64,000 nucleotides of DNA from Liolophura sinensis. Taxonomy: Eukaryota; Mollusca; Polyplacophora; Chitonida; Chitonidae. Under the pieces are notes generated by a model, which was not told where the DNA came from, searched no databases, and saw only the letters and a program-made list of their open reading frames with translations. Location of the stretch: NCBI RefSeq assembly GCF_032854445.1, contig NC_088304.1, forward strand, positions 29,023,732 to 29,087,731. The letters run 5' to 3'. A program made the position numbers and the translations under genes. Shown here in pieces: positions 1 to 64,000 of the stretch; the first letter of the stretch is position 1, and each line of letters opens with the position of its first letter.

Positions 1-144
1 ACAACCATCTGAGGTTGCCTTTCAACGTATGGTCGGAGAGGAAGCCAGCATAGCTGGACCTGAACTCACAGCGACCGCATTGGTAAGAGGCTCCTGGGTC
101 ATTGCCCCTTGACGGCTTGCTAACCTCTGTCACGCAGGCGTCGC
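1..144 (-). mobile_element. SINE-A copy, truncated at window edge
   Basis: The block reading GAGAGGAAGCCAGCAT, then GAACTCACAGCGACCGCATT, then GAGGCTCCTGGGTCATT is the reverse complement of the tRNA-like head of the commonest SINE in the window (family A). The B-box is degenerate. The element's 3' part lies outside or was lost. Confidence 0.75.
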
Positions 145-155
145 CAGCCGTATTG

Positions 156-564
156 GATTGATTTAATTTATTTCATTGGTGTTTAACGCCGAATATTTCA
201 CTCATACGACGGCGGCCAGAATTATGGTGGGAGGAAACATGTCAGAGCCCGGAGGAAACCCACGACCATCCGCAAGTTGACCTAAAGACCTCCCCACACA
301 GCCGTAGTGCAAGTAATGTGCCTCCTTGTTGCAGGACGGATTTCCTAAAGAGGACGCTCTTTTATCTAGTGCTGAGGCGACTTACCGAAGGCAAGTAAGC
401 CGCACCGCCCGCACCATTATACTGATACGGGTCAACCAGCCGTTGCACTATCGCCTTCATGCTGAGAGAGGAAGCTGCATGTTCTTCTTTTAAAGCTTTA
501 AGCGTGACTCAACCCAGGATTGATCCTCGTTCTACCGCTCCCGAACCGGGCGCTCGGGGAAGGT
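156..564 (-). mobile_element. Chimeric SINE (family B head, family A tail) with target-site duplication
   Basis: Read on the minus strand, a family B tRNA-like head and body run as far as the GGAGGCACATTAC-like motif. They then switch to family A body and tail (CCACCATAATTCTGG, then GAGTGAAATATTC). The unit is flanked by an 11-bp direct repeat, CAGCCGTATTG, at 145-155 and 565-575. This indicates a single insertion of an already chimeric RNA. Confidence 0.65.
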
Positions 565-661
565 CAGCCGTATTGAAGTGCATATATACTAGTATACTGT
601 GACCATACTTGCCCACATGTTTTTATCACTCCAGTAATAACTGTTCTCATATAGTATGGCG

Positions 662-890
<229 letters not shown>

Positions 891-2103
891 GTTGATATTT
901 GGATCAGTGGTCTAATATTTATATTTTGTTTATTTTTATGTTGTTTCCAAACTTGTGAAAGGCGGCAGTTGATATCACTATTATACACTCAAAACATTAC
1001 TATGTTAACTTTTACAGGTAGTCACCCTCAGAATAGGCCTACATTCTAACATAACTCAGACAACAGACTTTCTAACAGATTATTTTTTGGAGTGTAATAG
1101 CTACATAGGCCTATGTGTATGTGTATTTACCGTTTTGGAAGAAAATGTTTCGCCTTACCTCATTCTGTTTCTGTGTCTGTCTGTCCATTTGTATGCATGC
1201 TTTGTCTCTCCATTGGGGCTATGTATTTGACCGAATTATTAGGTATGTTACGGATGGTTGATGTTGCATTACGAAATACGAGAAATTTTCAGTTTATAAT
1301 CACGAAGAAATATTTTTCAACACGATCATTTTTTTTTCTTTTTTTCGTGAATTTCATCTGATAGATAACCCATATCGGCAATGTTATGTATGTTTATAAA
1401 TCGGTACTAAATTATGGGCTTATAGTCCTATATCGCATAATTACTGTGCCAAAGGCTACAGCGAAGTAGGGATAGGATCGTTTACTCTGATGTCAACCTA
1501 GCTGGTCTATAGGTCAAGTTAATTACCTGAGCTTAATTGCTTGACCATAGTAGAAATTAACACCATGTCTCCTGGGCTAAGTTGTCGAACAGTGGCGGGC
1601 AACTTAGGCCATAATTTAATTGATGAAACTGCGAAAGGCTACAGTGCATCTACGCTTATGTAGCTACATGTAGGCCCTATATAGGCATAGACCTGTGTTG
1701 CGGGAGTTTGAAAATTTTCCACCGTTTCTTCCGTGATTTAGACATATAGTTTCACCAGAAAATGCAGAACTTAAGCTTTCCTAATGAGATTGAGCAATAC
1801 AGGGTACATTGGGCAATAGTGTCCGTGAAATGTTATCGCTTAGAATGACAACAGGCATGTAGGTAGGCCTCTATGCCTTGTGAAACTCTGCATTGCGAAA
1901 TTCATACAGTAGTGACAGAGACTGGTACATTGTGTCGTTTCTACGTGTTCTGGGTATCCATTTGTTTACCATTATTTCGACAGATCATTCCACATATTGT
2001 TTGACGCTGTTGCCTCTGGTGTCATTTGAAGTACAACACACTTAACTTTGACAGCCTTTCCGACACAAATCGAACTTAAAATAACGAAAGGTACGAGTCA
2101 TTG
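891..2103. other. Upstream non-coding sequence of flotillin-2
   Basis: I see AT-rich single-copy DNA here without a convincing coding exon or recognisable repeat. A 5' untranslated exon of the flotillin gene could lie here, but the sequence alone does not define one. Confidence 0.4.
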
Positions 2104-2123
2104 ACTCCCACAATGCACTGCGC
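2104..2123 (+). promoter_or_regulatory. ZNF143/THAP11-like promoter motif upstream of FLOT2
   Basis: ACTCCCACAATGCACTGCGC closely resembles the metazoan SBS element bound by ZNF143 (Staf) and THAP11, whose core is TCCCANNATGCANNGCGC. It lies about 117 bp upstream of the flotillin-2 start codon, a sensible core-promoter distance. This is a motif match only; binding is inferred. Confidence 0.4.
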
Positions 2124-2239
2124 GGAGTGAAAGGTCAAGGGCTGAAATAATAATTCAGCTACCCCAGATAAACTACAAGGAGGAGAGCAAGAGCTGCGAA
2201 AAAATACAATTTTCGATCAGAAAACAAGGACTTAACACA

Positions 2240-5200
2240 ATGGGCAATATACACACTGTGGGGCCAAATGAAGCTCTGGTCATTTCGGGTAAGCATCTGC
2301 GATGTTTCGTTGCCTGATCTGTAAACATTGGTGAACAAACTGGCCACTACTTTCGGTGAATGTGAAATCTGGGTTTGTTTTGCTTTTACAACAACAACTA
2401 CAATCACTACCCAGGTCGGCGTAGGAGCTACGTGATACTAGCCCAATGGGGAATTTTAAACGTGAGGGTGGTGTCACGTGGTGAATTGAAACGTCAATTC
2501 ACTAAAGAAGCAGCTTTTCACAATGAACATCTGAGAAGGAGCTCATTGACTAACAGTAGGGTCAACCTAGTCTTTACAGCTGCCGCCCAATGTCTTTTTG
2601 AAACTGTATCTGCCTAAGAAATGCCATCAGAGTTTTGGAAAGTAATTGTAGCAAACAGTTTCGTCTTCCTTTTTCGTAGCCAGAATTTACCTGGAGAACT
2701 CGAAAGGAAATAGGTCGGCATGTCGTGAATAAAATATGCTCAAAGTAAATAAATAAATAAATAAAAAAAATTTAATTAGTCTAGAAAATGAAGGGAATTC
2801 CCCGTTTTATTCAGCATTTAACATATACCTGCTTATGTGTATTTCTGTTTGTAATCGTTATACATATGTCAAATGGAAGAGATTTCTGAAAACTACCACG
2901 ATTTACTTTTACCCCTTTTTGGTAGCACTGTGCACGTGCCTTGCGTAACAGGAGACAGGATTTGTTTAAGTTGTTATCACATTAGGAATTTCACCACACT
3001 GTAACAGTCACCTTTATAAACAAAGTGTTTTATGATTTCCTGTATACAGTTTTGCCCAGATTTGATTTACGTGTCGCCAGCGACAGATAACATTATTGTT
3101 TTGCCGTTGGCCATTAAAATTCACGTGATTGTTGGGTAGACATGTGGAAATTTCAAATCCTGTGATTGTAAGTGGCTTATAGCTACATGTAGATAAAACC
3201 AATCTGTATGACTAAAATTTCATCTGAGGGGACTTGATTAAATATTAAGTAAATTAAGCATTCATGTTAACGAGATATGGGCAGAAGTTGACAGTCTTTC
3301 AAATTACATCAGGAGGAACAAGAAATGTTTAGCTGAAATGGTGCAAACGCACATGTGTAGGTGTCGCTTCGATCGCAATTTGACGTCTTCATCTCATCTC
3401 CTGGTAGGCCTGGTTTGTAAGTATGGATTTGTGGTGTGCTAAATTCTGTTACAGCTTTGTACATGGAGAGCCCTGCAGTTTAAAAAATGAATATTTGATA
3501 TGACTCTCCACATGCATATGATAATGCTACTAGGTATTCACACTTAATCTCCACAGAGTTTTCCCCCTAATTCATGTGCCTATGGGGCCTTGAAAACCAT
3601 GTAAAACCAGGAATTTGAAAATAAAGTTTCTAGGCCTTGAAAAGCCTGTAAAATCATTTTTTTTTTTTTTTATTTTCTTATAGTTGGGCCCAGAAAAGCC
3701 CTGAAATTGAGGTTACTGTTGATAGTATGTTGACATTCATTTCCAGAAATGTGTTCTCGAACACCTTTCAAATTGCTTGGCGCACAGCTTTGTATTACAT
3801 TGTTCTAAGTGTGTATAAAGTGTAGAATATTTATTCCAAGTCTGTGGTAAAAAGACATGTGACTTTATAGAGCTGTGCTGTGTGTTCTTAAGGTGGCTGT
3901 TGTGGGGCACAGAACAAGAAGATGACTATAGGAGGCTGGGGCTGGGCCTGGTGGCTGGTCACAGATGTACAGAGGTAAGTCCTGAGTTTGTAAGAGTGCT
4001 GCTGGTTGGCTCCTATTTTCTCCATACATAATCCCAACCTCTGTATTACAGCAAAATAAGTGAGAAATTCTTAAGCACGACATAAAACATTAATGAAGTC
4101 AAATAGCGATTTGCTTAGCACATTAGCCTCTTTTAGAACATTCAAGAGCATCTGTTTGTGCAACTTTACATGATAACATGTGGGGTTGGGAGTTAAATCT
4201 GTGTAGTCAGCTTACATGGATATAAGGAATTTTTAAAAATATTTTTAAAGTTAAATTTATGAGGCAATATTCTCCATAATTTGGGTTGCCTTAAGGTGCA
4301 TTTTACTTTGGGCACATGTATATGGTATCAGAAATATTCTTGTATTTGGTCCTGGGGCAGTATTATGGGTTGTCTCAGAATTTGTCAACTTCTTGACCAG
4401 CACAGGTATATGCACTTGGTATAGAAAAAACTGTATTAGACTTATGCGAAAGACAGCACTGCAATAAATTTAAGGATTATGGTGTCTAAATACATGTGGA
4501 AAAGATTTGACAGAAAGTTACTATAAAAAAAAATATGGAAGATGGATCTCAAATATGCTTTGCCAAGACTTCAGTTTCTTGTTTCGAGACAAGAATGCTC
4601 GAGCATTGTGTTTTTTTTTTTTGTTTTCTCAGTGTGTAGCTTTCATAAGTGTAAATTCTGTCTTGATTTTCCAGGATCTCTCTGGAGGTGATGACCTTGA
4701 ACCCAGTTTGTGAACACGTGGAGACATCGGAGGGCGTGCCCCTGACCGTTACGGGTGTGGCACAAGTCAAGGTGATGACTGACCCACCAGACCTGCTGCA
4801 GACCGCGTGCGAGCAGTTTCTTGGGAAGCGTGTGGAACACATCGAACATGTCATTCTGCAGACACTGGAGGGTCATCTCAGAGCTATCCTGGGTAAGTCC
4901 CACATTCTCTACAAGAAGGATCTAGCGGTAGCTTATTTATTTATTTATTTATTTGATTGGTATTTTACGCTGTACTCAAGAATATTTGACTTACACTACG
5001 ACAACAAGAATTATGGTGGGAGGAAACCGGGCAGAGCCAGGGGGAACCCATGACCATCTGCATGTTGGTGGCAGACCTTCTCACTTATGCCCGAAAAGGA
5101 ATCCAGCATAAGCTGGACTTGAACTCACAACGTCGGTGTTGGTGAGAGGCTCCTGGGTCATTTTGCCGTAGTGGCATGCTAACCCCCTCGGCCACCCAAG

Positions 5201-8200
5201 TGGTGGCTTAACACTTGTGAGCAGTGTTACTGTATGTAGGCACCTAAGATGATTTGAAGTCAAAGACTTCGAATTCCAGTTTTAAGACATGTATATATGT
5301 AAAGGAATAAAGTAAAGCTAGTACATCTGAGATTTTCCGAAATGAATAAGTGGTGCTGATATTGGTTTATGAGGCAGGTCAAATGTCCAGTATAGCCTGT
5401 ATACAGACTTTTACATGGGGTTATTGGACCGCTTTGGAGGCCTAATGGTTAGAGCGACCATCTGAAAGTCGGGAGTCGGGAAATGCTGATGTAGTGTTAA
5501 GTTTCATTTCATTCATTTATTGTGTTGTTGCTGTTATCCAGGGACCTTAAGTGTGGAGGCCATCTATCAGGACAGAGATCAATTTGCCCAGCTGGTCAGG
5601 GAAGTTGCTGCCCCAGACGTGGGGAAAATGGGCATTGAAATCCTCAGCTTCACCATCAAGGATGTTTACGACACCGTGGAGTACTTGTCATCTCTGGGTA
5701 GAGCTCAGACAGCTAACGTGAAGAGGGATGCCGACATTGGGGTGGCAGAGGCCAACAGAGATGCAGGAATTAGGGTATGACATTATTCAGCCAGCACAGG
5801 CGCTCTAAGAGCACAAAGCCCCACTGCATTTAAATGTAATACAGACATAGATGCACTTTAGGCGCATCTGTCAGAATTGTGTTAATAATACATGGATCCA
5901 GATTCTAATCCTGATCCAAATCGCAACCACAAACAGACAGTACAGACACAGACAAACACACGGTACAGGCACAGACAGACAGACAGACAAACACACAGTA
6001 CAGACACAGACAAACAGACAGATACAGACACAGACAAACAGACAGATAAACACACAGTACAGACAAACAGACAAACACACAGTCCAGACTTAGACAAACA
6101 CACAGTGCAGACACAGATAAACACACGACAGAGAAGCACACAGTATAGACACAGACAAACACATGGTACAGACACAGACAAACAGACAAACACACAGTAC
6201 AGACACAGACAAACAGAGACAAACACAGAACAGGCAGATAGACAGACAGTACAAACAGTACCGACAAACGGACAATGCAGATAGACAGAGAGTACAGACA
6301 GATAAACAGACTTGACTTAGACTGACACAGACAGAGAAACACACAGATAAACAGGCAGATGAACAAACCCAGACAGAGACGCACACAAATAGACAGACAG
6401 TACGGACAGATAAACAGACTTGACACCGACACACAGACAAGCACAGAGAGATATACAGAGAGGTTGCTTCCTTTCTTTACTCTTGGCAGAGGTCAAAATA
6501 ATCCTCTGTCAGATAAAAGAACAGTGAGATCAGATATTTGTGTGACGATGTTCTTTTGACATAATTTGGACGAATAAAATTTTATGTCTGTGTGTAGGAA
6601 GCTGAGTGTGAGAAGGCCAGGATGGACATGCGTTATGCAGCAGACACAAAGATCGCAGACTCCTCTAGACTTTACCAGATGCAGAAGGCCAACTTTGATA
6701 TGGAAGTCAACGCAAGGGTAAGTCAAGCTTGCTCAGCATACATGACATCAAGTTGTTTTTCTGACCTCTGACATCTGTGTCGTCATCATTGCCTAATTTG
6801 CCAACACAACTTGACGTATTTTGAATATTGGATTGTGCCCTTCCATGGGTCCCCATAAATACACCCCGCATGTGTGAAGTCAATCAAATGAATGCTTGTT
6901 GAGAAAATTGAAGGACAGATGTTTCTAAACCTTTCTTTAATACATATAGTTAGACAATCATAATTGTAATAAATAATTTCGGGGCTGAGGTGGTTTGCAC
7001 GTCATTGTATTGCTGAAACATGCTTGACTGCGGGTAAAACACTAATCAGATAAATGAGTAAATAATAGAACTTTTCTAGCAGCGTTATTTTGTTTTTACT
7101 TAATTACATACTGGTCTTCGGAAAAATGGAAAAAAAGAATTAAGCTTATTTCATGCACTTGTTACAGAAAGCTGAGGCAGAGTTGGCGTATGAACTCCAA
7201 GGGGCAAAGGAGCGTCAGAAAATCCGTAATGAAGATGTGGAGATTGAGGTGGTGGAGAGACGAAAACAGATCGACATTGAGGAGAAGGAGATTCTGCGTA
7301 AAGAGAAGGAACTGATGGCCACGGTCAAGTTACCTGCCGAGTCACAGGCGTACAAGGTGGAAACCATCGCTGAGGGACAGAGGTAAGTGGTAAAGAGAAG
7401 GAACTGATGGCCACGGTCAAGTTACCTGCCGAGTCACAGGCGTACAAAGTGGAAACCATCGCTGAGGGACAGAGGTAAGTGGTAAAGAGAAGGAACTGAT
7501 GGCCACGGTCAAGTTACCTGCCGAGGCGCAGGCGTACAAGGTGGAAACCATCGCTGAGGGACAGAGGTAAGTGGTAAAGAGAAGGAACTGATGGCCACGG
7601 TCAAGTTACCTGCCGAGGCGCAGGCGTACAAGGTGGAAACCATCGCTGAGGGACAGAGGTAAGTGGTAAAGAGAAGGAACTGATGGCCACGGTCAAGTTA
7701 CCTGCCGAGGCGCAGGCGTACAAGGTGGAAACCATCGCTGAGGGACAGAGGTAAGTGGAAAGTTCCAATTTTATCTTTGGGAGTATTATATATCTTTATG
7801 TGTAAAATTTGTTATTACCTAGTGAGTGTCGGTTATGAAAAGAGAAAAAAATTAGGGGATGATGGATAGGTGCAATTTTGTGACTGACTTGTTCATGGTT
7901 TCTTCAACAAGGACTCAAACTGTGGAGAATGCCAGGGCCGAGGCTGAGAGAATCCGGCTGATAGGCGGTTCTGAGGCAGCCGCCATTGAGGCAGTGGGTA
8001 AAGCCGAGGCCGAGAAGATGAGACTGAAGGCCTCTGCCTACAAACAGTACGGAGATGCAGCTATGATCAGTTTGGTACTCGACACACTGCCTAAGGTAAG
8101 GTCAAACAATGAATCCTGGATTAAAACTGATTGATGTGTTTGAAAGTTGTTAACCTCGTTTGGGTTGATCATCTGGAAAAGTTGCAATAGATAAAAGATG

Positions 8201-9561
8201 GTTTGCATCCTACTTTGAAAACCATTAAAAAAAAGAAATCCAGGCCTTGTTTTTTTCGTGTAGAGTTTTAATTTTTGGCGGATGCATACATAAACAGATG
8301 ATGATGTTGTCGCGACTCACATCTCTCCATTTGCAAGGTTGTCATGGTTGTCATTTTTGGTGGATACACACATGTAGATATACAGATGACGATGTGTGCA
8401 AAAGCTCACCAGTAGTTCTACGATTTAGCCTGAGCGCTCTGGTTCCTCCACCCATGAAACTGACCTCCTTCATGCAAGTCAGAAAAATTTGAGTGGGTGT
8501 TGCAGCAACAGTTATAATACTAAATAAATAAATAAATTTGTACTCTGTGTGTGTTTCAGATTGCAGCTGAGGTGTCGGCACCTCTGATGAAGACAGAAGA
8601 GATTGTTCTGATTGGGGATGATCGTACAACAGGGGAGGTAAGCAGGTTAGTCAGTCAGCTGCCTCCTGCTGTACAGGCCCTTACCGGGGTGGACTTGTCC
8701 AAGGTAAGTCCTTTGTATAGTAAGTTTGTATGAGCACCTGAGATTTGTAATATGGGTCAGAACGACTCAAAGGTAAATGTAAAAGTTGATACCATTAAGT
8801 CTTTTACATCTATTTGCTTCTGATATTTTGAAGATTGCTGAAAGGCAATTGCTGCTGGCCATGCCCTCACAGGATATGTGGAATTTATGCCCTGCACAGT
8901 TGAATTGCTGGCTGACATGATTTTCTTGGATGTCGTCATATGACTGAAAAATTGTCAAGTATGACGTTAAACCTCAAGCACTCACTCACTCATTATCTTT
9001 GCGATGTTAAATTTATACCCTGCACAGTTAAATTATTGTGCAGGCTGATGTTATTTTTCTTTGTGACACTGCATTCCATGGCACGTCATTGTGACATCAC
9101 GCCACTATACCAGCGCTGTCTGTAGTCGACATGGCTAGAATGATTTTCTTACCTCAGCTTTACATATATGTGAGACTGGCTTTCTATTTGATAAATAGTA
9201 CAGGGACAAAACGGTAATATGCGCGTATTGAGAAGGGTATAGTGGGATTTAAATAGTGGGTGTGCAGCATGCCTAGCGTTAAAATTTCACACCCAGTGTT
9301 TAAATTCCCCTGTACCTTTTTCAACCCGCGGATGACTTAATTGTAAAGTTTTCTCAATGTAAAACTAGTCCAGAAAACTGAAGAAACATGTGATTGATAA
9401 TTTTAGAGAAGTTTTAGAAGTCATCAAAGCGAATAAGTGTAAAAAAAAAAACTAACAACAACAGCAAAGAAAACACCAGATAATGGAAGTTCCGAACAAA
9501 TAATTCAGTAAAATGCTTGTTCCATTTCCAGGTTTTGGGAAAAGTTCCTGGGGCTCAGTAG
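2240..9561 (+). CDS. FLOT2: Flotillin-2 (reggie-1), complete, 9 coding exons
   Basis: This is a membrane-raft scaffold on the inner face of plasma and endosomal membranes. It oligomerises with flotillin-1 in endocytosis and signalling. Exons: 2240-2288, 3893-3974, 4675-4892, 5542-5774, 6598-6717, 7168-7382, 7912-8095, 8560-8703, 9532-9561; all junctions are GT-AG and all phases agree. The product is 424 aa (human 428). It begins MGNIHTVGPNEALVISGG, so the myristoylated Gly2 is present. Cys19 and Cys20 are kept, but position 4 (Cys in human, palmitoylated) is Ile. The SPFH/PHB domain spans residues 4 to about 180 (ISLEVMTLNPVCEHVETSEG, then AAPDVGKMGIEILSF). The Glu/Ala/Lys-rich flotillin coiled coil spans about 190-360. 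The C-terminus has ALTGVDLSK and ends VPGAQ. The 3' end of exon 6 is tandemly duplicated into intron 6 (separate entry). The FLOT2-type N-terminus separates it from FLOT1. Confidence 0.96.
4934..5203 (-). mobile_element. SINE-A, near full length, in FLOT2 intron 3
   Basis: A (TTTA)n tract (the reversed A-rich tail) is followed by GTACTCAAGAATATTTGACT, AATTATGGTGGGAGGAAACC and GGACTTGAACTCACAACG. Next come GAGGCTCCTGGGTCATTTTG and the tRNA-like 5' end. The whole family A layout is present in reverse orientation. Confidence 0.85.
5415..5500 (+). mobile_element. tRNA-like SINE head fragment
   Basis: GGCCTAATGGTTAGAGCGAC is an A-box-like sequence typical of a tRNA-derived head. The downstream B-box is not clear and no full cloverleaf can be drawn, so I call this a retroposon fragment and not a tRNA gene. 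Confidence 0.35.
5930..6455 (+). repeat. Degenerate CAGACA/AAACACACAGTA array in FLOT2 intron 4
   Basis: The array is about 0.5 kb of imperfect CAGACA, CAAACA and ACACAGTACAGA blocks. It begins about 155 bp after the exon 4 donor. Long open frames on both strands result from the low-complexity composition. Confidence 0.9.
7298..7757 (+). repeat. 92-bp tandem repeat made of FLOT2 exon 6 3' end plus splice donor (5 copies)
   Basis: The unit starts GTAAAGAGAAGGAACTGATG and ends GACAGAGGTAAGTG. Copy 1 is the last 85 bp of coding exon 6 plus its donor (GT at 7383). Four further copies follow in intron 6, with donor-like GTs at 7475, 7567, 7659 and 7751, exactly 92 bp apart. Copies are almost identical. 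Copies 1-2 have TCA (Ser) where copies 3-5 have GCG (Ala). 92 is not a multiple of 3, and reading past the first donor meets TAA at once, so only the first donor gives full-length protein. Confidence 0.97.
8930..8992 (+). mobile_element. SINE-B 3' tail fragment
   Basis: GTCGTCATATGACTGAAAAA followed by a GACGTTAAACCTCAAGC and CACTCACTCACTC stretch is the 3' end of family B. The body is absent. It lies in FLOT2 intron 8. Confidence 0.7.
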
Positions 9562-10248
9562 AGGTGACAACATGCCTCATTCTCACACAGCTCTGTTTCC
9601 ATGGAAACTTCTGACTTCATAAACCACAATTTGTCCAGCTGTTCATCATCACACCGACAGCCTTGTTAACAGAGACAAGAATTAACTTTGCTGAAATTGC
9701 GACTTTATTTGGTTGTACGCATATAAAAGCGGAACAGAAGAATTCATTTCTTAGACTTCTCCGCTGACAGCAGCTGCTCATGTGTGTTTTGTCTTTCTTC
9801 TTGTTTTTTTTCTCTGTTGGGTTGATTAGTTTGGTGGGAAGGAAAGTATACATATATACTCTTGAATATAGGGCTATTGTTGATACTATCCCAATGTGTC
9901 TTTGCCATCCTAAGTAGCATTGATATTTTCCCCAGGTTCTTCCCCTTCCTTCTGTGAAGGGATACAATGCTGCCGCAAATCAAACATTTTAGCCATAGGC
10001 ATTGTTGTAGTCATGTGTGTGTGTCAGTTTCTCGGGGAAACTAAAAGTAGATGATATGTGTAAATAAAAATAGACATGAGCAGTATGGAATATTGTTGAT
10101 TGTATTATACATGTAGCTATAGAGAACATTACGGCTCTCGTGATCTTTGTTACAAAGTGTGAGATGGTTTCTCTCTTGTATATTCAGTGTATGGTTTCAA
10201 CTATTTCTGGAGGTACAGATCTTAAGGCATGTATTAGGGAGATACTTT

Positions 10249-10420
10249 AATTCTTCAACCTTTTTGCACTTTTGGTTTTTAGTCAAGCATATTCTGAAGG
10301 CATTATTCAGTGTGGACTGATAAAATTACACTTCTTGTGAAGTCCTGAAATTGGTCAATCTAACACACATATTTGTATCTCCAAAATCAAATTAATAATG
10401 TCTAAAAAGGTTGAAGAATT
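10249..10420. mobile_element. MITE-like inverted-repeat element, copy 1
   Basis: AATTCTTCAACCTTTTT at 10249 is repeated as its exact reverse complement ending at 10420, giving 17-bp terminal inverted repeats around about 140 bp. A related copy about 550 bp downstream supports a mobile family. There is no coding capacity. Confidence 0.5.
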
Positions 10421-10795
10421 AGGGTATGTTGTGAGCGACAATAAAGTACCAATATAGATAAGATTTGTGATAGTCCTGAACTGAACAGTGTCACAGGTAT
10501 GGCCCAAAGGAGGATCTTCTGATCCTACTCGGTGCTAAGCCAGTCAGCTTTGCAAGCTCCACCTCTGATCTTTTGACATTGAAGTTAAAAATGGCTGATC
10601 TCTGCTTAATATCATTTAAATCTGTGATTTAAATAATGGTGGTATTTTTACATGTACCTACATCATTTCATATGTCTAAAATCTGATAGTGTATAAAAGA
10701 GGGTTATTTGCCCTGCGTATAAGCAAAGTATGCGAATGTTTTAGAATGATGATCAAAAATTACAAAGGTTTTGAGAGACCAACAGGAGTGACTAC

Positions 10796-11005
10796 TGTAA
10801 ATCTTCAACCTTTTCAACAAAGCACTTTTTTTCTGTGGAATTTATGCATACAATTGTTATGAAAATGATACCCAAATGATTTGTTTGTGACATTGAAGAT
10901 GCAAGTTTCATAAAATTGTGGAAATTATTTCTCCACGCCCCATAGTCCTTTGAGAATGTTTCAATATATTGGTTGCAGAGGCTGTTGAAAAGATCTAGGG
11001 TATGT
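10796..11005. mobile_element. MITE-like inverted-repeat element, copy 2
   Basis: It has left end ATCTTCAACCTTTTCAACA and right end TGTTGAAAAGATCT, followed by AGGGTATGTTGTG. The same 13 bases follow the right end of the copy at 10249-10420. The inverted repeats are imperfect. Confidence 0.4.
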
Positions 11006-12473
11006 TGTGTTGCTCCATTTTATAAAGTCATAAGTTAAGGCGTGGATCTATCTATCATTCAGGTGAACAACAGAAAGAACCACGTAGTGGTTTGTCAAGA
11101 TTTTGTCATGAATACTTATTCAGATTTGTGAACATATAATGACCAAATATATCCAAATAAATAATTACATCTTTTTACATTTTTAATTGTCACAACATGG
11201 AAAGCAAGTGGAGGACTTTTGGTCATGTGGTTCTGGCTTTTTTAGCAATCAAATGTGTTAACTGCAACTGTTGAAACACAAAAAGACGAGCAAGACTAGG
11301 GCATGAAAGTCATTCCCTTGCTAGTTGCTGGTGTTTTATCAAGCAGATATCATCAGTTTGAAAATGTTGATGTCAGTTTTTATGGGAACCACACATTTTT
11401 AAAATGCTCAAATTGTGTTCATAAAACAGAACACGCGTAGGGTGTGATACACTGACCAACATGTGAAATCAGTTATGAAATACCAGTGACCATTTTTCTC
11501 GTATTTTAAAGAAATTCATGAAGCTCTGAGATGCAAGGACAGAGTCAGTATGGTAATTTTTATATTATGTTACATTTTCCCTGAGTTTTAAGGCAGCAGA
11601 ATAGTGTGTTGTGAATGTTTGGAAAGTTGAAGTTCTAGAAGGTTCCAGTTCGCCCATCTGACCTTGGATACTTGTGCTTGCCTGTTTGAATACTAATCAT
11701 TGTCAAACATTGTAACGTGCTGAAGAAAGTACCCCACTTTGGAGTCACGTAGCACTGTCCTGGAGGGCATTTGTTTGACTCTTCAAACCATTTCTGGAGA
11801 ATTTGATACAGTTTAAGATGGCATCCTGCGGTATTTTGATCAGTCAGCTAACGGCATGCATTTTGCATCCTTTGTGAATACCTTATCTTGCTCTGTGTTA
11901 TCAGACTTGACTTTTAACAGGACCTGTATGGTCCATATTTTAATATTCGAAAAAATGTGTCGCTCTTTACCAATAGAATAGACCTGAAAGATTTTTACTT
12001 TTCTAGTGATGATCTGTCCTTATAATATATTATTGTTTTTCATCGTTATACATATTCATTGATGTGATTTTTTTTTACTCAGACTAAAAGGCATATTTAT
12101 TTCTACTTGGCTGAGGTGGACACTGTTTTCTTAATTTTACTCTGTTAATGTTTCGTTATTTATCCTGAACAGTTTGCAGGGGTTGGACAAACAGCATGAC
12201 TGATCATGAAAAGTAGTAAGATACTGTTTGTGTATGTGCAATTGGTTAGAGGCAGATGAAAATTTTGAAAATGAGAAATATTCTTGAAGTTTAATAACGC
12301 AGAAGATTTCAAGGGCAGATGTATTCCACGAAATGCTGATCAATGATGTGTTGTAAAGGTGTAAGAGTGTGCGTCTGTTAATACAACTGACACACTGGTT
12401 CCTAAGCTCTTAAGACTCCAAGTGTTTAGAAAAATTAGAACCACAGAATGTAAATGCAGTCCTGAAGTCATAG

Positions 12474-12680
12474 TTGTTCTGCAGTATGAGGACTGGTTCT
12501 GCAGTGCAATGACTGGTTGTTCTGCAGTACGAGGACTGGTTCTGCAGTGCAATGACTGGTTGTTCTGCAGTATGAGGACTGGTTCTGCAGTGCAATGAAT
12601 GCTTGTTCTGCAGTACGAGGACTGGTTGTTCTGCAGGACGAGGATTGGTTGTTCTGCAGTACAAAGACTGGTTGTTCATA
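12474..12680. repeat. 22/23-bp minisatellite
   Basis: About nine units alternate TTCTGCAGTACGAGGACTGG with TTCTGCAGTGCAATGACTGG. Open frames over it are translations of the repeat and are not genes. Confidence 0.92.
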
Positions 12681-12802
12681 TGTGGTAAAAGTTAAACCAG
12701 ACTAAAGCCTTAATACCAGTGTTAATCTGATACAAAACTAATGACACTTTCAATCCAGACTGAAGTTGATACCAGTTATTTATAACTGGTAATACACTTT
12801 TG

Positions 12803-12932
12803 AACATTGCAGGGCCAGAATGTTAAACTTTTCCTATCATTTGATGAACATTACAGAGCCAGAATGTTACACTTTTCCTATCATTTGATGAATATTACAG
12901 GGCCAGAATGTTAAACTTACACTATCATTTAA
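12803..12932. repeat. 45-bp repeat, three copies
   Basis: Three consecutive copies contain CAGGGCCAGAATGTTAAACT and CTATCATTTGATGAACATTA with a few substitutions. Confidence 0.85.
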
Positions 12933-13737
12933 AATGACAGGGTCTGGCTAAAAATGACGGTGAACATAATGAACTTACTGGTATTTTGAAAAAAAAACAA
13001 ATTAACTTTGTGGTTTGCAGCAAATTGGATGAAGTTACAAGTCCTACATTTTTTGAGGTCTGTACTTGTACATTTTTATGCCCTGTGATTTGGCTTTTGT
13101 GAACTTAGATGCTCACAACACGACAAGAAATTTCTCTCTAGTGAAGCTCACTATACAGTGGTTCGGAATGGGTGGATGAGAATTTTTTTTAAGACTATTA
13201 ACGAGCGTTATGGGGCTTTGCAGGTGTGGTTTTGTTTTATTGACCATTCCTTGAATAACTCAGTATTTGTTAGTTTTGTATTAGCTTGTTATTTTTAATT
13301 ATTACCCTGTTGGTAAAGATCAACATTGTTAAGACAAAAACTTTTTTTTTTCGTTTTCACTGTACCATTTTATTACGTATGAATTTTGTACTGAGTCCAC
13401 ACGATTGACTTTTGACTTCTTTTTATCTTCGTTCATGCCTGATTAACTTTTAATTAAATCGTCCATCTGCTCTTAATTTCTGAAAGAACTGTCAGTGGAA
13501 AAGATGGATTTCTGGTCAGCTAAATACATGCATGTAATCAACCATCAAAACTATTCTCGTTATGTATGTGTAATACATTATATACATGTACTATGATTTT
13601 CTATAGAGGTCTCAATAAAACACTCTGCTGTTTACATGTACAAATTTCTTTCAGTTCTCGAGTTGACAAGTGTCCAGTTAGACAAGATTAGTTTTACAGG
13701 GAAGTAGGTCTATGGCAAAGCGTTCATGATGGCAGTC

Positions 13738-13815
13738 AAAGGTTTCCTGTCACCATAATGCTTGCTGTCATTGTGGCAGTGAAATATTCTTGAGTATGAC
13801 GTTTAACATGAAATA
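13738..13815 (+). mobile_element. SINE-A 3' fragment
   Basis: It contains a CACCATAATGCTTGCTG stretch and GTGAAATATTCTTGAGTATG, and ends in an A-rich tail. Confidence 0.65.
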
Positions 13816-13992
13816 AAAAAATCAGTGAATGTTTAGCTAATGGTGTATTAATTTCTTCCATGTCCTGAACCTGGCCCGAGTGTGGATAGGTTCTTACCAC
13901 AAATACATGTAGAATTAAACTGGTTTCTGGATGACCAGAGCTCTCACTGATGCTGCAGAGAAAAGCCACACAGCAGTTTGGTTGCACCAGGA

Positions 13993-14352
13993 GTGAGTGA
14001 GTGCTTGGGGTTTAACGTCGTACTCAACAATTTTTCAGTCATATGACGACAAAGGAATCCTTAGGGTGCACGCACGTGTAATGTGCCTCCTTGTTGCAGG
14101 ACGGATTTCCACCGCTCTTTTATTTCGTGCTGCTTCACTGAGACGACTTACCGAAGGCAAGTAAGCCGCACCGCCCGAGCCATTATACTGATACGGATCA
14201 ACCAGTCGTTGCACTATCCCCATCATGCTGAACGCCAAGTGAGGAAGTTCACTTCCTCTTTTAAAGTCTTACGTGTGACTCGATCAAGGATTGATCCTGG
14301 ATCTACCGGTCCCGAAGCGGACGCTCTACCAACTGTGCTATCCGGGCCCGTC
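13993..14352 (-). mobile_element. SINE-B, full length with 13-bp target-site duplication
   Basis: This is the reference copy of family B. GGTTGCACCAGGA flanks it at 13980-13992 and 14353-14365. On the minus strand it starts with GGCCCGGATAGCACAGTTGG (tRNA A-box) and a GATCAATCCTTGATCGAG B-box. The body contains CTTGCCTTCGGTAAGTCGTC, and the 3' end is ATGACTGAAAAATTGTTGAG plus CACTCACTCACTC. The length is about 360 bp. Confidence 0.9.
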
Positions 14353-14822
14353 GGTTGCACCAGGAAGTGCACTATAGTAATTGTCAGGTCACTGTAATCA
14401 TTTTGAGAATCTGACAAATGTGGTCAGGATGCCAAAATTGTATCCCAGCTACAGGCCTAACAATACTCCGCTTCCTTGATCACTCAATGTTCTATTAAAA
14501 CACAATAATGAGTTTTTTTCTCGACGAATGGCTTCCAAGAACATAACCTTCTACCTCATAACCATACCTATAAATTCTTACCGTTGAAGTCTTTACATGA
14601 ACAACATTTTTGAATCAAATGAGACATTTATTCACGAGTGACCTTGTACATAAAATTGGATGCAAGACATTTTTTCACTGGCACACTGGTGAGAACAAAA
14701 AATTGTTTAATTATACGTGAAAAAAAAAATTGCACACATTTATGTCTCCATTAACCTTATATACCTTCAATTTTTCTGTAAATATCTTTATGTACAATGA
14801 TGTTCCAGTTTTGTATTCATTA

Positions 14823-14880
14823 ATGTATTGGGTTGGTGTTTAACACTGTACTCAGGAATTTTTCACTTGTACAACAACAG
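14823..14880 (-). mobile_element. SINE-A 3' fragment
   Basis: It contains GTTGGTGTTTAACACTGTAC, then TCAGGAATTTTTCACTTGTA, the reverse of the family A tail. Confidence 0.6.
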
Positions 14881-15087
14881 TCACCTAGTTTGTATTTTAG
14901 GTCAAAGAAATCAGAGTAAAACCACAAACCTCTGGACTCAGAAGCCCTGGTCAAAGCAGCAAGAGCTCTCAGCTGGATGTGAAACACGCAACCAACTCAT
15001 TGGTCAACATTTAATACGTGTGCTGAAAACTATTTTCATTTTCAGACTCTGATCAGCATATTACGGTTACTGGGATTACACAACATT

Positions 15088-15500
15088 TACCTTAAATGGC
15101 CTAAAATTTCATTGCATTTTTGGAGGCAAATAAATGTCACAAAATACTATTTTTGGTGCTGAAATTTACAATTTTCCAGCAGAATATCATCCCATATTTC
15201 AAGCAAACCTCAAACAAAGCACCCGCATCACTCACTCAAACAAGTCGTCTCAGTGAAGCAGCACTAGAAAAAAGAGCAGCGGAAATCCGTCCTGCGACAA
15301 GGAGGCACATTAAATACACCCTAAGGATTCCTTCGTCGTCATATGACTGAAAAATTGTTGAGTACGATGTTAAACCCCAAGCACTCACTCACTCAAACAA
15401 AGCCTTCCAAAATCAATACAACTCTTAGAATCAGGAAAAATTGGCAAGTTAGTCATGGACGAAGTTTTATGTCAATTAGGGTATTTACATTTTTATGACT
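15088..15500. mobile_element. MITE-D copy interrupted by a SINE-B
   Basis: The left end TTAAATGGCCTAAAATTTC and a degenerate right end (TTATGTCAATTAGGGTA) match the inverted ends of five other copies (26842, 30010, 32608, 33005 and 33820). The interior shares AAATAAATGTCACAAAATA and CAGCAGAATATCATCCCAT with them. It is split by the SINE at 15221-15392. Confidence 0.75.
15221..15392 (+). mobile_element. 5'-truncated SINE-B nested in MITE-D
   Basis: The segment runs from GTCGTCTCAGTGAAGCAGCA to CACTCACTCACTC. It is flanked by the 11-bp duplication TCAAACAAAGC at 15210-15220 and 15393-15403, so it inserted after MITE-D. Confidence 0.85.
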
Positions 15501-15879
15501 AAATCTTACGTACAGAAAAAAACCTGTATCTTACTTGCTTTAACACAGGAAATCCGAGTTTACATTGAAGGTTCACACAAAAGATCAAACTGAAACGAAG
15601 TTTGTTTACAATAACTTATTTACATCAACATATTAATGTTCATTTTACTTTTCACTTGATAGGCGTTTCATGTTATGCTCCACAATATTTCACTTTACAC
15701 AATAGTGGTGGCCAAGTTCATGGCTAGAGTAAACCTTTCTTAGCCTACGAGAAACTACCATGCGTCTGCCTTGTCCTGTTACATGACAACCTTCCTGATG
15801 CGAGGCATCAGGGCAGCCACTGGCTGATGGTGAATTCATACAAGTCACCTCATTCATGAAAGTCTTCTTGCTTTCAATT

Positions 15880-15885
15880 TTTATT
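15880..15885 (-). terminator. Candidate APC7 polyadenylation signal
   Basis: TTTATT on the plus strand is AATAAA on the APC7 strand, about 0.9 kb past the APC7 stop codon. I found no closer AATAAA. Motif only. Confidence 0.3.
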
Positions 15886-16126
15886 TATTATTTAATTCGC
15901 TGCGTTGCTGATTTTTTTCTTGTCTTCCATTTTCTTTGATATATATTTAAAGTCTTGTTTTTTTGTTTTTTTTCATTCCGTGTTTTACACTGTATTCAAA
16001 GAATGAAGAAAACAGAACAGGGCCAACAAAAAAATGTTACAGGGTATAAGACGTAAATTTTTATCGCAGTTGTGCATTTGCAACTGATAGAGTCTCTATC
16101 ACGAAAGATACGAGATACAGTCATAT

Positions 16127-16425
16127 GGTGACTGGATGAATTTGGAACAGGTTCTGGATGAAAATGGTAAAGGTTCTGGATGAAAATGGTGAAGGGTCTG
16201 GATGACTGAATGATAATGGCTTACAGCCACTTTGGCAATATTACAGTCGTATCATGGTGACTGGGTCTGGATGAATTTGGAACAGGTTCTGGATGAATTT
16301 GGAACAGGTTCTGGATGAAAATGGTGAAGGGTCTGGATGACTGAATGATAATGGCTTACAGCCACTTTGGCAATATTACAGTCATATCATGGTGACTGGG
16401 TCTGGATGAATTTGGAACAGGATGA
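16127..16425. repeat. About 130-bp tandem duplication with internal GGTTCTGGATGA repeats
   Basis: Two long copies and a partial third contain GAATTTGGAACAGGTTCTGG and CAGCCACTTTGGCAATATTA. They lie in the probable APC7 3' UTR. Confidence 0.85.
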
Positions 16426-16449
16426 AAATGAGCCAGGGTGATGAACCAA

Positions 16450-16520
16450 ACGCTGCACCTCATCAAATAATGGACTGTTGCACCTCATCAAATAATGGAC
16501 TGTTGCACCTCATCAAAAAC
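16450..16520. repeat. 27-bp repeat, about three copies
   Basis: Copies of CTGTTGCACCTCATCAAATA and ATGGA follow one another with minor variation. Confidence 0.75.
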
Positions 16521-16787
16521 AAGTACGACTTGTCAACTGGTTGAACACAAGGGTATCCATGGCAACAAGAATTCTTAAATGTTTTACTTTAGGGCATCCG
16601 TCACTTTGAAATTCGCCACAATAAAACATGACTGAACAACAACAGCAATAGCAGCAGTCCCACGGATCCATCATCACAGTTTATGGGACATACTGATGTG
16701 TCCAGGTATAAACACTGGCATGTTGTTGTTGTTCTGGGGCCCGCTGGAGTATTCCAAGCATGGTGTCCAATCAAAACTTGGCTGTTA

Positions 16788-19700
16788 TCACATGAAGTCA
16801 GTCTCTGACAAAGCACTGCTGTCTACATCACTCTCCTCAAAATCAGGCTCTGCCTAAAACACAAACACAAGACCAGATACAGCATGCCGTTTAGCCTTTT
16901 GGACACGATACATTTAGAAGAACTAAACTTCTTATGTAAGAAATTAAGTGTTAGAAAAGCAAACAGCATTTATTAAAAATATGTTTTTAAATCTAAAAAG
17001 TTTAAAATATATCACTGCATGAAAGGATATCTTGCTCGTGTGATGGTGGTTGCTAGTTTTTTTTATGACAAATGTATAGGACAAACGAAATGAGGGAGAG
17101 CCCATGAAAATCTGCTTGTTCATGGCATGCTGCTACATGTTCAGGCCACACTCCTACATGTCCAGGCCAGGCTCCTACATGTTCAGGCCATACTGCTACA
17201 TGTTCAGGCCATGCTGCTACATGTTCCAGCCAGGCTGCTACATGTTCAGGCCATGCTCCTATGTGTTCAGGCCTTGCTCCTATGTGTTCACGCCACGCTC
17301 CTACATGTTCTTGCCATGCTCTTACGTGTTCATGCCATGCTCCTACATGTTCATGCCATGCTCCTATATGTTCATGCCTTGCTCCTACATGTTCATGCCA
17401 TGCTCCTACATGTTCATGCCATGCTCCTACAAGTTCATGCCATGCTCCTACATGTTCAGGCCACCCTCCTTCATATTCACACCATGCTCCTATGTGTTCA
17501 CGCCATGCTCCTACATGTTCATGCCATGCTCTTACGTGTTCATGCCATGCTCCTACATGTTCATGACATGCTCCTATATGTTCATGCCATGCTCCTACAT
17601 GTTCATGCCATGCTCCTACATGTTCATGCCATGCTCCTACAAGTTCATGCCATGCTCCTACATGTTCAGGCCACCCTCCTTCATGTTCACACTATGCTCC
17701 TACGTGGTCACGCCACGTTCCTACATGTTCTAGCCAGGCTCCTACATGTTCAGGCCAGGCTCCTACATGTTTACGTAACTATACCCGCCGCCTGCACAAA
17801 AGTATCAGTAGCCTACGTTGATTGTAAATCACTAACTTCACCATTGTAGCCTTAACTTACAATCTGCAACATCTTGCATGAAGGGATTGTAAGTAAGATA
17901 GTCATAACCGACAGTCAAAAATTACAGTACAGTCTACCCAATGGTAAATATTTACTATCACCAAGTGGCGCATGTGCTGTAAGGAGTATATAGGACCTAC
18001 TGTGTCACAAAGTTGTACAATTTCTTCTCTCAATATGGGCTGAATAGTACAGTCCACCAAACTCACTTTGTTTACCATCCTCCAACTCCACGTCTATCCC
18101 AGGCATTGGCCCTGACTCACACATAACACATAGTTTACCAAACTCACCTCGTTTTCACTGCCATCCACCAACTCCATGTCTATCCTGACTCTGGTTCTGA
18201 CTCACACATAATACAGAGTTTACCAAACTCACCTCGTTTTCACTGCCATCCACCAACTCCATGTCTATCCTGACTCTCGTCCTGACTCACACATAATACA
18301 GAGTCTACCAAACTCATCTCCTTTTCACTGCCATGCACCAACTCCATGTCTATTCTGACTCTGGTTCTTACTCGCACATAATACAGTCTACCAAACTCAT
18401 CTCCTTTTCACTGCCATGCACCAACTCCATGTCTATCCTGACCCTGGCCCTGACTCGCACATAATACAGAGTCTACCAAACTCATCTTTTCACTTCCATC
18501 CACCAACTCCATGTCTATCCTGACTCTGGTCCTGACTCGCACATAATACAGTCTACCAAACTCATCTCCTTTTCACTGCCATCCACCAACTCCATGTCTA
18601 TCCTGACTCTGGTCCTGACTCACACATAATACAGAGTTTACCAAACTCACCTCGTTTTCACTACCATCCACCAACTCCATGTCTATCCTGACTCTGGTTC
18701 TGACTCACACATAATACAGAGTTTACCAAACTCACCTCGTTTTCACTGCCATCCACCAACTCCATGTCTATCCTGACTCTCGTCCTGACTCACACATAAT
18801 ACAGAGTCTACCAAACTCATCTTTTCACTGCCATCCACCAACTCCATGTCTATCCTGACTCTGGTCCTGACTCGCACATAATACAGTCTACCAAACTCAT
18901 CTCCTTTTCACTGCCATCCACCAACTCCATGTCTATCCTGACTCTGGTCCTGACTCACACATAATACAGAGTTTACCAAACTCACCTCGTTTTCACTACC
19001 ATCCACCACCTCCATGTCTATCCTGACTCTGGTCCTGACTCACACATAATACAGAGTCTACCAAACTCACCTCGTTTTCACTGCCATCCACCAACTCCAT
19101 GTCTATCCCGGGCTCTGGTCCTGACTCGCTCTGCTTCTCCACACGCTCCATCCCTTCCCGTGCCTGGGTATTTGTAGGGTCAATCCTGGCAGTTAATACA
19201 GGTAACAAACACAAATTAACCACTGATGTACATGTAGTTGAACTACGGATTCCAATACAGCTCGTGAACACTCTGAGGTGGCCGATGCAAAACCATGGGT
19301 TATTTCAGCCAGTGCTTCATCCAGAAAATGTAGTTCTCATAAAGTACATGATTATATATACATCAATATCCAAAGTTTGTATTCACTCTGTAATTAAATA
19401 ACTTGTAATGTACATTTCACCAATCACATTGCCTCAATGTTCAATCTCACGGAGAAGCACCTATGTTTTGAAACCACCAACCATATATTTTTGGCATAAC
19501 CTATAATAAAGTTAGATAGATTGCAGTTAAATTTGCCATTTGATGTGAGAAAAGGTTAATAACATAGGTCTATATATACACTAACTCATCTCTACTGGGT
19601 GTTTTGGTGAAGTGACATACCCAAGTGCGATACTATAGTGATCGAGCGCCTCCTGGTGTTCGTTAGTCCAGGTGAGGAAGTCACCAAGCATCTGATGAAG

Positions 19701-22700
19701 TCGGCAAGTGCTGTGATGGTACAACTTACCACGCAGTCTGAAACACAGGAGAACAGGTGGGTATTATTTCATTACCCTTGCCAAGGAGAATATGTTTCTA
19801 CCTGCATTTATTTGTCTGTCTATCAGCAAGTTTATATAAAAGGTTATGCATGGATTGGAATGGAATTTCGTCATTGTTGTACAGATCAGTCCACAAAATT
19901 TTGGTCGAGAATTAGAATCTAAGCTCCTTCTAGGTGGTGTTTTACATTGTTGGAATTGCAACTAACTTTACAGCACTGGCTAGGTTGCTTCAAATTTATC
20001 GCTTGCCTTCACCCACAAGATACACATGATTATAAGCTCACATTGTAGTTAAAAAGAAAAACACTACGCATCACACTGAGGAAAGTTGTCTGTTGCCTGC
20101 CAAAAGATCTTTGGCTTCGGTTCCGTCTACACATCAAAACAAGACTTTTGTCATTAAAGTTAAAAAAATTCTGTAGTATTGCATAAAACACATATCAAAT
20201 AAATGACAGTAAGATGAAGGCACAATTTCACCTACACTGCTGCTCTGGGTTGTAAACTGAACTGCTCACGGCTCACACTGTACTCCCCATCTACATGCGA
20301 AAAACCTTTCAACATTATGCCACAGAGCTGTCAGGGAGAGCCGAGTGCCACAAAGCTGTCAGGGAGAGCCGCGTGCCACAGGACTGTCAGGGAGTGCCAC
20401 AAAGCTGTCAGGGAGAGCCGCGTGCCACAGGACTGTCAGGGAGAGCCGAGTGCCACAGAGCTGTCAGGGACAGCCGAGTGCCACAGGACTGTCAGGGAGA
20501 GCCGAGTGCCACAGAGCTGTCAGGGACAGCCGAGTGCCATAGGACTGTCAGGGAGAGCCGAGTGCCACAGAGCTGTCAGGGACAGCCGAGTGCCACAGAG
20601 CTGTCAGGGAGAGCCGAGTAAAACCCTTCAGCTGCATGTATTGTTTGGCAAGGGGGGATAACTCTCTGACATGTCCAGCATTAGATGTGTGTTGAACACT
20701 TTTCACTCTTACGATAGCTGCTACCACTTACAGGTTAATGCCCTCCCAGAAATTATGCTCTTTGCCGAGAATCTCTGCCATGATGTACACAGGTTCTAGG
20801 TAGTTTGCGTCCAGTTTCATTGCCTTTTCCAGGTATGGCTTGGCCTGTTCACAAATACACTTTCACTTTCAATGTTAGTGAGCTGAAGAGCGATTACACT
20901 GACATTCACTAAATACATGTATAGTCAGGATGAGAACAATTAGGAAAGAATTTGCAATTAAATTATATTTGATGAATGAACAAATAAAAAACAGATGCAT
21001 TTTCAGAGCTGACCATAATTCTTACTTGATACATGTATATTTCGTCACATGTGAATATCTAACATATTAAATCAAAATTAAAGTTCAGAAAATTGCTGTA
21101 ATATACAATAAAGTGAAAATCTCTATTTCAAATGTTTCAGTATAAAATAAAAGCCAAACAATCAGCTTACCCTGGCTTCCATCGTGGGAACTCTGGCCAA
21201 TACTGATGCATACAGCTGCAAAAGAAAAAAACACACAACTGTTTGACCAACTGTTTCCGTGTTGACTACCACTAAGCATTAACTTACAGTGAGTTACCTT
21301 CGTAACAAACACTACTAGTCTACCAAGAGTTACAATTAACTGTACCAGGCTTAGTCATAATGACCACTGCTTGTCTACCAAGAGTTACAACTAACTGTAC
21401 CAGGCTTAGTCATAACAACCACTGCTTGTCTACAGAGAGTTACTGTACCAGGCTTAACAAGCATGGCTTATCGTTATGTTGCTGTGAGCCATCATTCACT
21501 TTGTCCCAAGACTCAACAGCAAACGCTTGTCATAGCTTGCGGAGAGCAACCATTCATGTATGGGCCACCACTTGTCAGTCACTTACTGTGAGAGAGCGTG
21601 CGCTACGTGCCAGGGTTCTAATAGCTTTACTGGCGACTGTGATAGCTTCCTTTAGTGTGCGGCGACTGGAAGTGTAGCAATCTATCAGGCCTGTGGACAG
21701 ACAAAGCGTATCAGTGGCTTAATGGCAGTACAGGACAACTACTCAACAATACTGTGTAAGGTAATAACAGTACTTAATGACACTCCTGGACAAGAGGTCA
21801 AGCGGTCAACATTTATAATCATGCTTGTTACTTAAAGATCTTGGTGCCACGACACAGGATCCTCCCACCATGTGGTCGCTGTGAGTTCAAGTCCAGCTCA
21901 TATTTCTTCTCCGCTAGTACACAGGAAGTTCAACCAGCAACCTGCAGATGGTCTTGGGGTTGCCTGGTTTCCTCTGACCATAATGCTGGCAGCTGCCGTA
22001 TTCAAGTAAGTGAAATATTCTCCAGTGCAACATAAAAGAGCTACTCCAGTGTCAAGACCTGTATGTCTTCCAAGCAAAATTGAAATAAATTGATCAGGGT
22101 TAAGATTCTGATATGCTATCCTAAATTGTACAAAAAATACACTGTATTACAACCACTGTAGCTAGTTTTCGTGGACAATACGGAAACAATACTTGCCCAC
22201 TCGATATCACCCAATGCTGACATACAGCCACAAATGATGTTGTGATTTCAAATGTGTATGATTTTTTTTTTTTTTTTTTGATTGGTGTTTTACGCCGTAC
22301 TCAAGAATATTTCACTTATACGACGGCGGCCAGCATTATGGTGGGTGGAAACCGGGCACAGCCCGAGGGAAACCCATGACCATTCGCAGGTTGCTGCCAG
22401 ACCTTCCCACTTACGGCCGGAGAGGAAGCCAGCATGAGCTGGACTTGAACTCACAGCGACCGCATTGGTGAGAGGCTCCTGGGTCATTACGCTGCGCTAG
22501 CGTGCTAACCGACTGAGCCACGGAGGCCCCTAAATGTGTATGACGTCATTCCAGCATAACTAACTGACTAGATGCTACATCTGCCTGATTCACAGTCACA
22601 TAAAGAATATTATCACATTTTAGGAAAACTGCAGAAGATTTTGTTTTTGAGGATTCTTCACTTATAGAGGTTAAATGGTGGTATTCATAATAAATCTTTG

Positions 22701-25700
22701 TGAACCGTGGTTTATTTAATATAACAGTACTATTAACACCTGGTTTGTCATGGAGCTGAAGTAACATTTTAATGACTGGACATGAGGTCATAACATGGGG
22801 TCATGGGACAGGATGTCAGATGTACTTAACATCAGGGGAACCCAACCGCACTAATAGACGACATATAGTGGTGAAAGTATTCTCAGCATAAGGGGAAATG
22901 TATAGATTATTTCCAGACCACTGTGTCATGATTCAGATTAGGGTCAACGTTTAGGTTAGTGTCCTATTCAAGTTGGTGTCATGATCCAGACTGGTGTCAT
23001 GATTCAGAATGGAGTCCTATTCAGGTTGGTCATGATTCAGGTTGGTGTCCTATTCAGATTGATGTCCTATTTACGTTGGTGTCCTATTCAGGCTGGTGTC
23101 ATGATTCAGATTGGCCTCCTATTCAGGTTGGTGACATGATTCAGATTGGTGTCCTTTTCAGGCTGGTGTCATGATTCAGACTGGTGTCATGATTCAGAAT
23201 GGTCTCGCAATTCAGGTTGGTGCCGAAATTCATCCAGACGGAATGGTCCAGATTGGTGTCATGATTTAAGTTGGTGTCATGATTCAGACTGGTGGTATGA
23301 TTCAGACTGGTGTCATGATTTAGGTTGGTGGCATGATTCAGAATGGTTTCATGATTTAGGTTTGTGGCTTGATTCAGACTAGTGGCATGATTGAGACTGG
23401 TGACATGATATACATTGGTGTCATGATTCAGACTAGTGGCATGATATAGACTGGTGGCATAATTCAGACTAGTGGCATGGTACAGATTGGTGGCATGATT
23501 TAGACTGGTGGCATGATTCAGACAGGTGTCATGATTCAGAATGGTGTCATGATTTAGGTTTGTGGCTTGATTCAGACTAGTGGCATGATTTAGACTGGTG
23601 ACATGATATACATTGGTGTCATGATTCAGACAAGTGGCATGATATAGGTTGGTGGCATGATTCAGACTAGTGTCATGATTCAGACTGGTGTCATGATTCA
23701 GACAGGTGTCGTGATATAGGTTGGTGGCATGATTCAGACTAGTGTCATGATTCAGACTGGTGTCATGATTCAGACTAGTGTCATGATTCATGCTGGTGTC
23801 ATGATTCATGCTGGTGTCATGATTCAGACTGGTGTCATGATTCAGAATGGTGTCGTGATTTAGACTGGTGACATGATATACATTGGTGTCATGATTCAGA
23901 CAAGTGGCATGATATAGGTTGGTGGCATGATTCAGGCTGGTGGCATGATTCAGACTGGTGTCATAATTTAGGTTGGTGGCATGATTCAAAATGGTTTCAT
24001 GATTTAGGTTGGTGGCATGATTCAGACTAGTGGCATGATTCAGACAGGTGTCGTGATTCAGACTGGTGTCATGATTCAGACTGGTGTCATGATTCAGACA
24101 GGTGGCATGATATAGGTTGGTGCCATGATTCAGACTGGTGTCATGATTCAGACTAGGGGCATGATTCAGACTGGTGTCATGATTCAGGCTGGTGTCATGA
24201 TTCAGGCTGGTGTCATGATTCAGACTGGTGTCATGATTTAGGTTGGTGTAATGGTTCGTGTACACAGATACTTTTCTTACCAGCATGAGCTTCATATCTA
24301 TGAGGAGCCAATCGTAATGCCTCACGAAAATGAAGGAGAGCTTCTGGGATTTTCTTAAGCTCTACAAGAGCTGACCCTTTCAGTAACAATGCCTCTATAT
24401 TCCGACTGTCTTTTGCGTAAGCCTGTAACAAAATCAAAGTTTACTTAGCTTCTTAAGTTTAAACATAATCATGCCGGAGTGGGTTCATATGTCAGAAGAA
24501 CTTTGGTATGTCCTCGCTTAGCATAAATGGATAGGTAAAGTGCTGAAGAGACAGTCCAGAGGCAGTGTTGTTCCTGACATAACACTCCACTACAGCAGCA
24601 CTGTAAATATGTCAGCATTTGGATGGATCTGCTAGAAGGATACACAAAAGATCAAAATAAACCAAGCTATGTTAAAAAATAGACAATCGATCCTCTTCAC
24701 ACCAATCTAGATAATCACAACCTCAATGTCCAAAAAAATAGAATGCTAATGTTAGCAGAGACAAGAAGTTCTATAAGATGCCAAGTCAATTTTCTGACAT
24801 CTTATCTTTTAATATGGGCCATTCACAATTCACTGATTGCCAGTGAAATATTCTTGAGTAGGGTGAAGAAAGACAGATATGATTTCGCTTTCATCACGCG
24901 TCGTGCCAGCAGTGCCATCATCATCTGGCTGAAGCTGGGATTCTTGCCTTAAGTGTCATTGTACCTGCACGTTACGTTAAAACTACACTTGGTAGTATTG
25001 TATCCAAAGAGCCTGCCCCCAGGAGACAAAAGTTCAATACATAACGTACATAAACATAACGTACTTTAACACTGATTTCAATACACAAGAGGCTAATTCA
25101 TGTAAATTTTTAGTTTATGGTAATTAATATTCATGAATGAATGAATGAATGCTTAGGGATTTTATGTCGTACTTAACAATTTTTCAGTCATATGATGACG
25201 AAGAGTCATTAGGTGCGTGTTCATATAATGTGTCTTCTTGTGGCGGGCCGAGTCTATGCACCCAAAGTGCTGCCGCCACTGACGCAGAAGACACCAGTCA
25301 TTACACCCCACCCAGTCACATTATACTGACACCGGTCCAACCAGTCATGTTTCCTTGCTCTAACCCCTCAGTGCCGAGTGACAAACGAGGCAGCATCAAG
25401 TACCATTTTTGAAGTCTCTGGTATGACCCGACCCAGGTTTGATAACACGTCACCCAATGCACGAGACAATGATGAAATTCCTCTCATGTTACTGTGTTTA
25501 CCATATGGCAAATTTTCTTCATAAGATAGCACCATTAACATTTACCTTAACAGTGCTGTACACTCAGACATGAGCTGCTTTGGATGCCATCACCAACAAT
25601 CTAGGTATGACATCAGCCCATGCATGTTCTTCCTACAAGCAAGCTAAAAATGTCATGAATATATCACAAAAAGGCCATGAATTTTTTTTGAAATCTGACA

Positions 25701-28700
25701 GTGTGGTACATACTCTTTGAGCGAAGTAGACGGCTCTGGTGGCCTTCTTGGTGACCATGCAGAAATAACCAACCACTATCCAGGGCTCTGGTGCAAGTTC
25801 TGTCACAGACATCATCTTATTGGATAAACTGAAATCAGACAACCAATCAGAAATACTACCAGCCTCGAATTAGAAAATCTCCTTTGGTCTGCAACTTTCT
25901 TCCAGTCATAAAATTTTAGTAGGCACAATAGCAAAAGACCTACAATTTTTAAAGATGACCTCCCAAGTTAGTAGTTCAATTAAATTAAACATTGAGTTCT
26001 ATTAAACGTTCAGCCCTAAGTGACAAGTTTAGGTATTCAGAAAAACAATCATGAAATACCATGGTAGTAACTGACGCAATTTGGAAACATGAATTTCCAA
26101 TCAGATATCTACATGTTTATAGCCAGAAATATGTAATTTGTAATTAATACACAAAGGTATTACTTTGTATTAAACTATATGGTGTAAATTTTTAAGAACA
26201 TGATGACAAAGTAACACCATGTTCTTCAAAATTCTAAACCAGAAATATGTAATTTGTAAGAACACAATGATATTACTTTGTAACAAAACCATATGATGTA
26301 CACCCACTTTGTTACATTATCACAGTGTACCAGCAAAGCACTTCTGCAGAAGAAACAAATGATAAGCAAAGGTGTTCACTTGTACATTTGTACCATCGCT
26401 TGGAAATCACCAGCATGTGTACAACACTGGTATCCAACACTACCCAGACAGAAGGGATGCCAGTTGCATACTGGTCTCACCTTTCCAGTTCTTTTACCCT
26501 CTTCTCTCTGGCTAACATGTAAGCGTAAATATCCATGTTTCTCAAATTGTATGGATCCAAGGTGTGGGCCTAAGAACACAAATGAAGATTTCAGGTATAT
26601 ATTGTTGATGTCTCGCCAGCTTGCAATGCAGCATATATAATACTGTCACTTCTTGAATTAGAAATAAATAGAAACAGTGATTACAGATAAATGTAAACGT
26701 AATACATGTACGTTAACCAGTTCTGCAGATGGTCGTAGGTTTCCCCCAAGCTCTGCCCCGTTTCCTCCCACCAAATTGCCGTCCGCCATTGTATAAGTGA
26801 AATATTTTATCGTAAAACATGTATAATATAAATAAACAAATATCCTAAATGACATAAAATTTCGTCCCTGACTAAACATCTCATTTTTCCAGATTTTGGG
26901 AGTTGATTTTAGGATGGTGATATGAGAGGTGTTTGGAAGGTAGAATGATATCCTACTGGGAAAATGTAAAGTTTAGCACCAGAAGTGATGCTCTTTTGCA
27001 GTCAAATTTTTTGGTCATTTAGGGTACATGGCACTACTGACAAGCAATAATCAGGGTTCCAAACTGTCAAAGAAAATGTTTTCCACAAACTTTTAAGTAC
27101 ATATGTGCCTATGTATTTTTCATTTTTCGCCATTATTCAGTCATTAGGTAGTTCCAATGTCCCAAAATAAAACATTTCCACAAAATTCAAGCACTCTAAG
27201 GATCTCTAAAGATGAATGGCAACCTTGAATAACATCACTGTTATATTACAAAGTACATGCAACTTTCTTTCCAATTTTGGTTTTGAAAATTTGACAATAA
27301 AATAAAATTTGACCTTTGTTAACTATTACTATAAATGACATATTGTAGTACTTATTTATTAGATTGATCTTTTTTGATTGGTGTACTCAAGACTATTTCA
27401 CTTACATGACTATGGCCAGCATTATGATGTGAGGTAATTGGAGTCTGAGAGAAACCCACGACTATCCAAAGGTTGCTGGAAGACCTTCCAATATATGATT
27501 GGAGAGGAAGCCAGCATGCATATTGCATTAAAACTAAAACAGAAGCTGACCTTGTCTATAAGTCACGGTATACCGAGAGGAGCAGAAAAGAAACTGCATC
27601 TACTTACCCTCTGAAAGACTAGCAAGGCATTTGGGTAATCACCTTGTTTAAAGTGAGCTTCACCAAGGCTACAGAGTAGATTCACATTGTCCTTCATGTA
27701 AGGCTGCACCAAATAGAAGCAGTTCATCAATACTGGTAAATACATGCACATGTGTATCTAAAGCCATCCACTGTACCCTGGTTTAAACATGCTCTATATT
27801 GCCAAAGTGGTTTTAAGATATAATCATTAACTCATTTAAATAATTATTATTAGCGACAGATTCATAAATATGTACTAGCACTTCTATGAATAGCATGAAA
27901 GATTCTACCACTATCCTATCTTTTCACTTACTTACACTTTCAAGACTCAGCGTAAGTGTAATATCTACATGTATAAACTACCTATATAATACACGTAATT
28001 GCAAAACAAGGTAATTATTTGGAAGTGACAGATTTACAAATCACTACAATATCACAAATTCTGAAATGACTGCCCTCGGGAATCACAAAGCGATTTTAGA
28101 CTTAAATCAAAGTTTCAGGCCGTAAACTTGGTATGTTTTGTCCTATTATTTTTGCTGAAATTTGTTTTACAACAACTTATATTTTGATCTTGTCAAATAA
28201 CAAAGTCTGAAGTGATTTGAAATTTTGACTGAAATTTAAAATCGCTTCATGATCCCAGGACCTGAAGACACTTCATCAAATTGTAATACACACCATTTAC
28301 TTGTAAGTAATAATTTGCCAATGCTGAAACTGTTTAACAACACAATTATTGAGAAAAAGCCTGAACATGTAATCAAAATTCTAACTACCTTCTGCATGAT
28401 ACATATGCATGGCTTTCATTGGCACACAAGGACACTAAAGTCAAGGCTGTAGGTAAATACACTACAGCAGCTCAACATGGTCAGTGCGGTATCACACTCA
28501 CTGAGTGAGTCAGAAATCCACAAACAAAACTTACCTTGGCATCAAGGGATTTAAAAGATGTGATAGCTAAGGGGAAATCTTGTGCTGCGAGAAATGAGTG
28601 ACCCTTAATCCATAGTGACAGCCTGTGAGAACAAAGAAAGAATTCGCAGTAGCACTTCATTATTTCAGTGGATCCCAATGCTGATATGTGCTGCTTCACT

Positions 28701-29546
28701 GCTACATCATCCATGACACTCCAACCCACTGACACTGACTTATGCTGAGACGACAAATGTCTGTTTCCTTATGATGAGTGTCAAACCGGGAGAGACTGTC
28801 TGGCACTTTCAAAACCCTAAGACATGGCACATGTAGGAAATGAAACAAACTATCAAGCTTTATACAAGATGGATGGTCTAACCTCACTATCACAATGGCA
28901 CTGAACATTTCATGGACTGACTGACTTTGGTGAGTTCTTTTTAATATAATCTGAGAACATGAACATTTAAATGGTAAAGACCTTAAAATGTGAGAGCACT
29001 TCTACTTGGAACACATATTCTTATCCCTAAATATTCAGCCCCAGCCTTGTAAAGGACAGCATTAACCTGGATTTATTTACTTTCTTATTTGATTAGAATT
29101 TTATCAAATTTTGTACTCAACAATATTTAACTCAGACGACAGCGACCAGCATCACGGTCAGAGGAAACTGCATTCAGAGAAACCCTGTGGCCTTCCCACA
29201 GGGAGAAACCCTGTGGCCTTCCCACAGGGAGAAAACCTGCATGAGCTGGACTTTAACTCCACTGTTATGACCCCACTGTGCTCTGTGCTAGCATGATGAT
29301 CGTCAGGTTAGGCATTAACTATAAATGTCACAGTATAGTTCTAACAGATTGATCTAACATACATAACTTATCGTCTGTATTTTAGTGACATATTTTCTGA
29401 CAACAAACTAAACTGCCATTGTCTCTACTGTTCAGTCAGGAGATATTTCAACTTCTGAGTCAAGTGCAGTGGATTGGAAAATCCATTAACCTCACGGCTG
29501 ATCCGTAAGTGAACAACGGTACACGTGTAAGTCACACACCAAACAA

Positions 29547-29577
<31 letters not shown>

Positions 29578-32500
29578 CACTAACCACTCTGTTTGGACTC
29601 CATGTCCAATACCAGGCATCACCAAGGCAACGACCTCTGGACCTTTCACCCCGAGACAGATCAGGCCAGTAATGGCCTCCAGGGCCAATGGGCATTCCCT
29701 GAAACAAGGAAAACATGGTTTGTACAACCTGACAAACTGGACAGAGCTTTATACCAAGTAGAGACAATTAACACATAAAAACATAGGTATCATCACTTCA
29801 TTTAAATATGTGTTTAATACACAGATTGTTTGGCTGTCAACATGAGGACCCTGGAGTAAACTCTAGTTGTTTATCTTATTTATACATTCCTGTCAAAATT
29901 CTCAACTTCACGACTGTCTCACCTGTGACAATGACTGGAAAAAAAAAGTTCAACAAAACTGACAGATGGGAACAGAGACTGCCACTTGACAATGACAATT
30001 ATTTACCCAAAATGACCTAAAATTTCACCCGAGAATAAGTCCTCATTTTTCCTGATTCTGGGAGCTCTATTGCCTTTAGAAAGGTGCTTTGAGTGGTGTT
30101 TGGAAGGTAAGATCATATCCTGCAGGGAAAATGTATGTTTTAGCACCGGAGGCATTTATTTGCCTCCACTAATGCTCTTTTGTGGTTGAATTTTTGGGTC
30201 ATTTAGGATATTTGCATATTTGATTAAGGTTTTACGCCATATTCAAGAATATTTCACTTATACGGACAGTGGCAAGCATAATGGTGGGAGGAAACCTGGC
30301 TCTACCCACAACCATCCGCAGGATACTGGTAGACCTTCCACGCATGTCTGGAGAGGAAGCCAGCATGAACTGGACTTGAACTCACATCAATCACATTGGT
30401 GAGAGGTTTCTGGGTCATTTTGCTGCACCGAAACGCTAAACACTAGGACAATGGCATCCATGCACTATTAACTAGGATGGCATGGACAGTCTTAGACAAG
30501 ACAGAGATAACAAAACGCCTGGTGACATTTCACATCACATCATAATCATGTAAATATATCCAATTTCATATTGTGATGATTTAAACTATATTATTTACTG
30601 AGATTCTAACTGCTTGCACAGATTTTCCACTCACCTGAGCACCTCCTTGTAGCAGGTGATGGCAGACCTATCCATACCTGTCCTGTGATATAAACGTGCC
30701 AGCGACATGTTGATCTTAGCACTCCTCTGTTTGGTCGTCACACTCTCCAACTGTATGAGCAGACAAACACTGAGTTATTGCTAAAACACACTATCAAAAT
30801 CATGGACAAAAAAAGTAAAAAAAAAAACAAACAAACAAACAAAAAAAAACAACAACAACAACACAAGAGACAAGACGTATATAAACAGTACTTGTACATT
30901 CCTTAATATTTATAATTACAGGTCAAGCAATGCAAATTTGTCTGAAAAAATAATTGTACTTTCCACGACAAACAAAAGGCATAAATTTTAATTTTGGTGG
31001 TTTAATTTTATTCATCCCAACAAGCCTTAAAACACTTTTCTAAGAATAGAACTTTCAGAATCAGGCAAATGGACTTTAAGGACAAGACAGCTTCTGGCTA
31101 AATGAACAAGACAGCATCTTGCTAAAACATTTTCAATGGAAAGCAGGATACTCAAACTTTCTAAACAGTATCACACTTCATTGTTTTATTGAGATTTCAC
31201 CGAATAACATGTAAAACAAAAAAGACAATACTGCACAAATGGCTGTTGTGAGTCAAGGCAGCCATCTTGAGAATTTTATCCAATCAAACATGTTGCTATT
31301 AGATTGTGTGGCCTAAGCTGTGATGTAGCATTTACCCACTCACTCAATGAAGTGGCACGATAACACAGAGCTACTGCATAAGACATCCTTTTGAGATCGT
31401 AAACGATGATTTAGTTATGTGTAGCCGAAGGGCCATTTCACAAAGTGTTTGGGGCAGATTTGTATCATTTACGGACCACCATGGCTTGTAAATCAGTTGA
31501 CTGTAAATCAGCTGATTTGCACGGCCTGTAATATTCAACGACAGTATCACAACTGATGTCAGCCAGCAGCATACCATCGGGCCAAACTGCATTCATCTCC
31601 CCAAATACATTTTTTGTCATTCATTTTAACGTTTAGACAGCAGTTTCTAAATTATAAGTCAGTGCAAAATCCATTAGGGGATCCAAAGGCTTATAGGAAT
31701 GAGAAGACCGCATCTCATCACACAACGCTTAAAATTAATTAAATCTCATGGCATACATATTTTTCAATGAATTTATTACAGCTGAAGAATTTAAATTTTG
31801 CTCCGTCTTTCTTGCATACAAGAGATGATTTTTCTGTTTTCGTTTATAAAATACAGTAAAATTATTGAAATGCCTTGTGCAAGCCGAGGTGCTTTCCCTG
31901 ATGTCAACGATAACTAGGTCAGCACTGCTCTCATCTTAGAAGCCACTGCTACAAAACTGAAGCATAAAATCCAGCAACAGTCGATGCTTAGATCAGCCTC
32001 AGTGGTGCTTAGATTTATTTCCATTTGTTTCAGAATTGAGCATTAATCTAGTACAACAGTTCTATTGTCATTTTGTAAACATTTAACAGGGGTCAAAATC
32101 ACAAGCAAAATCACAAGAACTCTCTGGAGACTACGACCTAAACCAGGAATACCCCGGCCGGGCATCTGCAGCTAGGTTATTCAAACAGGGTCGCTGGAGT
32201 TTGTGGTAAATGATATAATAGGCCTACTGTATCAACAGTTCAAGCAGTGGAAGAAATATTCTTTCAGTGTGTCCAATTTCTGAGACAATTATATTTATCA
32301 CCTGGGCCTTCATCACCAAGTCCACAACTTTTACATGTCGTAGGCTACTGCTTAAACTATTATACGGGAAATATCTTCGAAGTTTGAGACAGTAAACTTG
32401 ACATCACCATTCTCCCAATAATGGGGACGTGTTGAAGTTGTGTCAAGATGAAGTCTTACTTAACTTTTACTGGGTTGAAAAAAATCTGAAAAAATATTTA

Positions 32501-35500
32501 ATGCCCATTTAAGATACTTTGAAGGGTATTCTTTCAGTGGACGTAAACATTAGTCAGCTGCTGCCTTTCACTTTAGCAGGCATGGTCCCAAATTTAGCTC
32601 AAATATCTACCCTAAAAATTTTGCCCATGACTGTTGTTCATTTTTCCAGATTCTGGGAGTTCTATTACTTTTAGAAAGGTGCTTTGAAATGTGTTTGTAA
32701 GGTAGGATGATATCCTGCTTAAAAAATGTAAATTTTAGTACCAGAAGTAATATCTCATGACATTTATTTACCTCGAAAAAATGCTGTTTTGTACTCAGAC
32801 TTTTAGGTCATTTATGGTAAGTGTACTTTTTGACTGACTCTTCAGACCAATTCAAGATTGATATTATTTATTACATAAATGATTAACATAATAAGTTACA
32901 GGTGACCTTGAATAGTGCCAATCATAGCATCCCTGTGTAATGTGCACACCCTCATATGTCAACTGAACTACCATCCCATACAAACCAAAGCAGTGGGCAT
33001 CACCACTAAATGACATAAAATTTCGCCCAACAAAGTGCACATTTGGAGAGAAATACACCTCATCAGATATTACTTTTGGAGCTGAAACTTACATATTCCA
33101 CGCAGGATAACATCTTACCTTCCGAATAAATCTAAGAACATGTTTCTAAATAAATGAAACTCTCAGAATCAGGAAATGTGAGCAGCTTACATGTATCATA
33201 GACAAAGTTTTAGGTCATTTAGGGTACTTGTATTTAGGGGGAAACATTTTTAGGGTACTTGTATTTAGGGGAAACATTTTTAGGGTACTTGTATTTAGGG
33301 GAGAATGTTTTAGGGAGCTCATATTTAGGGGAAACATTTTTAGGGTACTTGTATTTAGGGGAAAACTTTTTAGGGTACTTGTATTTAGGGGAAACTTACC
33401 ACATTTAATGCTTCTTGTAACTGACCAAGTGAATAGTGACACTGATGGATTTTATACTTCACGTCCACATCTGAAACCAAGTCCTGAAACACACAATGAT
33501 GACAATCACCTTGATCATGGTGGAACCGAAATGGCTACATATCATACAGCCACGGAAAAAGTAAAGCCTTAAAATTCAACAAGGAAATGAAATGTTCATC
33601 AGTAAATATGTTTGTATAAAGAAATCCAAATCTCTATTTATTTTTCTTCACTTGTTTGGTGCTTGAAGATCATGCAGCCAGGCATAGCCTTACTTACAAG
33701 ATGGGATGACTTTCCCTTAGTCTTGTTGATGGCTTTTTTAAGTGAGAGTGCCTTTCTGTAGATGTCCTGGTTGAAGAAGAACAAAAGAGATACGAATGAA
33801 CACAGAGTACAGTAAATGGCTTGAGATTTCACCAACAAAAGTGCAATTTTAGAAGCAAACAAATGTCACAAAAAATTATATCTGGTGCTAAAACAATGTT
33901 TCAGCAGAATATCATCCCATGTTCCAAGCAAACTTCAAAACATCTTTCTAAACTCAACAGAACTCTAAGAAACAGGACAAATGATCAGTCAGTCATGGAC
34001 AAAATTTATGGTCATTTAAGATACATAATATGAAACCAAGAGTAAAAAAGATGAACACAGAGTACAGAAGATGAACACAGAGTACAGAAGATGAACACAG
34101 AGTACAGAAGATGAACACAGAGTACTGAAGATGAACGGAGCACATAAATATTCAATGTTGTACATCGTCAAAACATGAAGATGTACAAGTGGGGTAAATT
34201 GCAAAAATCATATACATGTATATTAAATTAAAACGATAAGACAAGAAATAAAGTAACCATAATGAAACATGCTTATGTAACTGTAACACTGTAAATAAAC
34301 TTTTAATCCTGAATTCTTACACAGCCATTACATATGTCATACTACAGAAACCGGAAACTTCTTATTCCTGCTAGTTCATACCTGACACTATTGCTGAAAA
34401 TTTCTGACCACAGAGGACAACTGAGCACAAATTAGAGAAGTTATGTATTAAGAGATATAAAATATGCCTCAAATACGAAAAAAAAAAAAAAAAAAAAAAG
34501 GAAACTAGAGCCCAAGAGCTGGGAAATAGGTCTATTACGCTTCCTCTAGAATTATTTTTCTTGTAACTAATGACCCATTGTCTTCTAGTACAATTCATTG
34601 GTCTTCTCTATCCACCAAGGGCCTATCAGTTATTCTGTTTGTAACAGAGAACCCGGCCCCACCTCATGACTTGACTCTGAAGAGAATGCATTGCACTAGA
34701 ACATCATATTATAATATACTGTAAGATTGTAGATATTTTCCTAAAATTTCATTTGCAACTAAAGTCGTTTTCTATTTGTTCGGCTAGTGTGAGCATGAAA
34801 TTCTTCATTATTTGTACCACTGCCATGTGCGCCCTCTGGTGTCAGAACCAGGAATAACTGGTATCACGCGATAAGTGTCATTAATGTACCAAGTATGATA
34901 TACAATATATAATTTATAGAAATAATGCCATGTCCCCGTAGAATAGCTAACCGCTGAACGTATCCAGGGAACTCCGGTCTAAGTTATTTTACTTTTTATC
35001 TTCACCATTTTGGTGACGAACAAAGTGTTCGATTTCTTTAAGGTAGGCCTAAATATTATTAGGAGCTGTTAAATGCATAAACACAGGCTACCTTACATGT
35101 TGTAAGTCTTTTTGCTGCATGCGCTATCACAGGCAATCAAGGTACCGACTGGTATGTGACTATAATAGCAATCCTCAAAATAGCGCAAGTGCATTCGATA
35201 ACCTTTTTTGACACAAAACTAAATGAATAATAAATGAAAGCCAAACATAATTAAAATTTTCATTCAATGCATAATCATAACATATAACTGCCAATGAAGA
35301 AAACATCATGAAAGGAAGCTTATATTTGATCATAACACATGGTCTACTTTGTTAAACGCACTGATACGCTGTACTTGGGTGAAAGTACTTCCGGCAATTT
35401 CGTCACAATTTTTCATGCCTCTATCATGGGCACTGGGGATTGCTACCAATATACCCATAAAAAAAATGGCATAAGTATGTACAATTCCCTTAAAACCATA

Positions 35501-37120
35501 ATCTGAATTAAGAATTCTAGAGGAGATACATGTGCGAGTAGAAATGATTTCAACCAGAGAGTAAAAGAGTCAATGTATATAGCTAAACACAAGCCAAACA
35601 CAAGCCTTCTCTGAACAACATGTTCTCCTCAGTGACATTATTTTTATTCAATGCTTAGAAATAATTGTATGCACCTAATATGGCTTCAAGTTTCTGTTTT
35701 TTTTTTTTCTTTCCATACAATATACATGAAGCTGACCAATGTGAATTTTTATTCTTTTTCTGTACACACCCTTGTTTTTCTTATGTATTCTGAATTGTAA
35801 GCCCTGTGTTATTGTTTCACTCAGGTAACAATAGCTCAGTTACATGCTTTTATGTGTTTTTCTTTGTCATTTCCAAGCTGTATACATTACCATGTCATAT
35901 TACTGTCACTGTACGGTTTGCCACTACATCTGACGATGGGAGAAATCTCTTCTGTAAAAGCTTGTGAATAAGTCATTATGTACAAAGTGTTTTTTGTCAT
36001 TTTGTTCATCACTAGAATTCATACTTCCTGTTCATTGTCCTCTAATACTGCTAAACACTATTGTTGGGGAAAGATGAAAACCACATATGCAAACGCCCTG
36101 TACCCACCTCTGCTTTCTTGAACTCCTCAGTCTGGTAGAGTGAATCTCCATAGAACACCATCATCTGGTACTTCTGTGTCATGCTAAAAACATCCGCATT
36201 CTGTTCTGACAGGGACAGCACCATAGAACACTGAGGGAAATCCAACAACAGCAGTATAATCGTGATATTTAATGTATTAAGGTGTTTACTGGGGCCAGAA
36301 ATTGAATAGACCCTTACAATAACTCTTAACACCCTCACAATACATGTTTCCTTTAGTCATGTTAGTTGCCTTTTTCAGGAAGATTAGAAGGTATCAAGTC
36401 TTCTTGTCCATTCACTGCCAATGTGACTACTGGCTTATTAAAGAGTTCTGAGGATGATCCTCATTGTCGTTGGTTCCCCCACATGTTATGCCCGATTTGC
36501 TCAAACCATAATGCTGGCCGCCTTTAAATAAGTGAAATATTCTTTTGTACAGTGTAAAGCACCACTCAAATAAATGAATAAATATTAAAGAGTTTGTTGC
36601 ATGAAGACTGGGGATGACAAAGCCAGATCTGTCTTTTGCTTTTAAACTATTCATTCAATGAAAAGACAACAAATAATATGATACAAGGTATTTCGAAAGA
36701 TGGCTTGGCTGCTCTGTAAACCAACTGTTAACCTGGAATTTGTACAATTTTAGAAAAAAAAAACAGAAGCCCGACACAGCATCACTCTATGGTGTAAGTT
36801 TTCCACTGATGTTGCCGCCAATTATCAGATTGTCAAATATTCCAACAGTCGCATCTTAATTTACTTGAACTAAAGATTAACTCATTTTACCAAGGAAAAC
36901 TCATTTTACCAAGGCTAGGGTGGCGACTCCGTAAAATCGTAAGCGCCATTAGCTTAGTGTCACTTTTGTTGTTGTTGTGCAACTGAGCGCAGACTTTAGT
37001 GAGATAGACTGAGAGGCTGTCGCAGAAATTCGCTGGCGTTGATTTTCTTACCATGGTTTTGAGGTCATGGTAAAGCTCCTGCTCGTGAAGAAGCCTCACG
37101 TGATCAAATAGATTTGCCAT
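16788..37120 (-). CDS. ANAPC7: Anaphase-promoting complex subunit 7, complete, 17 coding exons
   Basis: This is a TPR scaffold subunit of the APC/C ubiquitin ligase that controls mitotic exit. Exons in transcript order: 37120-37052, 36230-36108, 33766-33698, 33483-33400, 30750-30635, 29698-29585, 28622-28535, 27703-27608, 26569-26481, 25828-25714, 24422-24281, 21690-21587, 21215-21171, 20844-20732, 19737-19621, 19185-19071, 16853-16788. All phases agree, giving 554 aa (human about 565-599). Landmarks are MANLFDHVRLL at the start, QKYQMMVFYGDSLY, VDVKYKIHQCHYSLGQ, ECPLALEAITGL, LSLWIKGHSF, LDPYNLRNMDIYAYMLARE, EALLLKGSALVELKKIPEAL (a typical TPR), LHQMLGDFLTWTNEHQEALD, and an acidic tail ending SETDFM. 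Exon 16 encodes the start of that tail (IDMELVDGSENE); its end and donor are tandemly amplified into intron 16. Transcription is divergent from PTRH2. Confidence 0.96.
17128..17775. repeat. 21-bp minisatellite in APC7 intron 16 (about 30 copies)
   Basis: The unit is CATGCTCCTACATGTTCATG plus C. Its length is a multiple of three, which keeps several frames open (for example SYMFMPC repeats). There is no sign of a real protein. Confidence 0.95.
18060..19100 (-). repeat. 82-87-bp tandem repeat made of APC7 exon 16 3' end plus splice donor (about 13 copies)
   Basis: Each unit contains CACCAACTCCATGTCTATCC (reverse of the codons for IDMELVDG) and the region of the exon 16 donor. The real exon end is at 19071. 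The anchor motif occurs at 18084, 18171, 18256, 18341, 18424, 18506, 18589, 18674, 18759, 18841, 18924, 19009 and 19094 (the exon). In about half the intronic copies the donor is intact (CTCACCTCG, GAGGTGAG on the gene strand). In the others it reads CTCATC, so GT has become AT. Reading past the true donor gives EVSLVDSVLCV and soon a stop. Confidence 0.95.
20320..20620. repeat. 28-bp minisatellite in APC7 intron 14
   Basis: About ten units of CAGGGAGAGCCGAGTGCCAC AGAGCTGT occur with AGAG/GGAC variants. The array begins about 110 bp past the exon 14 donor on the gene strand. Confidence 0.93.
21315..21455. repeat. About 61-bp repeat, 2.5 copies
   Basis: TCTACCAAGAGTTACAATTA and CTGTACCAGGCTTAGTCATA recur in APC7 intron 12. 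Confidence 0.85.
21840..22040 (+). mobile_element. SINE-A, diverged
   Basis: The B-box region GCTGTGAGTTCAAGTCCAGC is clear. It is followed by GCAACCTGCAGATGGTC and AAGTGAAATATTCTCCAGTG. The 5' end is degraded. Confidence 0.75.
22262..22531 (-). mobile_element. SINE-A, full length with 12-bp target-site duplication
   Basis: This is the reference copy of family A, about 270 bp. AAATGTGTATGA flanks it at 22250-22261 and 22532-22543. On the minus strand it runs GGGGCCTCCGTGGCTCAGTC (tRNA A-box), GAGTTCAAGTCCAGCTCATG (B-box), CACCATAATGCTGGCCGCCG, ATAAGTGAAATATTCTTGAG and a long A tail. The copy looks young. Confidence 0.93.
22950..24260. repeat. 18-bp satellite in APC7 intron 11 (about 70 copies)
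   Basis: The unit is GGTGTCATGATTCAGACT with variants (TTTAGG, GGCATG). It begins about 20 bp past the exon 11 donor (GT at 24280-24279 on the gene strand). Because 18 is divisible by three, a 394-codon frame of NHDTSL repeats stays open; it is a product of the repeat. Confidence 0.95.
25130..25455 (-). mobile_element. SINE-C copy
   Basis: The 3' end is related to family B (GTCGTACTTAACAATTTTTC). The body has a GCAGAAGACACCAGTC stretch and CAGTCACATTATACTGACAC, shared with the copies at 53215 and 61360. The head has GACCCGACCCAGGTTTGATA on the reverse strand. Confidence 0.65.
26715..26835 (+). mobile_element. SINE-A 3' half
   Basis: It contains AGTTCTGCAGATGGTCGTAG, CGTTTCCTCCCACCAAATTG and TATAAGTGAAATATTTTATC. 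Confidence 0.75.
26842..27030. mobile_element. MITE-D copy
   Basis: The ends are inverted: CCTAAATGACATAAAATTTC on the left and TTTTTTGGTCATTTAGGGTA on the right. The interior has GTAGAATGATATCCTACTGG, shared with sister copies. Confidence 0.8.
27370..27520 (-). mobile_element. SINE-A, 5'-truncated
   Basis: GATTGGTGTACTCAAGACTA, GGCCAGCATTATGATG and GGAGAGGAAGCCAGCATG follow in family A order. It lies in APC7 intron 8. Confidence 0.75.
28080..28260. mobile_element. Hairpin element with AAGCGATYTTAGACTTAA ends, copy 1
   Basis: AAAGCGATTTTAGACTTAAA near 28088 is inverted as AAATTTAAAATCGCTTCATG near 28230. The outer flanks CGGGAATCA and TGATCCCAGG are also partly inverted. The same end motif occurs in the element at 58595-58752. 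Confidence 0.6.
29085..29290 (-). mobile_element. SINE-A, diverged, with internal 32-bp duplication
   Basis: The tail side GTACTCAACAATATTTAACT and the head side CATGAGCTGGACTTTAACTC are recognisable. GAAACCCTGTGGCCTTCCCA is tandemly duplicated inside it. Confidence 0.65.
30010..30212. mobile_element. MITE-D copy
   Basis: The left end AAATGACCTAAAATTTCA is matched in reverse by TGAATTTTTGGGTCATTTAG at the right end. The interior contains AAGATCATATCCTGCAGGGA. A SINE-A follows directly. Confidence 0.85.
30213..30450 (-). mobile_element. SINE-A, near full length
   Basis: It contains TTCAAGAATATTTCACTTAT, CATAATGGTGGGAGGAAACC, GGACTTGAACTCACATCAAT and GAGAGGTTTCTGGGTCATTT. Confidence 0.85.
30770..32600. 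other. APC7 intron 4, distal part without recognised features
   Basis: Apart from an (AAAC)n/(AACA)n tract around 30811-30865, I see no exon or clear repeat in this AT-rich intronic stretch. Confidence 0.5.
32608..32826. mobile_element. MITE-D copy, left end degraded
   Basis: ATTTTTCCAGATTCTGGGAG and AGGATGATATCCTGCTTAAA match the sister copies. The right end is GACTTTTAGGTCATTTATGG. Confidence 0.75.
33005..33226. mobile_element. MITE-D copy at the source of the exon 4 minisatellite
   Basis: The left end ACTAAATGACATAAAATTTC and the right end AGTTTTAGGTCATTTAGGGT form inverted repeats. The right end passes directly into the minisatellite at 33226-33395, whose unit carries the same TTTAGGGTAC. 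Confidence 0.85.
33226..33395. repeat. About 30-bp minisatellite abutting the APC7 exon 4 donor
   Basis: Five to six units of TTAGGGTACTTGTATTTAGG GGAAACATTTT occur. The last unit runs into GGGGAAACTTAC, which on the gene strand is the GTAAGTTTCCCC donor of exon 4 (exon boundary 33400). Confidence 0.95.
33820..34025. mobile_element. MITE-D copy, diverged
   Basis: The left end is TAAATGGCTTGAGATTTCAC and the right end is AATTTATGGTCATTTAAGAT. The interior has CAGCAGAATATCATCCCATG and CAACAGAACTCTAAGAAACA. Confidence 0.7.
34045..34135. repeat. 20-bp repeat, five copies
   Basis: AAGATGAACACAGAGTACAG is tandemly repeated in APC7 intron 2, next to the MITE-D copy at 33820. Confidence 0.92.
34140..36050. 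other. APC7 intron 2, remainder
   Basis: There is a poly-A run at 34480-34499 and no exon-like sequence. I see nothing else of note in this intronic stretch. Confidence 0.5.
36450..36585 (+). mobile_element. SINE-A 3' half
   Basis: It contains CATAATGCTGGCCGCCTTTA, AATAAGTGAAATATTCTTTT and a CACTCAAATAAATGAATAAATA tail, in APC7 intron 1. Confidence 0.8.
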
Positions 37121-37300
37121 CTTTCGAAGACAGCAGGTGACAAAACAAATGCACTGATTTTAACTATGTAATTTTTTAAAAACTGAACAGTTTCGCCTGG
37201 CGCCGTTTTCCGTTTTCACTCCAGCTTTGACCGGATGTACTCGCCACAAACGTTTGTTGGCGCGCGTACTACAACAACAACTCCACCACGTGAACCGAGC
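37121..37300 (-). promoter_or_regulatory. APC7 promoter region with E2F-, ETS- and E-box-like motifs
   Basis: Just upstream of the APC7 start there is a GC-richer patch. It carries TTGGCGCG (E2F-like, 37257-37264), CCGGATGT (ETS/GABPA-like, 37231-37238) and CACGTG (E-box, 37287-37292). E2F control would suit a cell-cycle gene. These are motif matches only. Confidence 0.4.
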
Positions 37301-37329
37301 ATAAAAGTAATGCCTGTTGTCATTTTGTA

Positions 37330-39780
37330 AAGCTGGTAAGACAGAAAATTGCGCGATGCCTTTGTCAGAATCAATTCATATACACTGAAGGTAAAAAAAA
37401 AAAAAACAGAAATCTTAAGTTAGCAGCTTTCTGTTCATCTTCTAGTCCATCAAGATGGACTCAAGTGTGCCATTTTACAATTCTGACATTCATTGTAACA
37501 CTGAGTCCATCATCGCCTATTAACAACAAAGCGTCGATTCGAAACTCCCATCTCCTTCCAACTTATGGCAGTCCAAATTCCTTCCTCTGGGGCATTTAGA
37601 TGTTATTTTCTGGTGGAATCTCGAATACCATCCTCTTAATTTACTATCCACACCATTGTAGCTAATTGCCATGCGGTCACATGGACTGCTGGAACTTCGG
37701 CGGTATCGAGTGCTTTGCCGAACACATTTTAAAGTGACATTTGACCTAGTTTTGGATTTAAAATGCAACTGAGTTTCGGCATTGAAATCCTCGAGAAAAC
37801 TATTATACTTCCATTGCTATTTGCAAATACTTCAATCTTCGTATTTCAAACCAAAAGCGCATAAAAAAGAATATGTATTTTAGTGCAGCTAAGTTTGGGT
37901 GCTGTTAGCGCAGACTACATTGAAATTGGCCCCATTGCATTGGAGTCCAGCGATTTGTTTGAGAGGTGGCAATGGCCTCGGTCTTGACATGAATGTCAGA
38001 ATATCAAAATAGCATACTCCATCTAGATGAACTTGTCATCATCATGTATTTTCATTGAATAGTGTTGAAATGAACTGCATGTAAGTCACCCAAGTACAAA
38101 CCATGGGTAGACATAGCTGAACTTGTCATTATAATTGGTGTGCACTGATTCCCTATGTCATCTGCTGTGCACATATGTCAAAGCCACCGTCGGCAAACCA
38201 TCCTTCTACAGTAATCCATTTAAGCTATTGAATAGTTGCAGAGTGGGGTAACAGCTGGGGTAACTCTCATCGAGCGAGTCAATGGTTTAATATTGTGTTG
38301 GGATATTAAAGCGAAGTAGCCAAGGCATAGATCCCAGTCAGCCTTTTCTTCCATCATGACAAAACATCGCATGACTTACCCTATTTCTTATAATTTTTGG
38401 GACACCTGGTCTGCTCATTTCAACCAATATTATAATTGTAGCAGGAATATTGAGTTTCTTTTTTCTCACCTGATTAGACCATCCAGTGAACAACATACTG
38501 ATATCTTTTCTTTTCTAAAAGGCTGGTAAAGAAATGTAATATTGTACTTTCAACTCTACTAGTATCTGTCCCAAAAATTAAAAGAATTATGGTAATGTTA
38601 AGGTACTGATTCAAGACAAGTTTAAAATCTAAAAAGCGTCCCCCCTTGTGCAGATGAATTTTTAACACAATTTAATAATAATTGCATATTAATGTGAACT
38701 CATGTTATCAGGGAACTGCCATGAGAAGTCCTGGCATTGATGGTTATTGTGTCTGACCTGACTAATAAAGACATGAATGTTAGTGTAATAGCACTTTAGA
38801 AGGTGCCTTTTTAGGTTACCTGTATGAAGTAATGAGAGGTATTGTGAGAGGGGATTGGATGCTGTTAATGTGGGTGTCCGTGTCCAGTCAGGTTAAAGTT
38901 TTTGGCCATTCATAGGGTTGCATTAGCCACCCATAGTACACAGATAGCAAATTGTTGGTAGCATCTTGCGTATCAGAAACCAAGGAAGTTTTACCTCATA
39001 ATTCAACATTTCCTCAGCCATTTACAGGATTGCAGTTGCTAGCCATAGTACATGGACAGACAAATGCAGTTTGCGATTTGAATATCAAAGACATCTGTGG
39101 GGAATTTGTACTCAAAGGCCCCACAGTGTCTTTTACCTCTGCACTGATTTTCAACTCCATAACATACAGTCACTGTCCTGCAATCGATATGTATAATAAC
39201 TTTCGCCTTTGTTGATTTAATGTCAAGATCTTAGCATTACTTTCAATGTACTTTATTTTGGTTTCAAGCTCAATATTTGAAGCATCACATATGACTTGAA
39301 CATTATGCAGTTTTACGAACTGCTCAATCAGGCATGCTACTGGTGTTCTCTGAATGCCTTGTTTGTTTAACTTACTTTGACAGTAGTGGCTCATCAAGTT
39401 GATGAGCTGATTTGGGCCTTATGTGTTTGCTGATTTTTGCCCTTATGTGTTGGCTGATTTGGCTTTGACACTTCTTCATGAACAATCAGAATTTGTAAAC
39501 TACAAATAAAACATGAACCATAACTGGAGTGTTTGATGTGGGAGTATTGGTCCCCCCTGTGGTAAAAACAAACATGTAGGTAGGTGAAGGTATGATGAAA
39601 AAATGTGTCATTTGTATATTGATCAAGCTTTTATTTTATCATATGCCACAAGATGTTGCCGTTTTTGCAATCACTATCCACAACAAATATGAATGTTTTC
39701 ATTTTAACTTTATCATATTTATTAAAGTTTTTAAACGTCTTTGAGTGATATATTCCAAAGCAGTGAAAACACACATATAA
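37330..39780. other. APC7-PTRH2 intergenic region / PTRH2 upstream sequence
   Basis: No coding exon is evident. A possible splice acceptor, TTTCATTCCAG, ends at 39791 just ahead of the PTRH2 start. It hints at an upstream untranslated exon in this interval, but I could not locate one. Confidence 0.4.
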
Positions 39781-39811
39781 TTTCATTCCAGAGCGATTTT
39801 AGTACCAGTGC

Positions 39812-42800
39812 ATGGTGAAGGGGTCCAGTAGCTTGAAGATGGAGGGTCACTCAACTCTGCTCGCTGCTGCAGTAGGCCTGGGCTGTGGTCTGACACTAGG
39901 GTGGCTTCTCAGAGGACGTTTAAGGATAAGGAGCCCCTCAGGAGCAGGAGGGGGCAGCATGGAAGTAGGAGCACATGCACTTTATATGCAAATATGTAAC
40001 CATGACATCTGTAAACATTAACTCACTCGCTCAGACTGCTTATTTAAGTGCTAACACTGTGATGGTAAGTCCCTTGACCAATGAAGTGCTGACACTGTGA
40101 GGGTCTGGCCCATGACCAATGAGGTGCTGACACTGTGACGGTTTGGCCCTTGACCAATGAGGTGCTGACACTGTGAGGGTTAGGCCCTTGGCCTATGAGG
40201 TGCTGACACTGTGATGGTTAGGCCCTTGACCAATTTAGTGCTGACACTGTGAGGGTTAGGCCCTTGACCAATGAAGTGCTGACACTGTGATGGTTAGGCC
40301 CTTGACTGATGAGGTGCTGACACTGTGATGGTTAGGCCCTTGACCAATGAGGTGCTGACATTGTGAGGGTTAGGCCCTTGACCAATGAGGTGCTGACACT
40401 GTAACAGTTAGGCCCTTGACCAATGAGGCCATACATTCGCTTAAAGGATACATGAAAAAAGATATGCAAAACAAATGAGAAAAAATTTTTCATTTGAATG
40501 CATATTTTCCTTCAGTGGTCGGAAATATTCGGAAATGATGTTATCAATGAACAGACAGGAAACCCAAGACCAGCTTAGCACGCCTTATTCGGGGTCCCCC
40601 CTCAACAAAGTTGTTTTGACAGCTATGACCATTGATGTCAGCACAGCAAGCTTCTTAATTTTCATACTGACCGTTTGGCCTTTAGGAGAACTGTAGTTTA
40701 AAGTCATTATTACACACGAAAGCTGAGAAGCCTTTGTGCATGGTTATATGTTACCCACATCGTATATTCCTTATTTAGGGAAGAAAAAAAAGCCCAAGTG
40801 TTTCATGTATCCTTAAAATTTAGCTGTCGCTGATGTGCCCATAATCGTAAAGGCACTGGCAACACACCATGGAGTACATTTCAACAGACAGACACTAAAA
40901 CACTGTCCATAAGAATATGAGATTTATTTTTGCAGGGTTTTGTCAACCTATTAAAGTGTATTTGAAACTTTTGATTCTATGGTGGCCTTTTCTGACCATA
41001 TTGGAAATCGGACCATTTACGCCACATGTTTGATTTTTGCCACTAACACACATAGGCTGGAAGATTTCATCAATCTAATTGGATGTATATATAGATATAT
41101 GAATGCATTTGTCAGTGGGACCTTGAAATGAACAATTTAAGGTAAACGATAGGGTTTTGTTATGTTGCTACCTACTGCGCCATTACAGACTTTAAGAGAA
41201 TCTGAAGTTTTAAAAGCATTTTACCTTGTTGGAAAAATTCTAAAAAAATAAATTCAGCTATTTCCCTGGATAGAGTTTAATCAGTCTTTCATCTCATATA
41301 TACTTCACTTCCATTTTAGTGTTCCCTTTGCCTCTAAGTAAGGATGTTTGTCAGGTACGTGGAAAAAGTTTGTGGTTAACTCCAGGCACTCTGCTCTCCT
41401 CCACTGACTAAATAAGTGAAAAATTGAAAAATTCTTGAGCAGGCTGCTAAACACCAGTTAAATAAGTAAATAGTGGTAAACAAATAAATATGCGTCCATG
41501 GTCCATGCGACTAGACTTTTGCCACTTCTGGTAGCCTCATGCCTATAAAGTTCATGATAATGGTAAAAAAACATGAAAAAAAATGTAAAGGAATGTACTG
41601 GATTTGAACCCCACTTTACCAAGCATCATTTACAGTTGTGCCAAGTATTCATGACTAGAATGACCAAAGACAGAAAGAATACATTGTTGTAAAGTTGGTG
41701 TGCCCAAGAACAGAACACAGAAAGAATATTTTGTCCCAGAGCTGATAAGCCTTCACATGGTAAACAGCTGTCAATGATTTCATGCAGTCTAGCATGAAGC
41801 TCCTGTGTTATTTACATAGGACAGTTTTGTCAAATTTTTGTTGATTTTTGGCCAAACATGAAAAACGTGAAAAGTTGCTTCATATGTTCCTTATTAAGAT
41901 TCAAAAGTTTGTTTTTTCTAACTTTATCAGTTTTCGAGATATTGCAATATTACGACTTTACCAAGAATAATAATAACAATTAAAGCTGTTAACCAATAGC
42001 GTTGCCGGGGTCCACAAGACTAGACTTTTACCATTCTGATAAAGTTCATGATAATGGTAAAAAAAAATATGAAAACCATGTAAAAGAATATACTGGATTT
42101 GAACCCTACACTGCCAAGCATCAGTTACAATTGGCCAATTACTGAAGACTAGAATAGAGGTTAGGTAGCTTTGATCTTCTGATGATCCCAGAGGACAATA
42201 GACAGAAACAATACATTGTTGTGAGAGCAGAAGACAGGAAAAAAAACTAGAAAAATGATTGGCAGGAATTAACTGCATTTGAACCTCAGGCAGGTAGATA
42301 AAATGTCCAGCGGGGCTTGAGGACAACAAATCTGAGGATCAGCTCTGTACAGTCTGAATAAATTGTATTCTGAATAGTAGAAATAAGTGTGCACAAAGAA
42401 GAAAAAGCACGAAAATAAAAAAGGAAATTGAAAAGTGTCATGTACTGGATTTGAACCTTAGGCATCATTTACAATTCCCCAAGTACTGAAGACTGGCGTA
42501 GAGGAGGCTGATAGCCGAGGACAAAAGACAGAAGGAATATATGTTGCAAAGCTGATGCCGGTTCCCATCCTAAACTGCAGTCAATGGTTTCACGCAATGT
42601 AGCATGAAGCTCTCGTGTTATTTACATAGGATGGGTTTGTAACATTTTTGTTGATTTTTTGGTCAAAACATGAAAAAACACAAAGTACAAAAATAATTCT
42701 TGCAGATTTGTAATCGTGACATCAATGGGCTCTAAGTAGTGTGTTTGATTTAAGATTTTAAGCAGTGTTATAAATTTACCTACTTTTGAACTAGGTTCAT

Positions 42801-45800
42801 TGTTCAGTATTGACCTTATTTGCATACCAGACTAAAAGTTTTGTACCTATGGATAGGGTGATCCACCTAAAATCTGTAAAATGAACAGTTTATCTTGACA
42901 GGTTTAGCCGATTTGGAGATTTTTTTAGCTTATCAATAAAATTCAAAATGGCTGCTAAATCACGTTACTGGTGAAACAGCAGAAAACTTCAGAATTTGCT
43001 TCATGTGATCCTTATTAAGACGACAAATGTTTTTTTCTACAATTACTAGTTTTTCAGATATTGCAATTTTACAATCTCATATTTTCCACAAAAACAAAAC
43101 TATTTCAGCAATACCCGGAATCACGATCTCCCACAAATGAACCATAGTGTAAATATTTAAATCTGAAATGAATTTGGTAAGAACGGTAATTAGACTGGAT
43201 TTGAACCCCTGGCTGCTAGGACTAGTAGTCTAGTGCCTAATAATTTCATGGTAATTGAAGAAAAAAAAGGAGAAAAAGATTGTCAGGAATCAACTGAATT
43301 TGAACCGGTGATGGCTAGGGGTGATGTTTATTTGGGCTATTGTGAAAGACAGTGAAAAGAAAGGAAAAAACCAAAGAATGAGTGAGTGAGTGTTTGGGGT
43401 TTAAGGTCGTACTTAACAATTTTTTAGTCATATTTAAGCTAATTTCATTGGTCTGTTACAGCACAGCTTGCATACCAAACAAAAAGTTTTTGTACAATAT
43501 AGATATGGCCATTCACCTAAAACTTGAAAGTGAAATTTCATCCAAAGATCTTTAGTCGATTTACGGAAAAACATGGTTTTACCTTATCATTAAAATTCAA
43601 AATGGCTGCTAAATCATTTGACTGGGCAAATAGCTCAAAATGTCAAAAGCTGCTTCATATGTTGGCTATCAGAAGTACCAAGTTTGTTTTTTCTACCTTT
43701 TCTGGAGATATTGCAATTTTGCAAGCTGACTATAAATAAAAATAAGTTTTTAAACGCTAAGATATTAGCGTGGACCCCTAATAATAATCCGAACGATTTC
43801 AAGGGGTGTCCCGCTTGTCCCGTAATGTTATAGGCCTCGGCATGTCCTTTGGCCAGCTTTGGTCAGTAAGAGCGACATAAGAAAACTACAGCCACATGTG
43901 TGTATATGTAAATAGTGTGTACACACTTTGTTTTTATTAATGTTGATGGTTAGGTAATGCAATAGGGGAGTTTCAAGTAGTTTGTCATTTAAGGTAAAAA
44001 TAGTTCTTCTTTATCATGTGACTTCAAAAATGTTAGACAACATTTCTTGACATTTATAATTTACCCATCATCTGTCTCACCATTTTCTGGACAGACCACT
44101 GACATCGTATAGCTTCAGGAACTTCACAGAGACTGAATTCTTCTGTTTTCTCCATTGTTTGTTTATTCTAAATAACGTTTTCGGAAACCTTTTTCCATGC
44201 ACCCATATTATAGTAAATGTAATCCGAAATAGTTGCCTAACATTTCTGACAAGTCACGTGGTACAATAGGACGTTTTTCACCTTCAGAGATAAAAGAGTA
44301 CAAAGTCATAACTCCCCTATTGGAGTGTGTATATGTATATGAGTATACACACCTGCTCACTTATATGTACACACCCACACCCAGACACACGCCCACGCCC
44401 ACCTGTATACACACACACATCATATATACATATATGTACAAAGATAGATTATACATATGTAAATACTCACCTACATACAGTTACCAGGCTACAGGATCAA
44501 TTCAGTCTTGACATAACATGTGTACAGACAAGGCTGATATTTTATGGAAGGTAATTATTTGTGCTGTGTATATGTGTATAATAATAATATGGATGGTTTC
44601 CTCCAAGTTCTGCCCGGTTTCGTCTCACCATAATGCTTGCACCAGTCATATAAGTGAAATATTATTGAGTACGGCATAAAACACCAATCAAATAAATAAA
44701 TAGATAGATAAATAACAGTATTAATATTTGCAAAATTTGATTGGATTTGCACTGATTGATGTTTTGCTAAAGTACATATTTCAAAAGAAATCTTCTAATT
44801 TCCAAACATTGCATTCTCTGTGTGCCGTTCAGAAAAGCTTTGCAGCAGATTCTGGTGAAATCAAACTGGTGATTGTTGTGAGGAATGACCTGAAAATGGG
44901 GAAGGGCAAGGCTGCTGCTCAGGTACAGTATATACACGTCTGTGAGAAGGCTGTTCCAAGTTGACGTGGAAAATCCCAGGTTCTTTAGTATTGTTCTGCA
45001 GACATTAGAGGCTCATTCAGCTCTGGACAGGTCAGTGGGGTCCTGGAATAGTTACAGACTCTTACAGACCTCAAAGACCTCCGGATGCCTACCTTCTTAA
45101 GCAACCAGTAGAAAGGCCTTACAGTTCTGACTCTTGTTGCCCTACAGAAGTTACCAGGTTCTTTGTGCTAACAATCCTGAAAAAGTAAAGACTCTTTAAC
45201 AGATGCCTACAGACTTCAAAAATATCAAAAAAAGGCTTCCAATAGTCTTAAAAACTGTCCAGGGTCCTTGTCCTCTGCAAAAGCTTCAATCTCCCACAGT
45301 CCTGGCATGGTTACAGGCTCTTACAGTCCGTAGATGCTTCCAGCATGATCATACACTTACAGTCCTGAAGAATCTGCCAGCATGATCAGACTCTTACAGT
45401 CCGTGGAAGCTTCCAGCATGATCAGACTCTTACAGTCCGTAGAAGCTTCCAGCATGATCAGACTCTTACAGTCCGTAGAAGCTTCCAGCATGATCTGACT
45501 CTTACAGTCCGTAGAAGCTTCCAGCATGATCAGACTCTTACAGTCCGTAGATGCTTCCAGCATGATCAGACTCTTACAGTCCTGAAGAATCTGCCAGCAT
45601 GATCAGACTCTTACAGTCCGTGGAAGCTTCCAGCATGATCAGACTCTTACAGTCCGTAGAAGCTTCCAGCATGATCAGACTCTTACAGTCCGTAGAAGCT
45701 TCCAGCATGATCTGACTCTTACAGTCCGTAGAAGCTTCCAGCATGATCAGACTCTTACAGTCCGTAGAAGCTTCCAGCATGATCTGACTCTTACAGTCCG

Positions 45801-48800
45801 TAGAAGCTTCCAGCAGGATCAGACTCTTACAGTCCGTAGATGCTTCCAGCATGATCATACGCTTACGGTCATGAAGAAGCTGCCAGCATGATCAGACTCT
45901 TACAGTCCGTAGAAGCTTCCAGCATGATCAGACTCTTACAGTCCGTAGAAGCTTCCAGCATGATCAGACTCTTACAGTCCGTAGAAGCTTCCAGCATGAT
46001 CAGACTCTTACAGTCCTAATCAGACCTGCAAATGTTACCAGGCTCTTAAATCTTGGAAAAGTTAGACTCTTTACTTCATACAATTTAGTAAACGCGTTGA
46101 AGGCTCCTGCTGTCTTGGAAAGAGTACATAGTTCATCCTGGAATAGTGTAAACACAGGTCATTTCAGTTGTGGACAGTTACAGTATGAACTCTTACAATC
46201 GTAAAAAAACGTTTTCAAGGCTGTACAATTGTAGTCATGGAAAACTTCCAAACTCCTGTAGTCATGGAAAAATCCAGGCTAATGGGTTGTGTGTACACAT
46301 GCATGTATACTGGTGGTGAGCTCTTTATTCCAAATAACCCGACAGATATTACATGTAGCTCGAAAACAAAAAAAGACTGATTTTATCATGTTAATGACAT
46401 TTATTGTTTTTGGTGTAAATATATTAGCCCCGAGAAGGGCATTTTTACAGGCAGAGGTCATAAAATATTACTTTATTGTTGAAACCTATGGGAAGAATGT
46501 ATTAACCTACCTTCTAAACAAACCTGAAAACGCATTTCTAATATTAAAAAAAACTTTAAGAATCATGTTTTAACTGAGTTGCGCTTTATTTGGTTTTAAT
46601 AATGCCTGTAAAATCCTCCCCAATGCGGTCACAGTGAGTTCAAGTCCAGCTCATGTTGGCATCCTGTCTGGCCGTACGTGAGAAGATCTGACAGCAACCT
46701 GCCGATGGTTGTCGGTTTCTCCCAAGCTCTGCCTGGTTTCCTCTCGCCATAATGCTGGTCATCATCGTATAAGTGAAATATTCTGGAGTACGGCGCAAAA
46801 TACCAATCAGATAAATAAATAAATAAATAATGCCTGTATGTTTTGTTTAACTTCAAGGTCAAACACAGTAGTTGTTTGTCATGTGTTTTCAGTGTGCTCA
46901 TGCAGCCGTAGCTGCTGTGAGGAACCTGTCTAAGACTGACCCCCGCCTGCTGTCAGAATGGGAGGACTGTGGTCAGCCTAAAGTCGTGGTCAAGACAGAA
47001 TCTGAAGAATCACTGTAAGGTTTATATGGATGATACCTACAGAGCCGTATCTAAAGCCATTTTAGCGCACTAGCGCAGCGTAATGACCCAGGAGTCTCTC
47101 ACCAATGCGGTCGCTGTGAGTTCAAGTCCAGCTCATGCTGGCTTCCTTCCCGGTCCTACATGGGAAGGTCTGCCAGCAACCTGCAGATGATCGTGGGTTT
47201 CCCCTGGGCTCTGCCTGGTTGCCACCCACTATAATGCTGGCCACCGTCGTATAAGTGAAATATTCTTGAGTACGGCCTAAAACACCAATCAAAAAAATAA
47301 ATAAATACATGTACCAAAAGTGCATGTCCATAGACACAATAGCGCAGGTGTATGAACTTCCTCCCGTCTGACTGGCAAGTGGTGTAGTGTTACTCAAATT
47401 AGACAATACAAAACTGAGGAATTTTGGGAAATTATTGTTCAGGTGTTGTATTTTCCAATACGTGAATCTCTACTTAGTGGATTGTTCTGGGCATCAGGGC
47501 AAAGTTTGTTGCTTTGTAAACCAGACTCAAGTAATTCTGTAGTTAGAAGTTGCCTTGAGCTGTTTTGTAACATTCCTTTCCTGTAATCAGCCATTTTCCT
47601 GCGAAACAGAGCAAGCTCAGTGTGTGTGGCACAATGGTTGAATGACAAGTGGTCTCCAATGAAGTTTATGTTGGAACAGTCAGGTGGTCCTACCAGCTCT
47701 TGTGACACCCTATTGCCACCATAACCCCAAGAACATTTGAGGCATGGAAATCCTCATTGCCCGAGGCTAGGATAGAACTAGCACCTTCTGCATGGTAGAT
47801 ATTTACTGATCAACATCTCATCCACCCGGTGGAGGCCTCCATGCCCTAGTGGTGACCAAGGAGCCTCTCACCAGTACTGTTGCTGTTAGTTCAAAGTCAA
47901 GCTCATGCTAGCGACCAGCGGATGGTCGTGGGTTTCCCTCGAGCTCTGCCCGATTCCCTCCCACCATAATGCTGGATGCCATCATATAAGTGTGGCATAA
48001 AACACCAATCAGATAAATTAATCTGCGACTAGCTGGGCAGTAGCCATTCCTCCGTCATGTTCACAGAATCGGCCACTAGCTGGGCCATCATACCCTGGTT
48101 TTCATACTCTGCATGCACTCTGGTTTGTTCCACCCTGGTTTTCATGCTCTGCGCACACTCTGGTTTTTTCAACCCTGGTTTTCATACTCTGCGCGCAATC
48201 TGGTTTGTATGAAGGTGTTAAATAACAATCAAGTCATCTTCAAATCATTAACAATTACATAAAAACCGGCCCCAATAGCACAGTTGGTAGAGTGTCTGCT
48301 TCGAGATCCAGGGCCAGTCCTGGGTCAAGTCATTAAAAAGAGGAAGTTGTAACTTCCTCGCTTGCCGTTCAACATGAAGGGGATAATGCAGCCACTGGTT
48401 GATCCGTATCAGTATTATGGCACAGGCGGGGCGGCTTACTTGCCTTCGGTAAGGCACCTCAGTGAAGCAGCACTAGATAAAAGAGTGATGGAAATCCGTC
48501 CTGCAACAAGTAGCCATGTTACATGCACTCTAAGGATTCCTTCGTCGTCCTATGACTGAAAAATTGTTGAGTACGACGTCAAACCCCAAGCACTCACTCA
48601 ATGACTTAAAGTATTTAAATACAGCATGTACACTGTTTAGAAATAAGTAGTCATTTGTAACTGTTAAGCATTAGTTTTGTTATTTTTCCTCAGTGTGGAG
48701 TTGGCAAGCCTGGCAGTTTCTAAAGGTCTGACTGCGAGTATAATACGAGATGCAGGACGCACTCAAATTGCCCCGGGGTCAAAAACAGTATTGGGGGTAG

Positions 48801-49982
48801 GACCAGGTAGGTGGTGCTGTAACACGTCTTCTGTATACTTGTATGTTCAAATTTTATCCATTTAAAAAGATCTATCCACATCCTGAATCTAAATTACACA
48901 TTTGGTGAAAACCATCATGTTTACTGGTATAAAATCTTAGATTCGATCAGGTCTAAGGCAGCCAGTCAATTTGATCTGCACTGGCTCAGCATGCCAAGGA
49001 ATGTAAAGAGTTTTGGGGCATTGCATGGTTAAAGGGCAGGATTCAACTTCATGAAGCATACTTAGCGTTAAGTAGCCCTTAGCTAATTGCACTTCATATC
49101 TCTACAACGTTGTCATGGTAGTGAAGGGCCTACTTAGCTAAGTGAGCTTCATGACACCGTCTGCTGGCTTGCTGCCACAGTCAGACCCTCAAACCAACAA
49201 AGTCACAAGTTCAGATCCAGCTCTTGCTGTTTTGACTGCAGTTTCCCAGTTTCTTCCACTCATAAACCAGACTGTTGTCATATTAGTGACAAAAGTTACT
49301 GTACTGAGTACAATACGGCATTTAACTACCACGGAACATCATACAAACAGTGAGTGAACAAATCAGGTGGCACTTGTCTTACTAACACAGATGGCTTGCT
49401 GCGACTGCAAACCAATGAAGTTGAAGGGTCAAATTCAGTTCTCGCTGTTTCGATTGTTGACTGCGACTGTAATATTGTGACAATCTACATCGAACAAATG
49501 TTTTTGTTTACATTTGTAAGACTTCAATTTACTTTCAACAATAGAGAGCTCTCCTTGTGTGATTGTACAGCGTAATGATTGCATCATAATAACCCAGGAT
49601 TACACTATAGTGCTTCCCCCGGCCTCGAAAATACACGTCAAAGTTGTACATGCGAATTCGGTTAACTATTATTCCCTCCATGTCAGAAGACGTGGCAACA
49701 AAACGGTTCTGTGGGTGTCAGGTGGTTTGTGAGGTATGTGGCTAAGGCCCATAGTTTACTTCAGCCAATTTGTTTTCTTAACCAATAAACCAGACTGCTT
49801 TCGTGTCAGTGAGAAACTCTTTAGCATGGTTCTAGGTTCCAGGCCAAAAAAAGAAGAAAATCCTATGAGTTTTCCTAAATAACTCGACATCAGTCAATCA
49901 ATCAGTAAGTCAGCTTGTTGTTGTTGTTTCAGGGCCTGCAGACTTGGTGGATGAAGTGACTGGATCTCTGAGGCTATACTGA
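39812..49982 (+). CDS. PTRH2: Peptidyl-tRNA hydrolase 2 (Bit1), complete, 5 coding exons
   Basis: It releases peptides from prematurely dissociated peptidyl-tRNA. In animals it is anchored in the mitochondrial outer membrane and also acts in anoikis. Exons: 39812-39964, 44833-44922, 46893-47014, 48694-48806, 49933-49982, with matching phases; the product is 175 aa (human 179). The hydrophobic N-terminal anchor is [20 protein letters not shown], at about residues 14-33. The Pth2 domain runs from about residue 60: [63 protein letters not shown], and the usual C-terminus ending in LRLY. The catalytic Lys of the KMGKGK loop and the Asp and Thr of DAGRT are present. The start at 39812 is chosen for its length match; an in-frame Met at 39839 is possible. 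Intron 1 is 4.9 kb and repeat-rich. It is tail-to-tail with the LRR gene. Confidence 0.96.
40045..40427. repeat. 41-bp minisatellite in PTRH2 intron 1 (about 9 copies)
   Basis: Units read GTGCTGACACTGTGAGGGTT AGGCCCTTGACCAATGAG with point variants. The array begins about 80 bp after the exon 1 donor. Confidence 0.95.
41395..41475 (+). mobile_element. SINE-A 3' fragment, degraded
   Basis: AATAAGTGAAAAATTGAAAA, TTCTTGAGCAGGC and an AACACCAGTTAAATAAGTAA tail resemble the family A 3' end. Confidence 0.5.
41550..43760. repeat. Array of diverged repeat units with tRNA-type B-boxes in PTRH2 intron 1
   Basis: Minus-strand B-box-like motifs of the form GGTTCAAATCCAGT occur near 41600, 42095, 42275, 42450, 43200 and 43300. 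Between them two longer modules recur. One contains TAGCATGAAGCTCCTGTGTT and ATTTACATAGGA (41790, 42600). The other contains AAAATTCAAAATGGCTGCTA and GAGATATTGCAATTTT (42945, 43590, with a partial copy near 41920). This looks like serial duplication of a SINE-containing block. Confidence 0.7.
43378..43435 (-). mobile_element. SINE-B 3' tail fragment
   Basis: GAGTGAGTGAGTGTTTGGGG followed by TCGTACTTAACAATTTTTTA is the reverse of the family B tail. Confidence 0.7.
44590..44712 (+). mobile_element. SINE-A 3' half
   Basis: It contains GTTTCCTCCAAGTTCTGCCC, TATAAGTGAAATATTATTGA and an AAACACCAATCAAATAAATA tail. It lies about 120 bp upstream of the PTRH2 exon 2 acceptor. Confidence 0.85.
45330..46016. 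repeat. 36-bp minisatellite in PTRH2 intron 2 (about 18 copies)
   Basis: The unit is CATGATCAGACTCTTACAGT CCGTAGAAGCTTCCAG, with a larger internal duplication (blocks at 45362 and 45583 share the CCTGAAGAATCTGCCAG variant). 36 is divisible by three, so long [12 protein letters not shown] frames stay open; they are not genes. Confidence 0.96.
46620..46832 (+). mobile_element. SINE-A, near full length
   Basis: It contains AGTGAGTTCAAGTCCAGCTC (B-box), GCAACCTGCCGATGGTTG, CATAATGCTGGTCATCATCG, TATAAGTGAAATATTCTGGA and an (AAAT)n tail. Confidence 0.85.
47060..47310 (+). mobile_element. SINE-A, near full length
   Basis: It has GCGCAGCGTAATGACCCAGG, GTCGCTGTGAGTTCAAGTCC and GTATAAGTGAAATATTCTTG in family order. 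It lies 45 bp after the PTRH2 exon 3 donor. Confidence 0.9.
47838..48022 (+). mobile_element. SINE-A, diverged
   Basis: A tRNA-like head (GGCCTCCATGCCCTAGTGGT), GTTGCTGTTAGTTCAAAGTC, and a truncated tail with AACACCAATCAGATAA. Confidence 0.75.
48088..48210. repeat. About 45-bp repeat, three copies
   Basis: CACCCTGGTTTTCATACTCT, GCGCGCACTCTGGTTTGTT-like units follow one another. Confidence 0.85.
48266..48603 (+). mobile_element. SINE-B, near full length
   Basis: It has head CCGGCCCCAATAGCACAGTT, CTTCGAGATCCAGGGCCAGT, CTTGCCTTCGGTAAGGCACC, ATGACTGAAAAATTGTTGAG and CACTCACTC. Confidence 0.9.
49030..49155. repeat. Imperfect inverted repeat in PTRH2 intron 4
   Basis: CTTCATGAAGCATACTTAGC on the left is partly mirrored by ACTTAGCTAAGTGAGCTTCATG on the right. 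It may be another hairpin element; only one copy is recognised. Confidence 0.4.
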
Positions 49983-50030
49983 CGTTCATTGTAAATAGCT
50001 ACATTTTATCTCAAAAAAACAAAACAAAAG

Positions 50031-50052
50031 AATAAATATATACGTAAATAAA
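50031..50052 (+). terminator. PTRH2 polyadenylation signals
   Basis: AATAAA occurs at 50031-50036 and again at 50047-50052, 50-70 bp after the PTRH2 stop codon. They imply a very short 3' UTR. Confidence 0.5.
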
Positions 50053-50559
50053 TTGTAATTTATGCAAGTGCATGCACATATACACTGTATCACAGAAAAC
50101 TTTTAAATGGATGTTCAGTTGAATGTAGCAGTAGAGGAGTTTTTGTTTCAAACTCTGTCATTAAAGGTAAAAGCAGTCCTGCTGTATCATGTGACATGTG
50201 AATAGTGCTAGGCAACCTTTGTTCACAATAATTTATGGATCACTTGTCTCACCGTGTTCCAGAGGCACAAATAATACCTCTTTGCTTTAGAAATTTCTTT
50301 AGTTCACAAACATTCAGCTCCTCAATTTTCGTCTACTCGAAATAAATTATATATATTATATTATATTTTATATATGGTCAATAATAGTTGCCTTGATAAT
50401 AGATCACAAAAGATTTTGAACTCAGAACTTTCCTGTTCGAGACGTTTTGTAAGGTTTTAATTGTTTAATCAGTCTGATATCTGCAGTCAGCATCAAACAT
50501 TCGCCAGTGGAGTTACCAGAGGGGTAGTACATGTATGTAGTGGGATTAAGTCCCTTATT

Positions 50560-50705
50560 ATTTATTTATTTATTTATTTGATTGGTGTATGCTCCATGCT
50601 CAAGGATATTTCACTTATACGATAGCCATCATTATGGTGAGCGGAAACCCATGACCATCCACAAGTTACTGACAGACCTTCCCATATACGGCTGGGGAGG
50701 ATATC
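50560..50705 (-). mobile_element. SINE-A, 5'-truncated
   Basis: A (TTTA)n tract, then a GATTGGTGTATGCTCC stretch, GATATTTCACTTATACGATA and a GGAAACCCATGACCATCC stretch. It lies just beyond the LRR-gene stop and its A-rich tail supplies several AATAAA motifs on that gene's strand. Confidence 0.8.
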
Positions 50706-50965
50706 CTCTATGAAGTGTATGCCAAACTTTTTCAAACCCTTACCAGTTAATTTCCCCTGTAGTATAATGGCATCTTTTAGTCCACAGAAACCAGGCGTTG
50801 ACAACTGTGTTGTTAGGAGGTTAGCCAGTAAGAACTCAGCAGATGTATGTTACTGTCCTGATTTACTCATGAATGTCAAATCAAATCAAATCATTCTTTG
50901 TAAAAAATGTGGGCAGTGAAAGACATGGGTTACAAATATTTAAACGTCCTATTATCCGGGTCATG

Positions 50966-53900
50966 TTAGTACCACACCTTGCCGAAATTTGGCAGTAACA
51001 GACACGGGTCAGGTGGGGCTACACCAGGGTCTTCTAGACCTCGAAGTACCACCGTGCACCCACACTCTTTTGCTAACTCGTGGATCTTCTTGCGACCGTT
51101 TTTGGAGACTCTGTGGTCAAACATGTCCAGGTGCTGGAGTTTGGGGGCGTTCTCAAGAAGTCGAACCACACCCATCTCGGAGATTCCTTTGATCATGCTG
51201 ATATTCAGGTGTGTCAGGTGTGCACAGTGCTTGGTCAAGGCCCTCAGTGACCGCTCCGTCAGATGAGAACATGCTGCCAGATTCAGGCTTTCTAGTCGGG
51301 GTAATTTCTGTCGTCAACAGCAGAAAGTAGAAATCATGAAGACACTCTATCATAGAATTATTTTCACTGTGGAATGGTGCTAAACCATTTCTGTTGTGTT
51401 GCATTGCCTGGTAACTATCATCACAATTTGGTAGTTCCACTGACAAAATTTTGCACAAAACACAAGAAGTTTATGCCAAAAACGTAAAAATTGCATAGTG
51501 TATTATCACCATGATCAGTTGTTTTGTTTCATCATGCCTAATATAACATCAAGTTTTAATGTAACATTAGGCTATATTAAGCCACAATTAAAAAAGTCAC
51601 TAATTAATAATTTATTTGGTGCTGCATTATGGGTCTGTTCTGAAATGTTTCTTGTTCCATGATACATGCACCAATTCCACTTTTTTTTTTCAAATTATTT
51701 ATTCTTTTTATTAGTTTATCATTTAATTTCAGTTATAATCGTGGTCTGGATATATTTTTGGAAAAAGTGCATAAATGTAGGGTTGTATGGTTTCCAGAAT
51801 CCTCAGGACAAAGTTCCAAATTGGAAGTTGAAGTAAGATTGACCAGTTCAGTGGTTCAGTCCATGATTTAATATTTTTATATATATATATATATATATAG
51901 ACGACCTTCAAAACATATACATCTTATATGATTTAGAACCCTTGAGACAATGGTCCAATTTAGAAGTTTGAGTTAGGGTCAACCAGTTTGGTGCTTTAGT
52001 GCATGGTTTAATAGACGTGTAAAAGTTACACATCAGGGGCCAACGACCGGCTCTGGTAGCTCAGTTGATAGAGCGTCGGCTTCGGGAGCGGTGGATCTAG
52101 GATCAATCCTGGGTCGGGTCATACCTAAGAACTTAAAAGGGGAAGTTGTAACTTCCTTGCTTGGCGTTCAGCATTAAGGGGATAGTGCAAGAACTGGTTG
52201 ACACGTATCAGTATAATGGCTCGTGCGGTGCGGCTTACTTGCCTTCAGTAAAGCGTCTCAGTGAAGCAGCACTAGATAAAAGAGCCGTGGAAATCCGTCC
52301 TGCAACAAGGAGGCACATTACATGCACTCTAAAGACTCCTTCATGGTCAAATTGTTGAGTACAACGTTAAGCCCCATGCACTCCTGCACACGCTAAGGAA
52401 CCCATTGATGTTGATGTGGGGGAGGGGCTGTGGGACTTTGACCACCCACTTAAGTGTTGGGTCTGATATTCCTGTAGAGCACAGCCAGATCCTAGCTGAA
52501 TATCCTATGCCCATCGTGGCTGGACCCTCCGAGTATGGTCCAGCCATCACACACAAAACCTGGTCCACTCCCTGTTACCAGTCTGATGTAATGATACACC
52601 ACTGGTACATGTACTTGCACCATGAGTGTATCATTTTGCCATCAGAATTTGCCAGTGTTCGTGCGGTGTTTTAAGAAAGTATTTACAGCAAATCTGTCGT
52701 GTCTTCATGTATTGATGAGAAGTATATTTTCCTGCTCGACAATTTCCTGCAAAAATTTCCAAAGAACATGCTCATGTAGCAGTTATGTTGATGTCCGTAA
52801 GACCATTTGCCACAGAATGTCTCCCTGTGATGGTACAATGAAACATAAACAGACCATGGTCAGACATACATGTAGGTTGTTGGGATGTAGTGTGGCTGTA
52901 CATATTGAACTGTTAACATGGTTATACTGGAACAAGTTATTCATTAAATTGCCTCACTTACCCTGGCTATCTGCTCCAACAGGTGGTCATTCAGAACATA
53001 CCCACAGTCCTTAAAACTGACTACCCGTAGCCGAGAGCAGGTATGACAGATGTGCCGAACGACCCCTTCGGTCAAGTAAATACCCTCGAGATCCAGGTGC
53101 TCCAGTGCTGGGGTCAGGACACTTCTTAACACCTCACTGTTCAGCCGCTTCTCACGCTTCAGCCGGTGCAGAATAGAACTGGAGGCAAAACACAATATGA
53201 CAGCAAGCCTCAATGTCGTAAGACTGCTTCGATGGAATAATGGTTAAGCATTGACCTCGAAGTTGGGAGACCCAGGATCAAACCCTGGTTGGGTCACAAC
53301 AACTCGCTTGGCACTAAGTACTGAAAGTTTAGAGCAAGGAAAGGGGCTCAGTGTTGGTATAATATGATTGGGTGGGGTGTCATGTCTTGTGTCTTCGGCA
53401 TGACACTTCAGTGGTGGCAGCATGGACTTGCCCTGCCACACGAAGACACAGTAGGGCCTATATTTGATTTATTTATTTCATTGGTGTTTCATGCGGTACT
53501 CAAGAATATTTCACTTATACGACGACAGCCAGCATTATGAGGGGTGGAAACCGGGCAGAGCCTTGACCGTCCACAGGTTGCTGGCAGACCATCCCATGAC
53601 TCGTCGTCGTTGTCATATGACTGAAAACTTGTTAATTATGACATAAAACCCAAGCATATATAAATACGTTTTATGGTACATGGTAAGGTCTTGCAGCAAC
53701 CTGCAGATGGTTGTGGGTTTCCCCTGGGCTCTGCCCGTTTTCCTCCCACCATAATGCTGACCGCTGTCGTATAAGTGAAATATTCTTGAGCACGGCGTAA
53801 AACACCAATCAAAAAAATAAATAAATAAATATGTTCTATGCTGTAAGTGTGATATTGTATATCATATGTTGTGGTGCTATACATCTTTTTTGTTTCTTTC

Positions 53901-55810
53901 AATTATACCATTCTGGACGTATTACATCATGATGGATTTAGTGATAGATTGCACCTCTGAGAATCTGGGAACAGTAACAATAAAAGTGAACCATAAAGCA
54001 TCTTATTTATATCACACCCGACACTTATTAAATTTTTCTGCTATCTACACATACTTTAAAGGATGCATAAAAATGCTTTGTTTTTATTTCTTAAGACGGA
54101 GTTTAGGATCTGGCCTAACATAGCTTCTCAACTTTATGCATAGCACAATATGCATAGCACAGAGAGGTTATTAAGAAATATAAAATATGCATAAAAAATG
54201 AAAAACAATTTCCTCAGTTTTTGGCACATCGGTCTTCAATTTCCTTAAAACGGTACTCTTCATTTTCTTGTATCTTTTCACGTATTCTTTAATTAAAAAA
54301 AAACTCTTATGGCAAGTTTACCATTTTTTTTATCCCTTGGTTTATGGAAATTCAAGACATTCTTTATATAGCAAAAGAAGACAAAACTTGTTTTCTTTCC
54401 TTACTTGATGAGGTATTCGTCAGGAAAACCATCCAGGTCAAATTGGTTGATATTGGTGCAGATGTACTGAAGACCGGATTCCATCAGGGTGGGAACTTTG
54501 GTTCCGTCATGGAATGGATTCTACAGTAATACCCAAGCCGAGGTACGAAAACGGATTAGACTGCTTGCTTTATATAAACTGAACATTTTGACATCTGGGG
54601 TCCTGTCTTGAAGGGTAGAGATTTTCCCCAAATACATTTCCAACAAATACATTTGTAATGAAGACCTACGTGACATTAGACGACACACTGACCATGAATA
54701 GAGCTTTCAACCTAAATGGCAAATGGTCAGGTCCCATGACATCTCATGATCAGTGTCTGTACGTATGCACGAATGTGGAGATACTGGTCTATTCTAGCAC
54801 TATTAATTGTATATGTCTCTTTGAAAAAGAAAACATCGGTAAACAGACAAATCAACGTACAAGTTCAAACCTGCGCGCGAATCGGGCTCTAACGTAAACA
54901 ACCCCATCTTCTTCTTTCCTCTCGAATCTGAGTGGACCTCGTTTTGAATGTGACGAGTCTATTTCTTGTAACACTTCCTGTTCAGTGTGTGACTTCATCA
55001 AACGGTTCTGCAGTAACTCGGAGAGACGGACAAATCCTGTAAACATTAGGACACAAGAAACAAATGTTAGCTTATTCACTATGTTTGATGAAAATCTGAA
55101 ACAATTTTTTAGAAGCACATTAACGGAAACAATATTCGATTATGTTAGACTACGCTGCAAATGAATTTTCACAATGTATAAATGATGATAATCACAACCA
55201 GTACATTGTTGCCATCAAACAATAATGCAATACACTTTATAATGTTAACTGTCTCTGACACACTCAGAAAGCAGGGATAATGGGACATATATGATAAACA
55301 AATGCATAGCATAAAGTTCCCGTAAGCTCGAGTCCAGCTCATAGTTCCGGCCGTACGTGGGAACGTCTGTCAGCAACCTGTGAATGGCAGTGGTTTTCCT
55401 CCTGGCTTTGATTGGTTTCCTCTCACCACAATGCTGGCCGTCGTCGTATAAGAAATATTCTTGCGTACGGCGTATAACGCCAAATAAATAAATAAAAAAA
55501 GAAAAAGAAAAAAGGAGCAAAAAGAAAAACAAATATAAAAATAAATAAAAAGAACGCTATTCACATAAGCTGAAATCAACCTTAGGTCTGCAGTTCATAT
55601 TTATGAATGAAAACAAGGGCAGAAGAACCATACAAAAGGTCATCTGTATATATTACCTGCCCCGCACACCCGCATACCCTCCTTGACCGCTCCGTACCTG
55701 AGCAAATAACACAGCCGTGAGGTCAATCTGCTGGTTAGTGCACCGACCTGGACACCGCGATAAACCGCTCTCTTGTCCATCAAACTTTCCACCTGGCATG
55801 TTTCAGGCAT
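50966..55810 (-). CDS. LRR protein with a KptA/Tpt1-like N-terminal domain, complete, 5 exons
   Basis: I do not recognise an orthologue. Exons: 55810-55657, 55036-54861, 54520-54405, 53178-52962, 51307-50966; phases agree, 334 aa. The Met at 55810 is the first after an in-frame TAA. Residues about 25-108 resemble the N-terminal winged-helix half of tRNA 2'-phosphotransferase: LTSRLCYLLRYGAVKEGM, GFVRLSELLQN, HTEQEVLQEID, PLRFERKEEDGVVYVRARF. The family's Leu-Arg-His reads Leu-Arg-Tyr, and the Arg-x-Asn-Gln-Gly-His motif is reduced to VRARFARR. The ADP-ribosyltransferase-like half is absent. After a linker (NPFHDGTKVPTLMESGLQYI), residues about 175-315 are cysteine-type LRRs of FBXL/AMN1 style: LEHLDLEGIYLTEGVVRHIC, LRVVSFKDCGYVLNDHLLEQ, LESLNLAACSHLTERSLRAL, LTHLNISMIKGISEMGVVRL, LQHLDMFDHRVSKNGRKKI. 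No F-box is visible. An RNA-binding or adaptor role is only a guess. Confidence 0.85.
52048..52390 (+). mobile_element. SINE-B, full length, in LRR-gene intron 4
   Basis: It has a good tRNA-like head, CTCTGGTAGCTCAGTTGATA and GGATCAATCCTGGGTCGGGT, then GCGGCTTACTTGCCTTCAGT and a shortened tail. Confidence 0.9.
53215..53460 (+). mobile_element. SINE-C copy
   Basis: The tRNA-like head contains GGAATAATGGTTAAGCATTG and CAGGATCAAACCCTGGTTGG (B-box). The body has TATAATATGATTGGGTGGGG and CTTCGGCATGACACTTCAGT. It is shared with the copies at 25130 and 61360. Confidence 0.8.
53463..53600 (-). mobile_element. SINE-A, 5'-truncated
   Basis: It contains TTGGTGTTTCATGCGGTACT, CAAGAATATTTCACTTATAC and GCCAGCATTATGAGGGGTGG. 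A family B tail fragment follows at 53598-53660. Confidence 0.8.
53685..53832 (+). mobile_element. SINE-A 3' half
   Basis: It contains GCAACCTGCAGATGGTTGTG, CACCATAATGCTGACCGCTG and TATAAGTGAAATATTCTTGA with an (AAAT)n tail. Confidence 0.88.
55322..55495 (+). mobile_element. SINE-A, 5'-truncated, in LRR-gene intron 1
   Basis: It contains CGAGTCCAGCTCATAGTTCC, CACAATGCTGGCCGTCGTCG and an AGAAATATTCTTGCGTACGG tail with A-rich end. Confidence 0.85.
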
Positions 55811-56280
55811 CGCCTTCTCGTAACAGTATAAGGATTGAACAGCTTACAAAGTACCTACTCGTCTAATGTACACAAACTGAAAGCAGGCTCCTATTGCTCA
55901 ACTTCCAACGTCCAAATGGACAGCAACGCAAGATTGTGCAATACCTGATACAGAGTACTGTCCCCTTAGTGAGTGACAGTAACATGGGAGTTATCTCCCG
56001 TGAATTGTAGCTTTTTAAACTGCATGGAACATATGTGATTTCAGAATGCAGAATGTTTTTGGTGTTTTCGATTTTTGGTAGGGGTTTGATTTCATTTCTT
56101 CCGAATTATCATACTAAATTAAGATTTACCATCATTAGACATTAAAGATAATCATTTCGACAGTTTTAACCTTATTTACAATTATATTCATGTATAGAAT
56201 TGGGTAACTTTCTTCTTCTGCACAGCCAGTATTATGTTAGCCCAGTAATAAAGAAGCAGCAAAGTAGTGTTACAAGTTGA
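55811..56280. other. Upstream region of the LRR gene
   Basis: No recognisable repeat or exon. GGGAGTTATCTCCCGTG near 55987 contains the perfect palindrome-like pair GGGAG/CTCCC around TTAT, a possible but unproven regulatory site. Confidence 0.3.
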
Positions 56281-56284
56281 CCGA

Positions 56285-56470
56285 TGAGTAAGGTGTGCAA
56301 CCGAGTCCTAACCCCGAGGATAATACACCAGGCGGCGGGTTCAATCCCGGCCTTGGACAGAGAATTGGTAAACTTACCGATGTCATCGTTTGTGGGGCCA
56401 GGGTGACAATGTGCAGTCGTCGGGGCGAGTAAAGTCGTTTATACAGCCGTAATTTCGCTTAAGGCCACTT
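56285..56470 (+). mobile_element. Possible tRNA-derived SINE of another family
   Basis: GGCGGCGGGTTCAATCCCGG is an excellent Pol III B-box. The upstream sequence gives only a weak A-box and no cloverleaf, and the sequence continues without a normal tRNA 3' end. A SINE is more likely than a tRNA gene. Confidence 0.4.
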
Positions 56471-56799
56471 ATATTCCGCTAGTATGGTGTCCATAGGCTA
56501 AATGGATGTACTCTCAAAAATAATTTGTTAAATTTAACAGAAAGTCGGTTGTCTGAGTGATATTAGAATGTATTTTGTTATTGTATAGCAGATTGTTCTG
56601 TTAAATATAGAACATACATTCTATCAATTCAACAAAACTATTGTATTGGATTAATCGAATACTATGAATATGACACAGTATTATGTTATACTCATGGAGT
56701 CACTCAGACAACAGACTTGCTCTAAATTAAAAGATTGTTTTTTTAGTGTATGAGGATAGAAATCATGTGACCAGGTGAGACATATTTGTTTTGTTTGTT

Positions 56800-57110
56800 T
56801 GGTTAGGGTTTATCGTCGCGTTTGATTGATGTCACGGCGAGGTCTTCTTGTAGCAGGCCAGATACGATGCCCACATATTTATGGTACAGCCTTACTGGAA
56901 TGCCATGTCGAAAACAGCAGACACGACACCGGTCGTCCATTCCTCGTAAGCTGACGTACCAACCGAGGAATAGGTTTACCGATGGTAAAGTCGTAGATTT
57001 GATTGGATTCAGGACAGGACGCGTGATCTACCGTTAAAGAAGCAGACTTTCTAGCCACTCTGCCACCGCAGCCGGTTGAAAGTGAGACACGAGCTCTCTG
57101 CCTAGGTTTT
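56800..57110. mobile_element. Dispersed-repeat-like block
   Basis: GGTTAGGGTTTATCGTCGCG, GCCCACATATTTATGGTACA and TCTAGCCACTCTGCCACCGC form a GC-richer block unlike its neighbours. It has the look of a molluscan retroposon body, but only one copy is in the window. Confidence 0.3.
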
Positions 57111-57292
57111 TGCACGTCGGTGTGTGCTTTATTTCACGAGTCGAACGATCAGCAGTGCTCCGCCATATATCACGACGCTAGCTCTTGACTATAAAGCCCA
57201 ACTAGCTTGACAGCAGCAGGTTTGTTGTATACACGTGCACCCGAACAGTTCACATTATGACTGAAAAATCGTATGATGTAAAACTCCCAGCA

Positions 57293-57328
57293 TATATACA
57301 TACATACATACATACATACATACATACA
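57293..57328. repeat. (CATA)n microsatellite
   Basis: About nine CATA units, preceded by a degraded SINE-B tail (ATGACTGAAAAATCGTATGA). Confidence 0.95.
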
Positions 57329-57774
57329 AAAATGTATTTTCGAAATTTCGTCATTGAATGGTTTTTCCACGATATATGGGTGAAATATGAGTAATGTACG
57401 ATAAGTTACTATCTATATATTTTGTGTTCACAAGGGACCGATTCCGGTAAGACATGTTAAACTTCAGCCAACATGCATAAAATGATCTGAACGCTTAATC
57501 TGGCATTCACACTCGGAGCACCTTATATCAAGTGTTATAGTAAGATATAGATGTGGATATATCACAATTTGAGCTTCTTTGTCGTTAACATAATGAAGTT
57601 GCAATATAGAGAAGTTTAAAGTTTGTCAGTAAAAATGACTCATGGTCTTTAATTCTTTTTAATTGATTTTTTGTGTCGTTTTGACTGATCCTTGTGGTAA
57701 AAACGTACGTACTCGATTATGTCAAGCATATATAAATGTATATATGGAGTTTTAGAATCATATAGCGTAAGCGG

Positions 57775-57918
57775 AAAGTGTCCACGTGTGTGACTCTGTG
57801 ACTAGACGCTTCAGTGTCCACGTGTGTGACTCTGTGACTAGACGCATCAGTGTCCACGTGCGTGACTCTGTGACTAGACGCTTCAGTGTCCACGTGTGTG
57901 ACTGTGATTAGACGCTTC
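57775..57918. repeat. 36-bp minisatellite, four copies, each with CACGTG or CACGTGCG
   Basis: The unit GTGTCCACGTGTGTGACTCT GTGACTAGACGCTTCA is repeated with the third copy reading CACGTGCG. Every copy carries an E-box core. Confidence 0.92.
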
Positions 57919-58594
57919 ATAGCTTGCATGTACGGTCGACTTCCTTTCATGCGAACAATGCATTTAAGACACGCTTACACAAGTGAAAAATGTGTAGGGC
58001 TAGGGCAGTTTATTTTTTTCCATATGCCTTACAAAGACGGGCACAAGCACAGCCTGTATGGATGAGCCAACGACAAAACCGTGTGCACAAAGCTACCGTA
58101 ACATGCGCAGGTGTATACATGTGTATACAATCTGTACATGTTGGTCTAGACGTAAAAACAAGAATTTTTTCCCGTTATTTGTAATTACAGGAACGTAACA
58201 TTTGTATTTCTTTACATGATTAGCTGAAAAAAATGAAAAAGACTAAAGCAGAACATCACAAAGGCGATTTTCATTACAAAAACTGCAAACTATAACACAT
58301 GCGTGCTCACTTCGCTATCCGTTTTATCGCCTTGTCTGTTTTTTTTTTTTCTTTCTTTTTTTTTCAAAACAGAACAAACAGCTTTCTTAACACCACGTCA
58401 CGACATTCGGATTTATTTCCTGTACAGCGTTCGTGTTGGTTTATTTACTGGTTAACCATGTATACACGATTGGAATGAACGGTTAACCAGTAGACCGTAA
58501 TACTTGCCTAACACGCACATACATGACAAAAATCTGCATAAAATCATATAATCTGTGAATTGACCGTTGTCCATTGGAACAGCCTGAATCCCTT

Positions 58595-58752
58595 GCCCCT
58601 GGGTCAAGAAGCGATCTTAGACTTAAGTCTCAAAATCTCAACGTTCCTTTCCGTTATAGAATTAACGTCGTCAAGCAAAATTTCTATATAACAATATTAA
58701 AGTGATTGAAGTTATGACTTTAGTCTAAGATTGCTTCGTTATCCGTGGACCT
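58595..58752. mobile_element. Hairpin element with AAGCGATYTTAGACTTAA ends, copy 2
   Basis: GAAGCGATCTTAGACTTAAG near 58608 is inverted as CTTTAGTCTAAGATTGCTTC near 58720. The flanks CCCCTGGGTCA and TATCCGTGGACC lie outside. It shares its ends with the element at 28080-28260. Confidence 0.65.
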
Positions 58753-58911
58753 GAAATACACCTTATGCTAGAAATCATTCCAGAATGTAGTCGTCATGGA
58801 AATTAATTTATATATGTATATACGTAACTAAAATATAAAGTCCTGCAGACTCTTTAATCGGGTTTTCATTCATGCTCCATGCAACCGGCATAGCTTACAT
58901 GTTGTGTTTAA

Positions 58912-59075
58912 GGGGCCGCCGTGGCCGAGGTGGTTAGCATGCCAGAACGGTGTAATGATCAAAGAGCCTCTCACCAATGCGGCTGATCTGAGTTCGTCCA
59001 GCTCATGCTGGTTTCCTCTCCAGCCGCACGTGGATGGTCGTGAGTTTTCCCCAGGCTTTTATCCAGTTTCCTTGC
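58912..59075 (+). mobile_element. SINE-A, 3'-truncated, with good tRNA-like head
   Basis: GGGGCCGCCGTGGCCGAGGT GGTTAGCATGCC is followed by CTCACCAATGCGGCTGATCT and GAGTTCGTCCAGCTCATGCT. The usual ATAAGTGAAATATTC tail is missing. Confidence 0.85.
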
Positions 59076-59199
59076 TTGTTTAAAGACAAAGAAAACAAAA
59101 AAATGAAATACATATCAGATTAATGACCATCAAACAGAAAAATAGGTCGTATTAAATTTTTGTTTGTTTTGAAATGGATTGTTTCAACGTCTATTCGGT

Positions 59200-59835
59200 G
59201 AATGCAATCATACAGCTCTATATGTACATGCATTCTGAATGCAATCATATAGCTCTATATGTACTCACATTCTGAATGCAATCATACTGCTTTGTTTGTT
59301 CATACATTCTGAATGCAGACATACAGCTCTATATGTCCATGCATTCTGAATTCAATCATATTGCTTTATTTGTACATGCATTTTGAATGCACATACATTC
59401 TGAATGCAATCATATAGCTCTATATGTACATACATTCTGAATGCAGTCATACATCTCTATATGTTCATGCATTCTGAATGCAATCGTATACTTCTATATG
59501 TACATACATTTTCAATGCACATGTATTCTGAATGCAATCATATTGCTTTATTTGTACATGCATTCTGAATGCACATACATTCTGAATGCATTCATGTAGC
59601 TCTATATGTACATACATTCTGAATACAATCATATAACCCTATATGTACGTACATACATTCTGAATGCAGTCATATAGCTCTATATGTATATGCATTCTGA
59701 ATGCACATGCATTCTGAATGCAATCATATAGCCTTATATGCACATACATTCTGAATGCAATCATATAGCCCTATATATACATACTTTCTGTATGCAGTCA
59801 TACAGCTCTGTACGTACATACATTTTGAATGATGA
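59200..59835. repeat. About 37-bp minisatellite (CATTCTGAATGCAATCATATAGC)
   Basis: About 15 units of ACATTCTGAATGCAATCATA and TAGCTCTATATGTACAT follow in head-to-tail order, with some shortened units. A single diverged unit recurs near 62910-62945. Confidence 0.93.
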
Positions 59836-60074
59836 AATCTGGCGTATCTTTGTGTGTCAAAAACGCTCACTGTAAGGTCCTTACATGATGAGAAAAGGAT
59901 ACCGTAGTATCCAAAGTTCAAAGTGCATTTTACTAGGTTGCTCTTTAGAATTAATGACTTTTCCACAGAATTCACCATATACAGATATACGTATGTTTCT
60001 CTATGGATGTACAATGAACACTGTAGTATATGCGCACTGAAGTAATTAAGTCGTATTTGCACACTTGACGTAAC

Positions 60075-60076
<2 letters not shown>

Positions 60077-60134
<58 letters not shown>
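60077..60134. repeat. (TA)n microsatellite
   Basis: About 29 TA units. Confidence 0.97.
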
Positions 60135-60136
<2 letters not shown>

Positions 60137-60398
60137 TATCCAAATGAAAATCAAAGTTTCAAATCATATGACCGTTTTTGAAAAGCCAAGCGGTAATTTA
60201 TGCTTAATAACAGTAATAAAAAAATGTTAGAATACCAAGCATTCTAACAACAGTGTGCACGTTGAACGGAAATGTAGGTTGGAAGAAAATACACGAGTAT
60301 ATAAGTTTATTTTACACGTGTTCATGCTCCGCCACTCCATAACTATGTTAATTAATTTACCTTGGCAGCTAAAAGGAATATTTTCTGCTTACAACAAC

Positions 60399-60677
60399 GC
60401 GCCCGCTTCGAAGGCGGTATATCCAGGGTCAATCCTAGGTCGGGTCACACCTAGGACCTTAGATGGCGCTTGGCGTTCAGCATGAAGCGGATGGTGCAAA
60501 GACTGGTTGACCCCTATCGATATAATGGCTCGGGTGGGGCTGAATTACTTGCCTTTGGTAAGTCGTCTCAGTGAAGTACCACTATATAAAAGAGCAGTCT
60601 AAGCACTCCTTCCTCTTCATATGAGTGAATAATTGTTAAATACGACGTTAAATTCCAAGCACTCTCTTACTCACTCC
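60399..60677 (+). mobile_element. SINE-B, diverged
   Basis: It has CCAGGGTCAATCCTAGGTCG (B-box), GGCGTTCAGCATGAAGCGGA, TTGCCTTTGGTAAGTCGTCT and a decayed tail ending CTCTTACTCACTCC. Confidence 0.85.
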
Positions 60678-60904
60678 AAACGTGTAAGAATATGATACTC
60701 AAACCAAACACGTTGGCACTTAGTACTAGTGTATGTCGCCATGAGCATATCTTTGTCCTCAATCGTATTTTTCTTTTGTTCGTGTAACTGCTTTTTAAAA
60801 AGTTACTGTCACCTAATGTATAATTAGACAGATTAATTTCTTTACAACTCCTGGAAAATCCGAGGTTGGTTGTTCAATATTCATTGTATAGTCTGGTAAG
60901 TCGC

Positions 60905-61080
60905 TGCTTGGTTGTCCATATTCAATCTGTCGTGTATGAAATGGTTCGGCTTGGTTTTCCATGCTTGGTTGTCCTTATTCAGTGTGTCGTATATGGAATG
61001 GTTCGGTTTGGTTTTCCATGCTTGGTTGTCCTTATTCAGTTTGTCGTATATGGAATGGTTCGGTTTGGTTTTCCACGTTT
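60905..61080. repeat. About 60-bp repeat, three copies
   Basis: TTCGGTTTGGTTTTCCATGC, TTGGTTGTCCTTATTCAGTG and GTCGTATATGGAATGG recur. The repetitive open frames on both strands come from this. Confidence 0.92.
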
Positions 61081-61159
61081 TGTTCTCCACAAACGTATTG
61101 CGTCATTTATAAGAAATATTGCATTTTGTCCATAATCATTGTACTGTCTGCTTGGTTTC

Positions 61160-61330
61160 CATATGCACTTTTGTTTATTTATTCAACTGATTGTTGCATA
61201 ACGCCATATTTTCATTTTCCACTTATACGAAGGCTGTCCGCGTTATGGGTAGAAGAAATCGAAGTGCTTTACGTAAACCACAAACATGTAGCAAGTTTCA
61301 GACGAACTTCCCTACACAATTCACACCATA
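61160..61330 (-). mobile_element. SINE-A, strongly degraded
   Basis: TTTATTTATTCAACTGATTG, a CACTTATACGAAGGCTG stretch and a CGCGTTATGGGTAG stretch follow the family order with many changes. Confidence 0.5.
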
Positions 61331-61359
61331 ATGTTGACAGTGAGTGGTTTTCGAGGAAA

Positions 61360-61690
61360 GGATGAAGACTTCGGGCGAGAGTGTCAGTCTGGAACTCGGG
61401 AGACCAGGGATCAAACCCGGGTTGGGTCATACCAAATACTTTGAAAGTTTACTTGTTGCTGCCTCGCTTGGTCCTCAGCACTGAGAAGTTTCAACACGGA
61501 AACAGGACTTGTTGGCCCGGTGTCAGTATAATGTGACTGGGTGGTCCTGTATCTTCGGCATGATACTTCAGTTGCGGCAGCACTTTGACGACAAGGACTC
61601 ACCCTGCCACGAGAAGACACAGTATGCGTACAAACACTAATAACTCCTCGTCGTCATATGACTGAACAATTGTTAAATAGGACGTAAATC
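61360..61690 (+). mobile_element. SINE-C, full length
   Basis: B-box GGGATCAAACCCGGGTTGGG, body CTTGGTCCTCAGCACTGAGA, GTCAGTATAATGTGACTGGG and CTTCGGCATGATACTTCAGT, then a B-type tail CGTCGTCATATGACTGAACA. Confidence 0.85.
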
Positions 61691-61699
61691 CATATGAAC

Positions 61700-63680
61700 A
61701 TTATCCATTCATTCAGCGAAGGATTAAACTTCATGAACGGATGCACGAAAGTGAGTGGTTGGTTGGTTGATTGTTTGAAGTTATTGGCGTCTCCATTCAG
61801 CTGAATGATGTGCTCCACAAACAACACAAGGGCATGGGTAGAACAGTGCATGCAAGATAAGAAGCGGTCACAAGAGGACTACATACATGCAGGGATAAAT
61901 GAGGAGGTCCTTTCACATGCAATAAATAAACAGAAAAGCAATCATATACAGAAGGCTTAGGTACATATGCAATAAATAGATCACCCAAAATTGCTAAACA
62001 TGAAGATTTTACTGAAGAACTCTGATAGGTACCACATACATGCTGCAAAAAACATGCAAGATTGTTAAGTATACAATGTAACAGGGTTCACGAAGAATTG
62101 ACATAAGGAATACATACACGCACATGCTACATGTCACATAATACAGGTAGACACATGCAGCTAAAAAGGAACAAATGGTTCAGGTTTTTGCAATCATCCA
62201 ATCATGTAGGATTAAAACCGGCGACATTCATTTGTTAACTTAACAACAGTTTTGAAGACAATACAACGGTTTCTTATCGGCCTAAGGACAGATGCCTGGC
62301 TTGCAATAGACATTAATGCACAAAACAGAGCACAAACAAACAAGTTAATCTTTCAGTTGTATACTTATTACGGTGCAATAACAAATGTGAGACTGTGTCC
62401 TCAACTAAACACATACTAGTATCACATAATCCATTATCATGACGATTAAACCTGTACATATATAGACTAGGTTGGATGTGTGCAGAGAGAAGCCTGCACA
62501 GTAGAACTTCAGCTCTTCAAATAGGCACGACAGTGGTCTTAGACAGCAATGTTCATACTGAATTTAGTCTTGGAGTTATCTGTGCTTGATTGTACATATC
62601 CGCTGTTTCATCTGGAATAACTCTGCATGGTTGTCGATATTCATTTAATATGCTTCATTGTTTATCTATACAAACTCACACAATTTAGGAACTATGTCTC
62701 TATTTAATATACCAACACGTTCCACATTGCGGAATGTTGTGGAATATGTGAACTTCCATGGCACGGCCTAGTTCATGAATAAGTGATTGGTCTTTCGCCC
62801 ATGAGGTCACTAGTTCGAATCCATCGCCTGTTTGTTTTACAGGGGAGGGTTTTTCACAAATTTTGTGCTTCATATATATTTCATTTAAATGTCATTCAAC
62901 AAAAGCACTCATAGCTCTATATATGTATACGCATTATGAATGCAGACGCCTAGCAACCTTCATGCATCAAGTGGCAAAAATCCGAACTGACGTTACTCAT
63001 CGCAATATTGTCAGAGAAGGCCACCGTAGAATCTAATGTTTCAAATGAAACAATCATAAACAAAAGAAATTAATCTGTCTTTTTTCTGGACCCTGTTGGA
63101 TGGTCTTTCACCTGACTCATACATCATGCCTTTAGCATCCCGTGAAAGATTTCGTGATGTCTGGTTTCTCTTTGTGGTTGCCTGTCTGTGGTTTTCTGTT
63201 TTTTTTTCGGTTTTTGTTTTTCGCGCTTGATGTGAGTTAACCTATATACATGTACGTCTACATACTCACACACACTCATACAAGCGTTTCCTTCTGTCAG
63301 GTGAAACAATGATCAATATACATATACGCTAATTTGTTTTCTGATGTAGGTAGGCCTGTTGCCTGCGGTTTCTGGCATGTCAGTTTGTTCTAATACAAAA
63401 ATATATTCAGCTATATATATAATTTTGCTTAAACCATGGTGCTAGGGGGCGTGTACTTTTATTAGTATTTTATCATTTACATGAACAATTAGACTAAAAC
63501 CCTGACTGAGGTAAATTGACAAAAGACCGTATTTCATCGGTGATGTGTGACCATTTGCCAGCTTTTACACAGTCGTCGCTGCTCTGATTTTACTCTCTGT
63601 TCTATATGTCTTTATATTAAATATCGTTCTGCTATAGCTTTTTTGTTTTTATTTGTTTTTATTATGACATGTATCTTTTG
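61700..63680. other. Region without recognised genes
   Basis: AT-rich DNA. A possible tRNA-like retroposon head (ACTAGTTCGAATCCATCGCC, B-box near 62815) is the only notable element besides a stray copy of the 59.2-kb repeat unit. No exon is convincing. Confidence 0.4.
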
Positions 63681-63689
63681 TTCAACAAG

Positions 63690-63770
63690 TGTCGCCAAAT
63701 ACATCAAAGGCGTCAAACTGGAGCATGTACGAGAAGTCATCACTGATTTCGGAAATTGCAAGAGTTATAG
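63690..63770 (+). CDS. Putative internal exon of an unidentified gene
   Basis: An 81-bp segment lies between an AG acceptor (TTCAACAAG, weak pyrimidine tract) and a strong GTATGT donor. It encodes VAKYIKGVKLEHVREVIT and then DFGNCKSYR. The C-rich third positions and absence of repeats look exon-like. I do not recognise the family and see no partner exons; the gene would continue beyond the window. Confidence 0.3.
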
Positions 63771-64000
63771 GTATGTAAAGACAACATGGGGTTTTAATGA
63801 ACTGGCAACGTTTGCAACATGTGGCGAGAGTATCAATTAACTCTGTATATCTGCAGGGTTTTTTAATTGCGTGACTGGAGAGTACTGCTGAACTGCTGAA
63901 GGGCGAGAATCTCATCAACTATACATGCCAGGAATGTTTTATTTATCTCGTCAATGTCGGCTTGCATGAGAGAATCAATTCACGTTCCGAGTTTTCATAA

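Follow-up and report, generated by a model that had tools for sequence, protein, structure and literature searches.

The window, by which we mean the whole 64,000-nucleotide stretch of Liolophura sinensis DNA analyzed here (C10:29023732-29087731 of a 609-Mb genome), carries on its minus strand, at positions 55810-50966, a five-exon gene model that joins the RNA lobe of a Tpt1/KptA tRNA 2'-phosphotransferase to leucine-rich repeats of the type found in FBXL proteins. We regard it as an even call that this is one gene, in which the first two exons of a TRPT1 gene and the repeat exons of an FBXL-like gene were joined within an intron, and that its product would be a non-enzymatic reader of RNA phosphates or an adaptor. 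The product is best read as a catalytically dead RNA-phosphate binder placed on a protein-interaction scaffold.

According to this explanation, an old copy of the gene for TRPT1 (tRNA 2'-phosphotransferase) would have given the first two exons and an FBXL-like leucine-rich repeat gene the remaining ones, the joining having occurred inside an intron. Through its two remaining arginines, the RNA lobe would hold an RNA that carries a phosphate, either at an end or in the 2' position, and the repeats would hold a protein, so that the whole would act as a reader or adaptor. The transcript as drawn, the RNA binding, and the protein partner are parts that we infer.

Gene model and coding potential

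The gene model (Table 1) starts with ATG, comprises 1005 nt including the stop codon, and encodes a predicted product of 334 residues with no inner stop. GT-AG borders were present at all four introns, whose phases are 1, 0, 2, and 0, and GC content was 45-56% in the exons vs 35-40% in the introns. Under a simple model of neutral change, simulated 4000 times at each of three mean residue identities (66%, 46%, and 25%), the 334-codon frame remained open 2, 0, and 0 times, respectively, and the 110-codon lobe alone 149, 23, and 10 times. It is unlikely that the frame would have remained open by neglect. When the protein was compared with the genome, the best five of at least 20 matches listed were the gene's own exons, and the remaining fifteen listed had 25-38% identity, all of them in the repeats; no second copy of the gene was found among the at least 20 matches listed.

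Table 1. Exons and other features of the gene model, in positions of the window
Feature	Position	Strand	Description
Exon 1	55657..55810	-	ATG; residues 1-51; first helix of the Tpt1 RNA lobe (LCYLLRY; Arg38, Tyr39); phase 1 at its end
Exon 2	54861..55036	-	Remainder of the RNA lobe, GFVRLSELL to VRARFARRFEL; Arg84 or Arg88
Exon 2 phases	54861..55036	-	Phase 1 in; phase 0 out with the GTACGT donor; alternative donor after 54871 gives phase 2
Intron 2	54521..54860	-	340 bases; meeting point of the Tpt1-derived and repeat-derived parts
Exon 3	54405..54520	-	Linker and helical front of the repeat half (VPTLMESGLQYI...FPDEYLI); from frame and splice sites
Exon 3 skipping	54405..54520	-	Possible in frame with the alternative exon-2 donor
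Exon 4	52962..53178	-	Last part of the front and first leucine-rich repeats
Exon 5	50966..51307	-	More leucine-rich repeats, C-terminal tail, stop codon
Possible polyadenylation signals (AATAAA)	50565..50578	-	~390 bases beyond the stop; weak because inside a simple repeat

A Tpt1-type RNA lobe and FBXL-type repeats in one gene model

Residues 1-110 matched a single Pfam family, PF01885 (Tpt1/KptA), with E=1.8e-8 and 35.1 bits against a curated cut-off of 26; residues 28-103 aligned with profile positions 5-78 of 177 only. A PDB search with residues 1-110 at E<=10 returned six matches, all of them Tpt1/KptA chains, the best being TRPT1 chain 7yw3 (E=7.5e-4; 20/62 identities, gapless). The NCBIfam Tpt1 match, at 13.9 bits, was far below its cut-off of 231. 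The preliminary description of this DNA had made its proposal depend on a KptA match in residues 25-108, which was found above the Pfam cut-off; its further statement that the likeness to Tpt1 was almost residue for residue overstates an identity of ~32%. An AlphaFold model of exon 2 alone, made without relatives, showed a helix-helix-strand-strand order with a mean pLDDT of 68. None of the 162 matches of this model in a fold search reached E<=0.001 (best E=1.6), so structure contributes little on the lobe. Beyond this genome, searches of viral contigs confirmed no relative of exon 2, and those of viral contigs and prokaryote genomes none of exon 5.

Residues 111-334 matched FBXL2 (E=5e-17), FBXL17 (E=2e-13), and SKP2 (E=1.6e-12) in the PDB, which identifies the repeats as of the FBXL type; Pfam repeat (LRR) models were below their cut-offs (best E=1.3e-5). 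Given the PF01885 and 7yw3 matches of exons 1-2 and the FBXL matches of exons 3-5, the likeness of each half therefore exceeds chance. The fusion put forward in the preliminary description was thereby borne out by an open frame across five exons and by matches to both families. An exon-5 model had alternating strands and helices (mean pLDDT 64). Foldseek with this model gave 0 of 1347 matches at E<=0.001; leucine-rich repeat chains were among the top rows. Coupling factor B ranked 8th in the list and FBXL17 19th, the latter with a probability of 1.00 and a query TM of 0.60.

No F-box scored above its cut-off (the top score, 11.5 bits vs 20.5, was located inside the repeats), and none was found in residues 111-181; membership in the F-box/LRR proteins by way of an F-box was rejected. 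The 71 residues running from exon 3 into exon 4 had no credible family or PDB match. An Elongin-BC/VHL-box front was also considered and dropped, as the four PDB matches of residues 111-181 (E<=10) included none of that kind; the Cys of the motif is Gly in exon 3. The repeats had earlier been assigned to the FBXL/AMN1 type, of which the AMN1 part proved too specific. Human AMN1 best matched a separate locus at C1:67784850-67787089 in three pieces with 42, 44, and 63% identity, and the window gene was absent among the 19 genome matches to this query, so AMN1 membership was rejected. The gene resembles AMN1 in what is presumably the layout of the latter, a repeat-only body with no F-box detected, and differs from it in that the genome has this distinct AMN1-like locus.

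The NAD lobe was searched for and not found. The Pfam match ends at profile position 78, tblastn of the window with the NAD-lobe exons of another locus gave nothing above chance (best 20.4 bits), and all four matches of those exons in the genome were on C6 and C13 (three at C6:510-512 kb and one weak match on C13, E=0.37), with none on C10. An NAD lobe encoded by another exon was thus rejected for the window and for C10. Pfam, tblastn, PDB, and genome searches agree with the earlier observation that, in an open chain of five exons, the Tpt1/KptA RNA lobe is followed by leucine-rich repeats instead of an NAD lobe.

In CthTpt1, three members of the essential tetrad belong to the RNA lobe (Arg18, His19, and Arg68), the fourth being Arg121 (PMC6333775), and in human TRPT1, RNA ADP-ribosylation is abolished by alanine at any tetrad residue (PMC6582358). 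By alignment, Arg18 corresponds here to Arg38 and His19 to Tyr39. Arg68 corresponds to Arg84 in the ungapped alignment and also in alignment A1, where it is one of five invariant columns, or to Arg88 with a preceding gap; this dependence of the placement on a gap counts against the explanation that we favor. The Arg121 equivalent is absent along with the NAD lobe, which leaves the Arg-His-Arg-Arg tetrad as Arg38, Tyr39, and Arg84 (or Arg88) with the fourth residue missing. The change of the tetrad His to Tyr and the replacement of the Gln-Gly-His motif had both been described correctly; that two of the three essential residues of the RNA lobe are retained (Arg38 and Arg84 or Arg88) corrects the earlier account.

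By our placement, Ser10, Lys11, Lys66, and Tyr80 of CthTpt1 (the last being Gln78 in RslTpt1) correspond to Thr30, Ser31, Ser82, and Phe104, and the alteration of several RNA contacts (Lys11, His19, Lys66, and Tyr80/Gln78) is a further point against the favored explanation. Single alanine changes in RslTpt1 at the equivalents of Ser10, Lys11, Lys66, and Tyr80 are reported to give near-quantitative product at 1 mM NAD; alanine at Lys62 (equivalent to Lys66) was weaker at 0.1 mM NAD, and alanine at Lys9 (equivalent to Lys11) caused mild temperature sensitivity in yeast (PMC6333775). The 2'-phosphate is held in Tpt1 by two arginines, both apparently retained here, and it is possible that these two could grip a phosphate. 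Because the NAD lobe is missing and the tetrad His is Tyr, the product should be unable to perform the Tpt1 reaction as known, and Tpt1 chemistry by this protein is very unlikely.

Intron layout and probable origin of the front half

Four other loci in the genome, three on C6 and one on C13, were above the PF01885 cut-off, and the lobe studied here is 18-24% identical to their lobes. At all four, the exon starting with GF or GY is entered in phase 1 and, by our reading of the donors, left in phase 0. The donor of the preceding exon is in phase 1 at the three loci where that exon was found; the first exon of the C6:513-kb locus was not found within 3.8 kb upstream. The exit lies seven residues past Arg-Ala or Lys-Ala at three loci and ten residues past at one. 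In the window gene, intron 1 is in phase 1, one codon farther on than at the other Tpt1 loci, and the GTACGT donor puts intron 2 in phase 0, eight residues past Arg-Ala. That the positions are one or two codons apart and do not coincide exactly is a point against common origin; we read the two introns flanking the second exon of the lobe as probably those of the other Tpt1 loci, slightly shifted. The common phases and near-matching positions suggest that the lobe goes back to a TRPT1 gene and that intron 2 is where it became joined to the repeats, and the low identity to the genome's other lobes suggests that the copy is old. The intron layout that the gene has in common with the other Tpt1 loci, and the TRPT1 ancestry to which it points, are what is new here.

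At C6:467-476 kb, two RNA lobes lie in tandem (76 and 80 bits), and tblastn found no NAD-lobe exon near them in C6:441200-476000. This may be a second case of an RNA lobe alone; a divergent or more distant NAD lobe would also account for it.

Alternative explanations and significance

The splice from exon 2 onward is the weakest link of the fusion and is not proved. Two neighboring genes or transcripts would account for the same DNA if exons 1-2 made a lobe protein by intron retention and exons 3-5 made a repeat protein from a start of their own. The exon-2 GTACGT donor is weak, as 14 of the 122 GT sites in the stretch, itself included, score at least as high by a donor matrix, and translation running on beyond exon 2 would stop two codons later, so a lone lobe of 112 residues is also possible. 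The alternative donor, which lies ten bases upstream, scores about as well by the same matrix (17/122) and, with in-frame skipping of exon 3, gives 292 residues, but both in-frame chains fuse the two halves. The short length of intron 2, the fitting phases, and an open frame in exon 3 with no ATG ahead of Met123 favor one transcript. Between 54700 and 55899, all four segments of 300 bases had a CpG observed/expected ratio of 0.7-1.2; of the 13 such segments between 50800 and 54699, 11 had a ratio of 0.15-0.62. This higher CpG in the 5' part than in most of the 3' part fits a single unit, weakly. Separate transcripts are quite improbable in our estimation. A pseudogene or annotation artefact would be in keeping with the lost catalytic residues and with the lack of a second copy among the at least 20 genome matches listed, but 334 codons without a stop or frameshift, a whole frame that stayed open in no more than 2 of the 4000 neutral simulations, and the GC difference between exons and introns make this very improbable.

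It could also be that the fusion is real and the lobe a leftover winged-helix fold that serves for folding or protein contact, its RNA binding lost. The changes at the equivalents of His19, Lys11, Lys66, and Tyr80/Gln78 and the low identity to the genome's other lobes speak for such a remnant; the apparent retention of both arginines that contact the 2'-phosphate, and the place of Arg84 among the five invariant columns of alignment A1, speak against it. We consider a lobe of this kind unlikely, yet worth serious weight beside the favored RNA-phosphate reader or adaptor.

The gene is assembled from known parts. It resembles Tpt1/KptA/TRPT1 (PF01885; PDB 7yw3, 6e3a) in the above-cut-off sequence of its RNA lobe with two of three essential residues, and the genome's own Tpt1/TRPT1 loci in the near-identical introns around the lobe's second exon; unlike these enzymes, it has no detected NAD lobe, has Tyr for the tetrad His and a replaced Gln-Gly-His motif, and carries leucine-rich repeats. 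With the F-box/LRR proteins FBXL2, FBXL17, and SKP2 it shares the repeat type, whereas it has no F-box above the cut-off and has a Tpt1 RNA lobe at its front. A literature search found no Tpt1-LRR protein, the nearest in idea being LRRC9, for which a pseudo-ADP-ribosyltransferase lying between leucine-rich repeats has been predicted (PMC7955679). Both proteins would combine a probably inactive relative of NAD-using modifiers of RNA or protein with leucine-rich repeats; going by its description, LRRC9 is set apart by an ART-like domain between two sets of repeats, whereas here there is an RNA lobe only, at the front. When the full protein was scanned against Pfam at E<=10, no ART-like family appeared. 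Unnamed database entries with the identical layout may well exist.

We think it rather unlikely, if conceivable, that the protein is an animal RNA-end reader of a new kind, in which a lobe freed of its NAD lobe by the intron join would bring phosphorylated or 2'-phosphorylated RNA to a protein held by the repeats. With the C6:467-476 kb locus as another instance, the lobe may be a reusable module. Should RNA binding have been lost, the gene would still be a clear example of exons joined at an intron. If it has been kept, a Tpt1 RNA lobe naturally parted from its NAD lobe would mean that recognition of RNA phosphates alone is useful to an animal cell, and it would offer a ready-made probe for 2'- or end-phosphorylated RNAs there.

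Additional features of the window

The open frame with a match to the Band_7/SPFH profile scored 23.4 bits, slightly below the cut-off of 23.6, and looks like a flotillin-type exon. The long frame on the opposite strand, built of repeated LNHDTS-like units, resembles a minisatellite more closely than it does a gene. Within intron 4 of the main gene, a stretch similar to the 5' part of a tRNA (GGCTCTGGTAGCTCAGTTGATAGAGCG) is perhaps a tRNA-derived SINE. No tRNA was predicted by ARAGORN in the whole 64,000 nt.

Coordinates of features in the window and at Tpt1 loci elsewhere in the genome (L025 and L026, stretches of contig C6; L028, stretch with the Tpt1 locus of contig C13)
Feature	Location	Strand	Size
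Band_7/SPFH-matching open frame	window 4667-4900	+	
Repetitive open frame	window 23141-24361	-	406 codons
tRNA-like stretch	window 52050-52110	+	
Tandem repeat, C13 locus	L028:3825-4730		93-base unit, 9.8 copies
Tandem repeat, C6 locus	L026:3429-4376		70-base unit, 13.9 copies
Two consecutive Tpt1 RNA lobes	C6:467-476 kb (L025 and L026)	-	

Tandem repeats at the Tpt1 loci

The 93-base unit includes the NAD-lobe motif stretch with HIHF, and the 70-base unit includes the end of Tpt1 exon 1 together with its splice donor (HSAEDYGLTLMSG, then GT...). The latter repeat is a minisatellite that arose from an exon border.

Paired RNA lobes on C6

The two C6 lobes matched the Pfam profile PF01885 at 76 and 80 bits, and Leu-Arg-His is unbroken in both. 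No NAD-lobe exon was found by tblastn in the surrounding stretch (C6:441200-476000). This locus may be another gene that has RNA lobes and lacks a NAD lobe.
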